A stretch of 64,000 nt of DNA, from NCBI GenBank assembly GCA_947482665.1, contig CANKJK010000002.1:248001-312000 (forward strand). Direction: 5' to 3'. A program made the translations under genes and the position numbers. Of this stretch, positions 1-64,000 are shown piece after piece. This DNA comes from Acidobacteriota bacterium (GTDB lineage Bacteria; Acidobacteriota; Vicinamibacteria; Vicinamibacterales; UBA2999). The notes beneath the pieces were generated by a model that was not told the origin of the DNA, ran no database searches, and saw nothing but the letters and a program-made list of their open reading frames with translations. How positions within the stretch are numbered: the stretch's first letter is position 1; the number at the start of each line of letters is the position of its first letter.

Positions 1-1
1 A

Positions 2-577
2 CGACGGGAGTACGCGCAGATGGCGGTTCACGAAGCCAAGCGCCTGACGCGGCTCATCGATAACCTCCTCGCCTACTCGCGGGTCACGGACGTCACCGAG
101 GTGTATTCGTTCGAGGCCCTCTCACCCAACGAGATCCTGGGCGCGGCCCTGCGGGAGTTCTCCACGCAGCTGAGCGAGGGGCGCTTCGAGTTTCATATCG
201 ACGTGGAACCCGACCTCCCGCTGGTGCGGGCAGACCGGACGGCCATCGGACTCGCGCTCACCAACCTGGTCGACAACGCGATCCGGTATTCGGGCGGGAA
301 GCGCTTCCTCCGCTTGGCGGCGCACCGAGAGGGCGAGAGCGTGACGTTCGCGGTCGAGGACCACGGTGCCGGTATCGCACCGGAGGATCTGCCCAACGTC
401 ACGCGACGCTTCTTCCGCGGCAGAGGTGCCGCCAGTGGCGGTAGCGGCCTCGGACTGGCCATCGCCCAGCGGATCGTGGCCGACCATCGGGGAAGGCTCA
501 GCGTCTCAAGTACAGTAGAAGTCGGGACGACCGTCAGCTTCTCGCTGCCAACCGCCGCAGTATCTGCCCGCGGGTGA
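2..577 (+). CDS. Sensor histidine kinase, 3' part only
   Basis: The open frame runs off the left edge of the window, so only about 191 C-terminal residues are present. It begins in the second half of the dimerisation/phosphoacceptor region (motif HEAKRLTRLIDNLL); the phosphorylated H-box lies outside the window. The HATPase_c domain follows, with an N box (LTNLVDNAIRYSGG), a G1 box (VEDHGAGI) and a G2 box (GGSGLGLAIA). It is a membrane or soluble kinase that would phosphorylate a response regulator. The OmpR-type regulator at 2099 is a possible partner, but two unrelated genes lie between them, so the pairing is inference. Confidence 0.9.
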   Translation, partial: RREYAQMAVHEAKRLTRLIDNLLAYSRVTDVTEVYSFEALSPNEILGAALREFSTQLSEGRFEFHIDVEPDLPLVRADRTAIGLALTNLVDNAIRYSGGKRFLRLAAHREGESVTFAVEDHGAGIAPEDLPNVTRRFFRGRGAASGGSGLGLAIAQRIVADHRGRLSVSSTVEVGTTVSFSLPTAAVSARG

Positions 578-668
578 CGCTCCAGGCGAGCCGCGTGGCA
601 CCTTGGTGCTTTCGTCCTTAGACTCACAGGGGAGGGCCGACTATCGGCCCACACGGAGGAATTTCGGC

Positions 669-1715
669 GTGGCACAGCGAGTATTGGTCACCGGCGGCAC
701 CGGACTCATTGGCGGCGAGGTCATTCTGGCGCTGGCCCGGGCGGGCGTACGCGTCACAGCGGTGACCCGCGGAGGATCGCAGGCCATCGCCTCCCAGCGC
801 CTGCGGGACCGGCTGCAGAAGTCACAGTGGTTTTCGCCGGAACTGCTGGGACAGGTCGAGGTCCTGGCTGGTGACACGACGCTGCCGGGTTTCGGGCTGA
901 CGCCGCCGCTGGAGATTCCTCCGGACTGCATCGTGCACTGCGCGGCCAACACCCAGTTCAGCGACCGCGAGGAAGATGATGTCTGGCGGACGAATGTCGG
1001 CGGCGCCGAGCATCTGGTCGCCTTTGCCCGCGCGCATGCCCCCAGGGCGCGCGTCGTGTTCGTCAGCACGGCCTCGGTCACCACGGGTCCGGAAGGCGCC
1101 GTGGTCAACGAGGACACCGCGTTTCAAGGCTACGAGAATGCCTACACCCGGTCGAAGCGCCAGGCCGAGGCGATCGTCACCGCAAGCGGCCTGGATACCG
1201 TGATTCTGCGGCCCGCGATCGTACTCTCGCGCGGCATTGACGACGCGGCCATGGCACGCAGCATCCTCTGGGCCGTGCCGATCATGCGCGAGCTCGGTGA
1301 GGTCCCGGTCAGCCCGGACTCACACATCGACATCGTGCCCGTCGACTACACCGCCCAGTGCATCGCGGATGTCGCACTGGCACCCTCCCTTCCACACCGC
1401 CTGTACCACATCAGCGCCGGAACAACCTCTCAGTCGTTCAAGCAACTGCTGGATGCGGTTGCCGCCGAGTGTCCGGAGTTCAAGGGCATTGCCCCTGTCG
1501 GCCGCAAGCCATTGTCCAAGCGGGCCATGGCGCGCTTGATGCGGCCGCTGGAAAACTACCTGCCCTTCATGAACGCCGACATCCGCTATGCCAACGACCG
1601 GCTGCTGGGTGACTTCACCGCCATCGGCATACCCGCGCTGGCCACGTCGTATGTGCCGTCGCTGGTCGCGCTCATTTCGCTGGCCGACGCCCTGACCGAG
1701 ATGGTCCGCCCGTAG
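669..1715 (+). CDS. NAD(P)-dependent SDR oxidoreductase, thioester-reductase/epimerase-like
   Basis: The 348-residue protein opens with a Rossmann nucleotide-binding motif (TGGTGLIG, residues 8-15) and has a YxxxK catalytic pair (YTRSK, Tyr159 and Lys163). The pattern of GDTTLPGFGL followed by HCAANTQF resembles the NAD_binding_4 (male-sterility/thioester reductase) branch of extended SDRs more than sugar epimerases. The frame is open back to a TTG at 603, but GTG at 669 follows a clear GGAGGA Shine-Dalgarno sequence and starts exactly at the Rossmann strand, so I chose it. Its stop TAG shares a base with the GTG of the next gene, so the two are probably co-translated. The substrate is unknown. 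Confidence 0.85.
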   Translation: MAQRVLVTGGTGLIGGEVILALARAGVRVTAVTRGGSQAIASQRLRDRLQKSQWFSPELLGQVEVLAGDTTLPGFGLTPPLEIPPDCIVHCAANTQFSDREEDDVWRTNVGGAEHLVAFARAHAPRARVVFVSTASVTTGPEGAVVNEDTAFQGYENAYTRSKRQAEAIVTASGLDTVILRPAIVLSRGIDDAAMARSILWAVPIMRELGEVPVSPDSHIDIVPVDYTAQCIADVALAPSLPHRLYHISAGTTSQSFKQLLDAVAAECPEFKGIAPVGRKPLSKRAMARLMRPLENYLPFMNADIRYANDRLLGDFTAIGIPALATSYVPSLVALISLADALTEMVRP

Positions 1716-2050
1716 TGCAAAGCTGGCTCGTGCTCGCGGCGGCGATTGTGTGCGAGGTGGGTGGCACGATCTGCATGGAACTCTCAAAGAGCCTCACTGA
1801 TCGCCGCTGGATCGCCCCCATGCTGGCGCTGTATCTGCTCGCATTGCTCGGACTGGCCATTGCCCTGAAGACGATCGACGTCGGCGTGGCGTACGCGGTG
1901 TGGGCCGGCACCGGCACGCTGCTCATTGCCACCATCGGGGTGTTCGCCTTCGGTGAGTCGATGTCCTGGCTCAGAGCGGTCAGCATGCTGATGGTCATCG
2001 CCGGCGTCGCGGGCCTCCACCTGTCCTCCTCCTCCCTCGCCCACCACTGA
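1715..2050 (+). CDS. Small multidrug resistance (SMR/EmrE-like) transporter
   Basis: This is a 111-residue protein of four hydrophobic helices, the usual size of EmrE-like dual-topology exporters. The membrane-embedded glutamate of the family is present in helix 1 (AAIVCEVGGT), and YAVWAGTG in helix 3 matches the family signature. Such proteins exchange protons for quaternary cations, guanidinium or polyamines across the inner membrane; the substrate cannot be told here. The GTG start overlaps the TAG stop of the upstream oxidoreductase by one base, which indicates translational coupling. Confidence 0.88.
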   Translation: MQSWLVLAAAIVCEVGGTICMELSKSLTDRRWIAPMLALYLLALLGLAIALKTIDVGVAYAVWAGTGTLLIATIGVFAFGESMSWLRAVSMLMVIAGVAGLHLSSSSLAHH

Positions 2051-2078
2051 CCCCTGCGCGGGGTGCACCGACCCGCGT

Positions 2079-2084
2079 TACACT
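2079..2084 (+). promoter_or_regulatory. Putative -10 box TACACT
   Basis: TACACT lies 14 bases before the ATG of the response regulator at 2099, which has no obvious Shine-Dalgarno sequence. A transcript would have a leader of about 8 bases. No convincing -35 box was seen. Confidence 0.35.
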
Positions 2085-2098
2085 GGCGGTGACGCCGC

Positions 2099-2803
2099 AT
2101 GACCGTCACGACCCGCCGCATTCTCGTCGTCGAGGACGACGCCGCCCTCTCCCGCATTCTGCGGGACAACCTTGTCGCCGAGGGGTATCAGGTGCAGTGC
2201 GTCATGGACGGCACCCAGGCGATCACCGCCGCTCGTGACTTCGCGCCGGACCTGGCGGTACTGGACGGAATGCTTCCTGGCACCGACGGGTTCGACCTGT
2301 GCCGGATGTGGAGCCAGTCCGGCCAGTTCCCGATCATCATGCTCACGGCACGCGGGCAGAAGGCGGACAAGCTGAAGGGGCTCTCGCTCGGCGCGGACGA
2401 CTACGTCACCAAGCCGTTCGATCTCGAGGAGCTCCTGGCCCGGATCCACGCCGTACTGCGCCGCGCCAGACCCACCGTCGAACAGCTGACACTTGGGCCT
2501 GTGGTCATCGACTTCAAGGCCTTCCAGGCCTGGCGCGACAAGCAGGCGCTCGATCTCACACACCGGGAGTTCGAACTCCTCCGCTACCTCGCCGAGCGCG
2601 CTGAGACCATCGTCCACCGCAGCGAGCTGCTGCGCGAGGTCTGGGGCTTCCCCGACACCCCGCATACCCGCGCAGTGGATCACGCCATCGCCCGGCTCCG
2701 GAAGAAGATCGAAACCGACCCCCACCGTCCGCGCTTCATTCACACCGTACATGGTGACGGCTACTCCCTCACGCCCCAGGGCCGTGAACACCAGGAGTCC
2801 TAG
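2099..2803 (+). CDS. OmpR/PhoB-family response regulator
   Basis: The protein has 234 residues in two domains. The receiver domain has the acidic pair E12-D13-D14, the phosphoacceptor D56, T83 and K105 (VTKPF). A winged-helix DNA-binding domain (about residues 130-230) contains the usual LTHREFELLRYL and HTVHGDGYSL segments. It would bind DNA as a dimer after phosphorylation by a sensor kinase. No kinase gene is adjacent; the truncated kinase at the left edge is the closest. Confidence 0.93.
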   Translation: MTVTTRRILVVEDDAALSRILRDNLVAEGYQVQCVMDGTQAITAARDFAPDLAVLDGMLPGTDGFDLCRMWSQSGQFPIIMLTARGQKADKLKGLSLGADDYVTKPFDLEELLARIHAVLRRARPTVEQLTLGPVVIDFKAFQAWRDKQALDLTHREFELLRYLAERAETIVHRSELLREVWGFPDTPHTRAVDHAIARLRKKIETDPHRPRFIHTVHGDGYSLTPQGREHQES

Positions 2804-2815
2804 CGCGAGGAGCGG

Positions 2816-3310
2816 ATGATGCCAGGCACGCCTTTCAGCACAGCGCCGCGGTCAGTCCTCTGGGCCTGCTGCGCCCTGTTGCTCGTCGCGGCCGGAGCCC
2901 GCGCGCAGCAGGCCAGCCCGTTTCTCGAAGCCACGGGCCTCAACTGCACGTTCACCGTGATGTCGACGGGTAACTGGACGAAGCCGGGCGAGCCCTCCAT
3001 CGCGGTCAAGCCGTTCGAGATGCCGATGGAGTTCAACAATCTGAACGCCCTGGACGGCAGCGCCAACGTGAAGGGCAACACGGGGAATCTCCTCATCACC
3101 GTGATGCTGCTCGGCGGGAACCTGCACCTGGTCGTGAGCAACACCGGGGGCCTCCTCCACGTGACGAGCGTCTCCACCAGCGAGTCGCGCCCGGGCTTCT
3201 ACAAGGCCGTGCACAGCCGCCACGAGCTCGCGGAGACCGCCGTCATCATTCCCGGCTACACGTCGCGCCCGGAGCAGTACCTCGGCGAATGCGCGATCGT
3301 GAAGAACTGA
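2816..3310 (+). CDS. Secreted protein of unknown function
   Basis: The 164-residue product begins with a typical Sec signal peptide (hydrophobic WACCALLLVAAGARA, with likely cleavage near ARA-QQ), so it should be periplasmic. The mature part is predicted to be mostly beta strand, with no motif I recognise. Two cysteines near the two ends of the mature chain could form a disulfide. A GAGGAG Shine-Dalgarno sequence precedes the paired ATGs at 2816 and 2819. It lies 12 bases after the response regulator and may be in the same transcript. Confidence 0.7.
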   Translation: MMPGTPFSTAPRSVLWACCALLLVAAGARAQQASPFLEATGLNCTFTVMSTGNWTKPGEPSIAVKPFEMPMEFNNLNALDGSANVKGNTGNLLITVMLLGGNLHLVVSNTGGLLHVTSVSTSESRPGFYKAVHSRHELAETAVIIPGYTSRPEQYLGECAIVKN

Positions 3311-3321
3311 CCAGCTGACAC

Positions 3322-4350
3322 TCAGCGGACGTAGGTCCGCGCGGCGCTCCCGATCACCGGGGGCACGACCGCAGCCCCGAAGATGAGTTCGACGCGTATC
3401 CGGTCGGCTGCCGTCATCTCGACCAGCAGTGTCGCCACGATGTTTGGCGAACCCACCCCGAACGTGCCGCCCGATTGCGCCAGGCGATAGGCCACCACGC
3501 CGCTGTCAGGAGAGACCTCCGCAAAGGGCGTCGCGCCGGCATGGATCCGATACGGACCGGTCAGCCCGAGCAATCCGCCTGACGACACCACCGCCTCAGA
3601 CGGCCTGACATTGTCGAATACAAATGCCAGTTCAGACGCCCCGGCCGTCACATCCGCGCTCTGCGAGACGGGCAATCCCTGGAGAAACCAGTTCCCGGAG
3701 AGCCGGCCCGGGATGTCGTAGTCAATCCGGCCGTCGAGGCCATCCCCCTCACGCCGCACCATCGCGTACAGCTGGCTGCGCACCGGCTCGGCATAGAAGC
3801 GCAGCGCGGCATCGGCGTGCAATGTCTCGTCCGGATAGCGGGCTGGATTGGCGAAGCTCAGCGTACGGTTCCGGTTGATGACACCCAGGTCGACGCCGAA
3901 GGCATTGCCGCTGGTGCCCATCGCCTGTCCGGCGGTCAGCCGAGTTCCCGTCTGAATATCGCCGTTCAGGATGACGTGGTCCAGGTAGTACTGCTCGGCG
4001 GCCGATACGCGCACGAGGATCTTCGAATCCGGACTTCCCCGCAGGACCGCTTCAACGACCCCGCCGGCCGGCGCCACCACCGGCACGTTCCGGTTCTCGC
4101 GCCTGAGAAACCCGACATAGAAGTAGATGTGATCGGACGGCAGCGTGTGGTCGGGTGGATTGAGATTGCCGAGTGGCAGGATGAAGTCCACGACCGCCGG
4201 GTCGACTGGCGGGACGGTGAAGACCAGCGGAGTCCCAGCGGCCTCGGCACGCGGCGCGTCGGGACTGGTCGGGTGCGATGAACCGCACCCGGCCCACAGG
4301 AGCGCCGTGCACACGCCAAGACAGACGAGACGAGCCGCCGCCTGTCTCAC
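3322..4350 (-). CDS. Lipoprotein with degenerate M23-like domain
   Basis: This is a 342-residue protein with a lipobox (LLWAGC, lipidated Cys22). Residues of about 75-165 resemble the beta-barrel of M23/LytM peptidases and biotinyl-like folds (segments VVAPAGGVVEAVL, LDHVIL, TAGQAMGTSGNAFG). The zinc-binding HxH and distal His/Asp of active M23 enzymes are not intact, so it is probably not a peptidase. The remaining C-terminal half is unrecognised. It converges on the gene ending at 3310 with only 11 bases between stops. The assignment rests on fold-like similarity by eye. Confidence 0.7.
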   Translation of the reverse strand: MRQAAARLVCLGVCTALLWAGCGSSHPTSPDAPRAEAAGTPLVFTVPPVDPAVVDFILPLGNLNPPDHTLPSDHIYFYVGFLRRENRNVPVVAPAGGVVEAVLRGSPDSKILVRVSAAEQYYLDHVILNGDIQTGTRLTAGQAMGTSGNAFGVDLGVINRNRTLSFANPARYPDETLHADAALRFYAEPVRSQLYAMVRREGDGLDGRIDYDIPGRLSGNWFLQGLPVSQSADVTAGASELAFVFDNVRPSEAVVSSGGLLGLTGPYRIHAGATPFAEVSPDSGVVAYRLAQSGGTFGVGSPNIVATLLVEMTAADRIRVELIFGAAVVPPVIGSAARTYVR

Positions 4351-4356
4351 TCGGGT

Positions 4357-4878
4357 CTACTTGCGCGGCACGTGCAGCGAGAGCAGGATGAGCGGGCCGT
4401 CCGACGGATTGAACCAGTGCGGGGATCGCTGCGGCACCACCAGGATGTCACCCTTCGCGATGCGGCGCGACTGGCCACCCTCGATACCGGTACCCGACAG
4501 GTTCTCCGCGTTGGTCCGCTTCTCATCGGTCAAGCGCCCACCGGTGACGGCCGTGCCCGTACCCTCGACCACGAAGAAGATCTCGGCCTCTGTTTCATGG
4601 ACGGCGGCGGGGGCCTTGAGGCCGGACATGCGGTATTCGAGGTTCACGACATAGGGCGCCAGCGTGACCACTGGCTGGACCATGTTCGGCTGGTCAGGCT
4701 TTCGCTCAGCCTTGGCCTTGGCCACCAGCGCCGAGACATCGCCTGCCGCGGCAAACACCGCGGCCAGGTCCGCCCCGGACTGGGCGGACGCCGGAGTGGT
4801 CATCAGGCACCCGGCCGCACCTGCCGCCGCTATCCACGCCACCATCCGCCGGGTCGTCGTTCTGCTGGTCGCACGCAT
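4357..4878 (-). CDS. Secreted cupin-domain protein
   Basis: The product of about 173 residues has a signal peptide ending near PASAQ and a single cupin barrel. The cupin motifs are visible as HETEAEIFFVVEGTG and, further on, GDILVVPQRSPHWFNP. Together they supply His and Glu ligands for a metal or small molecule. The frame opens at a GTG (4884), but the ATG at 4878 has an AGGAGG ribosome site at 7 bases and is preferred. It lies just upstream of the lipoprotein gene on the same strand. The substrate is unknown. Confidence 0.8.
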   Translation of the reverse strand: MRATSRTTTRRMVAWIAAAGAAGCLMTTPASAQSGADLAAVFAAAGDVSALVAKAKAERKPDQPNMVQPVVTLAPYVVNLEYRMSGLKAPAAVHETEAEIFFVVEGTGTAVTGGRLTDEKRTNAENLSGTGIEGGQSRRIAKGDILVVPQRSPHWFNPSDGPLILLSLHVPRK

Positions 4879-5009
4879 CGTCACTCCTCCTGTCGTTGCC
4901 GGAACGTGGCCATCTTAATGCGCTCCGGCTGTAGAATCTCCGACACTTCTGTGTCTTGGGCACCCGCACGTTGCGCGGAGCGCCCGACCCGAGGAAAGAG
5001 GACTCTCGC

Positions 5010-6125
5010 ATGCGCATCCGCACACTTTTGATGCCACCCCTGGCGCTGCTGGCTCTGGCCCTCGCCGCCTCAACGCCGGCACCGACCATCCACGCACAGA
5101 CGCCGGCGGCCGGAACCGGCTACTACACGGAGGCACAGGCCCGCCGGGGCTTCACCGCCTTCAACAAGTACTGCGGCATGTGCCACACCGTCGACGGCAC
5201 CACGACCGCCGCGCAGGTCAAGACGGGCCGGGGCATTCGCACCAGCGCCTCCTCCAAGGGAGATGCGCTGATGGACCTGGGCGGGAAGTACCTGATGCAT
5301 GTGCATGACGGCAGCCCCGACTACCCCAGCGTCTACTACATCTTCAACCGCATCCGGGAGGGCATGCCGGCCTTCGGCGCGGACTCAGTCGGCATCGATA
5401 CGAAGGTCGACATCGTCGCCTACATCCTGCAGTCCAACGGTCTGCCGCCAGGACCGGTCGAGTTGCGACCTGATGTGGCGGCCATGAAGAAGATGCCGAT
5501 CAACACGGCGAAGAAAGCCGACGAAACGGGATTTGAACCCCTCTTCAACGGCAAGGACTTCACCGGCTGGAAGTTCGTGATGGGTCCCAACTGCAAGCCG
5601 GCACCGATTGGGTGCGGAAAGGATGACCCCCTGGGGGTCTTCCGCATGGAGAACGGGGAGATCACCAACACCGGGAAGATTCAGGGCTACATGTACTCGG
5701 AGAAGAAGTACCTGAACTTCACGTGGCGCTTCGACTACCGGTTCCAGCCTCCCGCCGACTGGGATGAGAGCGATGGCGTCCACTTCTACGGAAACAGCGG
5801 GTACTTCCTCTTCATCAACGAGCACAACGTCTGGCCAAAAGGCATCCAGATCGAGGGCTACCACCGCAACCCGTTGATTCCCTTTCCGATGGCCACCAAG
5901 TTCACCTTCAAGACCGAGCCCGGTGCCCTGCAGAAGGCGATGCGGCCGCTGGGTGCGTGGAACAGCGTCGAGATCCGCTCGAGCAACGGGGCCGTCACCT
6001 GCTCGCTCAACGGCATCCTGCTCTACACGATTCCCGAGCACGAGTTCAAGGAAGCCGGGCACATCGGCTTCGAGTCCGAAGGTTCCGAGATTCACTGGCG
6101 CAACGTGCGCCTGAAGGTGGAGTAG
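5010..6125 (+). CDS. Cytochrome c fused to DUF1080 (3-keto-disaccharide hydrolase-like) domain
   Basis: The 371-residue secreted protein has a signal peptide, then a cytochrome c domain with one heme site CGMCH (residues 55-59). A DUF1080/LamG-like domain follows from about residue 160 (from ETGFEPLFNGKDFTGW to the end, HIGFESEGSEIHW). DUF1080 proteins include 3-keto-glycoside hydrolases and carbohydrate-binding folds; joining one to a heme domain suggests periplasmic sugar oxidation feeding electrons onward (inference). The frame is open to 4956, but ATG 5010 follows a purine-rich stretch (GAGGAAAGAGGA) and begins the signal peptide. The next gene, a small cytochrome, starts 2 bases after its stop. 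Confidence 0.88.
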   Translation: MRIRTLLMPPLALLALALAASTPAPTIHAQTPAAGTGYYTEAQARRGFTAFNKYCGMCHTVDGTTTAAQVKTGRGIRTSASSKGDALMDLGGKYLMHVHDGSPDYPSVYYIFNRIREGMPAFGADSVGIDTKVDIVAYILQSNGLPPGPVELRPDVAAMKKMPINTAKKADETGFEPLFNGKDFTGWKFVMGPNCKPAPIGCGKDDPLGVFRMENGEITNTGKIQGYMYSEKKYLNFTWRFDYRFQPPADWDESDGVHFYGNSGYFLFINEHNVWPKGIQIEGYHRNPLIPFPMATKFTFKTEPGALQKAMRPLGAWNSVEIRSSNGAVTCSLNGILLYTIPEHEFKEAGHIGFESEGSEIHWRNVRLKVE

Positions 6126-6127
6126 CC

Positions 6128-6586
6128 ATGCGCCGACACGTGACCCATCCCCTGACGGCGTTGGCCTGCGCAGCCGTGACGGCCATCCTCGTGGCCACGG
6201 CCTACGCACCCCTGTCCGCGCAGCGCGGCAAGAAGGCGGTGCTCCAACCGGCGCCCGGCGTCTACACCGAGGCCCAGTCGGATCGCGGCGCTGCGCTCTA
6301 CGTCGACAACTGCCAGTATTGCCATCTGGTCGACCTGAGCGGCGGCGACCTCGCGCCCGCATTGATCGGCGCCTCATTCGTGGCGAAGTGGACCGCCCGG
6401 CCGCTCGGCGCCGTCTTTGACTACATGCGGGTGCAGATGCCGCTCAACAGCCCTGGTGGGCTGAACGCGCAGCAGAACGCGGACATCATCGCCTTCCTGT
6501 TGAAGAAGTCTGGCTTTCCGGCCGGGGCCTCCGAACTGCCCGGTCAGAGTGACGCGCTAAAGACCGTCACGCCACCGCGTCCCTGA
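6128..6586 (+). CDS. Secreted c-type cytochrome, single heme
   Basis: The 152-residue protein has a signal peptide and one heme-binding site CQYCH (residues 62-66). It shares the layout 'YTEAQ.dRG ... C..CH ... LPxGxxEL' with the heme domain of the upstream fusion protein and with the broken cytochrome at 13155-13689, so the three are paralogs. The axial Met could be the one in the VQMPLNSPGG segment. It is probably a periplasmic electron carrier for the fusion protein with which it is co-transcribed. The start ATG at 6128 follows the TAG of the previous gene directly. Confidence 0.88.
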   Translation: MRRHVTHPLTALACAAVTAILVATAYAPLSAQRGKKAVLQPAPGVYTEAQSDRGAALYVDNCQYCHLVDLSGGDLAPALIGASFVAKWTARPLGAVFDYMRVQMPLNSPGGLNAQQNADIIAFLLKKSGFPAGASELPGQSDALKTVTPPRP

Positions 6587-6592
6587 GAGCGG

Positions 6593-7600
6593 TTACGCGG
6601 TCAGCACGACCTTGCCAATGTGCCCGCCGGATTCGAGCCGGCGGTGCGCATCGGCAGCCCGCTCCAGCGGAAACACGCTATCGATCACGGGCGAGACCGC
6701 GCCCGCCATCACGAGCGGCCACACCTGTTCGCGGAGCGCTCCCGCGATGGCCGCCTTCTCCTCGATGGTCCGTGGGCGCAGCGTTGAGCCCGTGATGGTG
6801 AGCCGGCGCGTCATCACGCGCGCCAGGTCAACCGTCCCCTTTGCCCCGCCCTGCACGGCGATCTGTACCAGGCGGCCGTCCATCGCCAGCGCGCGCAGAT
6901 TCCGATCGAGATACTCGCCGCCCATGATGTCCAGAATCACGTCGGCTCCGTGGCCACCCGTCTCGGCTTTCACGACGTCGACAAAGTCCTCGGTGCGGTA
7001 GTTGATGCCGCGCCGGGCACCGAGGCGTTCGATCGCCCGGCACTTCTCATCCGAGCCAGCTGTCGCGAGGACGGTCGCCCCACGCGCGTGCGCCATCTGC
7101 GTGGCCGTCGTGCCGATGCCGCTGGCGCCGCCATGCACCAGCAGCGTCTCACCCGCCGCGAGACCGCCCCGCTCGAAGACGTTCGTCCAGACCGTGAAGC
7201 AGGCTTCAGGCAGCGCGGCCGCGCGGACAAACGGATCGGCCGCGGCCTCGACGCCGCTCACATCGATTGGGAATGGCAGGGGGAGACACTGGGAGGCCGG
7301 AGCCGTGCAGAAGTCGGCGTAGCCGCCGCCTGACACGAGCGCGCAGACCGCATCGCCGACCGACCATCGCGTGACGGACGGCCCGACCGCCGCCACGACA
7401 CCCGCGACCTCAAGCCCTGGAAGATCGGAGGCCCCGGGAGGAGCCGGGTAACGGCCCTCGCGCTGCATCAGGTCGGGTCGATTGACGCCGGCCGCGTGCA
7501 CGCGGATGAGCACTTCGCCCTCGGCAGGCGTCGGCACCGGGCGCTCGGCGAGCCTGAGCACCTCAGGGCCACCCGGCTCTGAGATTTCAATGACGCGCAT
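6593..7600 (-). CDS. NAD(P)H quinone oxidoreductase (zinc-less MDR, PIG3-like)
   Basis: The 335-residue protein is a medium-chain dehydrogenase/reductase without catalytic zinc ligands. It has the N-terminal GroES-like fold (VNRPDLMQREGRYPAPPG) and a nucleotide-binding motif (HGGASGIGTTATQMA) near residue 145. These match the TIGR02824/PIG3 quinone oxidoreductase family, which uses NADPH to reduce quinones. It is the last gene of the minus-strand run that begins at 16249; 23 bases separate it from the ankyrin gene. Confidence 0.92.
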   Translation of the reverse strand: MRVIEISEPGGPEVLRLAERPVPTPAEGEVLIRVHAAGVNRPDLMQREGRYPAPPGASDLPGLEVAGVVAAVGPSVTRWSVGDAVCALVSGGGYADFCTAPASQCLPLPFPIDVSGVEAAADPFVRAAALPEACFTVWTNVFERGGLAAGETLLVHGGASGIGTTATQMAHARGATVLATAGSDEKCRAIERLGARRGINYRTEDFVDVVKAETGGHGADVILDIMGGEYLDRNLRALAMDGRLVQIAVQGGAKGTVDLARVMTRRLTITGSTLRPRTIEEKAAIAGALREQVWPLVMAGAVSPVIDSVFPLERAADAHRRLESGGHIGKVVLTA

Positions 7601-7623
7601 CCGGACGGCTCGCGCTGCGGGGC

Positions 7624-9312
7624 TCAGTTGGTGCTCTTCTGGTCCTTGGCCTTCTCGGCCTCTTCCTTGAGGACACGCAAGGCGTTCGCGGCCTCGTCTC
7701 CATAGGTGCCGCGGATGAGCCCGGTGTCTTCGGGCACCGGCAGGCCCTGCGCCGTCATCAGCTTGCGCAGCAGCACGGCCGCGGCGACCTGCCGGAAGAA
7801 GATCCCGCCGTTCACGATGCCGTCGGCGATGTGCACGGGCAGCCAGCCTTCCTTGTTCAGGCCCAGGTCCGTGCGATCGCGACTGGCGTCGTAGGTCTTC
7901 ACATCCAGCTTGGCTCCGGCATCCACGAGCATCTGGATGACAGCCAGGTTGCCCCGGTACGCCGCGCCATGCAGCGGCGCCCAGCCGCGCTTGTCCGTCT
8001 TGTTGACGTCCACCTTGCCCGTGTCGAGCAGGAGGCGCACGGCGGTGGGCGCATCGTCATCCATGCCGTCCTCGGCGGGTGACCGGATACCGTTGCCGGC
8101 TGCCGCCATGAAGGGCGTCATGCCGTCAGCGCTCGCCGCATTGACGTCCGCTCCGCGGTCGAGCAGCAGCTTCATCAACTCGGCATCGCACACACGGGCC
8201 GCCATCATCAACGGCGTGGCCCCAATACGGCTCACGTAGGAGGCGTAGCGGTACCCATCCTGGAATTCGCGGGTCGCCTTGGCATCGACGTCGGCCCCCT
8301 TGTCGAGCAGCCGCTTCGCCAGCTCGACACCAGAGATGTTGCCGGTCAAGCGCGGTCCGGTCGTCCAGCCGACGTTCGTCCGGGTCTTGCCAGCCTCCGA
8401 ACGGGCGCGCGCCAACTGGTGCAGCGCTGTCCAGCCGTTCTCGGCGAGGTGTGGATCCGCACCACGCTCCAGCAGGTAGGCCGCCGTTTCGTAGTGCCCA
8501 TTGGCAATGGCAATCGTCATCGCGGGCGTCGGCGGTTCATTCGGATGCACCACCGCCGTTTCGTTCACGTTGGCACCGGCGTCCAGCAGCGCCCGGACGG
8601 CCTCCACCTGCCCGCGGCGTGCCGCGAGAATGAGCGCGGTAAAGGCGCCATAGCGCTCATCCCGCGCGTCGGCCTTCTTCGGCGTCGCCTGCGCGCCATT
8701 TCGCGCCGGGGGCTGATTCCCATTCGGCATCGCACTGCCCTTCGGCTTCACCGGCGTGAAGGACCGCGCGGTCAGACTGGCACCGCCCTTGGCCAGCGCC
8801 GTGATGGCGTCGGCATTGCCATGAATCGCCGCCCACATCAGCGCCGTCTGCCCACGCAGACTCTCCGTCGCATTGACGTCGGCGCCGTTGGCCAGGAGCA
8901 CCCGGATGACATCGGCCCGGCCGGACCGCGCCGCGGTCATCAGCGTCGTCTCCCCACCGGGGAGGGTCGTGTTCGGATTGACACCGGCCTTCAGCAACCG
9001 CTCCACGATGGCGGCGTTGCCGTTTTCGGCCGCGAGCGAGAGCGGCGTCACGCCGTACCGGTTCGCCGCTTTCGCGTCCGCGCCGGCCGTGAGCAGCGCA
9101 TTGACCAGCGCGAGGTTGTTCTGGTGCGCCGCATGATGGAGCGGCGTCGTGCCATCCGGTTCGACCGCACGCGCCTGCCCTTGCGCGATGAGGGCCTTCA
9201 CGGCTGTATCGTCGCCGGCCTTGATCGCGTCCGCGATGGGCAGACCGCGGCCGCCGGCACCGAGGCCAGCCAGCACCAGACACGGAATGGCGAGCGCGAG
9301 GATCCGGCGCAT
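7624..9312 (-). CDS. Secreted ankyrin-repeat protein
   Basis: The 562-residue protein has a short signal-like N terminus followed by roughly ten ankyrin repeats (recurrent patterns such as GTTPLHHAA, VNALLTAGADAKA, GVTPLSLAAENG, VIRVLLANGADVN). An insertion rich in Pro/Asn/Lys interrupts the repeats around residues 190-215. Ankyrin repeats form an elongated protein-binding surface. In this operon it probably scaffolds or recruits the DUF1552/DUF1592 proteins encoded just upstream (inference). Its ATG follows the TAA of the DUF1552 gene by one base. Confidence 0.88.
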   Translation of the reverse strand: MRRILALAIPCLVLAGLGAGGRGLPIADAIKAGDDTAVKALIAQGQARAVEPDGTTPLHHAAHQNNLALVNALLTAGADAKAANRYGVTPLSLAAENGNAAIVERLLKAGVNPNTTLPGGETTLMTAARSGRADVIRVLLANGADVNATESLRGQTALMWAAIHGNADAITALAKGGASLTARSFTPVKPKGSAMPNGNQPPARNGAQATPKKADARDERYGAFTALILAARRGQVEAVRALLDAGANVNETAVVHPNEPPTPAMTIAIANGHYETAAYLLERGADPHLAENGWTALHQLARARSEAGKTRTNVGWTTGPRLTGNISGVELAKRLLDKGADVDAKATREFQDGYRYASYVSRIGATPLMMAARVCDAELMKLLLDRGADVNAASADGMTPFMAAAGNGIRSPAEDGMDDDAPTAVRLLLDTGKVDVNKTDKRGWAPLHGAAYRGNLAVIQMLVDAGAKLDVKTYDASRDRTDLGLNKEGWLPVHIADGIVNGGIFFRQVAAAVLLRKLMTAQGLPVPEDTGLIRGTYGDEAANALRVLKEEAEKAKDQKSTN

Positions 9313-9313
9313 C

Positions 9314-10657
9314 TTAAAGGTCCGTCACCCGGCCCGTGCTGTCGCCCATCCGCTCGATGGGGACGCCGGCACGGTCGAGCATGCTGAGCGCGAAGTTCAT
9401 GAACGGCGTATCGAGGGCGTACTTCAGAAGACGCCCGCCCTTGACCCCGCCGCCACCGCCGACCACGACGACGGGCATGTCGTGCGGGCTATGGATATCA
9501 CCCGAGCCCATCCCGGCCCCCCACAGCAGGAGCGAGTGATCGAGGAGCGTGCCGTCACCATCAGGCGCCTGCTGCATCTTCGCCGCCAGCGTGGCGAACA
9601 GATGCATGAAGTAAGCGTTGATCTTGCTGTTCTGCTTGATCTTGTAGGGGTCACCCTGGTGATGCGAGGTCTCGTGATGCGCCTCGGGCACGCCGATGTG
9701 GGGGAACTGGCGGCCACCCTGCTCGCGCGAGGTCTGGAAGGTGATGACGCGTGTGACGTCCGCCTGATAGGCGAGGAACATCAGGTCCACCATCAGGTCG
9801 CAGTGATCCGGGAAGGACTCCGGAATGCCCATCGGCTGCGCGCTCTCTGGCAGCGGCGTCGTCGCACTGTGCTGCTCGGCCTTCTGGATACGGCGCTCCA
9901 CATCCCGGACGGCGTCGAGGTAGCCGGAGATGGTCGCCCGGTCGCCAGGGCCCAGCCGCTTCTGCAGGCCGGCCAGATCCGCGCTGACCCGGTCGAGGAT
10001 GCTGCGGTCGCGCTTCATCTGCCCGAGCCGGGCTTCGACGCTCCCACCGTCCCCGAACATCCGCTCGAAGACGATGCGCGGGTTGTTCTCCATCGGCAGC
10101 GGCATCGTCGGTGCGCGCCACGCGAACGTGTTCACATACGCGCAGCTGTAGCCCTGGTCGCAGTTGCCCACGAAACTGGACTCGAGCGCCAGCTCCAGCG
10201 AGGTGAGCTGCGTCTCGCGGCCGAGCACGTCAGCCGCGTACTGATCCAGGGTCTTGGCCAGTTCGATATCCGCGCCCTCCGTCCGGCGAGCCGCCGCCCC
10301 GGACAGGAAGCACGAGGCCGCACGCGCGTGGACGCCGCTGCCCACCTGCTTGCTCTCGGCGGCAAGGTTGCTGAGGCCGGTGGCCACGACCGTGTGATCC
10401 AGCACCGGCTGCAGCGGCATGGTGATGGGCATCAAGGTGAGCGATTTGAGGTTGGTGCCCTCGCCCCTCGGCTTGAAGTCCGGACCATAGATGCCGTTGG
10501 CCGTCTGCCAGAAGGCCACGCGGGTCGTCCCAGCGGCCGCGGTCCGCGACGTGGCCGTCAGGGCCGGCACCATCGCATCGAGCAGGGGCAGCGCCACCGT
10601 GGCGCCGACGCCGCGAAGAATTGTGCGCCGTGGTAACGCGTGCTTTGTCACGATCAT
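9314..10657 (-). CDS. DUF1552 family exported protein, paralog 1
   Basis: This is a 447-residue protein with a twin-arginine-like leader (RRTILRGVGATVALPLLDAM) typical of DUF1552 proteins of Acidobacteriota and Planctomycetes. The conserved GMGSGDIHSPHDMPVVVVGG and ASCFLSG segments are present. The biochemical role of DUF1552 is not established; it nearly always sits beside a DUF1592/DUF1587 cytochrome protein, as here. A GAGGAG ribosome site precedes ATG 10657. A second DUF1552 gene lies at 13682-15001 in the same run. Confidence 0.9.
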   Translation of the reverse strand: MIVTKHALPRRTILRGVGATVALPLLDAMVPALTATSRTAAAGTTRVAFWQTANGIYGPDFKPRGEGTNLKSLTLMPITMPLQPVLDHTVVATGLSNLAAESKQVGSGVHARAASCFLSGAAARRTEGADIELAKTLDQYAADVLGRETQLTSLELALESSFVGNCDQGYSCAYVNTFAWRAPTMPLPMENNPRIVFERMFGDGGSVEARLGQMKRDRSILDRVSADLAGLQKRLGPGDRATISGYLDAVRDVERRIQKAEQHSATTPLPESAQPMGIPESFPDHCDLMVDLMFLAYQADVTRVITFQTSREQGGRQFPHIGVPEAHHETSHHQGDPYKIKQNSKINAYFMHLFATLAAKMQQAPDGDGTLLDHSLLLWGAGMGSGDIHSPHDMPVVVVGGGGGVKGGRLLKYALDTPFMNFALSMLDRAGVPIERMGDSTGRVTDL

Positions 10658-10684
10658 TGCTCTCTCCTCGGAACCGCGTGTGCG

Positions 10685-13138
10685 CTAGCGGGCCGCGATG
10701 GCCGTCGCCGGAGCCTCAAGGGAACGCCGCATCTGAAACGCCGGACTGGTGGTGATGCCGAGCACAATCGCCGAGAACCGGTACTGCGAGGCCGCAGCCT
10801 GCCGCACAATCCCTCGCACGGCTGGCATATCCGATGGCTCAAGCCCCCGGCCCAGGCCGTAGGTCAGGAGCTTTTCCGTCAACGCGCTGGTGAACTGCTC
10901 CGGACGACGGGTGATGCGCGACTTGAAATCGTTGAGCGTCTTGAAGCCGGTACCATCCGGGAAGGTGCCTGAGACATCCACCGCCTTCGTGGACTGATCC
11001 ACCGTCCGGTAGCGGCCCGCCTGATCGAAGTTCTCCAGGGCAAAACCCAGCGGGTCGATCATGGCGTGGCATCCGGCGCAGACAGGATTCGCCCGGTGCG
11101 CGGCCATGCGCTCCCGCATCGACTTGGGCGCCGCGTCACCACCCTTCTTCTCTTCCAGCGGCGGAACATTCGCGGGCGGCGGAGGGGGTGCGACGCCGAG
11201 CACGCTCTCCATAATCCATTTGCCGCGCTTCACCGGCGAGGTGCGGATGGCATGTGACGTCGTCGTCAGGACACTCCCGTGACCCAGGAGGCCGCGGCGC
11301 GGGCTGTCCGGCGGGAGCGACACGCGGCGGAAGTGCGCGCCCTTCACGTTCGTGATCCCGTAGTGCCACGCGAGGCGCTCGTTCAGAAAGGTGTAGTCCG
11401 CCGTCAGCAGGTCCGGCACGGGGCGATCGTCACGCACGATGCTGTCGAAGAAGAGTTCGGTCTCCATCCCCATGGCGGCCCGGAGACCATCATCGAAGTC
11501 CGGGTCGTCGGGTGAGGCCACCGCCAGAGACCGCAATTGCAGCCACTGCGGCAGGAAGCTCTTCGAGAGCGCGCGCGAGCGCGGGTCGGCCAGCATCCGC
11601 CGTACCTGACGCTCGAAGACCGCCGGCTGCGAGAGTTGCCCGGCCGCCGCTACCCGCAGGAGCGGCTCGTCCGGCACGCTGCTCCAGAGGAAGAACGAGA
11701 GGCGCGACGCCAACTCGAGCTCCGGCAGCCGATAGGCGGCCGCCCGGACCGCGGGCGGGTCCAGCTCGACCCGGAAGAGAAAGTCGGATTGCACGAGCAG
11801 GGCCCGCACGGCGAGCTCAATCCCCGACTCGAACCCGTTACCGCTCGCGCGCTCCTCCGTGTAGAACGCCAGGAGCTTGTCGACGTCGGCCGTGGTCACC
11901 GGACGCCGGAAGGCGCGACGCGCCAGCCCCCGGAGAATCTGCCGCGCGCACGCAGCGTCCTGGGCGGCCGTCGTGGGCCGGCAGATGAAGATCCGCTGCC
12001 GCGCCGGCGTATCACCAGGGCCACCCGCCGCCGCGAAGGGGCCGGCGATGGTCACGCTCGCCAGGTGCGGCTGATAGATGCCCAGCCCCTCGGGCACCAT
12101 GTTGCCTTCGTAGGACGGCTTGATGAAGCGGAGTCGCGGATAGTCCGTCGTCTCGTAGGACGGCAGCTTCAGGAACGCCACGCCGACATCGTGCAGCCCG
12201 GCCTTCACGGCGACACGGATCTGCCAGCGCGTATCCTCCACGGACTTTCCGGTGGCCACCTTGCCGAAGCCACCGGCGCCACCGCGCGGTGAGGGCGGCA
12301 TGGTGAACAGATGCACGCGGTCGCCGTCGATCGCCACCTCCAGCTGATGCTCGTCGTCAAAGCCCGCCGTCGGATCGCAGCCACCGGCTGAGACCAGCGC
12401 GCAGGAGAACTGCGCGCGGATCAGATACTCGCCGTCGCGCGGAAAGTTGTAGGGCACGAGCAGACCGCCACGGGTACCGAACGGCAACCCCTCCACGTGC
12501 TCGTACTGCGGCAGATCCGACGAGACAGGGAACGTATCGGCCACCGGTGTCGGCGGCACACTCCCCACCGCCGTCCGGGCGATCCGGCGCGCGGCCGTCA
12601 GGTAGCGCTCCATCAGCGACTGCGAGAGCCGCAGCACGCCCGCCATGTTGTCAAAGCCGTAGCCGGCATCATCCGGCGGCAGGAGCGACGCCACGTCCAC
12701 ATCCACGCGCAGGATGTCCCGTACGGCGTTCTGATACTCAAACCGGTTCAGGCGATGAAAGGTTTCGGTCCGGCCCGGATTCGGCCGTGCGGCCGCCGCG
12801 GCATCCAAACGCCCTTCCACGGCGGAGGCAAATGCCATCACCGCGGCTTCGTCGGCACGCGGACGACCAGGAGGCGGCATCATCCCGGCACGCAGCTTCC
12901 GCACCACCTTCTCCCACGTCTCGGACGCCTCGCCGGCCTTCCCGGGGTCGAGTCCCTCAAGGACAAAACCGCCGACGTGGGCTTTCGCACTGTGACAGCC
13001 GAGGCAGTACTGGTCGACCAGCGCACGCTGTGGCACGGGTGGCGCCGTGGGCGGGGCGGGCGCGGCCCAGGCCGTTGACCCGGCCAGCAGGCCGATGACA
13101 GCCGCGGCGGCCAACGCCGGCAGGCAGAATCGATTCAT
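10685..13138 (-). CDS. DUF1587/DUF1592/DUF1588-type cytochrome (planctomycete-type)
   Basis: The secreted protein has about 817 residues. A cytochrome-type heme site CLGCH lies near the N terminus (about residues 45-49 from the chosen start). The DUF1587, DUF1595, DUF1592, DUF1588 and DUF1585 modules follow in the usual order; recognisable pieces are LNRFEYQNAVRDIL, ELASRLSFFLWSSVPDE, RRGLLGHGSVLT and CAGCHAMIDPLGFALENFD, which holds a second heme-like CxxCH. It is presumed to be a periplasmic redox enzyme of unknown substrate. ATG 13138 is preferred over upstream ATG/TTG codons because GAGG lies 8 bases before it and the signal peptide starts there. Confidence 0.9.
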   Translation of the reverse strand: MNRFCLPALAAAAVIGLLAGSTAWAAPAPPTAPPVPQRALVDQYCLGCHSAKAHVGGFVLEGLDPGKAGEASETWEKVVRKLRAGMMPPPGRPRADEAAVMAFASAVEGRLDAAAAARPNPGRTETFHRLNRFEYQNAVRDILRVDVDVASLLPPDDAGYGFDNMAGVLRLSQSLMERYLTAARRIARTAVGSVPPTPVADTFPVSSDLPQYEHVEGLPFGTRGGLLVPYNFPRDGEYLIRAQFSCALVSAGGCDPTAGFDDEHQLEVAIDGDRVHLFTMPPSPRGGAGGFGKVATGKSVEDTRWQIRVAVKAGLHDVGVAFLKLPSYETTDYPRLRFIKPSYEGNMVPEGLGIYQPHLASVTIAGPFAAAGGPGDTPARQRIFICRPTTAAQDAACARQILRGLARRAFRRPVTTADVDKLLAFYTEERASGNGFESGIELAVRALLVQSDFLFRVELDPPAVRAAAYRLPELELASRLSFFLWSSVPDEPLLRVAAAGQLSQPAVFERQVRRMLADPRSRALSKSFLPQWLQLRSLAVASPDDPDFDDGLRAAMGMETELFFDSIVRDDRPVPDLLTADYTFLNERLAWHYGITNVKGAHFRRVSLPPDSPRRGLLGHGSVLTTTSHAIRTSPVKRGKWIMESVLGVAPPPPPANVPPLEEKKGGDAAPKSMRERMAAHRANPVCAGCHAMIDPLGFALENFDQAGRYRTVDQSTKAVDVSGTFPDGTGFKTLNDFKSRITRRPEQFTSALTEKLLTYGLGRGLEPSDMPAVRGIVRQAAASQYRFSAIVLGITTSPAFQMRRSLEAPATAIAAR

Positions 13139-13154
13139 GAGCATCATCCTCAAA

Positions 13155-13689
13155 TCAGCGTGATTCTAGCGGAACTGGCGCCACCAGGATGTCGCGAAGC
13201 GTGTCCGACACGGGAGGCAACTCAGACGCCCCTGCCGGCAATCGATTGGCCGACAGCACGTAGGCGAGGATGTCCGCGTACGCCTGCGGCTCCAGGGTCC
13301 CCGGCCGGTCCCGCGGCATGGTCTCGGCGATCCGGTCGAAGAGTTCCCCCAGCGGGCGCTGACTCCATTTCTGCATAAAGATTTCGCCTTTCAAGGCCGG
13401 CCCAGGCGGGTCGTCCCCCCCCGCGCAGGTCGCGGCCGTGGCAGTAGGTGCAGGCCCGGAAGGCCAGTTCACCCCGCTCCGCCTGTGCGGCCGTGAAGAC
13501 GCCATCGCGCGTGCTTCTGGGAGACGCCGGGCGTGCCGCGCCCGTTGAGGCGGTTTGCGCGACAGGCGGCGCTCCGGACGGGACGCTCCGTGACATCGCG
13601 CCGGTCGAGGCCATGCCCGCCAGGGCGACCGGCCCCACGCCGATGAGGGTGGCAAGCACCCACACTCCCGCCCGGCACACCTCAACCAT
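13155..13689 (-). CDS. c-type cytochrome, reading frame interrupted at an 8-C tract
   Basis: Two overlapping minus-strand frames together encode one secreted cytochrome. The first (from ATG 13689) gives the signal peptide, the DGVFTAAQAERG segment and the heme site CTYCH, followed by GRDLRGG. The second carries on with DDPPGPALKGEIF and LPAGASELPPVSDTL to the stop at 13155. The switch falls in the run of eight C at 13415-13422 (G on the coding strand). Seven would join the frames, and the joined protein aligns along its length with the intact cytochrome at 6128-6586. It may be a pseudogene, a sequencing error, or a slippage-controlled gene. Its start overlaps the end of the DUF1552 gene by 8 bases. 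Confidence 0.75.
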
Positions 13690-15001
13690 GGCGCACGCCG
13701 GCCAGCAGGCCCGTACTGTCGCCATGCCGCGTCACCGTCAGACCAAGCGCGGCGAGCAGCGCGACCTGCAGGTTCGCCAGGGGCGTCCCCGACGGGACAC
13801 GCAGATGACGCCCACCCTGCACGCCGAGCGCGCGACCGCCTGCCACCAGCGTCGGCACGTTGAGCGGCTGGTGCGCATTCGAGTCGCTCATCCCCGCGCC
13901 GGCCAACACGATCGTCCGGTCCAGCAGCACACCGTCACCATCGGCTGTCGTGGCAAGCCGCGCGAGGAAGTCCCCGACCAGCGCCAGGTGGTAGGCGTTG
14001 ACCCGCGCCTGCACGGCCAGCTTCGCCGGATCGCCTTCGTGGTGGGAGATCGCGTGACTGCCTTCTCCCACGCCGGCCTCGGTGAACACACGGTCGCTCC
14101 GCTCGCGCACCATCAACAGCGTCGCCACACGCGTCGCGTCCGCCTGGAACGCCAATGCGATCAGTTCGCCCATCAGGCGCGCATGATCGCGGTAGCTGAT
14201 CGGAATCCCCGTAAAGGACGACACATCCGCCGCCGGCTCGTGCACCGCCTGCCGCTCGGCCGTGGCGATGCGCCGCTCGACATCGCGAACCGCCTCCACA
14301 TAGCCCTCGACTGTTCGCCGGTCGCGGGCGCCCACGCGCCGGCCCAGCGCGGCCAGGTCCGCGGTCACCGCGTCAAGGATGCTGCGATCGCGCCGCTGGT
14401 CTGCTTCGCGCGCGGCGGCCGGCCGGGCGTCTCCGAACAGGCGCTCGAAGACCGAGCGGGGATCCGCGTCCATCGGCAGAGGCGTTGTGCGATCACGCCA
14501 CGCGATCGTGCTCACGTAGGTACAGGCAAACGCGGGCTCGCAGGCCCGGCCGATCTCCACGGACTCCAGGGCCAGTTCCAGGGACCGGAGCGCCGTCGTC
14601 TGTCCCAGGGCCGCGGCCGCCACCTGGTCCATCGAGACGCCAGCCTCCACATCCGCCCCCTCCGTGCGGCGGGCGTGGGCGCCGGTGAGCCAGGCCGGCT
14701 GAATCCGCGAGTGCAGGCCGCCCTGCTCACTCGACCCCCCTTGGCGGTTGTCCAGCCCGCTGACCACCAGCACCTGATCGCGCACCGGCGCCAGCGCGGC
14801 CAATGTCGGTGAGAGCGTGAGGGGTCCCTCGGTCGGCGGCGTCCACGCACCAGGGTTCATGCCATTTCCGAGATAGACGGCGACAAAGCGCGCGGGCGGC
14901 GTCGCGGCCGCCGCTGTCGCCATCACGTCGAGGTACGGGAGGGCGAGGGACACACCCGCGCCGCGCAACACCGTTCGCCGGTCGAGCGCGGGACCTCGCA
15001 T
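13682..15001 (-). CDS. DUF1552 family exported protein, paralog 2
   Basis: The 439-residue protein is homologous to the DUF1552 protein at 9314-10657. Both share the LRGAGVSLALPYLD-type leader, a conserved Cys-containing segment (ACEPAFACTYVSTIAWRD) and a C-terminal GAGMSDSNAHQPLNVPTLVAGG, the counterpart of GAGMGSGDIHSPHDMPVVVVGG. The function of the family is unknown. This copy is followed by the broken cytochrome, and the other copy follows the DUF1592 protein. The two may therefore form partner sets for the two cytochromes. Confidence 0.9.
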   Translation of the reverse strand: MRGPALDRRTVLRGAGVSLALPYLDVMATAAAATPPARFVAVYLGNGMNPGAWTPPTEGPLTLSPTLAALAPVRDQVLVVSGLDNRQGGSSEQGGLHSRIQPAWLTGAHARRTEGADVEAGVSMDQVAAAALGQTTALRSLELALESVEIGRACEPAFACTYVSTIAWRDRTTPLPMDADPRSVFERLFGDARPAAAREADQRRDRSILDAVTADLAALGRRVGARDRRTVEGYVEAVRDVERRIATAERQAVHEPAADVSSFTGIPISYRDHARLMGELIALAFQADATRVATLLMVRERSDRVFTEAGVGEGSHAISHHEGDPAKLAVQARVNAYHLALVGDFLARLATTADGDGVLLDRTIVLAGAGMSDSNAHQPLNVPTLVAGGRALGVQGGRHLRVPSGTPLANLQVALLAALGLTVTRHGDSTGLLAGVRHG

Positions 15002-15007
15002 GGCTCG

Positions 15008-16249
15008 TTACTGCAGGCTCCCCGCGAGCCGAGGAGAGGCCATGAGTTCACCCAGCACCGCCCACCGGCGGGCACGATCACCACCGGCCTTGCGCGTGAG
15101 GTACCCGTCCACGAGTTCACGCCCACGGGTGTAGTTGATCACGTAGGTCCGGTACTGCGTGATGAAGCGGACGCGCTGCTGGGCCCGTGGCCTGGAGTAG
15201 AGCGCGTACTTCTCAAGCCAGTAGATGGCCCCCTCCTCGTCCAGGTCCCCATTGAGGAGATGCCGCGCGGCCTCCGTGCCGGCCTGCGTCAGCTTCTGGG
15301 CCGCAATCGCCACCATGGCGCACCGCGTGGCCGTGGAGGGATCCAGCCCGGCCAGGGGAAACAGCACGTCCCGCTCGAACGCGAGACGCTCGAACGTCTG
15401 GAACACGGCGCCCGCCGCACAGTTGGCGATCCCCTCGGCCATCAGCGACTGCGGCGAATAGAGCGGATAGACGGTGAACTCCACCCAGCCGCGCTGCCGG
15501 ACCAACTGCTCCTCGATGAGCACGTTGTGGACGTGATGCCCCGGATAGCCCTCATGCGCGGCCAGATCGACCGCACGGTCGATGTGCACCGGCAGATCGA
15601 CGTTCACCTGGATGACGGACTGGAACTTCCCCTGGTACCAGTTGTAGCCGCTCCAGCTCTTGCCGCGCACGAACTCCAGCGTGAACTGTTCTTCGGCGGG
15701 CAGCGGCAGAGCGGCCAGTGTGCGCTGCCGGCACATGTTGATCGCGGCTTCGAACACGGCAGGCAGCGCACTGGGCGGGATCACGTAACGGTCGCGGAAG
15801 GCGCGGTACCGATCCAACAGGGAACCACTCCCGGGCATGGCGTGATTCAGCACGTCCAGTGCGCGCAGGAACTCATCCTCCGACCGCTCGGGTGCGACCG
15901 CGTCATAGAGCGCCTGCGACTCCTCATCGAAGGACAGACGGTGCCCCTGCAGCATCGCGATCCGGGTGCGCAGCGCCGCCAGGTGCTTTGTCAGATAGAC
16001 CTTGCGCAGACCCAGCAGCCCGGCTTCCCGGACATCATGACGCGCCAGTGACTGCAGCCCGAGCGACGAGAGGCGTTGCTGGAGCTGCCCGGCGAGCGCG
16101 TCGATGTCGGTCAGCGTCCGAGGGGTCGCTTCCGCTTCGGCCCGCCATTCCGGCGGACCGTAGTAGGCGTCCACGTAGTCGGGATCGTGCTGGCCCACGG
16201 CAAGCACGAGCGTGACGTACTGCTGGGCGATATCCTGTAGGGACGTCAT
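15008..16249 (-). CDS. DUF885-like metallopeptidase candidate
   Basis: The 413-residue protein has no signal peptide. It has the motif HEGYPGHHVHN, the characteristic zinc-site-like signature of DUF885 proteins, and further downstream AEGIANCAAG. DUF885 proteins are mostly helical and presumed metallo-carboxypeptidases. It appears to head the minus-strand run, lying 6 bases upstream of the DUF1552 gene. Whether it acts with those exported proteins is unclear because it lacks an obvious export signal. Confidence 0.82.
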   Translation of the reverse strand: MTSLQDIAQQYVTLVLAVGQHDPDYVDAYYGPPEWRAEAEATPRTLTDIDALAGQLQQRLSSLGLQSLARHDVREAGLLGLRKVYLTKHLAALRTRIAMLQGHRLSFDEESQALYDAVAPERSEDEFLRALDVLNHAMPGSGSLLDRYRAFRDRYVIPPSALPAVFEAAINMCRQRTLAALPLPAEEQFTLEFVRGKSWSGYNWYQGKFQSVIQVNVDLPVHIDRAVDLAAHEGYPGHHVHNVLIEEQLVRQRGWVEFTVYPLYSPQSLMAEGIANCAAGAVFQTFERLAFERDVLFPLAGLDPSTATRCAMVAIAAQKLTQAGTEAARHLLNGDLDEEGAIYWLEKYALYSRPRAQQRVRFITQYRTYVINYTRGRELVDGYLTRKAGGDRARRWAVLGELMASPRLAGSLQ

Positions 16250-16330
16250 TGAAGGGACACGCGCGGCCCTCGTGGGCCGAACGAGTCATTTTGCGACAAG
16301 CGTCATCAGAAGTCACATAAATAGGGAGCC

Positions 16331-16564
16331 ATGACCACCGCGGAACGCCAGTCCATGCTGAAGATCGTCGAGGCCCACGGGCACACCCTGGGTATCGCCG
16401 AAGCCTGCGCGCGCACTACGCGAGACCTCGCCGCCGAAGTCAGTCGCGGCGGCGTGCCGGCGAAGGAGGACCTGACACGCACCGTCGATGAGGCCGAGCG
16501 CGTGCTGGCCGACTTCGCCGAGGTCCGGAAGGAGATCGAGCGCCTCCTCAAACAGCTGACGTAA
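16331..16564 (+). CDS. Small hypothetical helical protein
   Basis: This is a 77-residue, highly charged and probably all-helical protein (heptad-like AERVLADFAEVRKEIERLLKQL near the C terminus could be a coiled coil). GGGAG lies 6 bases before the ATG. Its last 17 bases overlap the end of the convergent kinase gene. I do not recognise a family. It is kept because it has a ribosome site and a plausible composition, and it would be the only gene between two minus-strand genes. Confidence 0.5.
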   Translation: MTTAERQSMLKIVEAHGHTLGIAEACARTTRDLAAEVSRGGVPAKEDLTRTVDEAERVLADFAEVRKEIERLLKQLT

Positions 16565-17975
16565 CGTCGGCTGCCCGGCCACCAGGCAAGCGCACCTCAA
16601 AGACGGTCCCGGTCTGAACGCCAGGCAGCACCTGGACGCGGCCCCCGAACAGTTCGACGATCTCTCGCGCGATCGCCAGCCCGAGCCCGGTGCCGCCTGT
16701 CCGGCGGGATCGGGAGGCATCCAGACGACGGAACCGCTCGAACACGCGCTCGCGCTCCGCCTCGGGAATGCCTGGCCCCGTGTCCTCGACGTGAATGACC
16801 GCGGCATCAGACGCCCACTCGCCCGGCTGTGATTCGAGCCGTCCGGATACACGAACCGCGCCGCCGTCACGGTTGTACTGCACGGCGTTCCGCAGCAGAT
16901 TGTCGAACACCCGCCGCAGCAGTCCGGCATCGGCGTAGGCGACGAGCGAGGGGGTGAGCTCGCTGGAAATGGTGATACTTCTCTCCGCGGCCAGTCCGGC
17001 CACGCTCTCGATCGACTCGCGCATCACCACTGCCAGCGACACCTCCGCCATGGGCGGCGTCCGGCGCTCCTGGGCGCGCACCAGCAGCATCAGGTCCTCC
17101 GTCAGGTCTCCCATCTGCCGGATGCGCTGCCCGACTTCCGCGAGCACCCGCCGATACTCGGTCCCGTCCCGCTCCCGTTTGAGCGTCACGTCGACCTCTC
17201 CCAGTATCGCGGTCAATGGCCCGCGCAGCTCATGTGACGCATCGGCGGCAAACCGCCGGTTGGCATCGATGGCGCCGCGGAGCCGATCCAGCATCCGGTT
17301 CAGCAGCGCGGTCATCCGGCCAATCTCGTCCTCGCTGCCCGGGGCATCGAGTCTCGCGTCGAATTGACCGTCCGCAATGGCGGCCGCCCGCTCGGTGATC
17401 CGGCGCACGGGGGCCAGCACGCTCGACGCAATCGTGAACCCGGCCACCGCCGTCGCGGCCAGGCTGGCGGCCCAGACGCCGGCCAGCAGCCACGCGAGCG
17501 TGCGGAGCGTGGATTCGAGCTGATCGGCGAACAACCCCACGGCCACGACGTAGCGCTCGGGGCCGGCCGTCATCAGGCCGATCATCCGCCCCCGCCGGCC
17601 AAGCACCGAGACATCCATCGTGGGTGAGACCCCGGCCAGCGCCTGCGCCAGCACGGCTCGCGGCAGGATCGCGGGGACGGTGCCGAGCAGAGGGGACTGC
17701 ATGAGCACCGTGCCGTCCTCTCTCACGAGTTGCACGAACTTGTCGGCAAACTCCTGGGTGCCCGGGATGCTGAACTCGTGCAAGTGCACGCCGTCGCCCG
17801 GCTCATCGACCGCTGAGGCCAGTTCCGTGGCGGCCAGTGTCCTGAGCTGTGCGTCGAGGTCGCGATACAGGAAGGCCCGGGTCCCGGCGTAGACGGCGGC
17901 CATCGCCAGCGTGAGCACGACACCAAAGGCCAGCAACAACCGCAGGGTGAGCCGCGCACGAAATGAGAGCGTCAT
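16548..17975 (-). CDS. Sensor histidine kinase of the metal-efflux operon
   Basis: The 475-residue membrane kinase has TM1 at about residues 12-31, a periplasmic sensor part, TM2 at about 158-185 and a HAMP linker. A HisKA domain carries phosphoacceptor His248 (ASHELRGPL), and the HATPase domain has NLLRNAVQYN, VEDTGPGIP and GGTGLGLAIA. Its first codon overlaps the stop of the response regulator by 4 bases (ATGA). The placement after czcCBA-like genes mirrors CzcRS/CusRS systems, so it probably senses periplasmic metal (inference). Confidence 0.92.
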   Translation of the reverse strand: MTLSFRARLTLRLLLAFGVVLTLAMAAVYAGTRAFLYRDLDAQLRTLAATELASAVDEPGDGVHLHEFSIPGTQEFADKFVQLVREDGTVLMQSPLLGTVPAILPRAVLAQALAGVSPTMDVSVLGRRGRMIGLMTAGPERYVVAVGLFADQLESTLRTLAWLLAGVWAASLAATAVAGFTIASSVLAPVRRITERAAAIADGQFDARLDAPGSEDEIGRMTALLNRMLDRLRGAIDANRRFAADASHELRGPLTAILGEVDVTLKRERDGTEYRRVLAEVGQRIRQMGDLTEDLMLLVRAQERRTPPMAEVSLAVVMRESIESVAGLAAERSITISSELTPSLVAYADAGLLRRVFDNLLRNAVQYNRDGGAVRVSGRLESQPGEWASDAAVIHVEDTGPGIPEAERERVFERFRRLDASRSRRTGGTGLGLAIAREIVELFGGRVQVLPGVQTGTVFEVRLPGGRAADVTSAV

Positions 17976-18700
17976 GCCAGAGGGTCTCCCGAGCCTGGCG
18001 CACGCAGCATGTATCCGAGGCCTCGGATGGTGTGGATGACGGGAGCGTCCAGGCCCGCCGCCTTCAGCTTACGGCGCAGGTATCCCACGTAGACATCGGC
18101 GACGTTGGAGGCCAGATCCACCTCCGCGCCCCAGACGCGCTCGGCCAGTTGGTCACGGGAGACGATCGTCCCGACGTGCCGCAGGAGATGCTCGAGCAGA
18201 CGATGCTCCGTCGCGCTCAGTGACACGGCCTGCCCCTCCAGCGTGACCAGGTGGGTTGTCGTGTCGAGCGCGATGGGGCCGCACCGCAACACATCCTCGG
18301 ATGGACGCCCTCCGCTGCGACGGGTCAGCGCCCGGAGGCGCGCCAGCAGTTCGTCAAACGCAAACGGCTTGACGAGGTAGTCGTCGGCGCCGGCGTTGAG
18401 GCCCGTCACGCGATCCGCCACCGCGTCGCGAGCCGTGAGCATCAGCACCGGCGTCTGGACCGCGTCTCGCCGCAGCCGGCGGCAGAGTTCAAAGCCGTCA
18501 TAGCCGGGCAGATTCACGTCCAGCACGATCGCGTCGTACGACGTATCGCCCGTCAGCCGTTCCGCCGCCGGACCGTCCTCCGCCAGATCGACGAGGTGGA
18601 GTTCCTCGCGCAGGCCACGCACCAGAAAGGCACTGATGGCCGGATCGTCCTCCACGACGAGGATTCGCACGGGTCCGATTGTAGAACCGGTGGAGGCCAC
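17972..18700 (-). CDS. OmpR-family response regulator of the metal-efflux operon
   Basis: The protein has 242 residues from GTG 18700, chosen because a GAGGAG ribosome site lies 6 bases before it; the frame itself stays open to 18754. The receiver domain has ILVVEDD, phosphoacceptor Asp61 (VLDVNLP) and LVKPF. The C-terminal winged helix ends in IHTIRGLGYML. It begins 11 bases after the stop of the RND pump gene and overlaps the kinase start by 4 bases, so regulator and kinase are the distal genes of the efflux operon. Confidence 0.92.
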   Translation of the reverse strand: MASTGSTIGPVRILVVEDDPAISAFLVRGLREELHLVDLAEDGPAAERLTGDTSYDAIVLDVNLPGYDGFELCRRLRRDAVQTPVLMLTARDAVADRVTGLNAGADDYLVKPFAFDELLARLRALTRRSGGRPSEDVLRCGPIALDTTTHLVTLEGQAVSLSATEHRLLEHLLRHVGTIVSRDQLAERVWGAEVDLASNVADVYVGYLRRKLKAAGLDAPVIHTIRGLGYMLRAPGSGDPLA

Positions 18701-18710
18701 ATCTCGCTCC

Positions 18711-21700
18711 TCAGCGCGGAATCCGGCTGGCAATCCGGCGCTCGATGAGCTCATAGAGGGTCGGGAGCACCATCAGGGTCAGCAGCGTCGAGGTCGCGAT
18801 CCCCCCGATCACGACGCTGGCCAGCGGACGCTGCACCTCAGACCCGGCGCCGTGCGAGATAGCCATCGGCACGAAGCCGAGCGCCGCCACCAACGCCGTC
18901 ATCATCACGGGTTTCAACCGCGTGCCGGCTCCCGCCAGCACGGCCTCCCGCAAGTGCACCCCGTCCTCGCGCAACCGGTTGACGGCCGTCACGAGCACCA
19001 CACCGTTGAGGACGGCCACGCCGAAGAGGGCGATGAAACCGACCGACGCCGAGAGGTTCAGCGTGAGTCCCCTGATCCAGAGTGCCGCGATGCCGCCCAC
19101 CAGCGCGAACGGCACATTCAGCAACACCAGCGCCGCCTGCCGGAGACGCCCGAACGTGACGAACAGCAGCAGGAAGATGATGGCCACCGAGAGCGGCACC
19201 ACCACCATCAGCCGATTCATCGCCCGTGACTGGTTCTCGAACTGGCCGCCCCACGCGAGCCGGTATCCGGGTGGCAGCGTCACGCGCTGCTCGATGAGCG
19301 GACGGGCCTCGGCCACGAAGCCGCCGACGTCCCGCCCGCGCACGTTGGTCTGCACGACGATGCGTCGCTCGGCGTTCTCGTGGTTGATGGCCTCCGGGGC
19401 CCGTGCCTCCGATATGCGGGCCACACGGGAGAGCGGGACCCGCTCCCCCTGGAGACCGACCAGCGGCAGGGCGCCGAGCGCCGTCGCATCGCGCCGCATC
19501 GCTTCGGGAAACCGCACGAGTACCGGGAAGCGGCGAGCGCCCTCGAGCAGCTCTGATGCCTGGCGACCGCCCACGGCGGTTTCCACCAGAGCGCCGATGT
19601 CGGCCACGCTGACACCCACGCGGGCCGCCGCAGCGCGATCCACATCCACCTGCAACTGGGCCGCGCCAAAGAGCGCCTCGAGTTGCAGGTCCGAGGCGCC
19701 GCGGACGTGCTCCAGCTCGTCGCGCACGGCCAGGCCGAGCCGCTCCAGTTCCGCGGAGTCCGGACCAAAGATCTTCACGGCCACATCCGCCTTCACGCCC
19801 GAGATGGTCTCGTCGAGGCGCATCGCCATCGGTTGGGTGAAGTTGAAGGTCATGCCTGGCACCTGGCCGAGGGTACCCGCCATCTGGTCGATAAGGGCGG
19901 CCTTGTCACGGCCCGTCGTCCAGGTGTTCGCGGGGTGGAGCGAGACGTAGATGTCCGCCTGGTAGATGCCCATGGCCTCGGTCGCCAGATCGGGCCGTCC
20001 GATCTTGGTCACCACGCCGGACACCTCGGGAAACGCCCGCAACAGTTTCTCCACGCGTCCCGACATCGCCAGAGATTCGTCGAGCGACACGGACGGGAGC
20101 TTCCGCGACTCGATGAGCAGCGACCCCTCGTCGAGCCGCGGCATGAACTCCGTGCCGAGAAACGGCAGTGACCCGAGCGCCAGCGCCACGGCCACCAGGG
20201 CGATCACCATCGTGCGGCCCGGGAAGTCCATCGCCCGCCGGAGGTCGTGGATGTAGCGGCCGCGCAACCGGAGGAACCACCCCTGCTCGTGGTGACCGCC
20301 GCCCGACGAGGGCAGGAACGAGGCCATGACCGGCACAACGGTCAGCGACAGCAGCAGCGATCCGAGGATGGCGGAGCACACCGTGATCGCCATCGGGCGG
20401 AACATCTTTCCCTCCAGCCCTTCGAGCGTGAAGATGGGCAGATACACGGCGATGATGATCAGCACGCCGAAGAGCACCGGGCGCGCCACCTCTGTCGCCG
20501 CCGCGGTCACCGTCTCGAGATACGTCTGTCGCGGGTGCGGCTCCCCCTCCGCGTGATGGACGCCGGCCCGGCGCCGGATCACGCTCTCCATCATCACGAC
20601 CGCACCATCGACGATGAGACCGAAGTCGATGGCGCCGAGCGACATCAGGTTGGACGACACGCCGAAGAGACGCATCCCGATGAAGCCGGTCAGCATCGCC
20701 ACCGGAATGACGGCGGCTACGATCAGCGAGGCGCGCAGGTCGCGCAGGAAGAAGACCAGCACCGCGATGACCAGGAGGGAGCCTTCAAGGAGGCTGTTGC
20801 GGACCGTCGTCGACGTGCGGGCGATGACTTCCGTCTGGTCGTAGAACGGCACCATCCGGAGGCGCCCGGGGAGCGTCCCGATAATCTCCGCCATCTTCTG
20901 CTTGACCCGCTCGCCGACGTCGCGGCCGTTCTCCCCCTTCAGCATGATCACCATGCCGGCCACGGATTCGCCCACGCCGTCGTGGGAGACGGCCCCCTGC
21001 CGCGGCATGGCGCCAATGCCGACCTCCGCCACGTCGCGAATCAGGACGGGCACGCCGTTGTGCTCGTGGACGACGATCTGCCGCAGGTCCTCTTCGTCCT
21101 TCACCAGGCCGTTGCCCCGGACGGTGTAGCGCTCCTGCCGGTGTTCGATGAAGCCGCCGGAGAACGGGAGGTTATTGGCCGCGACCGCGTCGAAGACCTG
21201 ACGGAGCGACACGCCGTAGCGGTCGAGGCGGGCCGGATCCACCACGACCTGATACTGCCGCGTCAGGCCGCCCCACCCGTTGATCTCGCCGACGCCGCGC
21301 ACCGCGCGGAGCTGCGTGCGCAGCTCCCAGTCATGGATGGTCTTGCGCGTCATCAGATCCGACGTGTCGCTCTCGACCAGGTACTGATAGATCTCGCCGA
21401 ACGCAGTCGCCACCGGACCCAGGACCGGCGCGACGCCGTCGGGCAACCGGTTGCGCGCCTCGGAGACCCGCTCCGTCACCAGTTGCCGGGCCAGATAGAC
21501 CGGCACCGCGTCGGCGAAGACGACCGTGACCAGTGACAACCCGGCCTTGGACACGGAGCGCACCTGCTCCGCATTCGGGACGCCCATCAACGCCGTCTCG
21601 ATCGGATAGGAGACGCGCTGCTCGACCTCCACGGCGGCCAGACCGGGTGCCTCGGCCACCACGGTCACCTGGTTGTTGGTGAGATCCGGAAACGCCTCGA

Positions 21701-21812
21701 CAGGCAGATCGCGATACGCGAAGAGGCCCGTGCCGATCAGGGCGACCAGGCACAGCAGGACGAACAGCCGCTGTCGGAGGCTCGCCGCGACCACCCGTTC
21801 GATGACGCCCAC
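18711..21812 (-). CDS. Heavy-metal efflux RND pump, CzcA-like
   Basis: The inner-membrane RND transporter has about 1033 residues. The motif DFGLIVDGAVVMMES in transmembrane helix 4 matches the Asp/Asp/Glu pattern of the CzcA (HME1) group that exports Co, Zn and Cd. CusA-type copper pumps have a different pattern. The start is GTG 21812, with GGAGGG at 7 bases, directly after the TGA of the adaptor gene; the open frame to 21863 is discounted. It forms a tripartite pump with the two proteins encoded upstream. Confidence 0.94.
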   Translation of the reverse strand: MGVIERVVAASLRQRLFVLLCLVALIGTGLFAYRDLPVEAFPDLTNNQVTVVAEAPGLAAVEVEQRVSYPIETALMGVPNAEQVRSVSKAGLSLVTVVFADAVPVYLARQLVTERVSEARNRLPDGVAPVLGPVATAFGEIYQYLVESDTSDLMTRKTIHDWELRTQLRAVRGVGEINGWGGLTRQYQVVVDPARLDRYGVSLRQVFDAVAANNLPFSGGFIEHRQERYTVRGNGLVKDEEDLRQIVVHEHNGVPVLIRDVAEVGIGAMPRQGAVSHDGVGESVAGMVIMLKGENGRDVGERVKQKMAEIIGTLPGRLRMVPFYDQTEVIARTSTTVRNSLLEGSLLVIAVLVFFLRDLRASLIVAAVIPVAMLTGFIGMRLFGVSSNLMSLGAIDFGLIVDGAVVMMESVIRRRAGVHHAEGEPHPRQTYLETVTAAATEVARPVLFGVLIIIAVYLPIFTLEGLEGKMFRPMAITVCSAILGSLLLSLTVVPVMASFLPSSGGGHHEQGWFLRLRGRYIHDLRRAMDFPGRTMVIALVAVALALGSLPFLGTEFMPRLDEGSLLIESRKLPSVSLDESLAMSGRVEKLLRAFPEVSGVVTKIGRPDLATEAMGIYQADIYVSLHPANTWTTGRDKAALIDQMAGTLGQVPGMTFNFTQPMAMRLDETISGVKADVAVKIFGPDSAELERLGLAVRDELEHVRGASDLQLEALFGAAQLQVDVDRAAAARVGVSVADIGALVETAVGGRQASELLEGARRFPVLVRFPEAMRRDATALGALPLVGLQGERVPLSRVARISEARAPEAINHENAERRIVVQTNVRGRDVGGFVAEARPLIEQRVTLPPGYRLAWGGQFENQSRAMNRLMVVVPLSVAIIFLLLFVTFGRLRQAALVLLNVPFALVGGIAALWIRGLTLNLSASVGFIALFGVAVLNGVVLVTAVNRLREDGVHLREAVLAGAGTRLKPVMMTALVAALGFVPMAISHGAGSEVQRPLASVVIGGIATSTLLTLMVLPTLYELIERRIASRIPR

Positions 21813-21813
21813 G

Positions 21814-23034
21814 TCAGTTCCCTCCGGCGGGCGCCAGCAGCGCCGACTTGAGCGCGAACCCACCGGCCGCCACCACGCGGTCCGCGACGGCCAGCCCCTC
21901 GGTGACTTCGACGTTGCCGCCGGCCTCGGCGCCCAGCGTCACCGTCCGCGGCTCAAACCGCCCCGGCGTTCCGGCGACGAACACGACCGTGCGGCCGTCC
22001 AGGGACTGCACCGCGGCGCGGGGCACGACCAGCGATGGCCGTGTCTCCCGTGTGGCGAGCACCACGCTGGCAAACATTTCCGGCTTGAGCCGCCGGTCGC
22101 GGTTCGCAACCGTCGCCCGCACCGTCACCCGGCGCGTCTGCGGGTTCACCACATCGCCGATGAAGCTGATGGTCCCGGGGAAGGTCTCATCGGGATACGC
22201 CGCCACCCGCACGCCGACCGTCCGTCCGACGGCCACCTGCGGCAGAGACGCCTCGTCAACCTCGGCCACCACCCAGAGCGAGGCCAGATCGCTGACGGTG
22301 TAGAGGACCGCGCCGGGGACCACCGTGGTGCCAGGCGTCACGTGACGCTCGAGCACCACACCGGGCATCGGACTGCGGACCGGGATGGCTTCGTCGGCCT
22401 GTGCCTCGCGCACGCTCGTCTCGCCGTTGGCCAGCGTGGCCACGTGCACACCCACGTGCTCGAGTTCCTCGATGGAGCGCGTCACCTCGGCCCGCGCCTC
22501 GGCCAGCCGCTGGGCCGCGCCTTCGCGCTCGACAGCCGCCCGCCGCACATCCTGCGCGGCCACGGCCCTGGCCACCAGCAGGCGCTCAGTCCGCGCGTGC
22601 GCGTCAGTGGCGTAGGCCAGCTCCGCCTCCAGGCGCTGCCGCTCGGCCACCGCCTTGCGATACCCGGCCCACGCGTCATGCATCGCATGGCCATGCATCG
22701 TCGCCAGGAGCTGCCCCTGGGTGACCCGGTCCCCGACCTGCGCGAGTGTCTTCAGGATGAGCCCCTCCTGGAGTGAGCCGACGCGCGCCGTGCGCGAGTC
22801 ATCCAGATTCACGACGCCCGGCACCACGATCTGCCCCGCCATCGGCACCGACTCGACGGCCGCGAGCACGATCCCGGCGCTCTCCACCGCAGCCGGACTC
22901 AGCGTCACGCCTGCCAGCGCCGAGGCCTGGGCAGGCGCCTTCTCCGCCGGCTTGGCCTGCGGGACCGCCTCCGGCGTCCGGCACCCCGCGACGGTCAAGA
23001 GCACCACACCCATCCCACACACGATCCGCGTCAT
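21814..23034 (-). CDS. Efflux RND periplasmic adaptor, CzcB-like lipoprotein
   Basis: The 406-residue membrane-fusion protein has a lipobox (LTVAGC, Cys18). It has barrel-sandwich, helical-hairpin and beta-barrel regions (GVVNLDDSRTARVGSLQEG, a long helical stretch with YRKAVAERQRLEAELAY, and SLWVVAEVDEASLPQVAVG). A histidine-containing HGHAMHD segment in the lipoyl region may contact metal. The gene start overlaps the outer-membrane gene by 4 bases (ATGA) and its stop is followed immediately by the RND start. Confidence 0.92.
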   Translation of the reverse strand: MTRIVCGMGVVLLTVAGCRTPEAVPQAKPAEKAPAQASALAGVTLSPAAVESAGIVLAAVESVPMAGQIVVPGVVNLDDSRTARVGSLQEGLILKTLAQVGDRVTQGQLLATMHGHAMHDAWAGYRKAVAERQRLEAELAYATDAHARTERLLVARAVAAQDVRRAAVEREGAAQRLAEARAEVTRSIEELEHVGVHVATLANGETSVREAQADEAIPVRSPMPGVVLERHVTPGTTVVPGAVLYTVSDLASLWVVAEVDEASLPQVAVGRTVGVRVAAYPDETFPGTISFIGDVVNPQTRRVTVRATVANRDRRLKPEMFASVVLATRETRPSLVVPRAAVQSLDGRTVVFVAGTPGRFEPRTVTLGAEAGGNVEVTEGLAVADRVVAAGGFALKSALLAPAGGN

Positions 23035-24233
23035 GGCAGTACCTCCTCGCCCGCCGCGAACCGCGCCTCGAGCGCGGCGGCCAGCGCATCGAGCCGAACT
23101 TCAATCGCCAACTGGCGCGCCTCGCGCAGCACCCGCTCCGCATCGAGGAGCCGCAGCACGTCGACGACCCCCTCCCGCAGCGCGGCGGCCGTCGCGCTCC
23201 GCACGGCCTCGGCAGGCTCCACCAGGTCGCGCGCGACGGTCCCCGCGCGGTCAGCCAGCGCGCGTGCGGCCCGCCCGGTGCTCTGGGCGTCGGCCATCAG
23301 TCGGCCCATGACCGCGGCCTGCTCGGCTTCGGCTGCGCGCACCTCACCATCGGCGCGCGCGATCGGCGCACCGTTGCGATCGAAGAACGGCAACGTGAGC
23401 GCGACGCCGGCCACCGCCGTGTCCACACCGGATGTGCGCTTGTAGCCGGCCGTCAGTAATGGATCGGGCCGCCGACGCCCGTGTTCGAGGGCCAGCGCCT
23501 GCCGGGCCCGGGCCACGCGGGCCTCGGCGAGGCGCGCATCCGGATGACGCGCCACGGAGCCCGTCGCCTGCACCGCTGCCACCGCGGGCGCGGCGGGCTC
23601 GGCAAGACGCCCGGCCTCGGGCGGCGCGGACAGCCCGGTGACGTAGCCCAGTTCGCTCAGGCGCCGGTCCAGCGCCAGCCGGGCGTGCACCATCTCCAGA
23701 TCAAGGCGCGCAATGTCGGCCCGCACCTTTAACAGGTCCGCCTCGGGGGTCACCCCCTCTTCAACGCGGCGTGTGAGGAGACCGGCCACCTCCGCGAGGT
23801 CCCGGTGCGTCGCGGTGAGGGATTCCAGGAGGAGTCGAGCCCGCAAGGCCTCCACGTAGATCCGCGTGGTGCGCTCGGCCAGCTGCCAGTCGGTCAGGCC
23901 GACCTGGGCGCCCGCGGCGTCGCGGTCGGCATTGGCCAGGTCCCGGCGCAAGCGCCGCTTGGCTCCGAGCTCAATGGCCTGATTGACCACCGCGAACACA
24001 TCCTTCGCCAGCCCGGAGGTCCCAGGCCCGAAGTTCTCGACGCGCATGTCGAGCTGGGGATTCAGGAGGCGGCCAGACGTGCGCGCGACCTCCTCCGCCG
24101 AAGTGGCCAGGCGTACGGCCGCCTCTCGAAGTGGCGAGGCGCGTCTCGCCTGAGCGAGGGCGTCCGCCAGGGAAAAGGGTGGGGCCGGCGGGTCAATCGC
24201 CAGGCCGGCCACCAGCGTCAGTAGCAGGAGCAT
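23031..24233 (-). CDS. Outer-membrane efflux protein, CzcC-like
   Basis: The 400-residue TolC/OEP-family protein has a short signal peptide and two repeats of helical hairpins (from SLADALAQARRASPLREAAVRL to the C-terminal LRLLDAERVLREARQLAIEVRLDALAAALEA). It is the outer-membrane channel of the CzcCBA-like pump and the first gene of the operon. A -10-like TAGAGT lies exactly 6 bases before the ATG without a Shine-Dalgarno sequence, so the operon mRNA may be leaderless. Confidence 0.9.
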   Translation of the reverse strand: MLLLLTLVAGLAIDPPAPPFSLADALAQARRASPLREAAVRLATSAEEVARTSGRLLNPQLDMRVENFGPGTSGLAKDVFAVVNQAIELGAKRRLRRDLANADRDAAGAQVGLTDWQLAERTTRIYVEALRARLLLESLTATHRDLAEVAGLLTRRVEEGVTPEADLLKVRADIARLDLEMVHARLALDRRLSELGYVTGLSAPPEAGRLAEPAAPAVAAVQATGSVARHPDARLAEARVARARQALALEHGRRRPDPLLTAGYKRTSGVDTAVAGVALTLPFFDRNGAPIARADGEVRAAEAEQAAVMGRLMADAQSTGRAARALADRAGTVARDLVEPAEAVRSATAAALREGVVDVLRLLDAERVLREARQLAIEVRLDALAAALEARFAAGEEVLP

Positions 24234-24239
24234 GCCGCC

Positions 24240-24245
24240 ACTCTA
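24240..24245 (-). promoter_or_regulatory. Putative -10 box TAGAGT of the efflux operon
   Basis: On the minus strand TAGAGT is followed by 6 bases (GGCGGC) and then the ATG of the outer-membrane efflux gene. This is the spacing expected if transcription starts at or next to the start codon. The same spacing is seen before typA, dut and the pseudopilin gene. Confidence 0.45.
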
Positions 24246-24290
24246 GCCATGGCGCATGAGATGAGGATGAGAGCCGGCCGTACGTGACAA

Positions 24291-24324
24291 CGCCCCGGCC
24301 CAGCCATGTGGCGGGACCGGGGCG
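24291..24324 (-). terminator. Possible hairpin terminator after the diheme cytochrome gene
   Basis: CGCCCCGG and CCGGGGCG form an 8-bp GC stem around an 18-base loop, downstream of the gene that ends at 24351. There is no U tract, so this would be a weak intrinsic terminator or only a mRNA-end hairpin. Confidence 0.35.
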
Positions 24325-24350
24325 CGTCGGGACCGTGCCGTGTGCCTGAA

Positions 24351-25454
24351 CTAGGGCACGCGCGGCAGACCGAGCCGCTCGTGGTCACCCTTCTCGGGCG
24401 TGCGCGTGTCGAAGTAGCCGAGCTTCTTACCAAACGGCGTCCGGCCGGGCTTCTCCCAGTAGACGGCCGAGCCGTCCATGGCCTTCACCAGGTCGGCCGA
24501 CGGCGCGCCTGCCAGCGTGAAGGTCAGCTCCACCTTGTCACCGGCCGCGATCTTCGGCAGCTTCCACACCACCGCATCACCCGCAGGGTCGTAGGCCGGG
24601 CGCGTGGTCTTGCCACTTTCATCCGGGTGCGTCGCCAGCTGAATCGCCGGCACCAGGCCGAGCGACTTGAAGGAGACCGAACCCTTGTAGCCGGTGCCGG
24701 TGCCGCCGACCACCTTCATGCCGGCCGGGATGCGCACGAACACGGTGACGACCTGCGCCGCCAGGCCGTTGTTCACCACGCCAGGGTTGCTGAGCGCGAT
24801 TTTGTAGGTGGTGTTGCCGTCCTTCTGCTCACCCGTCGTGATGCCGCCGCCGATCGAGGCGCGCAGACCAAGGTCCTCAACCAGGAACTTGTAGATCTCG
24901 CGGAGGTTGGTCTCCGAGAGCCGCTCGGGCGAGTAGTTGCCCATGCCGCCCGTCGGGTACTTGTCCGTGTGGGTGTAGACCTGCTTCTTGAAGTAGTCGA
25001 AGCTCATTTCCTTGGCGTGCTCACCCAGCCACTTGCGGGCGAACTTGTTCTCCGGCTCGTGGCACTCGCCGCAGCCCGAGATCTGCATGTAGACCTTTTG
25101 CCCGTACGGCGCCGACGCCGGCACGGCCGGCCAATGCCAGTGCCCCGGTTCGTTCACCTTCGGCTTGGTCTTCATCATCGCGTAGATGTCGGCCACGGCC
25201 TGGTCCGTCAGCTGCTTCTCCGTGTAGGCCAGCATGATGCCCCACGGCTTCCGGATCTCGTGCTTGAACTGCTCAAACGTGACGCGCCCCCCTGCCAGGT
25301 CGGGGCCGAAGCCGCCCTCCCCGTTGTCGCCGTGGCAGTCATTACACAGCTTCGAGCGGTAGACGGCCGCCCCCTTCTGCGGATCGCCAACCGGCTCCGC
25401 CGCGGGTGCCTGCATCAGCGGGGCCGCCATCAACGCTACCAGCAACATACTCAT
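24351..25454 (-). CDS. Secreted diheme c-type cytochrome with C-terminal beta domain
   Basis: The 367-residue exported protein has two cytochrome c domains, with heme sites CNDCH (residues 37-41) and CGECH (128-132). Then comes a domain of about 170 residues that looks like a beta sandwich (NVVNNGLAAQVV-type strands and DKVELTFTLAG). The His/Trp-rich linker GHWHWPAVP is unusual. ATG 25454 follows GAGGGA. I do not recognise the C-terminal domain; it may bind a substrate or a partner in a periplasmic redox reaction. Confidence 0.85.
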   Translation of the reverse strand: MSMLLVALMAAPLMQAPAAEPVGDPQKGAAVYRSKLCNDCHGDNGEGGFGPDLAGGRVTFEQFKHEIRKPWGIMLAYTEKQLTDQAVADIYAMMKTKPKVNEPGHWHWPAVPASAPYGQKVYMQISGCGECHEPENKFARKWLGEHAKEMSFDYFKKQVYTHTDKYPTGGMGNYSPERLSETNLREIYKFLVEDLGLRASIGGGITTGEQKDGNTTYKIALSNPGVVNNGLAAQVVTVFVRIPAGMKVVGGTGTGYKGSVSFKSLGLVPAIQLATHPDESGKTTRPAYDPAGDAVVWKLPKIAAGDKVELTFTLAGAPSADLVKAMDGSAVYWEKPGRTPFGKKLGYFDTRTPEKGDHERLGLPRVP

Positions 25455-25569
25455 GTCAAATCCCTCTCAGTGGGCCGGAGCGACGAGCCGCGGCGCGGGG
25501 GTATCTTCCCGCCGGGGGCAACGGAGCGTCAAGCTCCAGACTTCCGTGAGGACGGCTCCCGGCCCTCAC

Positions 25570-25809
25570 CTAGCCCGCCTGCCGGACAAACCGGGGCTGC
25601 CGCCGGCCGTCCACCTCGACGTCCTCGAAAAACATCGCGAACGGACGCACCCAGAGGCCCGAGTCGTCATAGAGGGGGCGGTAGACCACGAGGGCCTCCA
25701 GCGTCTCGCTGTGGCGGGCGACCCCGATGAGTTCGTACTCCCCACCTTTGTAGTGCCGATAGCGACCCGGCAGCACCTCAGGCAGAGGCGCGAGATCCCC
25801 GGAGCTCAC
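25570..25809 (-). CDS. DUF1653 family protein
   Basis: The 79-residue protein matches the DUF1653 pattern along its whole length: GRYRHYKGGEYELIGVARHSETLEALVVYR, LWVRPFAMF and PRFVR. The family is a small beta-rich domain of unknown function. Its start overlaps the stop of the DinB-fold gene by 4 bases (ATGA), so the two are co-translated. Confidence 0.9.
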   Translation of the reverse strand: MSSGDLAPLPEVLPGRYRHYKGGEYELIGVARHSETLEALVVYRPLYDDSGLWVRPFAMFFEDVEVDGRRQPRFVRQAG

Positions 25810-26291
25810 CGGCCCACGACCGACCGGATGCGCGCCAGGTGGTGCCAGCTATGCCGAACCGCGTGGTCCTCCAGCACAAACTGCGCGGTCACCGGAGCGC
25901 CGAAGCTGAGCGAGAAGGGTGCCGCCCGGTCCAGGTCGGCATCGCTGAAGGCGCGGACCGCCTCGGCGACCTGCCGACTGTTCTGGCGCAGGAGATCGAG
26001 CGCGGCGGCTTTGGAGACCTGGGCGTGCTCACCGGCATGGGTGGCATTCAATCCGGCCACGACCTCCCAGGTGACATCGGTCACCGCGTTTCCACCCGCA
26101 ACCGCCCGCGCCAGGTCGACTTCGATCGGATAGACGAGGGCCACGTGATTCACAATCTGCCCCACTGTCCGGCGGTCCGTCGCGGAGACCGCCGTGCCCC
26201 ATTCGGCTTCCGACAGCCCCTCCGCGAACGCGGCCAACCCGGCCGCCCCTTCCTCGATACGTGCGGCAAGTGCTTCTGCCCGATGACTCAT
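25806..26291 (-). CDS. DinB-fold (YfiT-like) protein
   Basis: The 161-residue four-helix protein has the three metal-ligand histidine positions of DinB/YfiT proteins (NHVALVYP; DHAVRHSWHHL). Members include thiol-dependent S-transferases; the co-substrate is unknown. GAAGGAGG precedes ATG 26291. It is the first of three DinB-fold genes in the window (others at 27492 and 41809). Confidence 0.85.
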   Translation of the reverse strand: MSHRAEALAARIEEGAAGLAAFAEGLSEAEWGTAVSATDRRTVGQIVNHVALVYPIEVDLARAVAGGNAVTDVTWEVVAGLNATHAGEHAQVSKAAALDLLRQNSRQVAEAVRAFSDADLDRAAPFSLSFGAPVTAQFVLEDHAVRHSWHHLARIRSVVGR

Positions 26292-26362
26292 CTCATGCCT
26301 CCTTCAGTTACGAACAACGGTGTGGAACGCCTCAGCGGTGCATCGGGCCTCGACACGCCCTG

Positions 26363-26791
26363 TCACAACACGTACGGCACGACGGCCTTCGTCGATCGCG
26401 CATATTCGGCGTAGTCCGAGTATTTCGACCTCAGCAATTGCTCCTCGGCCCTGACCCGCGCGATGACCACCGCAGTCACCGCGACCCCACTCGCGAGCGT
26501 CAGCACCGACTGGTGGCTGAGGATGCCGGCCCAGACGAACAGGAGCACCGCCGAGTACATCGGGTGCCGCACGAAGCGATAGGGCCCGCGCCTGATCACC
26601 GCGGTGCCCCCGGGCGCGGCCGACACTCGAAATGCACCCTGCTGAAACGAGCGCCGTGCCCAGACGCTCAGGCCCACGGCCGCGACCTGCGCAGCGATGA
26701 CCAATGGTGATGAGGAGAACAGATTGCCTGTGGCGGCCAGACCGACAATCGCCGCAATGACAAGCAGGAGCGGAGCCGCTGACACCATCAT
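26363..26791 (-). CDS. Isoprenylcysteine carboxyl methyltransferase-family membrane protein
   Basis: The protein of about 142 residues has four to five hydrophobic segments and the ICMT/PEMT-type motif GPYRFVRHPMYSA, followed by RAEEQLLRSKYSDYAEYA near the C terminus. That pattern is typical of bacterial isoprenylcysteine or phospholipid methyltransferase-like proteins of unknown substrate. The frame opens at 26896, but ATG 26791 has GAGGG 9 bases upstream and starts at the first membrane helix. Confidence 0.82.
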   Translation of the reverse strand: MMVSAAPLLLVIAAIVGLAATGNLFSSSPLVIAAQVAAVGLSVWARRSFQQGAFRVSAAPGGTAVIRRGPYRFVRHPMYSAVLLFVWAGILSHQSVLTLASGVAVTAVVIARVRAEEQLLRSKYSDYAEYARSTKAVVPYVL

Positions 26792-27006
26792 CTGAATGAC
26801 CCTCTTTCTGTCGGCGGAATGTGAGGCCTCAGCTGCGGCGTGCCGCAGTCCGTCGCGCCATCCGCTGCACGCCATAGTAACCGTCGCACCAGTCACGTCA
26901 TGGAAGCCTGAAGAGTCCCGTCAGCAACTCCCCAACCGCGACTGCCGCCACCGTAGTCACGACCGCCGTGTCGGCACGGCGCACGATACGCCAACTGCCG
27001 AGGCCG

Positions 27007-27384
27007 CTATGCTTTGTCGCGACTGTAGGCCTTGAATGTCATCACGATCGCAGCCGCGAACAGGATGCCCTCCAGGACCATGAACGTTGCCGCGCTCGTG
27101 TTCGCGGACCCTCGCTGGTACTGACCGGCAGCAAACATCCGGAACAGGCCGAGCAGCACGCCGAACCAGCCCGACACGGTCACGAGTACCGTCCAGTCAC
27201 GCCTCCAGCGGTTGTGCGCTCGCACGACGGCCAGGCCCCCGACGAACATCACGACCCCTGACAGATAGACCACCGGCGGAATCTGCGCGTCGTACAGATG
27301 CGGCTGTACGAGCGGACACTCGGACGCGAGCATTGCGAGGAGAGTCGGGCCTACGAGTCCTGCCACTTGCTTCGAATTCGCCAT
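27007..27384 (-). CDS. Hypothetical four-helix membrane protein
   Basis: The 125-residue protein has four predicted transmembrane helices (around residues 7-20, 37-55, 68-85 and 100-118). A basic loop, RAHNRWRRDW, follows helix 2. I recognise no family. GGGAG lies 9 bases before ATG 27384. The gene shares strand and spacing with the cassette genes to its right, but no convincing attC was seen on its 3' side, so whether it is a cassette is open. Confidence 0.65.
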   Translation of the reverse strand: MANSKQVAGLVGPTLLAMLASECPLVQPHLYDAQIPPVVYLSGVVMFVGGLAVVRAHNRWRRDWTVLVTVSGWFGVLLGLFRMFAAGQYQRGSANTSAATFMVLEGILFAAAIVMTFKAYSRDKA

Positions 27385-27445
27385 TGCCGGAGTGCTCCCA
27401 ATGTGGATGCCTGACGCGACGCTTCTGCCGCAGCCGCCCTTGACT

Positions 27446-27496
27446 GCCCAACTGCCGCCGGCTCCAAGCGATGGGCAGGCTGCTCCGTGGCTTACG
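27446..27496 (-). repeat. Candidate degenerate attC after the DinB/DUF1572 gene
   Basis: On the minus strand the TAA of the gene at 27492 sits in a box CCGTAAG, and 40 bases later there is a canonical R' box GTTGGGC. The intervening arms pair poorly, so this is only a candidate recombination site. Confidence 0.25.
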
Positions 27497-28055
27497 GCTT
27501 GGTCCGACTGGCAAGAGTTTGCGCGTGATTGGACGGTTTCTCGAGGATGGCTGACTGATTGTAGGTATCCGACTGGCCAGGCGGAATGCTGAGGAACTGC
27601 CAGCGGTCGCCTTGCAGTGCCTTGGCGATGTAGACGATCTGACCCACGTGGTACGCCACATGCGCAAGTGAGCGAAGCAGCGCCTCGGTGACCTGCAGGG
27701 GCTGGCGCCGAATGGTGACGGTGCGCGGCAGGTCTTCGTCCTTCAACTCCGCGAGCGTCCCCAGCAGCACATCCCAACCGGACGCCCACTTGGCCAGGAG
27801 TTCAGCCCGTGAGGTTGAGCGCGCGTCAAACTCCTGCTCCCGATGTCGCCATGTCTTCTCACCGTCGCTGGTCAAGAAGTCGGTGAAGCGAGATTCGAGA
27901 TTCCCCGAGATGTGCCAGCAGATGACCGCAATCGAGTTGTCATGGCCCGGGGGCCGAGCCGTCAGGTCGGACTCATCGACCTGGGCCACGGCGGCTTCCG
28001 CGAGCGCTTTGTATCGCAGGTACTCGGCGTGAAGGGATTGAATCGTGCTGACCAT
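27492..28055 (-). CDS. DUF1572/DinB-fold protein, probable cassette gene
   Basis: The 187-residue DinB-superfamily protein is of the DUF1572 type. It has histidines in CWHISGNLESRFTDFLTSDG and AHVAYHVGQIVYIAK at the metal-site positions. The C-terminal tail of about 15 residues is disordered. The start ATG lies 14 bases inside the R' end of the attC-like site at 28069-28150, the short distance expected of an integron cassette gene. Its function is unknown; related proteins are thiol transferases. Confidence 0.82.
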   Translation of the reverse strand: MVSTIQSLHAEYLRYKALAEAAVAQVDESDLTARPPGHDNSIAVICWHISGNLESRFTDFLTSDGEKTWRHREQEFDARSTSRAELLAKWASGWDVLLGTLAELKDEDLPRTVTIRRQPLQVTEALLRSLAHVAYHVGQIVYIAKALQGDRWQFLSIPPGQSDTYNQSAILEKPSNHAQTLASRTKP

Positions 28056-28068
28056 AGCCCCCGCCTTT

Positions 28069-28150
28069 CGACAACCTCACGTGATGCGGCCCACCAGCGG
28101 CCGCAGGGCGATCCTATCGTGGCGCCCGTCTGGTGCAGCGCGTGTTAAGC
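28069..28150 (-). repeat. attC-like recombination site
   Basis: On the minus strand the site has R'' GCTTAAC, a left arm with CTGCACCAG, a right arm with CTGGTG, and a degenerate R' (GTTGTCG). The CACCAG/CTGGTG core is shared with the sites at 33595 and 34583. It is 82 bp long and lies upstream of the DinB/DUF1572 gene. Confidence 0.6.
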
Positions 28151-28226
28151 CGCTACCTGGATTGGGCGGGGTGATCCGCGCCCCAGGCAACCCGCCACTT
28201 GCTGACGCCTCTGCTGACCCGCTGGG
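28151..28226. other. Apparently geneless cassette interval
   Basis: Between two attC-like sites there are only 76 bp, with no start codon followed by a useful frame on either strand. Geneless cassettes are known in integron arrays; this may be one or the remnant of a deleted gene. Confidence 0.4.
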
Positions 28227-28299
28227 CCCCAACGCCCGGCTTCAGCGGTAGCGGCATCTGATCACGCCCACCACTGTCGGCTGCAAGCCGCTCTTAGCC
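28227..28299 (-). repeat. attC-like recombination site
   Basis: On the minus strand the site has R'' GGCTAAG, an arm CGGCTTGCAGC paired with GCTGAAGCCG (one unpaired G, as in classical attC), and R' GTTGGGG. The TAA stop of the gene at 28294 lies within R''. It is 73 bp long with mildly degenerate boxes. Confidence 0.6.
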
Positions 28300-28935
28300 G
28301 GCTGGTCGTGTCGGATGGCCGAGGAGCCCAGCCAAGGCAGTCGTCCCACCCATTGGGAACCCTACGCCGTGCCGTTCCTCGTCCGCAAGAAACACCAGTG
28401 CGTGTTCCGGGTGTTCAGGGATCCACGCTTCGTACTTGGCGACCCAGAGCACAAGATGCGCCTCCAATTGGGCCAGAAAGAGCGCCAGGCTTCCGAGGCG
28501 CCGGTGAGCTGGTGATATCGCTCGGAAGTAGCGGTCCGCGCGTAGCCACTCAAGAAGGGATTGATTCAAAGGGCGAAACGTGTGCACGGTCATGGTTCGA
28601 ATCAACGCATGGAGCTGCCGCTCGTCGGCAGTCATGTCGGCGAACGTGGCAGCGAAGAGTCGATCAAACCCTGGCGGCAGCTCGGCGGTTTTGGGAAGGC
28701 GGTGGCGCAGCTGGTCCGCCAGACGGACACGCAGTTCCCGCTGCACGGCAAACGCCGCGTCGCCAGCTCGCAGCAGCGCATACAGCTCAGTCAGTCGGCT
28801 CCGGCGGACCCTCGCGTCCTCGCGTAACCGCAACACGAGATCAGTAATCGTCTTCCCTACGAAACCAAGCGCCGCCAGGACTGCGGCGAGCAACGCGGGC
28901 GCGGCCCACAACGGCGGGGCTGAGGCATCGGGCAT
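28294..28935 (-). CDS. Cassette gene: membrane-anchored protein of unknown function
   Basis: The 213-residue protein has one N-terminal transmembrane segment (about residues 10-33, APALLAAVLAALGFVGKTI), then a helical cytoplasmic domain rich in Arg/Leu. It ends in a short Gly/Ala tail. I recognise no family. GGAG lies 7 bases before ATG 28935, and the TAA is inside the attC R'' box. A single-TM anchor plus an alpha-helical domain is common in cassette proteins but says nothing specific about role. Confidence 0.72.
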   Translation of the reverse strand: MPDASAPPLWAAPALLAAVLAALGFVGKTITDLVLRLREDARVRRSRLTELYALLRAGDAAFAVQRELRVRLADQLRHRLPKTAELPPGFDRLFAATFADMTADERQLHALIRTMTVHTFRPLNQSLLEWLRADRYFRAISPAHRRLGSLALFLAQLEAHLVLWVAKYEAWIPEHPEHALVFLADEERHGVGFPMGGTTALAGLLGHPTRPAG

Positions 28936-28960
28936 GGGGCACTCCGTTGACTTCGGGTCC

Positions 28961-29045
28961 GGCTAACGATTCCAACGAGCCGCGCGGGCTCGGCGGCATG
29001 ATGGCATACACAGGCGCCCGCGTCGGCCTTCATTTGAAGGTCAGA
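28961..29045 (-). repeat. attC-like recombination site
   Basis: On the minus strand the site has a degenerate R'' TCTGACC, arms CGCGGGC/GCCCGCG with GCCGA opposite CGGC, and R' GTTAGCC. The TGA of the acetyltransferase gene overlaps R''. It is 85 bp long; the stem is strong but the boxes each have one or two mismatches. Confidence 0.55.
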
Positions 29046-29616
29046 TGGCCTGCCGAAGGTGAGCCCGTGCCTTCGTGAAGATGATGCTCGTGTAGTTCAC
29101 CTGCGGCCACGTCACGGATTCCACGGGTTCGTAGCCCCGCGCGGTGTAGAACCGGATGAGTGCCGTCGCCTGCTCCGACGTGTCGAGCGCGAGTTGACTC
29201 ACGCCTCGATGGAAGGCCAGTGCCTCGACCAACGAGAGGAGGGTAGAGCCGATCCCGATGCCCTGGAGCGCCGGCTCCACTCCGAATTGCCCACAGCTGG
29301 CCACGTCCGGCCGGTCGTAGAGCGGGGACCCCGACGTGGCCGCGGCCCGCGCCAGGGTTACGGTGCCGATGAGCGTGCCCGTGGAGGACAGGGCCACGAT
29401 GGTGTCGCCCTTGGCCATGCGACGCCGAGTCACGTCCGACGATTGGTGCGATGCGACATAGTGCAGTCCGGCCTCCGCGAGGCTGGCATAGGCGCGGTGC
29501 AGCAGTGCAGTCAGCGCCTCGATGTCGTCACTCTCCGCCGCGAACCGATACTGCACATCGATGCCGGTCTCGGCGCGGCGCGTGATTCCGGCTCGGAGTG
29601 CTTGTTCCGGTGCCAC
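29041..29616 (-). CDS. Cassette gene: GNAT-family N-acetyltransferase
   Basis: The 191-residue protein has a GNAT fold with the acetyl-CoA pyrophosphate-binding motif QGIGIGSTLL and a C-terminal YTARGYEPVESVTW segment. It would acetylate an amine of an unknown small molecule or protein; GNAT enzymes are among the commonest integron cargo. The GTG start at 29616 has a strong AGGAGGAG ribosome site that runs on directly from the R' box of the upstream attC, so the recombination site supplies part of the translation signal. Confidence 0.88.
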   Translation of the reverse strand: MAPEQALRAGITRRAETGIDVQYRFAAESDDIEALTALLHRAYASLAEAGLHYVASHQSSDVTRRRMAKGDTIVALSSTGTLIGTVTLARAAATSGSPLYDRPDVASCGQFGVEPALQGIGIGSTLLSLVEALAFHRGVSQLALDTSEQATALIRFYTARGYEPVESVTWPQVNYTSIIFTKARAHLRQAI

Positions 29617-29628
29617 GCCTACTCCTCC

Positions 29629-29694
29629 TCCTAACGACCTGCCGATAAGCCGCTGGCGCCAAGGGCCGCCGCCAGCGTCATCGGCCTCTTAGGC
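29629..29694 (-). repeat. attC-like recombination site
   Basis: On the minus strand the site has R'' GCCTAAG (containing the TAA stop of terC), arms CGCTGGCG/CGCCAGCG with CCGAT opposite ATCGG, and R' GTTAGGA. At 66 bp it is the shortest clear site of the array. Confidence 0.65.
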
Positions 29695-30756
29695 GACCGT
29701 CTCGCCGCGACGGTCCGCAATCAGGGACACGGCAACCCCTGCAGCCAGGATCAGGAGCACGACCCCAAGCAAGTAGAAGTTGAAGCCGTTGCCGAGCATC
29801 TCCTTCAGCCACTTGGCAACCAGCATCTTCGCGCCAACCGTCATCAACACCAACGCCAGGGCCACCTTCAGGTACCTGAACTTCTCGAGCATGCCTCCCA
29901 GCGCAAAGTAGAGCGACCGTAGGCCGAGGATCGCGAAGACGTTGCTGGTGAACACCAGGAACGGATCGCCGGTAATGGCGAAGATCGCCGGGATCGAATC
30001 CACCGCGAAGATCAGGTCCGTGAACTCGACCATGATGAGGGCCAGGGCCAGTGGCGTGAGCATCCACGTGCCCGGCCGCGCCTGGTTCACCGCCTCGTCC
30101 GGGAGGGCCACCGTCCCGGGAAACTCGCTCTCGTATGAGGCCGGCGCTCCAGCCCGAACGGCGAAATGCTGCCCGTGAAAGCGCGAGGTGATCGGGAAGA
30201 AGCGCCGCGTCAGCCGGACAACGATGTTCTGGTTGGGGTCGGTATGATCCGTCTTCAGGACGAGCATCTTGATCCCAGTGATGATCAGGAAGACGCCAAA
30301 GACATAGAGGACCCAGTGGTACTCGGCAATCAAGGCAGCGCCGAGGGCAATCATCACGCCGCGCATCGCCAGGGCGCCGAGAATGCCCCAAAACAGCACG
30401 CGATGCTGATAGAGCGGCGGAACCGCGAAGAAGCCGAAGAGCATCGCGATGACGAAGATGTTGTCGACGCTCAGCGACTTCTCGACGACGTACCCCGTCA
30501 GGTACTTGATCGTCGCCGACATGCCGTTGTTGATGACCCCGTCGACCGCGTCAACCTCGTTGCCCAGTCCCAGCCAGTGGTGCTCGTACCCGTAGTAGAC
30601 AAAGACGGAGAAAGATAGCCCCATGGTGATCCACACGGCGGACCACGTCAGGGCCTCTTTCATGGAGACCACATGGGCCTTCCGATGAAAGACCCCCAGA
30701 TCCAGTGCCAGCATCAGCAGCACGAGGACGAGGAATCCTACCCAAATCCCGATCAT
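29689..30756 (-). CDS. Cassette gene: TerC/Alx-family integral membrane protein
   Basis: The 355-residue polytopic protein has about nine helices. The TerC signature acidic motifs are visible as EKSLSVDNIFVIAML and FTDLIFAVDSIPAIFAIT. TerC/Alx proteins are linked to tellurite resistance and manganese or other metal export across the inner membrane. AAGGAG precedes ATG 30756, which lies 14 bases after the stop of the channel gene; the two form a two-gene cassette. A second, shorter TerC protein is encoded at 55079. Confidence 0.9.
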   Translation of the reverse strand: MIGIWVGFLVLVLLMLALDLGVFHRKAHVVSMKEALTWSAVWITMGLSFSVFVYYGYEHHWLGLGNEVDAVDGVINNGMSATIKYLTGYVVEKSLSVDNIFVIAMLFGFFAVPPLYQHRVLFWGILGALAMRGVMIALGAALIAEYHWVLYVFGVFLIITGIKMLVLKTDHTDPNQNIVVRLTRRFFPITSRFHGQHFAVRAGAPASYESEFPGTVALPDEAVNQARPGTWMLTPLALALIMVEFTDLIFAVDSIPAIFAITGDPFLVFTSNVFAILGLRSLYFALGGMLEKFRYLKVALALVLMTVGAKMLVAKWLKEMLGNGFNFYLLGVVLLILAAGVAVSLIADRRGETVA

Positions 30757-30770
30757 GCCCTATCTCCTTG

Positions 30771-31583
30771 TCACGAAGGCCACGACACACGCCGCGCCTC
30801 GACCTCCCGCCGCAACGCGCGCACTTCGTCGAGAATCAACCGGGTGTGTGCCTCTCCCTCGTCCTTGAGGTCTTCGGTGACCTGCGACTGCATGGCATTG
30901 ACGACAACTGCGATAAATAAGTTCAGCACCATGAACGTCGCGATCAACAGGTAGACGACGAAGAAGATCCAGGACAGCGGCGACTCCGCCATGACGCTGC
31001 GTGCCACGTCGGGCCAGCCTTCGACGGTCATGACCTGGAAGAGGGTGAATAACGACGCGCCAAGGCTGCCAAAGAACTCCGGCGCAATGGCACCGTACAG
31101 TTTCGTGGCCATCACCGCAAAGACGTAGAGCACGAGTCCCAGGAGGCCGACGATCGACGCCATGCCCGGCAGTGCCTTGAGCAGCGCGCCAATCACACGC
31201 CGCATCGACGGCACCAGCGACACCAGCCGGAGCACCCGCAGCACGCGCAGTGCGCGCAGGACCGCGAACGCACCCCCCGCAGGAACGACCGCGATCCCAA
31301 CGACCAGGAAGTCGAACGCGCGCCAGGGGTCTCCGAAGAAGCGGCTCCGGTGGACGAAGAAGCGCACGAGCAGTTCGACGACGAATACCGCCAGCACCAG
31401 GCGATCAAACGCGTGCAGCGCGTCGCCAAGGCGTGCCGCGACCGATGGTGAGGTTTCGATGCCGAGCGTGATGGCGTTGGCAACGATCAGCACAGTAATG
31501 GACCGCTCGAACCGCGCGCTTTCGATGACACCGCGGACGCGTTCGCGCAGACTCGCTGCCCGTTCAGTGCGGCTCGTGTTCAC
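30771..31583 (-). CDS. Cassette gene: voltage-gated ion channel (NaChBac-like)
   Basis: The protein of about 270 residues is one six-helix channel domain. The S4 voltage sensor has regularly spaced arginines (LRALRVLRVLRLVSLVPSMRR). The pore has the filter TVEGWPD, the counterpart of TLESW in bacterial sodium channels, and a C-terminal coiled coil follows. GTG 31583, preceded by GGAG at 8 bases, begins just ahead of S1; the frame is also open back to 31703, but that extension has no membrane character. It is paired with TerC within one cassette. Confidence 0.88.
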   Translation of the reverse strand: MNTSRTERAASLRERVRGVIESARFERSITVLIVANAITLGIETSPSVAARLGDALHAFDRLVLAVFVVELLVRFFVHRSRFFGDPWRAFDFLVVGIAVVPAGGAFAVLRALRVLRVLRLVSLVPSMRRVIGALLKALPGMASIVGLLGLVLYVFAVMATKLYGAIAPEFFGSLGASLFTLFQVMTVEGWPDVARSVMAESPLSWIFFVVYLLIATFMVLNLFIAVVVNAMQSQVTEDLKDEGEAHTRLILDEVRALRREVEARRVSWPS

Positions 31584-31781
31584 CGTGACTTCTCCATGGA
31601 TCCCAAGATTGTCACTCCCATGACCACACCCATTCGTGTGGCTCCTCGTTCCCGCAGCAGGAAGCGATCCCGCCCCGCACTCATTGAGGCATCCTCGCGA
31701 CATTCTCAGGCAGCTCTCTACGCCACGAGGTGAGCGGTATGTTCCTGTTCAGGCCGCGCCCTGGCCTATCTGTGTCGGACG
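31584..31781. other. Cassette leader region, no gene seen
   Basis: About 200 bp between the attC at 31782 and the channel start. The channel frame is open for part of it but lacks a ribosome site there. No promoter that I would defend was seen. Confidence 0.4.
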
Positions 31782-31859
31782 TCTAACGTGGCAAATGAGC
31801 CGAGCCCGAAGCAGGGCGAAGACGGGCGAAGGGCGTCGGCTCCATCTGAAGGTTAGGCC
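31782..31859 (-). repeat. attC recombination site
   Basis: On the minus strand the site has R'' GCCTAAC, an arm CAGATGGAGCCGA paired with TCGGCTCATTTG (one unpaired G), and R' GTTAGAC. All features of a canonical attC are present. The HepT stop TAA is inside R''. Length 78 bp. Confidence 0.8.
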
Positions 31860-32188
31860 TTGAGTATGGTGGTGAGCTGCCGCCGCAGTTCCGGTACGCG
31901 GTTGCACACCACATCCCACACCAACTCATAGTCGACGCCGAAGTAGTCGTGAATCAGCCGGTCGCGCATGCCGGCCATGCCGCGCCAGTCAATCTCGGGG
32001 TAGAGCGCCCGGAGGTCGGGTGGAACCTTCTTCGCGGCCTCGCCGATGATCTCCAGGTTTCGAACAAAGGCTCGACTGAGTGTCGGATCCGCGGCGAACG
32101 CCTCGAACGTGACGCCGTGGCTACGCTCAACGAGGTAGTCGGCTTCTAGCTGGATGTGCCGGAGGAACTCACGCGGCTCGAAGGACAT
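31853..32188 (-). CDS. hepT: Cassette gene: HepT-like (DUF86) ribonuclease toxin
   Basis: The 111-residue helical protein has the HEPN RX4HXY motif (Arg75, His80, Tyr82 in RDRLIHDY). That motif forms the RNase active site and carries the tyrosine modified by MntA. It follows and overlaps by 20 bases the nucleotidyltransferase gene, the standard order of the MntA/HepT toxin-antitoxin system. Its TAA stop is part of the attC R'' box. Confidence 0.88.
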
Positions 32189-32486
32189 CCTGCGCTTGCG
32201 CCAGGATCCGAGGCCTGATGAAGGGTGAGAGTGCCTCGGTGGTGACGAGCTCGACTTTCCGTTGCAGCACCGACTCCAAGAGGTCGGACAGCGCCATGAA
32301 CCGGCTGAAGGATTTCTGCCCGGCGACGAACTGAACGAGGAGGTCCACGTCGCTGTCGGCGCGGGCTTCGTTGCGGGCCACGGAGCCGAACAAGGACAGG
32401 CGCGCCACGCCCAGCGCCCGAATGTCGGGTTCTGCCTGTGTCAGTCGCGCTATTGCGATGTCGCGGGTAAGCGGCCCGGAAGCCAT
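32169..32486 (-). CDS. mntA: Cassette gene: MntA-like nucleotidyltransferase antitoxin
   Basis: The 105-residue protein has the minimal nucleotidyltransferase signature GSx10DxD (Gly34-Ser35 to Asp46 and Asp48). In characterised systems MntA transfers AMP to the tyrosine of HepT and so blocks its RNase activity. I start it at ATG 32486, where GAGGAC is nearby; the frame is open to 32573 but that extension runs into the attC site at 32538-32636. It is transcribed together with hepT. Confidence 0.86.
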
Positions 32487-32537
32487 GTCCTCAATGTAGT
32501 CGTTTTGTTCGGTTCTGACCAAGTGCGTATTCGAGAG

Positions 32538-32636
32538 GCCTAACGCGTTGCGGCTCACTTGCCGCGGCCGCACCCCAATGCGGCGAACTGCCCGAATCCT
32601 ATCGCGGCCGTGGTCAAGTGCAGCCGCTTGTTAGGC
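32538..32636 (-). repeat. attC recombination site
   Basis: On the minus strand the site has R'' GCCTAAC, an arm CGGCTGCAC paired with GTGAGCCG (one unpaired G), and R' GTTAGGC. Both boxes are canonical. The DUF2971 stop TAA lies in R''. Length 99 bp. Confidence 0.82.
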
Positions 32637-33551
32637 AGACGCCTGTGCGCCGACCGTGGAGGCAGTCACGAGGGTTGCGCCGTCCCCTGTCGTGGCGTAG
32701 CCATGCGCCTCAAGTAGTGCCTGCGCCCGCGCCAGCGCCGCGCTGGAATCCTGCGCTGGCCCGACGATCACCTCTGACACCGCGATCGGCCGTCCAGCCT
32801 GCCTGAGCGGAAGTTCGATATACCGGATAGTTCGTCCGTCCTCCCGAGTCCGGGACAGAGGAAGAGTACGCGACGGGTCTGCGACAGCGACAACCCTCCA
32901 CTCCTCCTCGTCCTGCCACCGGGGCGTCTTCGCCGCCAGAGCACCGAAGGCGGCCACCCTCCAGACCGCGCTTAGCGCAGGAAGAGCGGTGTCCTCGTTG
33001 GTGCGAGGCGCCCCATCAGCCAACGCATCTTGCGTGACTCTACAGACTTGCAGGAACGAGCACCGCAGAATGGCTTCTACTTCAGATGAAGAGTAGCGAA
33101 CCCGAATCAGCACACGGGCGAGCTCGTCATCGGGAAGGGGCTCGTCGAGCAACGGAACCGCGATGCACACGCCGGCCCCCTCCGCACCGTAGTGCTTCCA
33201 CTGCGTGTCTTTGTCCCTGGCAGCGCAGAAACAGGCGAGGTAGTTCGAGGCGACCGTTCGCTGGTTAATGTCTGCGTACCGGGTTAAGAACATCTGAAGA
33301 AGTGCCGTCGTATCCGGGTCGGCGTCTTCCAGCAGGGCTGTTGCGACACGAAGGATGGCGTCGTCAGCACTGAAGAGCTCGTCTGAGTCGTTCGTGCAGT
33401 CGTGCGCGGTTGCCCAGATCTTCCCAGACTGGAGGATGCCCTTCAGGCCGTCCCATGTTGTGTAGTGATACAAGACCGGCGGTGGTTCAGACGAGAAGGA
33501 CTCCCGGACGATTCGTTCGAGGGCCTGAGAGAAGCAACTCGATGCCACCAT
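32631..33551 (-). CDS. Cassette gene: DUF2971 family protein
   Basis: The product of about 306 residues matches DUF2971 at its N terminus (LYHYTTWDGLKGILQSGKIWATAHDCTNDSDELF). Later come CFCAARDKDTQWKHYG and WQDEEEWRVVAV, which are also conserved in the family. DUF2971 resembles ADP-ribosyltransferase-like folds and is often found near defence genes, but its activity is not established. ATG 33551 was chosen over an upstream TTG at 33572. The last 15 residues look disordered. Confidence 0.82.
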   Translation of the reverse strand: MVASSCFSQALERIVRESFSSEPPPVLYHYTTWDGLKGILQSGKIWATAHDCTNDSDELFSADDAILRVATALLEDADPDTTALLQMFLTRYADINQRTVASNYLACFCAARDKDTQWKHYGAEGAGVCIAVPLLDEPLPDDELARVLIRVRYSSSEVEAILRCSFLQVCRVTQDALADGAPRTNEDTALPALSAVWRVAAFGALAAKTPRWQDEEEWRVVAVADPSRTLPLSRTREDGRTIRYIELPLRQAGRPIAVSEVIVGPAQDSSAALARAQALLEAHGYATTGDGATLVTASTVGAQASA

Positions 33552-33594
33552 GAAGGACGGTTCACTCGGCAAAAGACACTTGCCTGGAAGTTCT

Positions 33595-33663
33595 GCCTAA
33601 CGGTGGGCATCACCAGCCGCGCGGGACGATCCCGCGCGCGGTCTGGTGCATGCCGTGTTAGGT
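33595..33663 (-). repeat. attC recombination site
   Basis: On the minus strand the site has R'' ACCTAAC, an arm GGCATGCACCAG paired with CTGGTGATGCC (one unpaired G), an inner CGCGCGGG/CCCGCGCG stem, and R' GTTAGGC. It is a nearly perfect attC fold, 69 bp long. Confidence 0.85.
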
Positions 33664-33670
33664 GTCGTGG

Positions 33671-34564
33671 CTAGTCCTTGAACTGATCGAAGAACGAACC
33701 GTCGACCTCGAAGGTGCGCTGTGGCCTGAGCCCAAGCTCAAGCTGCTCCAACATGCCGATCAACTTCTCGCCGTCGACCAACTCGATTGCCGGGACACCG
33801 TCTCGGACCGCTTCCTTGCGGGCCTCGGACGTGAATGAGCCCGTTGTAATGATGATGCCCTTGTCGGCCCTTCCCATCATGGCGCCCCTGAAGTCGCGAA
33901 CCTGGCTAGGCGTCACGGACCCGCTGTACCGCTTGCATTGGAACAGCACCTTGAAGCTGACCAAGGGATTCACCTGGAGGATCCCGACGCCATCGATGCC
34001 GCCGTCGCCCGACCGGCCGGTGACAGACACCTCCTCGAATCCGGACTCCCTGAGCAGTCGCTGGCAGAAGCGCTCGAAGCCGGCCGGCGGAAGGCCGAGC
34101 AGCCTCGCGGCGACGGCCTCCCGGTAGCTGACAAGCGTGTGCTCCGCCTCTGTGCTTGGAGCTACGTGTTCCTCGGCCACCGGCTCCGTTGCCACTGGCG
34201 ACACCTTGCCGCGGGGCTTGCCAAACTCCACAGCGACAGTGCGGTACAGGTCTCGCGCCTGGGCCGCCGACAGCTGCCCGAGCGCACGAGCTTTCTCGGT
34301 CAGGGCCCATACGCCGTGCCGCGACGAGTCGATGTACCCACCCTTGGCGAGGTAGAAGCGGGCCCAGTGCACCTGGTTCTCGAAGCGAGACTGCACTCCG
34401 CTGGGGAGAGGAATCGCCTGTTCGTCTTCGGATATGCCGAGAACCTTTGCGATGGTGGCCCGGACTTCCTCGGGGCGGCCGGACCCGCCAAGCTCAGTCA
34501 GAGCCTCGATGACTGGCCCGATGAACCGGACGAACTCAGGCGCGGAGGCGGTGTGTTTGGCCAT
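33671..34564 (-). CDS. Cassette gene: Mrr-like restriction endonuclease
   Basis: The 297-residue protein has an N-terminal winged-helix Mrr_N domain (about residues 10-110) and a C-terminal Mrr-type PD-(D/E)xK nuclease domain. The active-site residues are Asp191 in GDGGIDGVG and Gln209-Cys210-Lys211 in FQCKRY. Mrr enzymes cut foreign, usually methylated, DNA. Its TAG ends 7 bases before the attC, and its ATG is 18 bases from the previous R' box. Confidence 0.9.
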   Translation of the reverse strand: MAKHTASAPEFVRFIGPVIEALTELGGSGRPEEVRATIAKVLGISEDEQAIPLPSGVQSRFENQVHWARFYLAKGGYIDSSRHGVWALTEKARALGQLSAAQARDLYRTVAVEFGKPRGKVSPVATEPVAEEHVAPSTEAEHTLVSYREAVAARLLGLPPAGFERFCQRLLRESGFEEVSVTGRSGDGGIDGVGILQVNPLVSFKVLFQCKRYSGSVTPSQVRDFRGAMMGRADKGIIITTGSFTSEARKEAVRDGVPAIELVDGEKLIGMLEQLELGLRPQRTFEVDGSFFDQFKD

Positions 34565-34582
34565 GTTCCTGTGTGATCAGAC

Positions 34583-34653
34583 ACCTAACGGTTAGCGCTC
34601 ACCAGCGGCCCGCACACGCTCACTGCGGCCGTCTGGTGCAGCGCATGTTGGGC
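34583..34653 (-). repeat. attC recombination site
   Basis: On the minus strand the site has R'' GCCCAAC, an arm GCGCTGCACCAG paired with CTGGTGAGCGC (one unpaired G), and R' GTTAGGT. Both boxes are canonical. Length 71 bp. Confidence 0.85.
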
Positions 34654-34670
34654 GGCTGCTTCGCCCGTGG

Positions 34671-35495
34671 CTACCGACTCGCGACACATGGAGAGAGGGC
34701 TGCCCGAGCGGCCACCGGGAGATCAGTGAACGAGAAGTCCGCCTGCTCGCCTGGAAACAGATCTCGAACCACGAGACTCTGCGAGGGGAGTACGAGTGAC
34801 GGAAGTGACAACGAGGCGAGCCCCTTGCCCACACCCGACCCGTTGCCCATGGCCTCCTGTCCCTCCACGGCGTGGCGACCGTGAACCGAGCCATCGACCA
34901 CGGTCACGAGGGAACCCGTCGTGGCCACCGGCGACCACGCCACCTGGAGTTGGCCCCGCCGCGAAGCTTCGTCACACGAGAGTAGGAGTCGATACGACTC
35001 GACGACGTCGGCCTGGCGTGGCACCTCTCGCACGATGCTGACAGTCGCCTGGCGGGCTTTCGCGGCCGTGCCGTCGCTGTAGCTCAGGTGCCACGACCCA
35101 GAAGGCGCAGCACGCTCGGCCAAGGCGGCGGCCAGACCCAGCGTGACCCCCAACTCCGGTGGGGCAATTCCCGCCGCCATGATCGCGCCCCCGTAGACGC
35201 GCTTCGTGAGCTGAGTGCGTGCCGCCTCGTCCGAGGCCGCCTTGGCGATGGAAGCCAGAGGCAATCCCGAGGTGAGCTTCGACAGCATCATGGCCGCCAA
35301 GCTCGGCGTCACGGTGGCAGCGTCAAATCCCTGCAGCGACAGCCCCCCGTTTAGCGTGCGGTCCGTGTGGCACACCGCGCAGTGCTTCTGGACTACGGCG
35401 TTCTGCTGAGCCACGGAAAGCGGCTCCGCCATCACGCCAACGGGCGTTGCCACCACGACAGCCATCCCGAGGAGAAGTCCGGCGCTGCGCGTCAT
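34671..35495 (-). CDS. Cassette gene: secreted c-type cytochrome-like protein
   Basis: The 274-residue protein has a signal peptide (LLLGMAVVVATPVGVMA) and one heme site CAVCH (residues 39-43), followed by LNGGLSLQGFDAATV, as in planctomycete-type cytochrome domains. The rest (about residues 110-270) is beta-rich and unrecognised. A heme protein that needs the host Ccm machinery is unusual cassette cargo. GAGGA precedes ATG 35495. The same heme-domain style occurs in the DUF1592 protein of this window, so local chromosomal capture is possible (inference). Confidence 0.8.
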   Translation of the reverse strand: MTRSAGLLLGMAVVVATPVGVMAEPLSVAQQNAVVQKHCAVCHTDRTLNGGLSLQGFDAATVTPSLAAMMLSKLTSGLPLASIAKAASDEAARTQLTKRVYGGAIMAAGIAPPELGVTLGLAAALAERAAPSGSWHLSYSDGTAAKARQATVSIVREVPRQADVVESYRLLLSCDEASRRGQLQVAWSPVATTGSLVTVVDGSVHGRHAVEGQEAMGNGSGVGKGLASLSLPSLVLPSQSLVVRDLFPGEQADFSFTDLPVAARAALSPCVASR

Positions 35496-35529
35496 GTTGA
35501 GTCCTCGCTGTTTCGAGCAGAGTCTGTCC

Positions 35530-35610
35530 GCCCAACGGCAGTGCTGAGCCGCGCTGCGCGGCGTCACGATATCACCGCCGGGCAGCGTCGGCTCCAGCGC
35601 CTTGTTGGGC
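35530..35610 (-). repeat. attC recombination site
   Basis: On the minus strand the site has R'' GCCCAAC, an arm GGCGCTGGAGCCG paired with CGGCTCAGCACTGCC (one unpaired G), an inner CGCTGC/GCAGCG stem, and R' GTTGGGC. Length 81 bp; canonical. Confidence 0.82.
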
Positions 35611-35639
35611 GGCAGGCCTGGAGGCAGGAACGAGGGTCG

Positions 35640-36209
35640 TCAGCGCGCCATCCAGTGGATGTTCCAAGGCGGCCCTCCGTCGCCGCCCGGATCGTACGGA
35701 AAGGCGTCTCGGTGCTTTTTGAGAGTGCTCCAGATGTGCTCGGGAATCTCGAATGGCACTCCGTAGGCGCTGACGACTTGCCCGGGAGCAACTGCCGGCC
35801 ACACGACTCCCTGTGCGATGAGCGGCGCAGCATAGCCCCCATCCTGCGTAGTCTGAAAGACCCGCTGATTGTGGTGCAGCAGGTACGCGACGATGCTGCG
35901 TTCCTTGGCCGTCATGAACGGAATGTAATCGCGTGCGGCTTTCCGCTGCAACCGACGCAGCCACCATCGACGAGCAACGCCGCCCACGTCCGTGGCTTGC
36001 ACTACTGCTCTTCCGATTGCGGCGAGCGACAGGCAGCCGAACACTACTGCGCCGATGACAGCACCCAGCACCCAGTAGGGTGAACCGTCGGTTTGGACAT
36101 ACCCCTTCTTGACCAGAAACAAGACGGTTCCGCAAGCCGCTGCCAACGCAGTGGTCTGCCAGCCATTTGCCTTCAGAAGCTCAAGCCACCGTGGATCTGG
36201 TCCGCTCAT
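35640..36209 (-). CDS. Cassette gene: SieB-like membrane protein
   Basis: The 189-residue protein has two N-terminal transmembrane helices (around residues 18-32 and 43-66), then a basic linker. Its C-terminal domain has the pattern 'FMTAKERSIVAYLL ... GGYAAPLIAQGVV'. This resembles superinfection-exclusion SieB family proteins, which block phage growth from the inner membrane. The match is by eye and moderate. It is the first cassette on the upstream side of the array. Confidence 0.7.
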   Translation of the reverse strand: MSGPDPRWLELLKANGWQTTALAAACGTVLFLVKKGYVQTDGSPYWVLGAVIGAVVFGCLSLAAIGRAVVQATDVGGVARRWWLRRLQRKAARDYIPFMTAKERSIVAYLLHHNQRVFQTTQDGGYAAPLIAQGVVWPAVAPGQVVSAYGVPFEIPEHIWSTLKKHRDAFPYDPGGDGGPPWNIHWMAR

Positions 36210-36233
36210 TCTGTCCGTGCCTGATTCATGTCC

Positions 36234-36332
36234 GCCCAACTACTCACTAAGTAGACCGCGCCCCGTCGCCGCTCCACAGCGTAACGGGCAGGCCACGGCT
36301 CATATAGAACGCGGCGTAACTCACTGTTGGGC
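36234..36332 (-). repeat. attC-like site at the upstream end of the array
   Basis: Both boxes are canonical on the minus strand (R'' GCCCAAC, R' GTTGGGC), 99 bp apart. An inner CCGCG/CGCGG stem is present, but the L arms pair poorly, so it may be partly decayed. Confidence 0.6.
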
Positions 36333-36373
36333 GGGATTCTAGCGTGGCCGACTCGATCGGGCAGAACTCTTTT

Positions 36374-36429
36374 TAGGCTGCGAGCCACGCAGCCTATTCC
36401 GGGGAGGAATCACTGCGAGAGTCGCAGTG
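36374..36429. repeat. Three back-to-back hairpins
   Basis: Three hairpins lie end to end: TAGGCTGC/GCAGCCTA (36374-36396), ATTCC/GGAAT (36396-36410) and CACTGCGA/TCGCAGTG (36411-36429). No gene spans them. They mark the edge between the cassette array and the AIM24 gene. Confidence 0.6.
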
Positions 36430-36443
36430 TTCGCCGTCCGGGA

Positions 36444-36525
36444 GGCCAAGGGCTGCGGAGCCGCTACCCCAATCAGGACCAGCGCTTACGCCCTCTCACC
36501 CGCTGAGGCGGCTCTCGCGTTAGGC
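36444..36525 (-). repeat. Candidate degenerate attC
   Basis: On the minus strand there is a canonical R'' GCCTAAC, an arm GCGAGAGCCGC against GCGGCTCCGC (one extra base), and a degenerate R' CTTGGCC. It may be a decayed attC; the outer box does not fit well. Confidence 0.35.
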
Positions 36526-36577
36526 TGCAGGGATCGCAGCCTAACGGGCTCCATCGCAGCGGGGCATCCCTGCTGCG
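36518..36577. repeat. Two further hairpins, 11-bp and 10-bp stems
   Basis: CGTTAGGCTGC/GCAGCCTAACG encloses AGGGATC at 36518-36546; its core stem is the same as the first hairpin at 36374. CGCAGC/GCTGCG with GGG/CCC encloses CAT at 36555-36577. Both follow the AIM24 gene and could also end its transcript, although no U tract follows. Confidence 0.5.
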
Positions 36578-36586
36578 GCCTAATTC

Positions 36587-37381
36587 CTAGCGATCGCCGT
36601 CCAGAAGGTCGCCGATGCCGCCCAGGATCGACCCTTCTTCGCGGCGAGTCCCGGTGATGGGCATGGCCTGACGGATGCGCGCCGCCAGCCGCGAGAGCGG
36701 CAGCGACTGCAGCCAGACGCGGCCCGGTCCGGTCAGCGTGGCGAAGAAGAGACCTTCGCCGCCAAAGAGCGCGGTCTTGATGCCGCGCACGGCCTGAATG
36801 TCGTAGTCGACGGTAGGCTGCAGCGCCACAAGGCAGCCCGTGTCCACCCGCAGCACCTGGCCCGGGGCCAGATCAAGTGCGTGCACCGTTCCGCCAGCGT
36901 GGACGAACGCCAGCCCATCCCCCTGGAGCCGCTCCATGATGAAGCCTTCTCCGCCGAAGAGGCCGACGCCCAGCCGCCGCTGAAAGGCGATCCCGATCGA
37001 GACGCCCTTGGCCGCACAGAGGAAGGCATCCTTCTGGCAGATCAGTTCTCCGCCCAGCGTTGAGAGATCCATCGGCAGGATCTTGCCGGGATAGGGCGCC
37101 GCGAAGGAGACGTGCTGCTTGCCCTGCCCGGTGTTGGTGAAGACCGTCATGAACAGGCTCTCGCCGGTGAGCAGGCGCTTGCCGGCGCCCACCAGCGCAT
37201 CGAGCATGCCGCGATTCCCCTGCTGGCTGCCGTCGCCAAAGATGGTTTCCATCTCGATGGCGCTGGTCATGTACATCATGGCCCCGGCCTCGGCCACGGC
37301 GCTTTCGCCAGGGTCCAACTCCACCTCGACGAACTGCATGTCGCCGCCGTGAATCCGGTAGTCCACTTCGTGTGCGCGCAT
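36587..37381 (-). CDS. AIM24/TIGR00266 family protein
   Basis: The 264-residue protein is the AIM24-type double beta-helix fold seen across bacteria. Conserved parts are VELDPGESAVAEAGAMMYM, GESLFMTVFTN, AAPYPGKILPMDL and GGEGLFFATLTGPG, and there is a Gly/Ile-rich tail. The function in bacteria is unknown. AGGAGG precedes ATG 37381. It lies directly outside the cassette array. Confidence 0.92.
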   Translation of the reverse strand: MRAHEVDYRIHGGDMQFVEVELDPGESAVAEAGAMMYMTSAIEMETIFGDGSQQGNRGMLDALVGAGKRLLTGESLFMTVFTNTGQGKQHVSFAAPYPGKILPMDLSTLGGELICQKDAFLCAAKGVSIGIAFQRRLGVGLFGGEGFIMERLQGDGLAFVHAGGTVHALDLAPGQVLRVDTGCLVALQPTVDYDIQAVRGIKTALFGGEGLFFATLTGPGRVWLQSLPLSRLAARIRQAMPITGTRREEGSILGGIGDLLDGDR

Positions 37382-37424
37382 AGTGCCTCCTGGAGCCCTC
37401 TACGGGTCAGGCAGGCGCCCGGTT

Positions 37425-39266
<1,842 letters not shown>

Positions 39267-39332
39267 GAGTCCGGCTTTCAGGACGCGAACCGGCGGCCCG
39301 GTGTTCCCGGTGACTCGCCGGGAAGCGACTCG

Positions 39333-39812
39333 CTAATTGAGCGCGTTGGGCGCCGCCAGCGTGAAGGGCGCCACGACCGCGTCAAAGCGATCCCCGTCGT
39401 CCGTCACCATCTGGTAGGAGCCGTACATCGAGCCGACCGAGGTCTTGAGCGGGCAGGCACTGGTGTACTCAAACTCGCCGCCGGGCGGCAGGAGCGGCTG
39501 CTGGCCGATGACGCCGGGGCCCTTCACCCGCTCCACGTCGCCTTCGGCGTCGGTGATGATCCACTCCCGGGAGACGAGCTTCGCCGTCAGCGACCCGACG
39601 TTCGAAATCTTCACCTTGTAGGCGAAGAAGAACTCGCTGTCGGGCGGGGAGCTGCGATCCGGAATGTAGGAACTTTTGACTTCCACCCGAATGCCGCGAG
39701 TCGTGGCGTCGCTGATGGCTCCGCGGCTGGCAATGTACGCCTCGGCGAGCAAGCTCGGCGTGGCGCCTTCGGAGGTCTCGCCCTCCACCTTGTCCTTGAT
39801 GTCGTCGGTCAC
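39333..39812 (-). CDS. apaG: ApaG-domain protein
   Basis: The protein has 159 residues from GTG 39812. The ApaG beta-sandwich covers about residues 38-155, with EFFFAYKVKISNVG, LVSREWIITDAEG, VKGPGVIGQQPLLPPGGEFEYTS and GSMYGSYQMV all typical. E. coli ApaG is about 125 residues, so there is an N-terminal extension of roughly 35 residues. ApaG is associated with metal homeostasis and dinucleotide metabolism. An upstream start is possible because the frame is open to 40088, but it would add unrelated sequence. Confidence 0.9.
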   Translation of the reverse strand: MTDDIKDKVEGETSEGATPSLLAEAYIASRGAISDATTRGIRVEVKSSYIPDRSSPPDSEFFFAYKVKISNVGSLTAKLVSREWIITDAEGDVERVKGPGVIGQQPLLPPGGEFEYTSACPLKTSVGSMYGSYQMVTDDGDRFDAVVAPFTLAAPNALN

Positions 39813-39951
39813 GAATTGATTATCCCTGATCAGTCTAGAACCTGCCTCATGAATGGGCCGCCGCACTGAGGGCGGCGAGGCGCCCGGCTGGCCAGGCGCG
39901 ACGACCACGCATGCCGGGTGTATGGGCGGAAGACGCACCGCCGCGAGACAG

Positions 39952-39986
39952 GATGCATCGCCGGCCGAATGCCGGCGCCATGCATC
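39952..39986 (-). terminator. Long hairpin at the end of the UbiD gene
   Basis: An outer stem GATGCAT/ATGCATC and an inner stem GCCGGC/GCCGGC (loop CGAAT) overlap the TGA of the UbiD gene. There is no U tract, so termination is only a suggestion. The 139 bp between this hairpin and the apaG start hold no gene that I can support. Confidence 0.4.
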
Positions 39987-41805
39987 AGGCCGGTTCCAGG
40001 TGCGCGCGTTCCGAATCCCCCATCTCGACACGGCCGGAGGGAAAGTACTCGCGCCAGCGGCGCGAGACCGTTGCGGCAATGTCCTCACGGCAGCTCAACT
40101 CGGCGGGATAGCCGGGCTTCATCCGCGCGTCGATGGCGATCGGTCCCGAGTACGAAAGGTGGTTGCGGGTCACCGTGTGTCCGGCAGCGTGAATGTCGGC
40201 CGCGGGCTCGAAACGGGTGAAGGTCGTCCACAGGAAATTCATCGGGCTCGCGGCGGCGCGGGCGGCGTTGTCCGTCACCACCACGAGCGGCCAGCCCGCA
40301 AACTCCGGGGCCCGCGCCAGCCGCGCGGCCGCACCGGGCTCATCCGCGTAGGCCGGCGCACCGACGACAAGACACCCGCCACAGAACACGCGCAGATCCG
40401 AGACGCCCTGCGGCACCGTCGCGCTCCGAAACTCGCGCGGCAACTCGCGGACGGGGTCTCCCAGACCCAACCACACGCCCTTGGAACCCGCGTTCACGGC
40501 AGGGCCGGTGTAGTCGAGCGTGTCCATCGAGAGGTTCGCGAACACGTAGAGGTCTGTCTCGACGTTCGTGCGGGCGAGCACGTGCTCCAGCGTGGCGCGG
40601 AAGTCGCGGACGTCGACATGCTGGTCCGTGACGAGCAGGAACTTCTGGAGTGAGAGCTGCCCCTCGCCCAGGATGCGGAAGGCGCTCGCCATCGCCTCCC
40701 GTGGATACCGGTCCTTCACGATCGCCGTCGCCAGCGAGTGGTAGCCGGTCTCGCCGTAGGACCACAGTTCGCGCACACCGGGCATCACCAGCGGAAACAG
40801 CGGCGAGAGCAGGTCCTGCAGCAGGTCTCCGATGAAGAAGTCCTCCTGGCGCGGCTTGCCCACGACCGTGGCCGGGTAGATCGCGTCCGCACGGTGCGCC
40901 ACGGTGCGCACGTTGAACACCGGATAGTCGTGCTGCAGCGAGTAGTAGCCGTAGTGATCGCCGAAGGGCCCCTCCGGCTTGCGCACGCGGGGCGCCACCT
41001 CGCCAATGAGCGCAAACTCCGCCGTCGCCACCAGCGGGTGCGCACCGTGACCATCGACCCGCGGCAGCCGTTCGCCAGCAATGAGCGAGGCCAGCATCAA
41101 CTCCGGGATGTTCTCCGGCAGCGGTGCGATGGCCGAGAGGATAAGCGCCGGCGGGCCGCCCAGAAACACCGTGACCGGCAGCGGCTGGTTCAGGGACTCG
41201 GCCACGCCGTAGTGGTGGCCACCGCCTTTGCCAATCTGCCAGTGCATGCCGGTGGTGTGCGCATCGTGCACCTGCATCCGGTACATGCCGAGGTTGTGGC
41301 CGCGTTTCTCCGGATGCGTCGTGTAGACGAGCGGCAGTGTGATGAAAGGGCCGCCATCCTCGTGCCAGCACGTGAGCGCGGGGAGTTCGTCGAGCCGGGG
41401 CGTGTGGGTCACCCGTTCGACCACGGGCCCCTTGGCCACGCGCCTGAGGCCGACCTTGAGCAGTTCTCCGGCCACGTCACGGGCACCCCAGAGCGCGGCG
41501 GGGGTGGGCGGCAGAATCGTCTCCGCCAGTTCCACGAGGCGGCGGATGAGCCGGAGCGGCCGCTCGCCGAAGGCCAGCTCCGCACGGCGGGCCGTGCCAA
41601 AGAGATTGGTGGCCAGCGGAAAGGCCGCGCGCGCACCCGAGGCCGTGCGCACATTGGTGAAGAGCAGCGCCGGGCCACCGGCCGCGATGACGCGGCGATG
41701 AATCTCCGCCGCCTCAAGCTCGGCACTGACCGGCGCGTCGACGGTGACCACGTCACCATCGGCGCGCAGCCGGTCGAGGAACGTGCGCAGGTCGGGAAAG
41801 GACAA
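39985..41805 (-). CDS. UbiD-family decarboxylase
   Basis: The 606-residue protein matches UbiD, the prenylated-FMN decarboxylase family, over its whole length. Segments include GMYRMQVHDAHTTGMHWQ, GGPPALILSAIAPLPENI, EGPFGDHYGYYS and VARA-type GKPRQEDFFIG. UbiD enzymes act on hydroxybenzoate in quinone synthesis or on other unsaturated acids, and need a UbiX prenyltransferase (not in this window). The start is a TTG (41805) just inside the end of the DinB-fold gene; there is no strong ribosome site, so the exact start is uncertain. Confidence 0.9.
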   Translation of the reverse strand: MSFPDLRTFLDRLRADGDVVTVDAPVSAELEAAEIHRRVIAAGGPALLFTNVRTASGARAAFPLATNLFGTARRAELAFGERPLRLIRRLVELAETILPPTPAALWGARDVAGELLKVGLRRVAKGPVVERVTHTPRLDELPALTCWHEDGGPFITLPLVYTTHPEKRGHNLGMYRMQVHDAHTTGMHWQIGKGGGHHYGVAESLNQPLPVTVFLGGPPALILSAIAPLPENIPELMLASLIAGERLPRVDGHGAHPLVATAEFALIGEVAPRVRKPEGPFGDHYGYYSLQHDYPVFNVRTVAHRADAIYPATVVGKPRQEDFFIGDLLQDLLSPLFPLVMPGVRELWSYGETGYHSLATAIVKDRYPREAMASAFRILGEGQLSLQKFLLVTDQHVDVRDFRATLEHVLARTNVETDLYVFANLSMDTLDYTGPAVNAGSKGVWLGLGDPVRELPREFRSATVPQGVSDLRVFCGGCLVVGAPAYADEPGAAARLARAPEFAGWPLVVVTDNAARAAASPMNFLWTTFTRFEPAADIHAAGHTVTRNHLSYSGPIAIDARMKPGYPAELSCREDIAATVSRRWREYFPSGRVEMGDSERAHLEPA

Positions 41806-41808
41806 AGC

Positions 41809-42321
41809 CTAGTGGGCCTGTTCGGCGTCGGCGCTGGGGCCGTAGATATTCGGCACCTTCGACCCGAGCGCGCGGAGATAGCCCGCCAGCTGGCCGCGGT
41901 GGTGAATGCTGTGGTTGTTCATGAAGCCGATGAAGTTGACGGCCGGCATCTGCATGGCGCCAAAGAAGTCGATGGTGCGCGTCAACTGCTCGCCCGTCAG
42001 CCCCTTGAGCAGCGCCAGCTTCGAGGGCAGAGTCGCCTTGTAGAACGACACGAGATCGGCCGGCGTCTTGAAAGCCGCCTCGGCCTTGGCCGCCGCGGCG
42101 GGGTCAAACGCAAACGCACCCGCGACGATCGAGTCGACAAACCACACGTCAGAGGTGGCGAGGTGCTTGGCAATCTCCCACGCCGTGCGGGACTTCGGAT
42201 CCGGGCGGTAGTCCTTCCCCGCCTCCGTCACCGCGGCCAGGACCTGCGTGGTCGCGGCGTGTTCACCCTGAATCATGTCCACCAACGCATCCCGGACGGC
42301 CATCGCGGCTTCTGGATTCAT
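41809..42321 (-). CDS. DinB-fold protein
   Basis: The 170-residue DinB/YfiT-like four-helix protein has the metal-site histidines in EIAKHLATSDVWFV and NNHSIHHRGQLAGYL. ATG 42321 has AGGAGA at 7 bases; the open frame to 42471 overlaps the ettA gene and is discounted. It sits between ettA and the UbiD gene on the same strand. The function is unknown. Confidence 0.88.
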   Translation of the reverse strand: MNPEAAMAVRDALVDMIQGEHAATTQVLAAVTEAGKDYRPDPKSRTAWEIAKHLATSDVWFVDSIVAGAFAFDPAAAAKAEAAFKTPADLVSFYKATLPSKLALLKGLTGEQLTRTIDFFGAMQMPAVNFIGFMNNHSIHHRGQLAGYLRALGSKVPNIYGPSADAEQAH

Positions 42322-42337
42322 CTCGTCTCTCCTGTCG

Positions 42338-44008
42338 TTAGCGCGTGAGCTTGCGGTACTTGATGCGATGCGGACGATCCGCCTCGGCACCGAGGCGGCG
42401 CCGGCGGTCGGCCTCATAGTCCTGATAGTTGCCCTCGAACCACACCACCTTGCTGTCGCCCTCGAAGGCAAGCATGTGCGTGGCGATGCGGTCGAGAAAC
42501 CAGCGGTCGTGGCTGATGACCACGGCGCAGCCGGCGTAGTTGACTAGCGCCTCTTCCAGCGCGCGGAGCGTGTCCACGTCGAGGTCGTTGGTCGGTTCGT
42601 CCAGTAGCAGCAGGTTGGACCCCTTGCGAAGGAGCTTCGCCAGATGGACGCGGTTGCGTTCACCGCCCGAGAGCGCCCCGACTTTGCGCTGCTGCGTGGC
42701 ACCCTTGAAGTTGAACCACGATACGTAGGCACGCGACGCGACGGTCCGCTTGCCGACGAGCAGTTCGTCGTTGCCCTCCGAGATCTCCTCCCAGACGGTC
42801 TTGTCGGGATTCAGGCTGTCGCGGCTCTGGTCCACGTACCCCAGCTCGACCGTGTCGCCGAGGCGGAGCGTGCCCTCATCGGGCTGCTCGCTACCAGTGA
42901 TCATGCGGAAGAGCGTCGTCTTGCCCGCGCCGTTCGGACCAATCACGCCGACGATGCCGCCGCGCGGCAACGTGAAGTTCAGGTCCTCAAACAGGAGCTG
43001 GTCGCCGTAGGCCTTCTTCAGCCCACGCGCCTCGACGACGATGTCGCCCAGCCGGGGGCCCGGCGGAATATAGATTTCGACCTGATCGATCTTCTGGGCC
43101 GTGTCCTCGCTGAGGAGCTGCTCGTAGGCGGTCAGACGCGCCTTGCCCTTGGCCTGCCGCGCCCGGGGCGCCATGCGGATCCACTCCAGCTCGCGCTGCA
43201 GCGTCTTCTGCCGCTTGCCTTCGGTCTTCTCTTCCTTGACGAGCCGCTCCTGCTTCTGCTCCAGCCACGACGAGTAGTTCCCCTTCCAGGGAATGCCCTC
43301 ACCGCGGTCCAGTTCCAGAATCCACTCGGCTGCGTTGTCGAGGAAGTACCGGTCGTGCGTCACGGCGACGACGGTGCCTTTGTATTCCTTCAGGAACCGC
43401 TCCAGCCACGCCACCGACTCGGCGTCGAGGTGGTTGGTCGGTTCGTCCAGCAGCAGCAGGTCCGGCGACTGCAGCAGCAGCCGGCACAGCGCGACGCGGC
43501 GGCGTTCACCGCCCGAGAGCGTCGAGACCTCAGCATCCGGCGGCGGGCAGCGGAGCGCGTCCATCGCCAGCTCCAGCTGCGAATCGATCTCCCACGCATT
43601 GGTGGCGTCGATCCGGTCCTGGCACCGGCCCTGCTCCTCCATCACCTTGTCCATCTCTTCGGGTGACAGATCCTCGCCGAGCTTCATGTTGAGCTCGTCG
43701 TAGCGGTCCAGCAGTGCCTTGATGCTGGCCACGCCCTCCTCGACGTTGCCGAGGACGGTCTTGGCCGGGTCCAGCTTCGGCTCCTGGTGGAGCATCCCGA
43801 CGGAGATGCCGTCAGCCGGCCAGGCCTCGCCGACGAAGCTCGTGTCCTCGCCCGCCATGATCTTCAGGAGCGAGCTCTTGCCCGAGCCGTTCAGGCCCAG
43901 GACGCCGATCTTCGCGCCGGGCAGGAAGGACAGCCAGATGTCGTTGAGTACGCGGGTGTCGGGTGGATGAACCTTCCCGAGCCCCTTCATTGTGTAGATG
44001 TATTGCAT
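42338..44008 (-). CDS. ettA: Energy-dependent translational throttle protein EttA (ABC-F)
   Basis: The 556-residue protein has two ABC ATPase domains in one chain and no membrane segments. Walker A motifs are GLNGSGKSS and GPNGAGKTT, signatures LSGGERRRV and LSGGERNRV, with the charged linker ([23 protein letters not shown]) between them. EttA binds the ribosomal E site and gates translation in response to the ADP/ATP ratio. The length and the '[16 protein letters not shown]' start fit EttA specifically. Confidence 0.96.
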
Positions 44009-44031
44009 GAGCCTCGCCGCAGGAAAACGTC

Positions 44032-44037
44032 AGTATA
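44032..44037 (-). promoter_or_regulatory. Putative -10 box TATACT of ettA
   Basis: TATACT on the minus strand lies 23 bases before the ettA ATG, with a GAGGC ribosome site between. No clear -35 box is seen. Confidence 0.4.
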
Positions 44038-44051
44038 ACGGGCCTCGCTGC

Positions 44052-44057
44052 TATCCT
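44052..44057 (+). promoter_or_regulatory. Extended -10 TGCTATCCT, leaderless-type spacing
   Basis: TGC-TATCCT is followed by 6 bases and then GTG 44064. The nearly identical CTGCTATCCT string stands before the ExeA-like gene (52790). The spacing suggests the pseudopilin mRNA starts at its first codon. Confidence 0.45.
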
Positions 44058-44063
44058 GAGGCC

Positions 44064-45128
44064 GTGGGGACGCACGCGGCCGTGAGTCGACGAACCGCCG
44101 AGGGTGAGCGGGGCTACGCCATGGCCGCGCTCATCGTCGGCATCGCCATCATGGGCGTCATGGCGGCCGTGGCGCTGCCGGTCATCTCGCAGTCCGCCCA
44201 GCGCGACAAGGAAGCGGAACTCGTCTTCCGCGGCGAACAGTACGCGCGGGCCGTCGGCCTCTTCCAGCGAAAAATGGGACCGGGCACCTTGCCGCCAGAC
44301 CTCAAGGTCCTGGTCGACCAGAAGTTCCTCCGAAAGAAATATCTCGACCCGATGACCGGCAAGGATTTCAAACCGATCAGCATGGCCGAGGCGGCGGCTG
44401 CCGGACTCGGCCGTGGAATGGGCGGAGCAGGCCTGCCTGGGCAGGCCCAGCAGCGTCCCGGTGAACGGGCTGGGGCGTTCCAGGGCGCGACCGGGAGCTC
44501 GGGTCTCGGCGGTATTCCGACGGGCCAGGGTGCCGGCGGGAGCTTGCTGCAGGGGGGAGGTCCCCAGGGCGGCGGTCTCCAGGGTGGCGGTCTCCAGGGT
44601 GGCGGCCTCCAGGGTGGCGGCCTCCAGGGTGGCGGACTCCAAGGAGGCGGACTCCAAGGGGGCGGACTCCAAGGGGGCGGACTTCAGGGCGGCGGCCGTC
44701 AGGGCGGCGTCGGTGGCGGACTGCCCGGAGGCGGCGGCCTCCCGGGTGGGCAGGGCGTGCCTGGAGGCCCGGGTCAAACCAGTGCCACCGGGCAGAGTGG
44801 CCTTCCGGCAGGCGGCATCGTGGGCGTGGCCAGCACGAGCCCCCTGGCGTCCCTCCTCCTCTACAACGGCAAGGACCATTACAACCAGTGGGCCTTCGTC
44901 TATAACCCACCGCAGGCGGCAGTCGGGGGTGCGGCGGGCGGCGTGCAAGGTGGAGCGGCCGGAGGGGTCGGGCCTGGAGGCTCCCCAACAGGCGCGGGCG
45001 GAGCACTCCCGCAGGGGCCCGGGTCGCGGGTCGGCTCGCCTGGAGCCCCCGCACAGGGCACCCCGACGCAACGGCCCGGCAGCGGACTGGGATCGGGTGG
45101 CATGGGCAGCGGGTTCCCCCGCCGCTAG
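44064..45128 (+). CDS. Pseudopilin-like protein with GGGLQ repeat domain
   Basis: The 354-residue protein starts with a short leader and a type IV pilin-like helix (ERGYAMAALIVGIAIMGVMAAVALP). The Gly before Tyr is in the prepilin-peptidase position, but the usual Glu5 is Ala. Next is a GspG-like part (FRGEQYARAVGLFQRK, LPPDLKVLVDQKFLRKKYLDPMTG), then a low-complexity Gly/Gln-rich half with ten pentapeptide repeats. A final piece has YNGKDHYNQWAFVYNPP. It is probably a minor pseudopilin of a type II secretion or pilus system. GTG 44064 fits the leaderless promoter; GTG 44082 is an alternative. Confidence 0.85.
   Translation: MGTHAAVSRRTAEGERGYAMAALIVGIAIMGVMAAVALPVISQSAQRDKEAELVFRGEQYARAVGLFQRKMGPGTLPPDLKVLVDQKFLRKKYLDPMTGKDFKPISMAEAAAAGLGRGMGGAGLPGQAQQRPGERAGAFQGATGSSGLGGIPTGQGAGGSLLQGGGPQGGGLQGGGLQGGGLQGGGLQGGGLQGGGLQGGGLQGGGLQGGGRQGGVGGGLPGGGGLPGGQGVPGGPGQTSATGQSGLPAGGIVGVASTSPLASLLLYNGKDHYNQWAFVYNPPQAAVGGAAGGVQGGAAGGVGPGGSPTGAGGALPQGPGSRVGSPGAPAQGTPTQRPGSGLGSGGMGSGFPRR
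44553..44702 (+). repeat. 15-bp tandem repeat, ten copies (GGGxQ)
   Basis: Ten units of 15 bp encode GGGPQ, eight GGGLQ and GGGRQ. Units vary at third positions (CTC/CTT, GGT/GGC/GGA), so the array is not freshly expanded everywhere. It is in frame within the pseudopilin gene, and copy-number change would not break the frame. Confidence 0.9.
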
Positions 45129-45136
45129 TCGCTTCG

Positions 45137-45631
45137 TCAGTCCTCTTCGGGACCCGAGAGAGCCCGGCGCAATGCGTCGCCCAGCGCCTCGGCAGTGAAG
45201 GGTTTGACGAGGTAGCCCACCACCCCAGGCTGCAGCGTGATGTGCGGGTCCAGTTCCTCAACGCCAGTCACGATGAGCATCGGCAGCGACGGCCAGCGGG
45301 CATGGGCCTGCTCGATGAGCCATCCGCCATCGCGCCCGGGCATGCGGATGTCCACCATCACCAGATCCATCCGCCGCCTGCGCAGGACGCGAAGGGCCTC
45401 CTCGGCGTAGGAGGCCGAGTACGGGCGGTAACCCAACGCGGCCACATAGCGGGCGAGCATCTCGCGGACAGGGCGTTCGTCGTCGACAATCAGGATCTTC
45501 AGCGGCTCCGCCGTGCTGCGGGTCCAGCCACCGGGGGTTCGTGCCGCTTTCAGTGCGCCCTCGGCGAGGTGCGCGCGACGCCATGCGTCATCTGCGTCAC
45601 CACTCGACTGCGGCATCTCGTCCGGTCTCAT
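45137..45631 (-). CDS. Single-domain response regulator
   Basis: The protein has 164 residues: an N-terminal extension of about 40 residues without clear structure, then one receiver domain with IVDDE, the phosphoacceptor in MVDIRMP, and YLVKPF. There is no output domain. GGAGAGC precedes ATG 45631; the frame also opens at a TTG (45664) overlapping the upstream stop. It is the downstream partner of the MASE1 sensor gene. Confidence 0.88.
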   Translation of the reverse strand: MRPDEMPQSSGDADDAWRRAHLAEGALKAARTPGGWTRSTAEPLKILIVDDERPVREMLARYVAALGYRPYSASYAEEALRVLRRRRMDLVMVDIRMPGRDGGWLIEQAHARWPSLPMLIVTGVEELDPHITLQPGVVGYLVKPFTAEALGDALRRALSGPEED

Positions 45632-45660
45632 GTCCTGCTCTCCTGAGTCATCGGCCCCGC

Positions 45661-46818
45661 TCAATTGCGAGCGTCGCCGGGCGTCGGCCCCAGATCATGT
45701 TCGTGCTTCTGCACACAGGTCGGGCAGATTCCATGGCTGAAGGTGGCGGCGCTGTTCGCCTCCACGTAGGTCTCGATCCGCTGCCAGGAGCCGGCGTCAT
45801 CCCGAATCCGGTGGCACCAGGCGCAGATCGGGATTAATCCCTGCAGCACACGCAGTTCGGTCAGTGCCGACTGGAGCTTCTCCACCAGGTCGGCGCGCTC
45901 CTGGAGTGCCTTCCGGCGCTCGTCGACAAGACTGCCAAGCAGCATAAATGACAGTCCGGCCATGCTGGCCGTGCCTTGAGCCCGGCGAATCCAGTTCACC
46001 GGCAACGTCTCCGGCAGGGCCAACGGCCCCTGCCCGTGTGCCGTATGCCAGACGCCGATGGCGGCGACGATCAGGAGTCCCGCCGAGGCGCCGGCCGCAC
46101 CAAAGCGGATGCTCGCCCACAGGAACACGGGCAGGATGAACGCCGGCGTCAGGATCTGCTGGGGAAGGCGCTCGCCGAACACCCCCTCGGCCAGCACCGC
46201 GGCGACGACAAGCATCCCCGTGAACTCAAGGATCGCGTGCGTCCTGCGGTCCACGACGTCGCCCCGCCAACCGCCAGCCACGGCGAAACTGATGGGTGTG
46301 GCCAGCAACAGACCGATGGCGTCAGCCGCCCACCACGCGGGCCAGGCGGAGAGGCTCGGCACCGAGGGCGCGACCACTGCCAGCCACGCCGTCGCCGCTG
46401 ACGCCCCGAGTACCGACGCGCCCATGACCGTCGCGACCAGCAGGACGATGTTTCGGGTGACGCCGAGTGAGGACACCTCGCCAAAGGCGCGGCGCAGCAT
46501 GAGGGCGGCGCCCCAGACCTCAAGCGCCTGAATCGCACCGACGCCAAGCGCGGCCTCAACCGGCCAGCCCTGACGCCAGACCAGGGCCGCAACCATGGCC
46601 ACGGCTCCCGCGATGAGCACGCCAAGGCGCCGCTCTACGACGAGCAGGCTCGCCAACAGGATGCCTGAAGGGATCCACAGTGTCGGGAGGCGCAGGTCGC
46701 CCACGAGAATGGTGGTCCCGTTCGCGACCTCGGCCGCCACCAGGACGGCCCCAGCCACCGCCAGTGCACCCCACGGGGCGATGCCGGCCCGACGCATGCT
46801 CCCGCGACGCTCAGCCAC
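45661..46818 (-). CDS. MASE1-type membrane sensor with CxxC...SHGICPxC tail
   Basis: The 385-residue protein has eight or more transmembrane helices forming a MASE1-like sensor (IPSGILLASLLVVERR, AWWAADAIGLLLATP and FLWASIRFG are typical). A short coiled coil (VDERRKALQERADLVEKLQSALTEL) follows. It ends in the C-terminal segment LIPICAWCHRIRDD...FSHGICPTC, found on many bacterial signalling proteins and rich in Cys/His, but it lacks a kinase or cyclase domain. The start may be GTG 46818 or ATG 46797. It probably signals to the adjacent receiver protein through a partner kinase (inference). Confidence 0.85.
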   Translation of the reverse strand: MAERRGSMRRAGIAPWGALAVAGAVLVAAEVANGTTILVGDLRLPTLWIPSGILLASLLVVERRLGVLIAGAVAMVAALVWRQGWPVEAALGVGAIQALEVWGAALMLRRAFGEVSSLGVTRNIVLLVATVMGASVLGASAATAWLAVVAPSVPSLSAWPAWWAADAIGLLLATPISFAVAGGWRGDVVDRRTHAILEFTGMLVVAAVLAEGVFGERLPQQILTPAFILPVFLWASIRFGAAGASAGLLIVAAIGVWHTAHGQGPLALPETLPVNWIRRAQGTASMAGLSFMLLGSLVDERRKALQERADLVEKLQSALTELRVLQGLIPICAWCHRIRDDAGSWQRIETYVEANSAATFSHGICPTCVQKHEHDLGPTPGDARN

Positions 46819-46899
46819 GCGGCCCCGCTCTGCGTATCACACGAGCATCATACGTGGGGTGTGCGGCTGTGAGCACCCACGAGGGAGCACACGGGCCCA

Positions 46900-49761
46900 T
46901 CAGGGCGCGGGCAGTAGCGTGACGACGGTATAGCGGTTCTCCGACAGGTACTGCGAGAGCGCAGCTCCCACGTTGGCCACGCTCAGCGACTCCGTGCGGG
47001 CTGCCCGACGCGCGATGGAGGTTGGGTCCCACCCGAGCGTGAGCACGGTCTGGAGCGAGTTCACCCAGTAGGCGTTGGTCCTGACGGCCGTCTCCAACCC
47101 GCGCTTCTCGATCTCCTTCACCTTCTGGATATCGTCCGCGGCCGGGCCCTCCTTCTTGAGCCGGGCCACTTCCGTCAGCACGGCCGCCACCATCTGGTCC
47201 ACGCGATCCGGCGCGCTGCCGAAGACCACCTGCACCATCCCGTACCCCTTCACCGGCTGATTGTCCGAATAGCCCACGTTGACGCCGTAGGTGCCGCCCA
47301 TCTGCTCGCGCAGGATCTCGAGCAGGCGCATCTCCAGCACGCTCGAGGCCGCGCGCAGCCGGTGCATCTCCATCTCATCCAGACCCGTATCGGCGAAGAA
47401 GGAGATCACCGTCTGCGCCTTCGGCTCCTTGCCCTTGCGAACGATCTCCTTGCGCACGTCCTGTGGGAAGTGCAAGCCCGTATTGCCCACGGCGCTGGTG
47501 GCCGTCCCGGTCGAGGGGAGCGATCCGATGTAGCGCGTGACGAGCGGCGTGATCCCCTCCAGGGTGAAGGCGCCGCTGAAGAGGAACGTGAAGTCCGCGG
47601 CGTTGGCGAAGCGCGCGGTGTAGTAGCGCTTCATGAGTGCCGGGTCGAGCGACGGCAGGTCCTCCAGCGTGAGCGGCTTCGCGCTGTAGTGGTCCGAGGT
47701 GTTGACCTCTTCCAGTTTCTCGCTGAAGGCCGCGCCCGGATTCTGCGCACGGTTGGCAAGGGCCGCCTGCAGTTGCGTCTTGAGGAGGGCGAACCCCTGG
47801 TCCGTGAAGTTCGGCGCGGTGAATTGCAGGTACAACAATTGGAACGCCGTCTCAAGGTCCTTCGGTGCGGCCGTTCCGCTAACCCCGTGCGTATTGGTCG
47901 AAATGTAGGACGAGGCCCCCGCCGTCTTGCCGGAGAGCAGCTTCTCCAGTTCGACAGGGGTAAAGCCCCCGACGCCTGACACGTCCGTGAGGTTCATCGC
48001 AAGGTCCGCGCTCTTGTACTCGGCCGGCGTGGCCAGCGAGAGCCCACCCTTGGCGTACGACGTGAACACAACCTGATCGGCCTTGAAGTCGGTTGGCTTC
48101 AACCAGACCTGCGCGCCGTTTGAGAGCGTCAGCACCGTGAATCCCAGTTCAGGGATCGTGCGCGTCGCCGTCACCGTGCCTGGCGTGGGCTGCACAGCCA
48201 TCAACTCCCGGCCGCTGCCACCCTCGGCCCATGCCGTCAGCGTCTTCGCACCGGCGCTGGTGATCGCCTTCGCCAACTCCGCCTGCGCTGGCACCGCCAG
48301 ACCCGGCTTCTGCGGCGTCACCGCCATCACCACCCGGTTCGCTCCACTCAGGAGCTTGCGCACCACGGCGGTGGCCTCCGCCGCCGTGATCTTCGGCACA
48401 AACCGGCGCGCCATCTCGGCCTCACGCTCGATGCCGGGCACCGACTCGCCTTCGAGGAAGTGACGGACGAGCTCGGAGGCGAGTCCGGGACTCTCGGTCG
48501 TGTTGCGTTCATTGAACATCCGCTCGTAGGACGCAAGCACGCGCTTGCGGGCGCGCTCCAGCTCGGCCTCGCCGAACCCGAATCGGCTGGCCCGAGCCGC
48601 CTCCTCGGTAATCGCTGCCAAACCAGACGCGATACCGCCGTCCTTCACGCTGGCCATCAGGACCGAGGCCTGAGTGGAGCGGCCCAGCTGGCTCCTCCCC
48701 GCGTTCGCTCCGAGGAAGGGCGCATCTGGACGCTGGGAGATCTCGGCCAGACGCGCATTGAGCGTCTGAAACGCAAGGTTCTCGACCATCGACCGGCGAT
48801 AGTCACCCACGCGGTCCTGCCGCTCAGCCGGTCCCTTCTCGAAGATCGTGACCGATGACTGTCCGGCTTCCGTGTCGGCCACCACGCTGTAGCGGGGCTC
48901 GCGGTGCGGCGGAATCGGATAGACGCGGGCGGGCGCGGGCACCGGCGCCTTCTTCATGGCCGAGAAGACCGCGATGAGCTGCTTCTCCAGCACCGCCGCA
49001 TCCACGTCGCCCACGATCACCAGCGCCATGCGGTCTGGCCGGTACCATTTCTCGTAGAAGGCGCGGAGCGTCACCGCCGAGGCCGCCTGCAGACTGGCCG
49101 TGGTGCCGATCGGGTCGCGCATCGCGTACTTCGACGCCCCATAGATGGCCGGCGCCTGCTGCTCACGGATGCGCGCGCCGACGCCGCGGCGCTGGCGCCA
49201 CTCTTCGATCACCACGCCGCGCTCCCGGTCCACTTCCTCCTGGGAGATGGTCATGCCGGCGGCGAAGTCCCACATCGCATCGAGACTACGTTCGAGGAAC
49301 CCGGCCTTGTCGGTCGGGGTCTCCAGCATGTAGACGGTTTCGTCGTAGCTCGTGTAGGCGTTCAGGTCCGCCCCGAAGCTCGACCCGATCGACTCCAGGT
49401 ACTTCACCAGTTCGCCGGGCTTGAAGTGCGCCCCGCCGTTGAAGCCCATGTGCTCCAGAAAGTGAGCGTAGCCGCGCTGCGCGTCGGACTCGTCGATGCT
49501 GCCCGCCTGCACTGCCAGCCGCATCGACGCCCGCTTGGCTGGCCGGCTATTGCTGCGGATGAAGTAGGTGAAGCCGTTCGGGAGCGTGCCCGTCCGGATC
49601 GCCGCGTCGAGCGGCAGCTTGGCCGCGAGGTCCGCCGCGGACTGGGCCTGTGCCGCCAGCGCCGGCAGCAGCACGAGGACGGTCACCGCCCCGATGACGC
49701 ATGCGCGCCCTGTCCGGTATGCTGCCCCGATGCAGTTGAAGATTTCGCGAATCGATCCCAC
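46900..49761 (-). CDS. M16-family zinc peptidase (pitrilysin/PqqL-like)
   Basis: The 953-residue secreted protein has a signal peptide and the inverted zinc motif HFLEH (His100, Glu103, His104) in the first of two M16 halves. The second half is the inactive partner. It degrades peptides in the periplasm or outer membrane. GTG 49761 has a GGGAG ribosome site at 8 bases; GTG 49686 is an alternative. With the first start, the gene overlaps the 5' end of the divergent dut gene by 32 bases. Confidence 0.9.
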   Translation of the reverse strand: MGSIREIFNCIGAAYRTGRACVIGAVTVLVLLPALAAQAQSAADLAAKLPLDAAIRTGTLPNGFTYFIRSNSRPAKRASMRLAVQAGSIDESDAQRGYAHFLEHMGFNGGAHFKPGELVKYLESIGSSFGADLNAYTSYDETVYMLETPTDKAGFLERSLDAMWDFAAGMTISQEEVDRERGVVIEEWRQRRGVGARIREQQAPAIYGASKYAMRDPIGTTASLQAASAVTLRAFYEKWYRPDRMALVIVGDVDAAVLEKQLIAVFSAMKKAPVPAPARVYPIPPHREPRYSVVADTEAGQSSVTIFEKGPAERQDRVGDYRRSMVENLAFQTLNARLAEISQRPDAPFLGANAGRSQLGRSTQASVLMASVKDGGIASGLAAITEEAARASRFGFGEAELERARKRVLASYERMFNERNTTESPGLASELVRHFLEGESVPGIEREAEMARRFVPKITAAEATAVVRKLLSGANRVVMAVTPQKPGLAVPAQAELAKAITSAGAKTLTAWAEGGSGRELMAVQPTPGTVTATRTIPELGFTVLTLSNGAQVWLKPTDFKADQVVFTSYAKGGLSLATPAEYKSADLAMNLTDVSGVGGFTPVELEKLLSGKTAGASSYISTNTHGVSGTAAPKDLETAFQLLYLQFTAPNFTDQGFALLKTQLQAALANRAQNPGAAFSEKLEEVNTSDHYSAKPLTLEDLPSLDPALMKRYYTARFANAADFTFLFSGAFTLEGITPLVTRYIGSLPSTGTATSAVGNTGLHFPQDVRKEIVRKGKEPKAQTVISFFADTGLDEMEMHRLRAASSVLEMRLLEILREQMGGTYGVNVGYSDNQPVKGYGMVQVVFGSAPDRVDQMVAAVLTEVARLKKEGPAADDIQKVKEIEKRGLETAVRTNAYWVNSLQTVLTLGWDPTSIARRAARTESLSVANVGAALSQYLSENRYTVVTLLPAP
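49718..49723 (+). promoter_or_regulatory. Putative -10 box TATGCT of dut, leaderless spacing
   Basis: TATGCT is followed by 6 bases (GCCCCG) and the ATG of dut at 49730. It lies inside the 5' coding part of the divergent M16 gene. Confidence 0.4.
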
Positions 49762-50161
49762 GGTGTCACTCCCTGTCTACGGCACTGATGAGGCGTCCGG
49801 CTTCGACCTGGCCGCCTCGGCTGACGTTGTCATTCCACCGCGGGCGATTGCGCTGGTGCCGACCGGGCTCGTGATCGCGGTGCCCTCCGGCTGCTTCCTC
49901 GCCATCTTCGCCCGGAGTAGCACGCCACTCAAGCGCGGACTGATGGTCGCCAATGGCGTCGGCGTCGTCGACCCCGACTACTGCGGTCCGACCGACGAGG
50001 TCCGCATCCAGCTCCTCAACCTGACCGACCAGGAGGTCCGCGTCTCGCGCGGCGACCGCCTGGCCCAGGGCATCATCCTGGCAGCGCCCCGTGTGACCTG
50101 GGACGAGGTGCCGACCATCCGCCAGGAGTCCCGCGGCGGGTTCGGCTCCACCGGCGCCTGA
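49730..50161 (+). CDS. dut: dUTP diphosphatase
   Basis: The 143-residue protein has all five dUTPase motifs: ASGFDLAA, ARSSTPLKRG (here Ser replaces the usual Gly of RSG), NGVGVVDPDYCGPTDEV, RGDRLAQGII and RGGFGSTG. It hydrolyses dUTP to dUMP and diphosphate, keeping uracil out of DNA and supplying thymidylate synthesis. It functions as a trimer. There is no Shine-Dalgarno sequence, and the ATG is placed directly after a -10-like box, so translation may be leaderless. Confidence 0.95.
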   Translation: MQLKISRIDPTVSLPVYGTDEASGFDLAASADVVIPPRAIALVPTGLVIAVPSGCFLAIFARSSTPLKRGLMVANGVGVVDPDYCGPTDEVRIQLLNLTDQEVRVSRGDRLAQGIILAAPRVTWDEVPTIRQESRGGFGSTGA

Positions 50162-50192
50162 ATCCTTAGACGCCAGCCGCACGAGACCGGCC

Positions 50193-51278
50193 GTGCCCAC
50201 CCGCCGCATCCTGCACCTCGACATGGACGCCTTCTATGCGTCGGTCGAGCAGCGCGACGACCCGGCCCTGCGCGGCAAGCCGGTGGCCGTCGGCGGCGAC
50301 GCGGCCCGGCGGGGTGTGGTGGCCGCGGCCAGCTACGAGGCGCGGACCTTCGGTGTGCACTCCGCCATGTCGATGGCGCGGGCGCTGCGGCTCTGTCCCT
50401 CGCTCGTGGTGGTGCGCCCGGACTTTGCCCGCTACAAAGCCGCCTCCGACACGATCTTCGCGCTCTACCGAGCGGTCACGCCGCTGGTCGAACCGCTCTC
50501 GCTCGACGAGGCCTACCTCGACGTGACCGAGAACGCCTGGGCCGAGCCGCTCGGTGTCACGATCGCGAAGCGGCTCAAGATACAGATCCGGGAGGCCACG
50601 GGGCTCTCGGCCTCGGCTGGCGTGGCGCCCAACAAGTTCCTCGCGAAGATCGCGTCAGGCTGGAAGAAGCCGGACGGCCTCACGGTGATTGCGCCGGAAC
50701 GGGTGGAGGCCTTCCTCCAGGGGTTGCCCGTCGACGCGCTGTGGGGCGTGGGGCCGGTCACCGCGGGCAAGCTGAAAGCGGCCGGCATCACGCGCCTGGT
50801 CGACGTCCGCGCCGCCGACCCGGAGGTGCTGCGCGGGGCCGTGGGCAGTTCGGCTGAATGGCTCCACCGCCTCGCGCATGGCCTGGACGATCGACCCGTC
50901 GTGCCCCATCACGCGCCGAAATCCTCGGGGAGCGAGAGCACCTATCCGACGGACCTGACCGACCTCGCCGAGATGACACGCGAAGTGGAGGTCATGGCCC
51001 ACGACGCCGCTGCCTGGCTGGAGAAGAAGGCCCTCTTCGCCAGGACCGTCACCCTGAAGGTCCGCTACGGCGACTTCACAACCGTCACGCGGAGTCACTC
51101 GGACCGCGCGACGCGAGATGCCGGGTCCCTGGCGGCGCGCGCCGCCTCGCTCCTCGCGCGCACCGACGCGGCCACGCGGCCCGTGCGTCTGCTCGGCGTC
51201 AGCGTGCATAATCTGGAGGAGACTGACGTCGAGACATCACGGCCAGACGCACATCCGCGCCTGCCGTGGGACGACTGA
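50193..51278 (+). CDS. dinB: DNA polymerase IV
   Basis: The 361-residue Y-family polymerase has catalytic carboxylates in DMDAFYASVEQ and SLDEAYLDVT, the steric region AASYEARTFGVHSAM, and the little-finger domain (residues 240-350) at its end. It copies past damaged bases and is normally induced by DNA damage; I see no clear LexA box. GTG 50193 begins 32 bases after dut. Confidence 0.94.
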   Translation: MPTRRILHLDMDAFYASVEQRDDPALRGKPVAVGGDAARRGVVAAASYEARTFGVHSAMSMARALRLCPSLVVVRPDFARYKAASDTIFALYRAVTPLVEPLSLDEAYLDVTENAWAEPLGVTIAKRLKIQIREATGLSASAGVAPNKFLAKIASGWKKPDGLTVIAPERVEAFLQGLPVDALWGVGPVTAGKLKAAGITRLVDVRAADPEVLRGAVGSSAEWLHRLAHGLDDRPVVPHHAPKSSGSESTYPTDLTDLAEMTREVEVMAHDAAAWLEKKALFARTVTLKVRYGDFTTVTRSHSDRATRDAGSLAARAASLLARTDAATRPVRLLGVSVHNLEETDVETSRPDAHPRLPWDD

Positions 51279-51290
51279 CGCCCCACCCCG

Positions 51291-51515
51291 ATGCTCAAAG
51301 GATCCCGCACCGCCACGCTGCACCGGCTGCAGCCCATCAGCATTCACGGCCAGCTCTCCTACGACGCGCACTACGCGTTCGTGGACGACCCGGACCAGCC
51401 CCACGTGGCCCGCGTGGGGCCTGAAGCCGTGGAGAACGGCGTCGAGGCGGGCGACCGCGTGCGGCTGGACTTCGTGGTCGGCGTCGTCACCCACATCCAC
51501 CGCCAGGCGGACTGA
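51291..51515 (+). CDS. Small conserved-looking hypothetical protein
   Basis: The 74-residue protein has a compact beta-rich pattern (GQLSYDAHYAFVDDPDQPHVARVGPEAVENGVEAGDRVRLDFVVGVV). It has no Shine-Dalgarno sequence and starts 12 bases after dinB. It is kept because of balanced composition and an OB-like strand pattern; no function is proposed. Confidence 0.6.
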   Translation: MLKGSRTATLHRLQPISIHGQLSYDAHYAFVDDPDQPHVARVGPEAVENGVEAGDRVRLDFVVGVVTHIHRQAD

Positions 51516-51543
51516 CCTCCGCCAGCGCCCCCGCTGCCCGTGT

Positions 51544-51564
51544 CGCCGGCCCTCGGGCCCGGCG
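51544..51564. terminator. Convergent hairpin between the small gene and the cyclophilin gene
   Basis: CGCCGG/CCGGCG with an inner CCC/GGG and one bulged C sits between two convergent stops. It could end both transcripts; there is no U tract. Confidence 0.4.
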
Positions 51565-52743
51565 TTAGGGAGCCAGCAGGCGCACGCGGGTCACGTCCAC
51601 GCGCGTCAGCGGGGTTTCCCCGTTGACCGGCACGGCCTCAATCCGCTCCACCACCTCCAGCCCGTCGACCACACGACCGAAGACGGTGTACTTCCCGTCG
51701 ATGCCGGACGAGGGCGCCGTCACGATGAAGAACGAGGTCGTGGCGCTCGCCGGATCCTCGCCGCGCGCCATCGAGAGAATGCCCTTCTCATGGCTCGTGC
51801 CATTGAACTCAGGCTGGAGCGGCTTCACCAGGCCCTCCTGCCGGTCGCTGAGCGGGTCCTTGCGTGACGGGAGATACCCGCCCTGGATCACGAAGCCCTT
51901 GGCCACGCGGTGAAACGCCGTGCCGTCATAGACTCCGGTCTGCGCGAGGCGGAGAAAGTTCCGGACATGATTCGGCGCCCGGTCCGGAAAGAAGGCCACG
52001 GTGATATTCCCCATCGAGGTCTCGATGACGGCCCGGTAACCCGCGAGCTGGTCAAGTGTCTCGGAGACAAACGGCACCGGCAGAGGCGCCGGCTTGTCAC
52101 GGATGCTCACCGTGCGGATCTCGACACGGTCCGTCAGCAACCCCGCCGCGTCCGCCGGCTGCTGCGAGATCGTCTGCGCGACGTTCATGCCCTCGACGAC
52201 GCGGGCAAACACGGTGTACTGCCCGTCGAGCGCCGCCTGGTCGGAGACACAGATGAAGAACTGCGCGCCGGCGCTGTCGGGCTTCCCGGGCACGAGCACG
52301 GCCGAAACGGCCCCGCGCGTGTGCTTCTCGGGATTCCCTTCAAAGCGCAACACATTCAGTCCGCCCGTGCCGTAGCGCGCCTTCTGCGACGGATCCTTCG
52401 AGAGCGGGTCACCGCCCTGGATGATGCCGAGCGGCACAGCCCGATGAAACACGGTGCCGTTGTAGGCGCCCTCACGGGCCCGCACGATGAAGTGCGCCAC
52501 GTGCGTCGGCGCCGCCTCAGGCAGCAGGTCGATGACGATGACACCCTGCGACGTCTCCAGCACGGCCTGCTTCCCGCGCATCTCATCCGGAATGAGAGGC
52601 GACGTGAAGTAGACCGGGGCGGCGGGAGCGGCCGGCGCGGCCGGCTGCGGCCGTGGCGCGGGCCGTGGCGCCGACCTCGGCGCGGGCTTGGACGGGGCGG
52701 CCTGCAGGGCCAGCATCAACGCCAGAACGGGAACACACACCAT
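51565..52743 (-). CDS. Two-domain peptidyl-prolyl isomerase (cyclophilin), secreted
   Basis: The 392-residue protein has a signal peptide, a Pro/Ala-rich spacer and two cyclophilin domains. The first is about residues 60-215 (YNGTVFHRAVPLGIIQGGDP). The second is about 240-390 (YDGTAFHRVAKGFVIQGG, GILSMARGEDPASATTSFFI). Bacterial cyclophilins catalyse proline isomerisation of exported proteins. GGAGG precedes ATG 52743, and a perfect -10 TATAAT lies upstream. A tandem cyclophilin is less common than the single-domain form. Confidence 0.92.
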   Translation of the reverse strand: MVCVPVLALMLALQAAPSKPAPRSAPRPAPRPQPAAPAAPAAPVYFTSPLIPDEMRGKQAVLETSQGVIVIDLLPEAAPTHVAHFIVRAREGAYNGTVFHRAVPLGIIQGGDPLSKDPSQKARYGTGGLNVLRFEGNPEKHTRGAVSAVLVPGKPDSAGAQFFICVSDQAALDGQYTVFARVVEGMNVAQTISQQPADAAGLLTDRVEIRTVSIRDKPAPLPVPFVSETLDQLAGYRAVIETSMGNITVAFFPDRAPNHVRNFLRLAQTGVYDGTAFHRVAKGFVIQGGYLPSRKDPLSDRQEGLVKPLQPEFNGTSHEKGILSMARGEDPASATTSFFIVTAPSSGIDGKYTVFGRVVDGLEVVERIEAVPVNGETPLTRVDVTRVRLLAP

Positions 52744-52763
52744 GACAGCCTCCGGGTGCGGGG

Positions 52764-52769
52764 ATTATA
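52764..52769 (-). promoter_or_regulatory. -10 box TATAAT of the cyclophilin gene
   Basis: TATAAT on the minus strand is 20 bases before the ATG at 52743, with a GGAGG ribosome site between. No -35 match was seen at 16-18 bases. Confidence 0.5.
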
Positions 52770-52789
52770 GGGAAAAGGCGCGGCACTGC

Positions 52790-52795
52790 TATCCT
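52790..52795 (+). promoter_or_regulatory. Extended -10 TGCTATCCT of the ExeA-like gene
   Basis: CTGCTATCCT is identical to the ten bases before the pseudopilin gene at 44064. It precedes GTG 52804 by 8 bases, so the leader is very short or absent. Confidence 0.45.
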
Positions 52796-52803
52796 TGCAG
52801 CCG

Positions 52804-53985
52804 GTGAGCCTGTCGCTCTCGTCCAACCAGCCGTCGATGCTCGCGCACGAGCAGTACTTCGGATTCGCGCAACGGCCCTTCGCGCTGTCGCCTGATCCGA
52901 AATTCCTCTATCGCAGCGCGTCTCATGATGCGGCCACCGGCCGCCTGCTGCAGGCGCTGCGCCGGCGCGAAGGCTTTCTCGTGCTCACCGGCGACATCGG
53001 CACCGGCAAGACGACCCTGTGCCGGGCACTGCTGACGGAGATGGGGCCCACGGCGTTCACCTCGCTCATTCTGAATCCGTTTCTCTCCGTCGACGAACTG
53101 CTGCGCGAGGTCCTGACCGACTTCGGCGTGGTCTCGCGCGACGCCGTCCGCGCCGATCGCCTGGACCCGCCGAGCACGCACGACATGATGTCGACGCTCT
53201 ACGAGTTCCTGCAGTCCATCGGCCCCATCGGCGGCACGGCCATCCTCATCATCGACGAAGCCCAGCACCTCTCGAAGTCCGTGCTCGAACAGATCCGCGT
53301 GCTGTCGAATCTTGAAGCCAGCGACACGAAGCTCCTGCAGATCCTCCTCGTCGGCCAGCTCAACCTGCTCGAGACGCTGAGCCACGCCGACATGCGCCAG
53401 TTCGCCCAGCGCATCTCGCTGCGTGCGACGCTGACGCCGCTGACACGCGAGGAGTCTGACGCCTACATCCGGCACCGCATCGCGGTGGGTGCACCAACGC
53501 GCGAGGTCGTGTTCACCGACGACGCCCTCGCCACCGTCTGGAGCATTGCCACAGGCATACCCCGCATCATCAATCTGCTCTGCGACCGGGCACTGGCGTT
53601 CGCGGCGCAGGATGCGCAGGATCTCGTCTCCGCCGGGCATGTCCGGCAGGCGGCCGCCTCGCTCGAACTCACGGCGCCGTCCAGCGGCTCCACCTTTGCC
53701 TCGTTCAACGGCCAGAACGCTCATCGGAGGCGGTGGCCCTGGGTGGCCGCGCTCGTCCTGCTCGTGCTGGCCGCGGCGATCGCCGTGTCGCTTCAGCTGA
53801 AGCCACTCCCGAGTTGGGTGGCCGACGCAGTGGTCCCGGCTGCGCCACTCCGCCCCACGATGCGCGTGCACCCGACGGGTATGGAAGTGCCGCCGGACGA
53901 CATCGTCATTCCGCTGCCCCGGCCCGCGTCAGAGCGCACCGCCACACCAGACCCAGACGCCGACCCGGAACCGGCGACCCGCTAG
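52804..53985 (+). CDS. ExeA-like AAA ATPase with C-terminal membrane anchor
   Basis: The protein of about 393 residues has an N-terminal AAA domain (Walker A GDIGTGKTT, Walker B AILIIDEAQHL). This matches ExeA/GspA ATPases, which insert the secretin multimer or move components across peptidoglycan. One transmembrane helix (WVAALVLLVLAAAIAV) near residue 325 is followed by a Pro-rich periplasmic tail. Its end and the end of rsgA share the palindrome CTAG. It fits with the pseudopilin gene as part of a secretion/pilus system, though far away. Confidence 0.9.
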   Translation: MSLSLSSNQPSMLAHEQYFGFAQRPFALSPDPKFLYRSASHDAATGRLLQALRRREGFLVLTGDIGTGKTTLCRALLTEMGPTAFTSLILNPFLSVDELLREVLTDFGVVSRDAVRADRLDPPSTHDMMSTLYEFLQSIGPIGGTAILIIDEAQHLSKSVLEQIRVLSNLEASDTKLLQILLVGQLNLLETLSHADMRQFAQRISLRATLTPLTREESDAYIRHRIAVGAPTREVVFTDDALATVWSIATGIPRIINLLCDRALAFAAQDAQDLVSAGHVRQAAASLELTAPSSGSTFASFNGQNAHRRRWPWVAALVLLVLAAAIAVSLQLKPLPSWVADAVVPAAPLRPTMRVHPTGMEVPPDDIVIPLPRPASERTATPDPDADPEPATR

Positions 53986-55079
53986 GCCCGGTCCTTCTCC
54001 CGCTGCCGGGACTTCGGCACCTTTCCCGCCATCTTCGACCGCCGCTTGTCATCCAGCAGGAGCTTCTCGTCCTGCTGTCGGCCCAGGTGCGCCAGCTCGG
54101 CCTGGAGCGCCTGATAGCTCTCGAGCCTGGCGGTCGTCAGCCGGCCGTCGGCCACCGCCACCGCCACCGCGCAGCGCGGCTCCCCCGCATGCCGGCAGTC
54201 CGTGAAGTGGCAGCCGGAGGCGAGCGCTTCGATGTCGTCAAACGCCTCACGCACCGCCTCGCCCACATCCCAGAGCTGGAGTTCGCGCATGCCCGGGGTG
54301 TCGACCACGAGGCCACCTGACGGCAGCAGGATCAGTTCGCGGCGGGTCGTCGTGTGACGCCCCTTGGAGTCCGACGCCCGCACTTCGTTCGTGCGCTGGC
54401 GCTCATCCCCGGCCAGCTGGTTGATCAGCGTGGACTTGCCGACGCCCGACGAGCCCAGGAACGCCGCCGTACGGCCGGGCGCCAGGCAGGCTTCCACCGC
54501 CGCCATGCCCTCGCCCAGGCGGGGATTGACAAGGTGGACAGGCAGGCCACCGGTGGCCGCCCGCACCTCGGCCACGCGCGCAGGCACGTCGTCGCAGAGA
54601 TCCGCTTTGGTGAGCAGCACCACGGGCGCGGCGCCGCTGTCTCGCGAGAGGAGCAGATACCGCTCCAGGCGCCGCACGGAAAAGTCGGCATCGAGGGCCA
54701 TGACCAGAAAGACCAGATCGACGTTGGCCGCCACGATCTGCTCGTCTGTCACCTCTCCGGCCACCTTGCGCGAGAAGCGTGTCCGCCGTGGCAGTACCGA
54801 ACGGATGGAGGCCAGCTGACCCGGTTCACCCGGGCGGACGACCACCCAGTCACCGACGGCGGGCATCTCGGCGCGGCTGTGAGCGCGATGCTTGAGCCTC
54901 CCGGACACGGCGCCTTCGACCTCGCCCGAGGCGAGCTGCAGGCGATACAGATGGTTGAAGTCGATCGCGACGCGGCCCGGCACGACGTCCGCGGGCGCGC
55001 CCACGGCCTCAAACGCCGCGCGCCAACGGTCGTCCCAACCGAGGGACTCGAGGCGGGCGGCACCTGGCGCGTTGGCCAC
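53982..55079 (-). CDS. rsgA: Ribosome small subunit-dependent GTPase A
   Basis: The protein of about 365 residues is a circularly permuted GTPase. The G4 motif TKAD precedes the G1 motif GSSGVGKSTLIN and the G3 motif VDTPGMRELQ. The N-terminal OB-fold (about residues 20-115) and a C-terminal zinc-binding part (GCHFTDCRHAGEPRC) are present, as in RsgA/YjeQ. It matures the 30S subunit. GTG 55079 shares a base with the TAG of the TerC gene, so the two are coupled; the open frame to 55154 is discounted. Confidence 0.95.
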   Translation of the reverse strand: MANAPGAARLESLGWDDRWRAAFEAVGAPADVVPGRVAIDFNHLYRLQLASGEVEGAVSGRLKHRAHSRAEMPAVGDWVVVRPGEPGQLASIRSVLPRRTRFSRKVAGEVTDEQIVAANVDLVFLVMALDADFSVRRLERYLLLSRDSGAAPVVLLTKADLCDDVPARVAEVRAATGGLPVHLVNPRLGEGMAAVEACLAPGRTAAFLGSSGVGKSTLINQLAGDERQRTNEVRASDSKGRHTTTRRELILLPSGGLVVDTPGMRELQLWDVGEAVREAFDDIEALASGCHFTDCRHAGEPRCAVAVAVADGRLTTARLESYQALQAELAHLGRQQDEKLLLDDKRRSKMAGKVPKSRQREKDRA

Positions 55080-55819
55080 TAGTCGGGCAACTGCCGGTGC
55101 AGGTGGACCGGCGCGGCCTTCGCCCGGACGCGCAGGTTGACGAGCTCGACGCACACCGAGAAGCCCATCGCGAAGTAGACATAGCCCTTCGGGATGTGCT
55201 GCCCCAGCCCCTCGGCGACCAGTGAGGTGCCAATCAGCAGGAGGAAGCTGAGCGCCAGCACCTTGAGCGTCGGGTGGCGATCCACCACGTCGGCAATGGC
55301 ACCGGCCGAGAGCATCATCACGCCCACCGCAATCACCACCGCCGCGATCATGATCTCGACGTGCTCGGCCATCCCGACGGCGGTAATCACCGAGTCAATC
55401 GAGAACACGATGTCGAGCGCGAGAATCTGGGCGATGACCGCAGCAAAGGACGCGGCGGCTCGGGCCGGTCCCGCCTGATGATCGGCCCCCTCGAGCTTGT
55501 CGTGGATTTCCTGCGTGCTCTTGCCGATGAGGAACAGGCCACCGATGAGCAGGATCAGGTCGCGGCCCGACAGGGCACGGGTCAGGATGGTGATGAGCGG
55601 GGTCGTCAGACTCATGACCCACGCAATGGACACCAGCAGCCCAATGCGGATGAACATCGCCAGGAAGAGCCCCAGCCGTCTGGCCCGGGGCTGATCCGCC
55701 CGCGGAAGCTTCCCCGCGAGGATCGAGATGAAGACGATGTTGTCGACGCCGAGGACGATCTCAAGCGCGGTCAGGGTCAGCAGCGCGACCCAGCCCTCGG
55801 CGCTCGTCATCCAGTCCAT
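55079..55819 (-). CDS. TerC family membrane protein
   Basis: The 246-residue protein has about seven helices and the TerC acidic motifs EIVLGVDNIVFISILAGK and DIVFSIDSVITAVGM. The subgroup is the shorter YgdQ/YoaE-like TerC, distinct from the cassette TerC/Alx of 355 residues at 29689. It probably helps metal ion export. It is transcribed before rsgA. Confidence 0.92.
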   Translation of the reverse strand: MDWMTSAEGWVALLTLTALEIVLGVDNIVFISILAGKLPRADQPRARRLGLFLAMFIRIGLLVSIAWVMSLTTPLITILTRALSGRDLILLIGGLFLIGKSTQEIHDKLEGADHQAGPARAAASFAAVIAQILALDIVFSIDSVITAVGMAEHVEIMIAAVVIAVGVMMLSAGAIADVVDRHPTLKVLALSFLLLIGTSLVAEGLGQHIPKGYVYFAMGFSVCVELVNLRVRAKAAPVHLHRQLPD

Positions 55820-55820
55820 A

Positions 55821-56327
55821 TCAGGTGCGAGCGGGGATTCGGCTTTCGGGCATGTCCGCGAGCGAGCCCCACGCGTCCGGATCCTGCCAGGTCAGCGTCG
55901 AGAGATAGAGCGCCACATCCTCGGCCGGGAACGACGCCGCAAGCGCCTTGGCGGCAGCAGCCAATTTCGGGTCACCGGGCGGCGTGACTTCTTCGTCCTC
56001 GATGAGGCCGTCCTCGTGCGTAATACCGAGGTGGTCGAGGAACGCGGCCATCATCGGACGCTGGTGGATGATGTGGTACGCCACCAGCAACCGGGCCGCT
56101 ACGAGTTCCGAGACAAACGGCAGCGCCACCAGATACTGCGCCTTGCGGGCGACCGGCAGCCCGATCACGCTCTTCGGCCGGAACTTCAGCCGCGTCGCGA
56201 TCGTGGCGAGGGCCTCGCCCTGCTCGTTGGCGCCGTTCGGATCCTGCCAGAACGCCTCAGCCGCCTGCAGGCGGTGATCGGCGGACATCTGCTTCCAGAG
56301 TGCGGACGGGAGTGACGGTTCGGACAT
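55821..56327 (-). CDS. Hypothetical helical protein
   Basis: The 168-residue, largely helical protein has a Leu/Ala-rich core (VARKAQYLVALPFVSELVAARLLVAYHI) and an acidic C-terminal half. I recognise no family. The start ATG 56327 is in an ordinary position; it ends one base before the TerC start. Nothing points to a specific role. Confidence 0.75.
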   Translation of the reverse strand: MSEPSLPSALWKQMSADHRLQAAEAFWQDPNGANEQGEALATIATRLKFRPKSVIGLPVARKAQYLVALPFVSELVAARLLVAYHIIHQRPMMAAFLDHLGITHEDGLIEDEEVTPPGDPKLAAAAKALAASFPAEDVALYLSTLTWQDPDAWGSLADMPESRIPART

Positions 56328-56405
56328 GCGGGAACCTACGTTAGCACGGCCACCCGCTCAAACACGCCGGGCGAACCGGGCGCGGGCGAGCGAGTAGTCC
56401 GGCGA

Positions 56406-58244
<1,839 letters not shown>

Positions 58245-58250
58245 CTGTCC

Positions 58251-58256
58251 AGTATG
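58251..58256 (-). promoter_or_regulatory. Extended -10 TGCCATACT of typA, leaderless spacing
   Basis: On the minus strand TGC-CATACT is followed by 6 bases (GGACAG) and the typA ATG. The extended TGN element supports a real promoter. Confidence 0.45.
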
Positions 58257-58297
58257 GCACGGCGCCCCCCTTTAGGCCCTGCCCACCCGGCCCCGGG

Positions 58298-58303
58298 TAC
58301 ACT
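58298..58303 (+). promoter_or_regulatory. Putative -10 box TACACT of the FmdB gene
   Basis: TACACT lies 20 bases before the ATG at 58324, with a TTGAGG ribosome-like site between. No -35 element was identified. Confidence 0.4.
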
Positions 58304-58323
58304 GGGGACATTGAGGTTTCCCC

Positions 58324-58548
58324 ATGCCACTCTTCGAATACGCCTGTAAAACGTGCGATCACCAGTTCGAGGTCCTGGTGCGTGGCTCCGAGCAGCCGGC
58401 CTGCCCGGCCTGCGCCGGCCACGACCTGCAGAAGCGTCTCTCTGTGTTTGCGGCCCAGACCAAGAGCGCCGCGCCGAGGATGAGCGCACCGGGCCCCTGC
58501 GGCTCCTGCGGGGATCCCCGCGGCCCCGGCGCCTGCTCGATGAACTAG
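58324..58548 (+). CDS. FmdB-family zinc ribbon protein
   Basis: The 74-residue protein begins MPLFEYACKTCDHQFE, the hallmark of FmdB zinc ribbons, with the two CxxC knuckles at Cys8/Cys11 and Cys27/Cys30. The C-terminal tail is Gly/Pro/Cys-rich (GPCGSCGDPRG). FmdB proteins are proposed regulators; the target is unknown. It diverges from typA. Confidence 0.93.
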   Translation: MPLFEYACKTCDHQFEVLVRGSEQPACPACAGHDLQKRLSVFAAQTKSAAPRMSAPGPCGSCGDPRGPGACSMN

Positions 58549-58573
58549 GCGTCCCGACCGCGGGCCGCTCGGG

Positions 58574-59011
58574 CTACTTCGCGCAGCAGCCCTTCTTCTC
58601 GCCGGGCTTCCCGGCGACCTTCTTTTCAGCCGCACCACCGTGGTCCGCGTGCGGGTTGTTCGTGGCCGCCTTGTGCTGCGCGTGGGGGTCTTCGGCTCCC
58701 GCGTCGGCGGCCGGGCCCAGCTTGATCCCATTGGCGGTGAGCGGCGTCTTGCCCGCGCCGACATCCAGCACCACGCGCTGCCCCACGGCAAGGTCGGCGA
58801 GTGTCGCCGCGGCGGTGCCACGCGTGACGATGGTCTTCGCAGTCGTCAGCACCGTTTCGAGCTTGCCATCCGTCGTCTTGACCTCCACCTGGCCCGCGGC
58901 CACTTTCGTGACGGTGCCCCGGACGGTGTGCGTGTGCCCTTCATGGGCCAAGACAGGATAGGAAAGCCCCAGACACAGGGCGGCGGCAGCGAGCGTACGT
59001 GAGCGAATCAT
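58574..59011 (-). CDS. Periplasmic His-rich protein, OB-like domain
   Basis: The 145-residue protein has a signal peptide ending near VLA-HEGHTH, then a domain of about 80 residues with repeated VRGTVTKVAAGQVEVKTTDGK-type strands, as in DUF5666-like OB folds. A Lys/His tail ends in CCAK. The HEGHTH start and HAQHK/HADHGG suggest metal binding, probably copper. Its start overlaps the cytochrome gene by 4 bases (ATGA); it is the last gene of a three-gene operon. Confidence 0.78.
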   Translation of the reverse strand: MIRSRTLAAAALCLGLSYPVLAHEGHTHTVRGTVTKVAAGQVEVKTTDGKLETVLTTAKTIVTRGTAAATLADLAVGQRVVLDVGAGKTPLTANGIKLGPAADAGAEDPHAQHKAATNNPHADHGGAAEKKVAGKPGEKKGCCAK

Positions 59012-59583
59012 GGCTGTCCTCCTTCAAGGAACCGTTCATCATCGAGTTCGCGGCGAATCTCCGCTGGTGGCCGTGGCATCTGACTGCGGACGTCCTGCAC
59101 GTCGGAGGGCGACCAGCGCGGCATCGTCCGAATCAGGCGCACGAGCGCCCAGCTCGCCGCTTCACCATCAGGAGTCGCGGTGGTGAACGCCGGCATCCCC
59201 GTAAAGCGCACGCCCCGCTCGATCGCGTGAAAGAGTGCACCATCACTCTGGCGCTGGGTCGGCGCCGCCCGCAGATCCGGCGGACGGGGCGAGAGCCCTC
59301 GGCCGATGGGTGTCTCGCCGCTGCCGTCGGCCCCATGGCACGTCGCGCAGTGGTCAGCGTAGTGCGCCCGCGCCTCGCGCATGCGCTCCCGAGATTCGGC
59401 CACGGGGTTGGTGCGGGCCGCGACTTCCGGAGGCGTCGCATAGCCGCGCAGCCACCCCATCAGGCGGACTTCGATGAATCCCGGAGCCTCTACCGCGTCC
59501 AGGCTCGTGGTCCGCACGATGTTCACGGCTGCTGCCACCATCAGCACCACGCCGAGGACCACGCCAAGCGCGAGGCGAATCAC
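59008..59583 (-). CDS. c-type cytochrome, single heme, membrane-anchored
   Basis: The protein has 191 residues from GTG 59583. An N-terminal membrane helix (ALGVVLGVVLMVAAAVNIV) is followed by a class I cytochrome with CATCHGADGSGE and a distal Met in RFTGMPAF. GTG 59583 overlaps the stop of the His-rich barrel gene by 4 bases (GTGA). It passes electrons in the periplasm; the partner may be the neighbouring proteins. Confidence 0.88.
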   Translation of the reverse strand: MIRLALGVVLGVVLMVAAAVNIVRTTSLDAVEAPGFIEVRLMGWLRGYATPPEVAARTNPVAESRERMREARAHYADHCATCHGADGSGETPIGRGLSPRPPDLRAAPTQRQSDGALFHAIERGVRFTGMPAFTTATPDGEAASWALVRLIRTMPRWSPSDVQDVRSQMPRPPAEIRRELDDERFLEGGQP

Positions 59584-61082
59584 CGCATCACCGCCGGGCG
59601 GATGGTCACGAACACGCCACTGCCGTAGGTCACGCGTCCACCATACCGCGGACCCAGCAACGCATTGGCCAGTGCCGCCGACACCGTAAAGCCCACGCCC
59701 GGTTGCCAGCCCCGCCACGGTGAGGCATGGCGGACGTAGCCACCCTGGAGCTTGCCCATGCCTTGCGGCTCCGTGAGACCGTGGATGCTGACGTCATGTG
59801 GGGACTTGGTCCCCAGTTCGGCACGGCCGAACCAGGTGTCGTGCGGGCTGCGCGCCACGGAAGTTTCCATGAGCAGGAACTGCGTAGCGGGGCGGCGCGT
59901 CTCGACAGCGCGACCCCACGCGACCGTCGATGCCCACTGCGCCTCCGTCCCCGCCAGCCGCCTGTTGTAACTCACCGAGGCGGTCGTCAGATTCTTGTCC
60001 ACGGTGGTCAGGTCCTCGTGTGCCGGTTCGGCGTCCTTCAGATGCCCGGCCGAGACCTGCACGGCCCACGCGGGAGACGGCATCCACCACACACGGCCCG
60101 AGTAGGAGTCCAGCGGTGCCAGGTCGAAGTTGTGTCGGTTCTCGTCGGGCTCCCGCCCGTTGAACACGGAGGCCTCCGCCTTCCAGCGAGCCGTGAAGAC
60201 TCCGGCCGTCGCCACGCCGTAGGTGATGTGCGTGGCGTCGAGCCAGTGGTGGGAGATCGGCGCCATCGGATTGATCGTTGACGACGCGCGATGCGGAAAC
60301 GCTGCCGGGCCAAGCGCCGGCTCACCGGCGGGTCCACCGTAGACCTGCACGAACAGTCCGGGACGAAGGGGTCGCGTATAGGACGCGGCCAGCTCCATCA
60401 CCGCATCGTGCGGATGCTGCTTCTCGTGAATCGGCTCGCCGCCGCACAGTTCACCCGTGGCGAACATGTCGGGATACCCGCAGCCGCGAATCGTCCAGGG
60501 CTCGGCGCTCCCCATGCCGTTCAGCGTGAGCCAGCCCGCGCCGACTTTCCGCTGCGCCATTGCCATGCCCCAGTTGATGCTGCCCGCTTGCGTGCCGCCA
60601 AAGAAGCCGCCTTCGTGGAAGACCTGCCCGAAGGCCTGTCCCATCAGCATCACCGTCCACGCACCAGCCTTGGGTGACACGCCTCGCATCGGGGTGGTGT
60701 CCGGCACCCAACTGGTGCCTGACGCCAACCGGTTCATCGGCACACCGCCAGGGCCGGTCATCGTGTGCGCCGACATGTCGTGACCGGCCATGTGACCCAT
60801 GTCGTGCCCCGCGTGCGGGTCCGGGGCGTGTCCGGCATGAGGATCGGATGGCTGAGGAGCCGGCGCGTCAGGGGCTGGCGCCTCCGGAGCAGGTGCTTCC
60901 GACGCAGGCACTGCCGGGGTCGGGTGTTGATGGCCGGCGTGGGGGTCCGGTGTCTGGGCATCCGCGTACGCCGTCAGGCTCAGCACGAGGCCAGCCGTCA
61001 CCAGGGCACGCCAGGGCACGAGTGAACGGAGATGGGGCACAGGCATCAGCCCTCTGTGCAACGTCACTGGGGCCTGTGCCAT
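59580..61082 (-). CDS. His-rich outer-membrane beta-barrel protein
   Basis: The 500-residue protein has a signal peptide, a low-complexity His/Pro/Asp region (about residues 45-105; repeated HAGH, HDMGHM) and a long beta-rich C-terminal part of barrel-like strands ending in VFVTIRP. The His-rich stretch can bind copper or another soft metal. I recognise no exact family. ATG 61082 opens the frame; ATG 61046 is an alternative. It is the first of a three-gene operon with a cytochrome and a small His-rich protein, which together may handle a metal or its oxidation (inference). Confidence 0.78.
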   Translation of the reverse strand: MAQAPVTLHRGLMPVPHLRSLVPWRALVTAGLVLSLTAYADAQTPDPHAGHQHPTPAVPASEAPAPEAPAPDAPAPQPSDPHAGHAPDPHAGHDMGHMAGHDMSAHTMTGPGGVPMNRLASGTSWVPDTTPMRGVSPKAGAWTVMLMGQAFGQVFHEGGFFGGTQAGSINWGMAMAQRKVGAGWLTLNGMGSAEPWTIRGCGYPDMFATGELCGGEPIHEKQHPHDAVMELAASYTRPLRPGLFVQVYGGPAGEPALGPAAFPHRASSTINPMAPISHHWLDATHITYGVATAGVFTARWKAEASVFNGREPDENRHNFDLAPLDSYSGRVWWMPSPAWAVQVSAGHLKDAEPAHEDLTTVDKNLTTASVSYNRRLAGTEAQWASTVAWGRAVETRRPATQFLLMETSVARSPHDTWFGRAELGTKSPHDVSIHGLTEPQGMGKLQGGYVRHASPWRGWQPGVGFTVSAALANALLGPRYGGRVTYGSGVFVTIRPAVMR

Positions 61083-61097
61083 CTGACGCGGAGCGAC

Positions 61098-62792
61098 CTA
61101 GAGCCCCGCGACGCTGACGAAGCGCGGCTCGATATCCACCGGCACGTCGTTCAGGCGGTCGAGCACGGCTTTCACCTGCGGCCGGATGACGCCCTGTGTG
61201 TCGATGAGCGCCCGGGCCGCGGCGTAGTCGCCCTTCGCCTGCATCGTCATCAGGTCGCGCGTCAGGTCGGCCACGTTCTGCTTGATGCGCGAGGCATCGA
61301 TGGCAAAGGTGCCGTCTGCCGCCACCGTCACGCCCCCGTGGTCGAGGAAGTAGTTGAGCTGAATCGCGATGCCGCGCCCGTGCGCCTCGTTGATGCCGAA
61401 GCGGATGGACCGGAAGCAGGAGGCCAGGAACGTCGTGTAGATCTGCGGCTCCAGCGCCTTCGGCAGCGTGCCCTTGTCGATCAGGTACTGCAGTGCCCAG
61501 AGGCCGGAGATATCCGCCTTGGCTTCTTCCGTGGCGCTGTAGGTGTCTTTGAACTCCAGCCGGACCGTCGAGGCCTTACCGCCCACCGTGATGTTGTGCG
61601 GCCCGAGGCCGTGCATCAGCTCGTGCATCAGGATGTGCGTGAAGAAGGCGTCGAACGAAACCTGCGCCTGGTCCTTCTGCGAGAGTGCCACCTTCGAGAT
61701 GGGCACCAGCACCATCTGGAATTTGGCCTGCTGGTTGTTCTTCAGCATCACCCGCTTGGAGCCTTTCTCCTTGATGACGCGCTCGTCATTCGGGAGGTTG
61801 AAGGCCGCCGTCTGCACGGCGCGGTTGCCATCGCCCCCTGAGAACACCGTGTTCAGCACGCGAATGGGCGCCATCGCTCCGAGCGACGTGTTCCGGAGGG
61901 ACGGCTCAATCGGCAGGTGGTCTTCCAGCTCCTGCAGCTCCGCGCTCAGGTGCTTCAGTTTGTCCGTCTCGGCATCATCACGGATGCCGATGAAGGCCTC
62001 AAAGGCCGCCTTGTAGCCAAACCACTCGTCTTCGTAGGTTTCGTAGGGGCCAATCGTCGGCTCGATCGAGGCCTCCAGCTCCATCCACGCCACGTCGCTC
62101 GCGTAGTAGTCGTTGCTGATGAAGGCCGCCGCGCGCTTCTCGAGGAAGGCCCTGAGCGTCGGCTGCGTGGTGAGCGCCGCCGCCTCGCGCAGCAGCGCCG
62201 CCGCCTGCCCCAGCTCGCCCTGATACTCCTGGCTGTAGGGCACCGAGAGGAACTTGCCGTCCGGCCCGCGACGGATCGTCGTGAAGTAGCTCGTGGCCGC
62301 CTCGTGCTGCGCCGGGGGCAGCGACTTGATCCACGCCTCCACCTCGGCCTTCGTGGCGCCAGCCGGATAGAAGTTGCCTTCGTCGAGGCGCTTGCCCACG
62401 CCCGGAACGAACGCCTCGAAGTGGTCGAGCCGAGACCACGGCCCCTTGTTGATCAGAAAGTAGTGCAGGCGTGCCTTGCCTTCGGGCGATTCGTCCTGCA
62501 GGAGCGAGAGGAGGAGCGATTCGTTCCCCGCCCAGGCCTGACGCAGGAAGAGCGCGTCCATCAAGCGAGCCGCCGCCACAATCTTGCCGAGCGCCTTCCG
62601 TTCGTTCTCCGGAAGGGCCTGCACATCGGCCACGAGGTCGACAGGGGCGAAGCGCGCCGCCATCTGGGTGAGGCGCGTGGCCTCGGCGGATGGCGCGGGG
62701 GTCTTAGGAACCGTGGAGGACGGGCCCGAGGAGGGCGCCGAGCAGGACATCGTGAACATGGCAAGCACCGTGAGCAGAATGGCCGAACGCAT
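61098..62792 (-). CDS. M49-family (dipeptidyl peptidase III-like) lipoprotein
   Basis: The lipoprotein of about 564 residues has a lipobox (FTMSC) and the zinc motif HELMH followed by EEAKAD, the bacterial counterpart of the M49 HExxxH and EECRAD motifs. DPP III cleaves dipeptides from the N terminus of oligopeptides. Here the zinc spacing is HExxH, one residue shorter than in classical DPP III, so peptidase type and activity need proof. ATG 62792 has AGAGGT at 5 bases; the open frame to 62888 overlaps yqgE. Confidence 0.86.
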   Translation of the reverse strand: MRSAILLTVLAMFTMSCSAPSSGPSSTVPKTPAPSAEATRLTQMAARFAPVDLVADVQALPENERKALGKIVAAARLMDALFLRQAWAGNESLLLSLLQDESPEGKARLHYFLINKGPWSRLDHFEAFVPGVGKRLDEGNFYPAGATKAEVEAWIKSLPPAQHEAATSYFTTIRRGPDGKFLSVPYSQEYQGELGQAAALLREAAALTTQPTLRAFLEKRAAAFISNDYYASDVAWMELEASIEPTIGPYETYEDEWFGYKAAFEAFIGIRDDAETDKLKHLSAELQELEDHLPIEPSLRNTSLGAMAPIRVLNTVFSGGDGNRAVQTAAFNLPNDERVIKEKGSKRVMLKNNQQAKFQMVLVPISKVALSQKDQAQVSFDAFFTHILMHELMHGLGPHNITVGGKASTVRLEFKDTYSATEEAKADISGLWALQYLIDKGTLPKALEPQIYTTFLASCFRSIRFGINEAHGRGIAIQLNYFLDHGGVTVAADGTFAIDASRIKQNVADLTRDLMTMQAKGDYAAARALIDTQGVIRPQVKAVLDRLNDVPVDIEPRFVSVAGL

Positions 62793-62818
62793 GGCGACCT
62801 CTGAAGGAACGGACGTGC

Positions 62819-63388
62819 TCAGTGCACGCCCGAGCTTTGCTGGAACGATGACGGCGCCGCGCCGATGCGGCTCAGCGCCGTTTCCCACATCTGATCGGAC
62901 GGCACACCGAAGATGAGCTGTGGATCAACCGGCAGCGTCAGCCAGCCCGACTCCGTCAGCTCCTTTTCCAGTTGCCCCGCGCCCCAGCCGGCGTAGCCCG
63001 CGATCACGCGGACCTTGCTCGTCGGCGGCGCCTGCAGCAGTTGCAACGTGAGCGACTGCGAGGCCGAGAGCAGCACGCCGGGGCAGATCTCCCGCTGGTC
63101 TTCCTCCGGCCCCTGCGGCTCCGACATCAGCACCCACGTGCGCTGCTGATCCACCGGACCCCCGATCCACAGATGCACCGTCGGGTCCACATGCACCGGC
63201 GTTTCCGGCTTCACGAGCGACCAGGCCGGTTCCGTCATCTGGCGATTGACCACCAGACCGAACGCGCCATCCGAGGTGTAGTCGCAGAGCAGGACGACCG
63301 TCTTCGCGAAGTTCGGGTCGTTCATCTGCGGCATGGACACGAGCATGAGCGGGGCCGCCGAGGGCGTGTCCGGGGTTTCCGAGTTCAT
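62819..63388 (-). CDS. YqgE/AlgH family protein
   Basis: The 189-residue protein has the typical N-terminal PLMLVSMPQMNDPNFAKTVVLLCDYTSDGAFGLVVNR and, later, VRVIAGYAGWGAGQLEKEL, a full match to YqgE. The family is conserved and has no established activity. Its start overlaps the queG stop by 4 bases (ATGA), so it follows queG in the operon. Confidence 0.94.
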   Translation of the reverse strand: MNSETPDTPSAAPLMLVSMPQMNDPNFAKTVVLLCDYTSDGAFGLVVNRQMTEPAWSLVKPETPVHVDPTVHLWIGGPVDQQRTWVLMSEPQGPEEDQREICPGVLLSASQSLTLQLLQAPPTSKVRVIAGYAGWGAGQLEKELTESGWLTLPVDPQLIFGVPSDQMWETALSRIGAAPSSFQQSSGVH

Positions 63389-64000
63389 GCCTTGATTCTA
63401 ATGTGTCGCTGCACCAGTGCGTCGGCCGCAGATGGACGGTCCGGGCTTTCTTCAGCCAGTGCCGCGCGGTCTTCCTCCGCCCCGCTCGCCTGCAGCGCCA
63501 GCGCCAGATTGCGCCGCAGCATCGGGAGCTTCGCCCGCGTCATCGCGCTCCCCTTCGTCAGGCCACGCAGGTCCGCATCCGGCATCCGCCAGAGGGCGGC
63601 GGAGGTCGCGCCATCCAGCCCGGACCGGGGCTGCCACACCGGGTCCGTGCTCACCGCCGGAGCCTGATTGAACGGACAGACGTCCTGGCACACATCGCAC
63701 CCATAGACGCGGTTGCCCAGGCCCGCGCGGAGCTCCTCAGGGATGTCGCCCCGCTCTTCGATCGTCAGATACGACAGGCACCGGCGCGAGTCCACCACGT
63801 GCGGCTCCACAATCGCCTGGGTGGGACACGCCTCGATGCACAGCGTGCAGGTGCCGCACTGGTCCACCGCCGGCACATCAGCCGCCAGCTCCAGCGTCGT
63901 CACGATTTCGGAGAGGAAGAGCCACGAACCCAGCCGCTCGCTGATGACGCAGGCGTGCTTGCCGATCCAGCCCAGGCCGGCATATTGCGCGAAGATGCGC
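63385..64000 (-). CDS. queG: Epoxyqueuosine reductase QueG, 5' end outside the window
   Basis: The frame is open to the right edge; about 205 residues remain. Upstream residues spell out AGLGWIGKHACVISERLGSWLFL and EIVTTLEL, typical of QueG. Two [4Fe-4S]-type cysteine clusters follow (CGTCTLCIEACP and CDVCQDVCP). A C-terminal HEAT-like part precedes the stop. QueG uses cobalamin to reduce epoxyqueuosine to queuosine in tRNA. Confidence 0.94.
   Translation of the reverse strand, partial: RIFAQYAGLGWIGKHACVISERLGSWLFLSEIVTTLELAADVPAVDQCGTCTLCIEACPTQAIVEPHVVDSRRCLSYLTIEERGDIPEELRAGLGNRVYGCDVCQDVCPFNQAPAVSTDPVWQPRSGLDGATSAALWRMPDADLRGLTKGSAMTRAKLPMLRRNLALALQASGAEEDRAALAEESPDRPSAADALVQRHIRIKA

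Follow-up and report, generated by a model that had tools for sequence, protein, structure and literature searches.

Three consecutive genes in an Acidobacteriota genome encode a porin-type barrel, a monoheme cytochrome c, and a small secreted protein with an OB fold, and we think it moderately likely that together they form an outer-membrane copper tolerance and export module working like PcoA–PcoB. The genes lie in the window, the 64,000-nucleotide stretch of contig CANKJK010000002.1 analyzed here. The link between this module and copper is well supported, with the strongest evidence coming from gene fusions in relatives, and we infer with good support that its role is one of tolerance. The porin represents a widespread family that carries no family name and, in our assessment, deserves one.

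Organization of the operon

The three genes run along the minus strand (61082 to 58574), and both junctions are four-base overlaps, with GTGA at 59580-59583 shared by the porin and cytochrome genes and ATGA at 59008-59011 shared by the cytochrome and small-protein genes (Table 1). This is the tightly coupled three-gene operon that had been described in an earlier note on this DNA. Genes were called with simple open-reading-frame scripts and not with an annotation program. Only 15 nt separate the porin gene from the end of an upstream M49 peptidase gene, which the minus strand encodes as well, and the transcription unit may therefore exceed three genes. No sigma-70-like promoter appeared in a promoter scan, and terminator-like sites numbered four where 2.1 were expected, and the minus-strand ones fall inside genes.

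Table 1. Coordinates of the three genes and their sequence features in the window
Feature	Position	Strand	Details and basis
Porin	59580..61082	-	500 aa, ATG; porin-type barrel of an unnamed copper-linked family, signal-like N terminus and His-rich stretch
His/Met-rich N-terminal stretch of the porin	60753..60956	-	residues 43-110, three DPHAGH repeats, probably disordered; sequence, pLDDT
QHPHD motif of the porin	60405..60419	-	residues 222-226; family alignment
HR...HHWLDATH segment of the porin	60228..60293	-	residues 264-285; alignment and model
Cytochrome c	59008..59583	-	191 aa, GTG start; monoheme, membrane-anchored, PF13442; anchor judged from sequence
Heme-binding CATCH of the cytochrome	59335..59349	-	residues 79-83; sequence
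Small OB-fold protein	58574..59011	-	145 aa, ATG; secreted, DUF5666-like, nearest solved folds CusF
HEGHTH at the mature N terminus of the small protein	58928..58945	-	residues 23-28; sequence
CC in the C-terminal tail of the small protein	58583..58588	-	protein end GCCAK; sequence

The porin and its family

Residues 43-112 of the porin contain ten His and four Met, including DPHAGH at residues 46, 80, and 88 and an HDMGH that starts at residue 93, the repeats that had first drawn attention to this protein. By composition and low pLDDT, the porin has the His/Met-rich, probably disordered N terminus characteristic of PcoB; in the part that was modeled, residues 93-105 nearly all fall below a pLDDT of 50. 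The AlphaFold2 model, built from 69 sequences, bears out the barrel-like domain suggested earlier: it is confident (pLDDT 91.4, pTM 0.90), comprises 18 strand segments, and finds its closest folds among porins (OprO at Z 23.5 and rmsd 3.5 over 303 residues, OmpF at Z 22.7), with Omp32 retrieved by Foldseek at E 2e-9. The predicted fold is hence that of a porin, shared at about 10% identity with OprO/OprP, OmpF, and Omp32. PcoB is absent among the best 50 fold matches listed for this model, which excludes nothing.

At the sequence level, the earlier reading of the set as unrecognized holds for the porin, for which neither Pfam nor NCBIfam gives a meaningful match; across the 69 family members, Pfam barrel models match weakly and in scattered fashion (BBP2 in five, Porin_4 in two). 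A search of its profile against solved structures found nothing, phmmer gave only weak matches at E 0.42 or worse, and searches of the open-licence literature turned up no title on the porin family or on a copper cytochrome-porin. Nevertheless, a scan of a genome collection returned at least 594 stretches with at least 557 confirmed relatives. The 80 that were kept come from Acidobacteriota, Gemmatimonadota, Verrucomicrobiota, Bacteroidota, myxobacteria, Alphaproteobacteria, and others. The source genome carries a single copy, and the porin is matched in 31 of 59 close genomes and 63 of the 149 genomes of the order.

The family is marked by near-invariant His/Asp/Glu motifs (QHPHD, HR, and HHWxDxTH), which together with its metal-binding tails set it apart from general and specific porins. 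Nine residues (E211, Q222, H225, H264, R265, H278, H279, D282, and H285) are identical in all 69 members, and each residue of QHPHD is present in at least 68 of them. The loci of this alignment were found with patterns running through the H278-H285 motif or through SxFNGREPD, so the conservation of H278-H285 in these rows is partly built in. In an alignment of 19 relatives that were not chosen by pattern, Q222, H225, H264, H278, H279, D282, and H285 are again invariant. His occupies six of 43 near-invariant positions against 19 His in 408 (p 0.009), three of the six lying inside the search pattern. In the model, H264-H285 fall within the longest stretch between strands, and a copper site may be present in the porin pore.

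The cytochrome and the small OB-fold protein

The protein encoded between the porin and the small protein scores 39.9 bits against PF13442 (cut-off 27) and carries a single CxxCH motif, CATCH. C79, C82, H83, and the distal M130 are invariant in 13 of 13 sequences; by profile, motif, and distal Met it is a monoheme cytochrome c, with a hydrophobic N-terminal segment as its putative anchor. The best PDB relative of its domain is the monoheme subunit of a quinol:cytochrome c oxidoreductase. Three plasmid relatives that were inspected have no clear copper context, and in Ensifer a cytochrome-oxidase cluster adjoins one distant relative.

In the small protein, HEGHTH directly follows the signal-like N terminus, and the C terminus ends in the CC tail, both as noted earlier. 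Among 13 sequences H23 is invariant and H26 and H28 are nearly so; the His/CC tail is missing in the 12 aligned relatives. The model, built from five sequences only, has an OB fold with a pLDDT of 68 overall and near 87 in the core. VIA ranks CusF chains first to fourth (Z 9.0-9.5); the next OB folds follow at Z 8.6, within one unit of them, and Foldseek places apo-CusF second at E 3e-3 alongside translation factors. DUF5666 (PF18914) matches weakly, at 17.9 bits against a cut-off of 27; at E up to 0.1 it matches six of the 13 sequences of the family.

The likeness to CusF consists of a small OB fold, His at the mature N terminus, and the four best VIA matches. However, the CusF profile (CusF_Ec, PF11604) matches neither the small protein at E up to 1 nor, at E up to 0.1, any of the 13 sequences in its family. 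The copper site of CusF uses Met and Trp residues, and the mature small protein contains neither, so that this site is not available to it. We rejected its assignment as a CusF on both grounds, profile and copper site. Its likely ligands are the N-terminal His residues and, in the source genome, the His/CC tail.

Recurrence of the gene pairs and the trio

Conserved clustering in other genomes had been set beforehand as a test of the operon, and it was found. Of 149 genomes in the order, 60 carry the cytochrome family (E 1e-20) and 54 carry the OB family (E 1e-8); on the same strand, the porin is directly followed by the cytochrome in 12 places and the cytochrome by the OB protein in 36, spread over 35 genomes. 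The complete trio of porin, cytochrome, and OB protein is present in 10 of the 149, source genome included. The 12 porin–cytochrome adjacencies and the recurring trio argue that the coupling in the operon is not due to chance. Porin and cytochrome occur together in 38 genomes (Fisher p 2.5e-6, a test that takes genomes as independent and ignores kinship, as do the copper-context p-values below). Because the cytochrome lies next door at only 12 of the 77 porin places used, the porin does not need it everywhere. We retrieved 19 loci at which the cytochrome and OB genes are adjacent without a neighboring porin; in seven of them a copper-type gene is present, recognized by a match to a copper ATPase, to CusA, or to a multicopper oxidase (p 0.02 against the 40 controls used for the porin loci below).

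Copper genes near porin loci

We compiled 111 porin loci, consisting of the window, three plasmids, 32 stretches from related genomes, and 75 of the 80 collection loci, five duplicates having been dropped. A copper-type gene, porin reading frames excluded, lies near 57 of these loci against four of 40 control stretches (p 2e-6), where the controls were of like size, picked blindly, and taken from the same related genomes only. Leaving out the eight loci that gave seeds, the count is 49 of 103; most copper seeds came from the porin loci themselves, and the CPMH motif, which three of the porins themselves carry, was picked after the loci had been read. The motif of P1B-type ATPases, which draws on no sequence from porin loci, is found at 33 of 111 loci and none of the 40 controls, and at nine of the 32 related-genome loci (p 3e-4); at 11 of the 111 such an ATPase is encoded in the same orientation no more than 1.5 kb upstream. 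The remaining 54 loci, among them the window, have no copper-type gene in the DNA stretch examined.

In close relatives, the gene order reads copper ATPase, small Cys/His protein, porin, cytochrome, and OB protein, with TypA further on in two loci (L038 and L039). The window retains the TypA and FmdB neighbors beside the trio, and the copper ATPase is absent there. The CopA of the source genome lies on another contig without copper neighbors recognized by eye; the genome also has one multicopper oxidase gene, again on another contig, and two CusA/CzcA pumps above cut-off. Further afield, the porin relative on a Pontibacter plasmid has genes for a copper ATPase and for a four-helix copper protein as neighbors. 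Of two Sphingobium relatives, one has genes for DUF305, MerR, and a heavy-metal ATPase within reach, and the other has DUF305 and MerR with no heavy-metal ATPase in the stretch examined.

Fusions in relatives

A fused protein from a Blastocatellia genome (L129) was used to search 396 genomes of the phylum, 89 of which gave a match, and fusions were read at 25 loci from this search and in eight further stretches. In L129 and in two of the 25 loci (L222 and L223), the cytochrome, a His-rich linker, and the porin form a single reading frame. In one (L243), an OB domain resembling DUF5666 (family profile E 3e-16, Pfam DUF5666 below cut-off) is joined to the porin through a His-rich linker. In another (L242), CusF_Ec (PF11604, E 2.4e-9, above cut-off) stands ahead of the porin and is followed by the cytochrome and then the OB protein; here the trio recurs in another Acidobacteriota family. 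Among the 111 porin loci, an HMBD precedes the porin in seven as judged by motif, and Pfam confirms this domain in all six porins submitted, four motif-positive ones plus those of L104 and L109. A YHS domain lies behind the porin in L039. The porins of L118 and L126 begin with cupredoxin-like segments containing C-x4-H-x4-M that stay below Pfam cut-offs, and six other porins with long N termini (L224, L227, L229, L233, L236, and L244) have no Pfam domain in that region.

The cytochrome is also fused, again through a His-rich linker, to a TolC-type outer-membrane efflux protein (OEP) in L247 and L248 (PF02321 at E 2e-38 and 4e-34). Both loci adjoin multicopper-oxidase matches, and L247 additionally a copper ATPase. 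The neighborhood of the L222 fusion (L249) encodes CusA-CusC-CusB and a copper ATPase. Unfused cytochromes lie beside CusA in L251 and between multicopper oxidases in L252. No further copper gene appeared in L250, L253, or L254, and the latter two are the ones without a copper-type gene among four additional loci of the phylum where the cytochrome stands unfused.

These fusions indicate that the porin repeatedly acquires copper- or electron-carrying modules, and that the cytochrome has been joined to two unrelated outer-membrane proteins, the porin and the TolC-type OEP. Of the two roles suspected in the earlier note for a metal, perhaps copper, oxidation or tolerance, the latter is supported by conserved clustering, an often copper-related context, and porin fusions with CusF, HMBD, YHS, and cytochrome; the former stands as a hypothesis. 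The second of these patterns also bears on whether the cytochrome could be a plain respiratory carrier, co-transcribed by chance with a porin and an OB protein that handle copper by themselves. Its generic domain and the lack of a neighboring cytochrome at most porin places would suit such a carrier, but the fusions to two unrelated outer-membrane proteins and the 36 cytochrome–OB adjacencies make it unlikely.

Direction and substrate can be weighed on the same evidence. In an uptake system, the porin would import copper, and the cytochrome and OB protein would make it ready for cytochrome oxidase or other cuproenzymes; PcoB is reported to facilitate copper uptake (PMC9210255), and the Ensifer cytochrome-oxidase cluster would fit as well. 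We consider uptake quite unlikely, given that the copper neighbors mostly serve efflux or detoxification (copper ATPase, CusCBA, multicopper oxidase) and that exit proteins of the TolC type are further fusion partners of the cytochrome. As for the substrate, copper is not the only metal served by HMBD, His-rich tails, and CzcA/CusA-type pumps, which would also suit silver, zinc, cobalt, or metals generally. The presence of CusF, copper-type P1B ATPases, multicopper oxidases, and cupredoxin-like fusions points instead to copper or silver, and we hold a substrate other than copper to be very unlikely.

Discussion

Comparison with known systems. The closest parallel to the operon is PcoA-PcoB (CopA-CopB). 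According to PMC12509749, the Caulobacter PcoB has a disordered, His-rich, HAGH-bearing N terminus that is needed for efflux, and pcoB overlaps by four bases with the gene of PcoA, a periplasmic copper oxidase. On that account, the systems share an outer-membrane barrel, a disordered His/Met-rich N terminus with HAGH, a copper context, and a four-base overlap between the genes of the barrel and of its periplasmic redox partner. They differ in that partner, here a heme cytochrome and there a multicopper oxidase, and in the barrel, which in PcoB has 12 strands (PMC9210255) and the PF05275 domain, whereas the porin model has 18 strand segments and no such match. PF05275 matches none of the 69 porin members at E up to 0.1 and nothing in the whole source genome. 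The porin was therefore rejected as a member of PcoB/CopB, by profile and by strand count.

A second comparison is with Cyc2, in which an N-terminal monoheme cytochrome is followed by a porin (PMC8406198), a layout that recurs in the single reading frames of L129, L222, and L223. A related function, in which the porin and cytochrome would draw electrons from an ion outside the cell, such as Fe(II), for energy, nevertheless appears most improbable: the Cyc2 motif P-x-FAR[QK][TY] ahead of CxxCH is missing in L129 and in all 111 porin reading frames, and the context is copper, not iron, wherever it can be named. The fused relatives also differ from Cyc2 in the long His-rich linker between their domains. 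As the window genes are separate and the motif is absent, the pair was not assigned to Cyc2. TolC/CusC-type OEPs are connected to the system through the shared cytochrome domain of L247 and L248, but they constitute another family (PF02321) and lie outside the window operon.

Proposed mechanism. In the export module that we favor, the OB protein with its CusF-like fold would collect periplasmic copper, presumably the substrate in the source genome as well, and pass it to the His/Met-rich N terminus of the porin. The anchored cytochrome c, positioned beside this hand-over, would take an electron from Cu(I) through its heme and deliver it to the respiratory chain. The resulting Cu(II) would then leave through the porin, guided outward by the conserved His/Asp/Glu residues of its loops. 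The module would in this way perform the task of PcoA-PcoB: the porin-type barrel would stand in for PcoB and the heme cytochrome for PcoA, with a CusF-like carrier in addition. Several observations count against this reading: the window is among the 54 porin loci that lack a copper-type gene, most porin places have no neighboring cytochrome, two of four additional loci with the cytochrome unfused have no copper-type gene either, the cytochrome domain looks like that of ordinary electron carriers and is closest to a respiratory subunit, and the small protein lacks the Met and Trp of the CusF copper site.

Implications. Even for PcoB, little is understood about how copper passes the outer membrane by routes other than RND pumps, and the fusions with CusF, HMBD, YHS, and cytochrome c make the function of this porin family directly testable. 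More broadly, though we advance this only tentatively and regard it as rather doubtful, Acidobacteriota may possess a heme-dependent form of copper export, in which cytochromes docked or fused to exit channels (the porin family or CusC-like proteins) oxidize Cu(I) at the exit and pass the electron to respiration. Such a route would take over from multicopper oxidases, which depend on oxygen, or work alongside them, and the porin family would then rank as a major copper channel, as yet undescribed, in many phyla. If this is true, linking a cytochrome to proteins of copper exit would allow cells to detoxify Cu(I) without a multicopper oxidase.

Genes flanking the operon

Two genes next to the operon code for a zinc-ribbon protein of the FmdB type and for a GTPase resembling TypA, and one or the other of these also lies near the cytochrome-OB genes of five loci from other genomes (L038, L039, L040, L198, and L201). 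This recurrence suggests that the operon with its FmdB/TypA neighbors occupies an inherited chromosomal place. An M49-type peptidase gene ends 15 nt upstream of the porin gene, and a similar gene is found near the cytochrome-OB pair of L199. The window also encodes a CusA/CzcA-type RND pump, ~38 kb from the operon.

Location of genes and fusions in the window and in loci of other genomes (L)
Feature	Location	Strand	Remark
CusA/CzcA-type RND pump	window 18732-21803	-	TIGR00914 over cut-off
TypA-like GTPase	window 56406-58244	-	adjoins operon
FmdB-type zinc-ribbon protein	window 58324-58548	+	adjoins operon
M49-type peptidase	window 61098-62888	-	lipoprotein-like start
Cupredoxin-like domain (C-x4-H-x4-M) N-terminal to porin, one protein	L118 8332-10263	+	
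Same architecture	L126 3822-5840	+	
TonB-dependent-receptor-like protein with HMA-like domain (by eye)	L119 5411-8110	+	near porin
Cytochrome c, His-rich linker, TolC-type outer-membrane efflux protein	L247 6256-8340	+	
Same architecture	L248 5243-7465	-	

Fusions and neighbors in related loci

The cupredoxin-like domains fused to the porins of L118 and L126 score under the Pfam cut-offs. Both cytochrome-TolC fusions adjoin multicopper-oxidase matches, and the linker of the L247 protein contains an HMBD. Bacteroidota loci similar to L119 likewise place a receptor-like protein with an HMA-like domain (by eye) near the porin; a seed from the L119 protein found matches in 8 of the 111 porin loci compared.

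Directly upstream of the porin in 11 loci (L035, L038, L039, L040, L042, L045, L051, L053, L065, L126, and L129) lies a gene for a small, secreted-looking CxxxC...CH...C protein, absent from the window, which ends in LRI in most copies. A Pfam search with two copies returned no match. In some loci the gene order is copper ATPase, small protein, porin, and the small protein is possibly a further copper-binding part.
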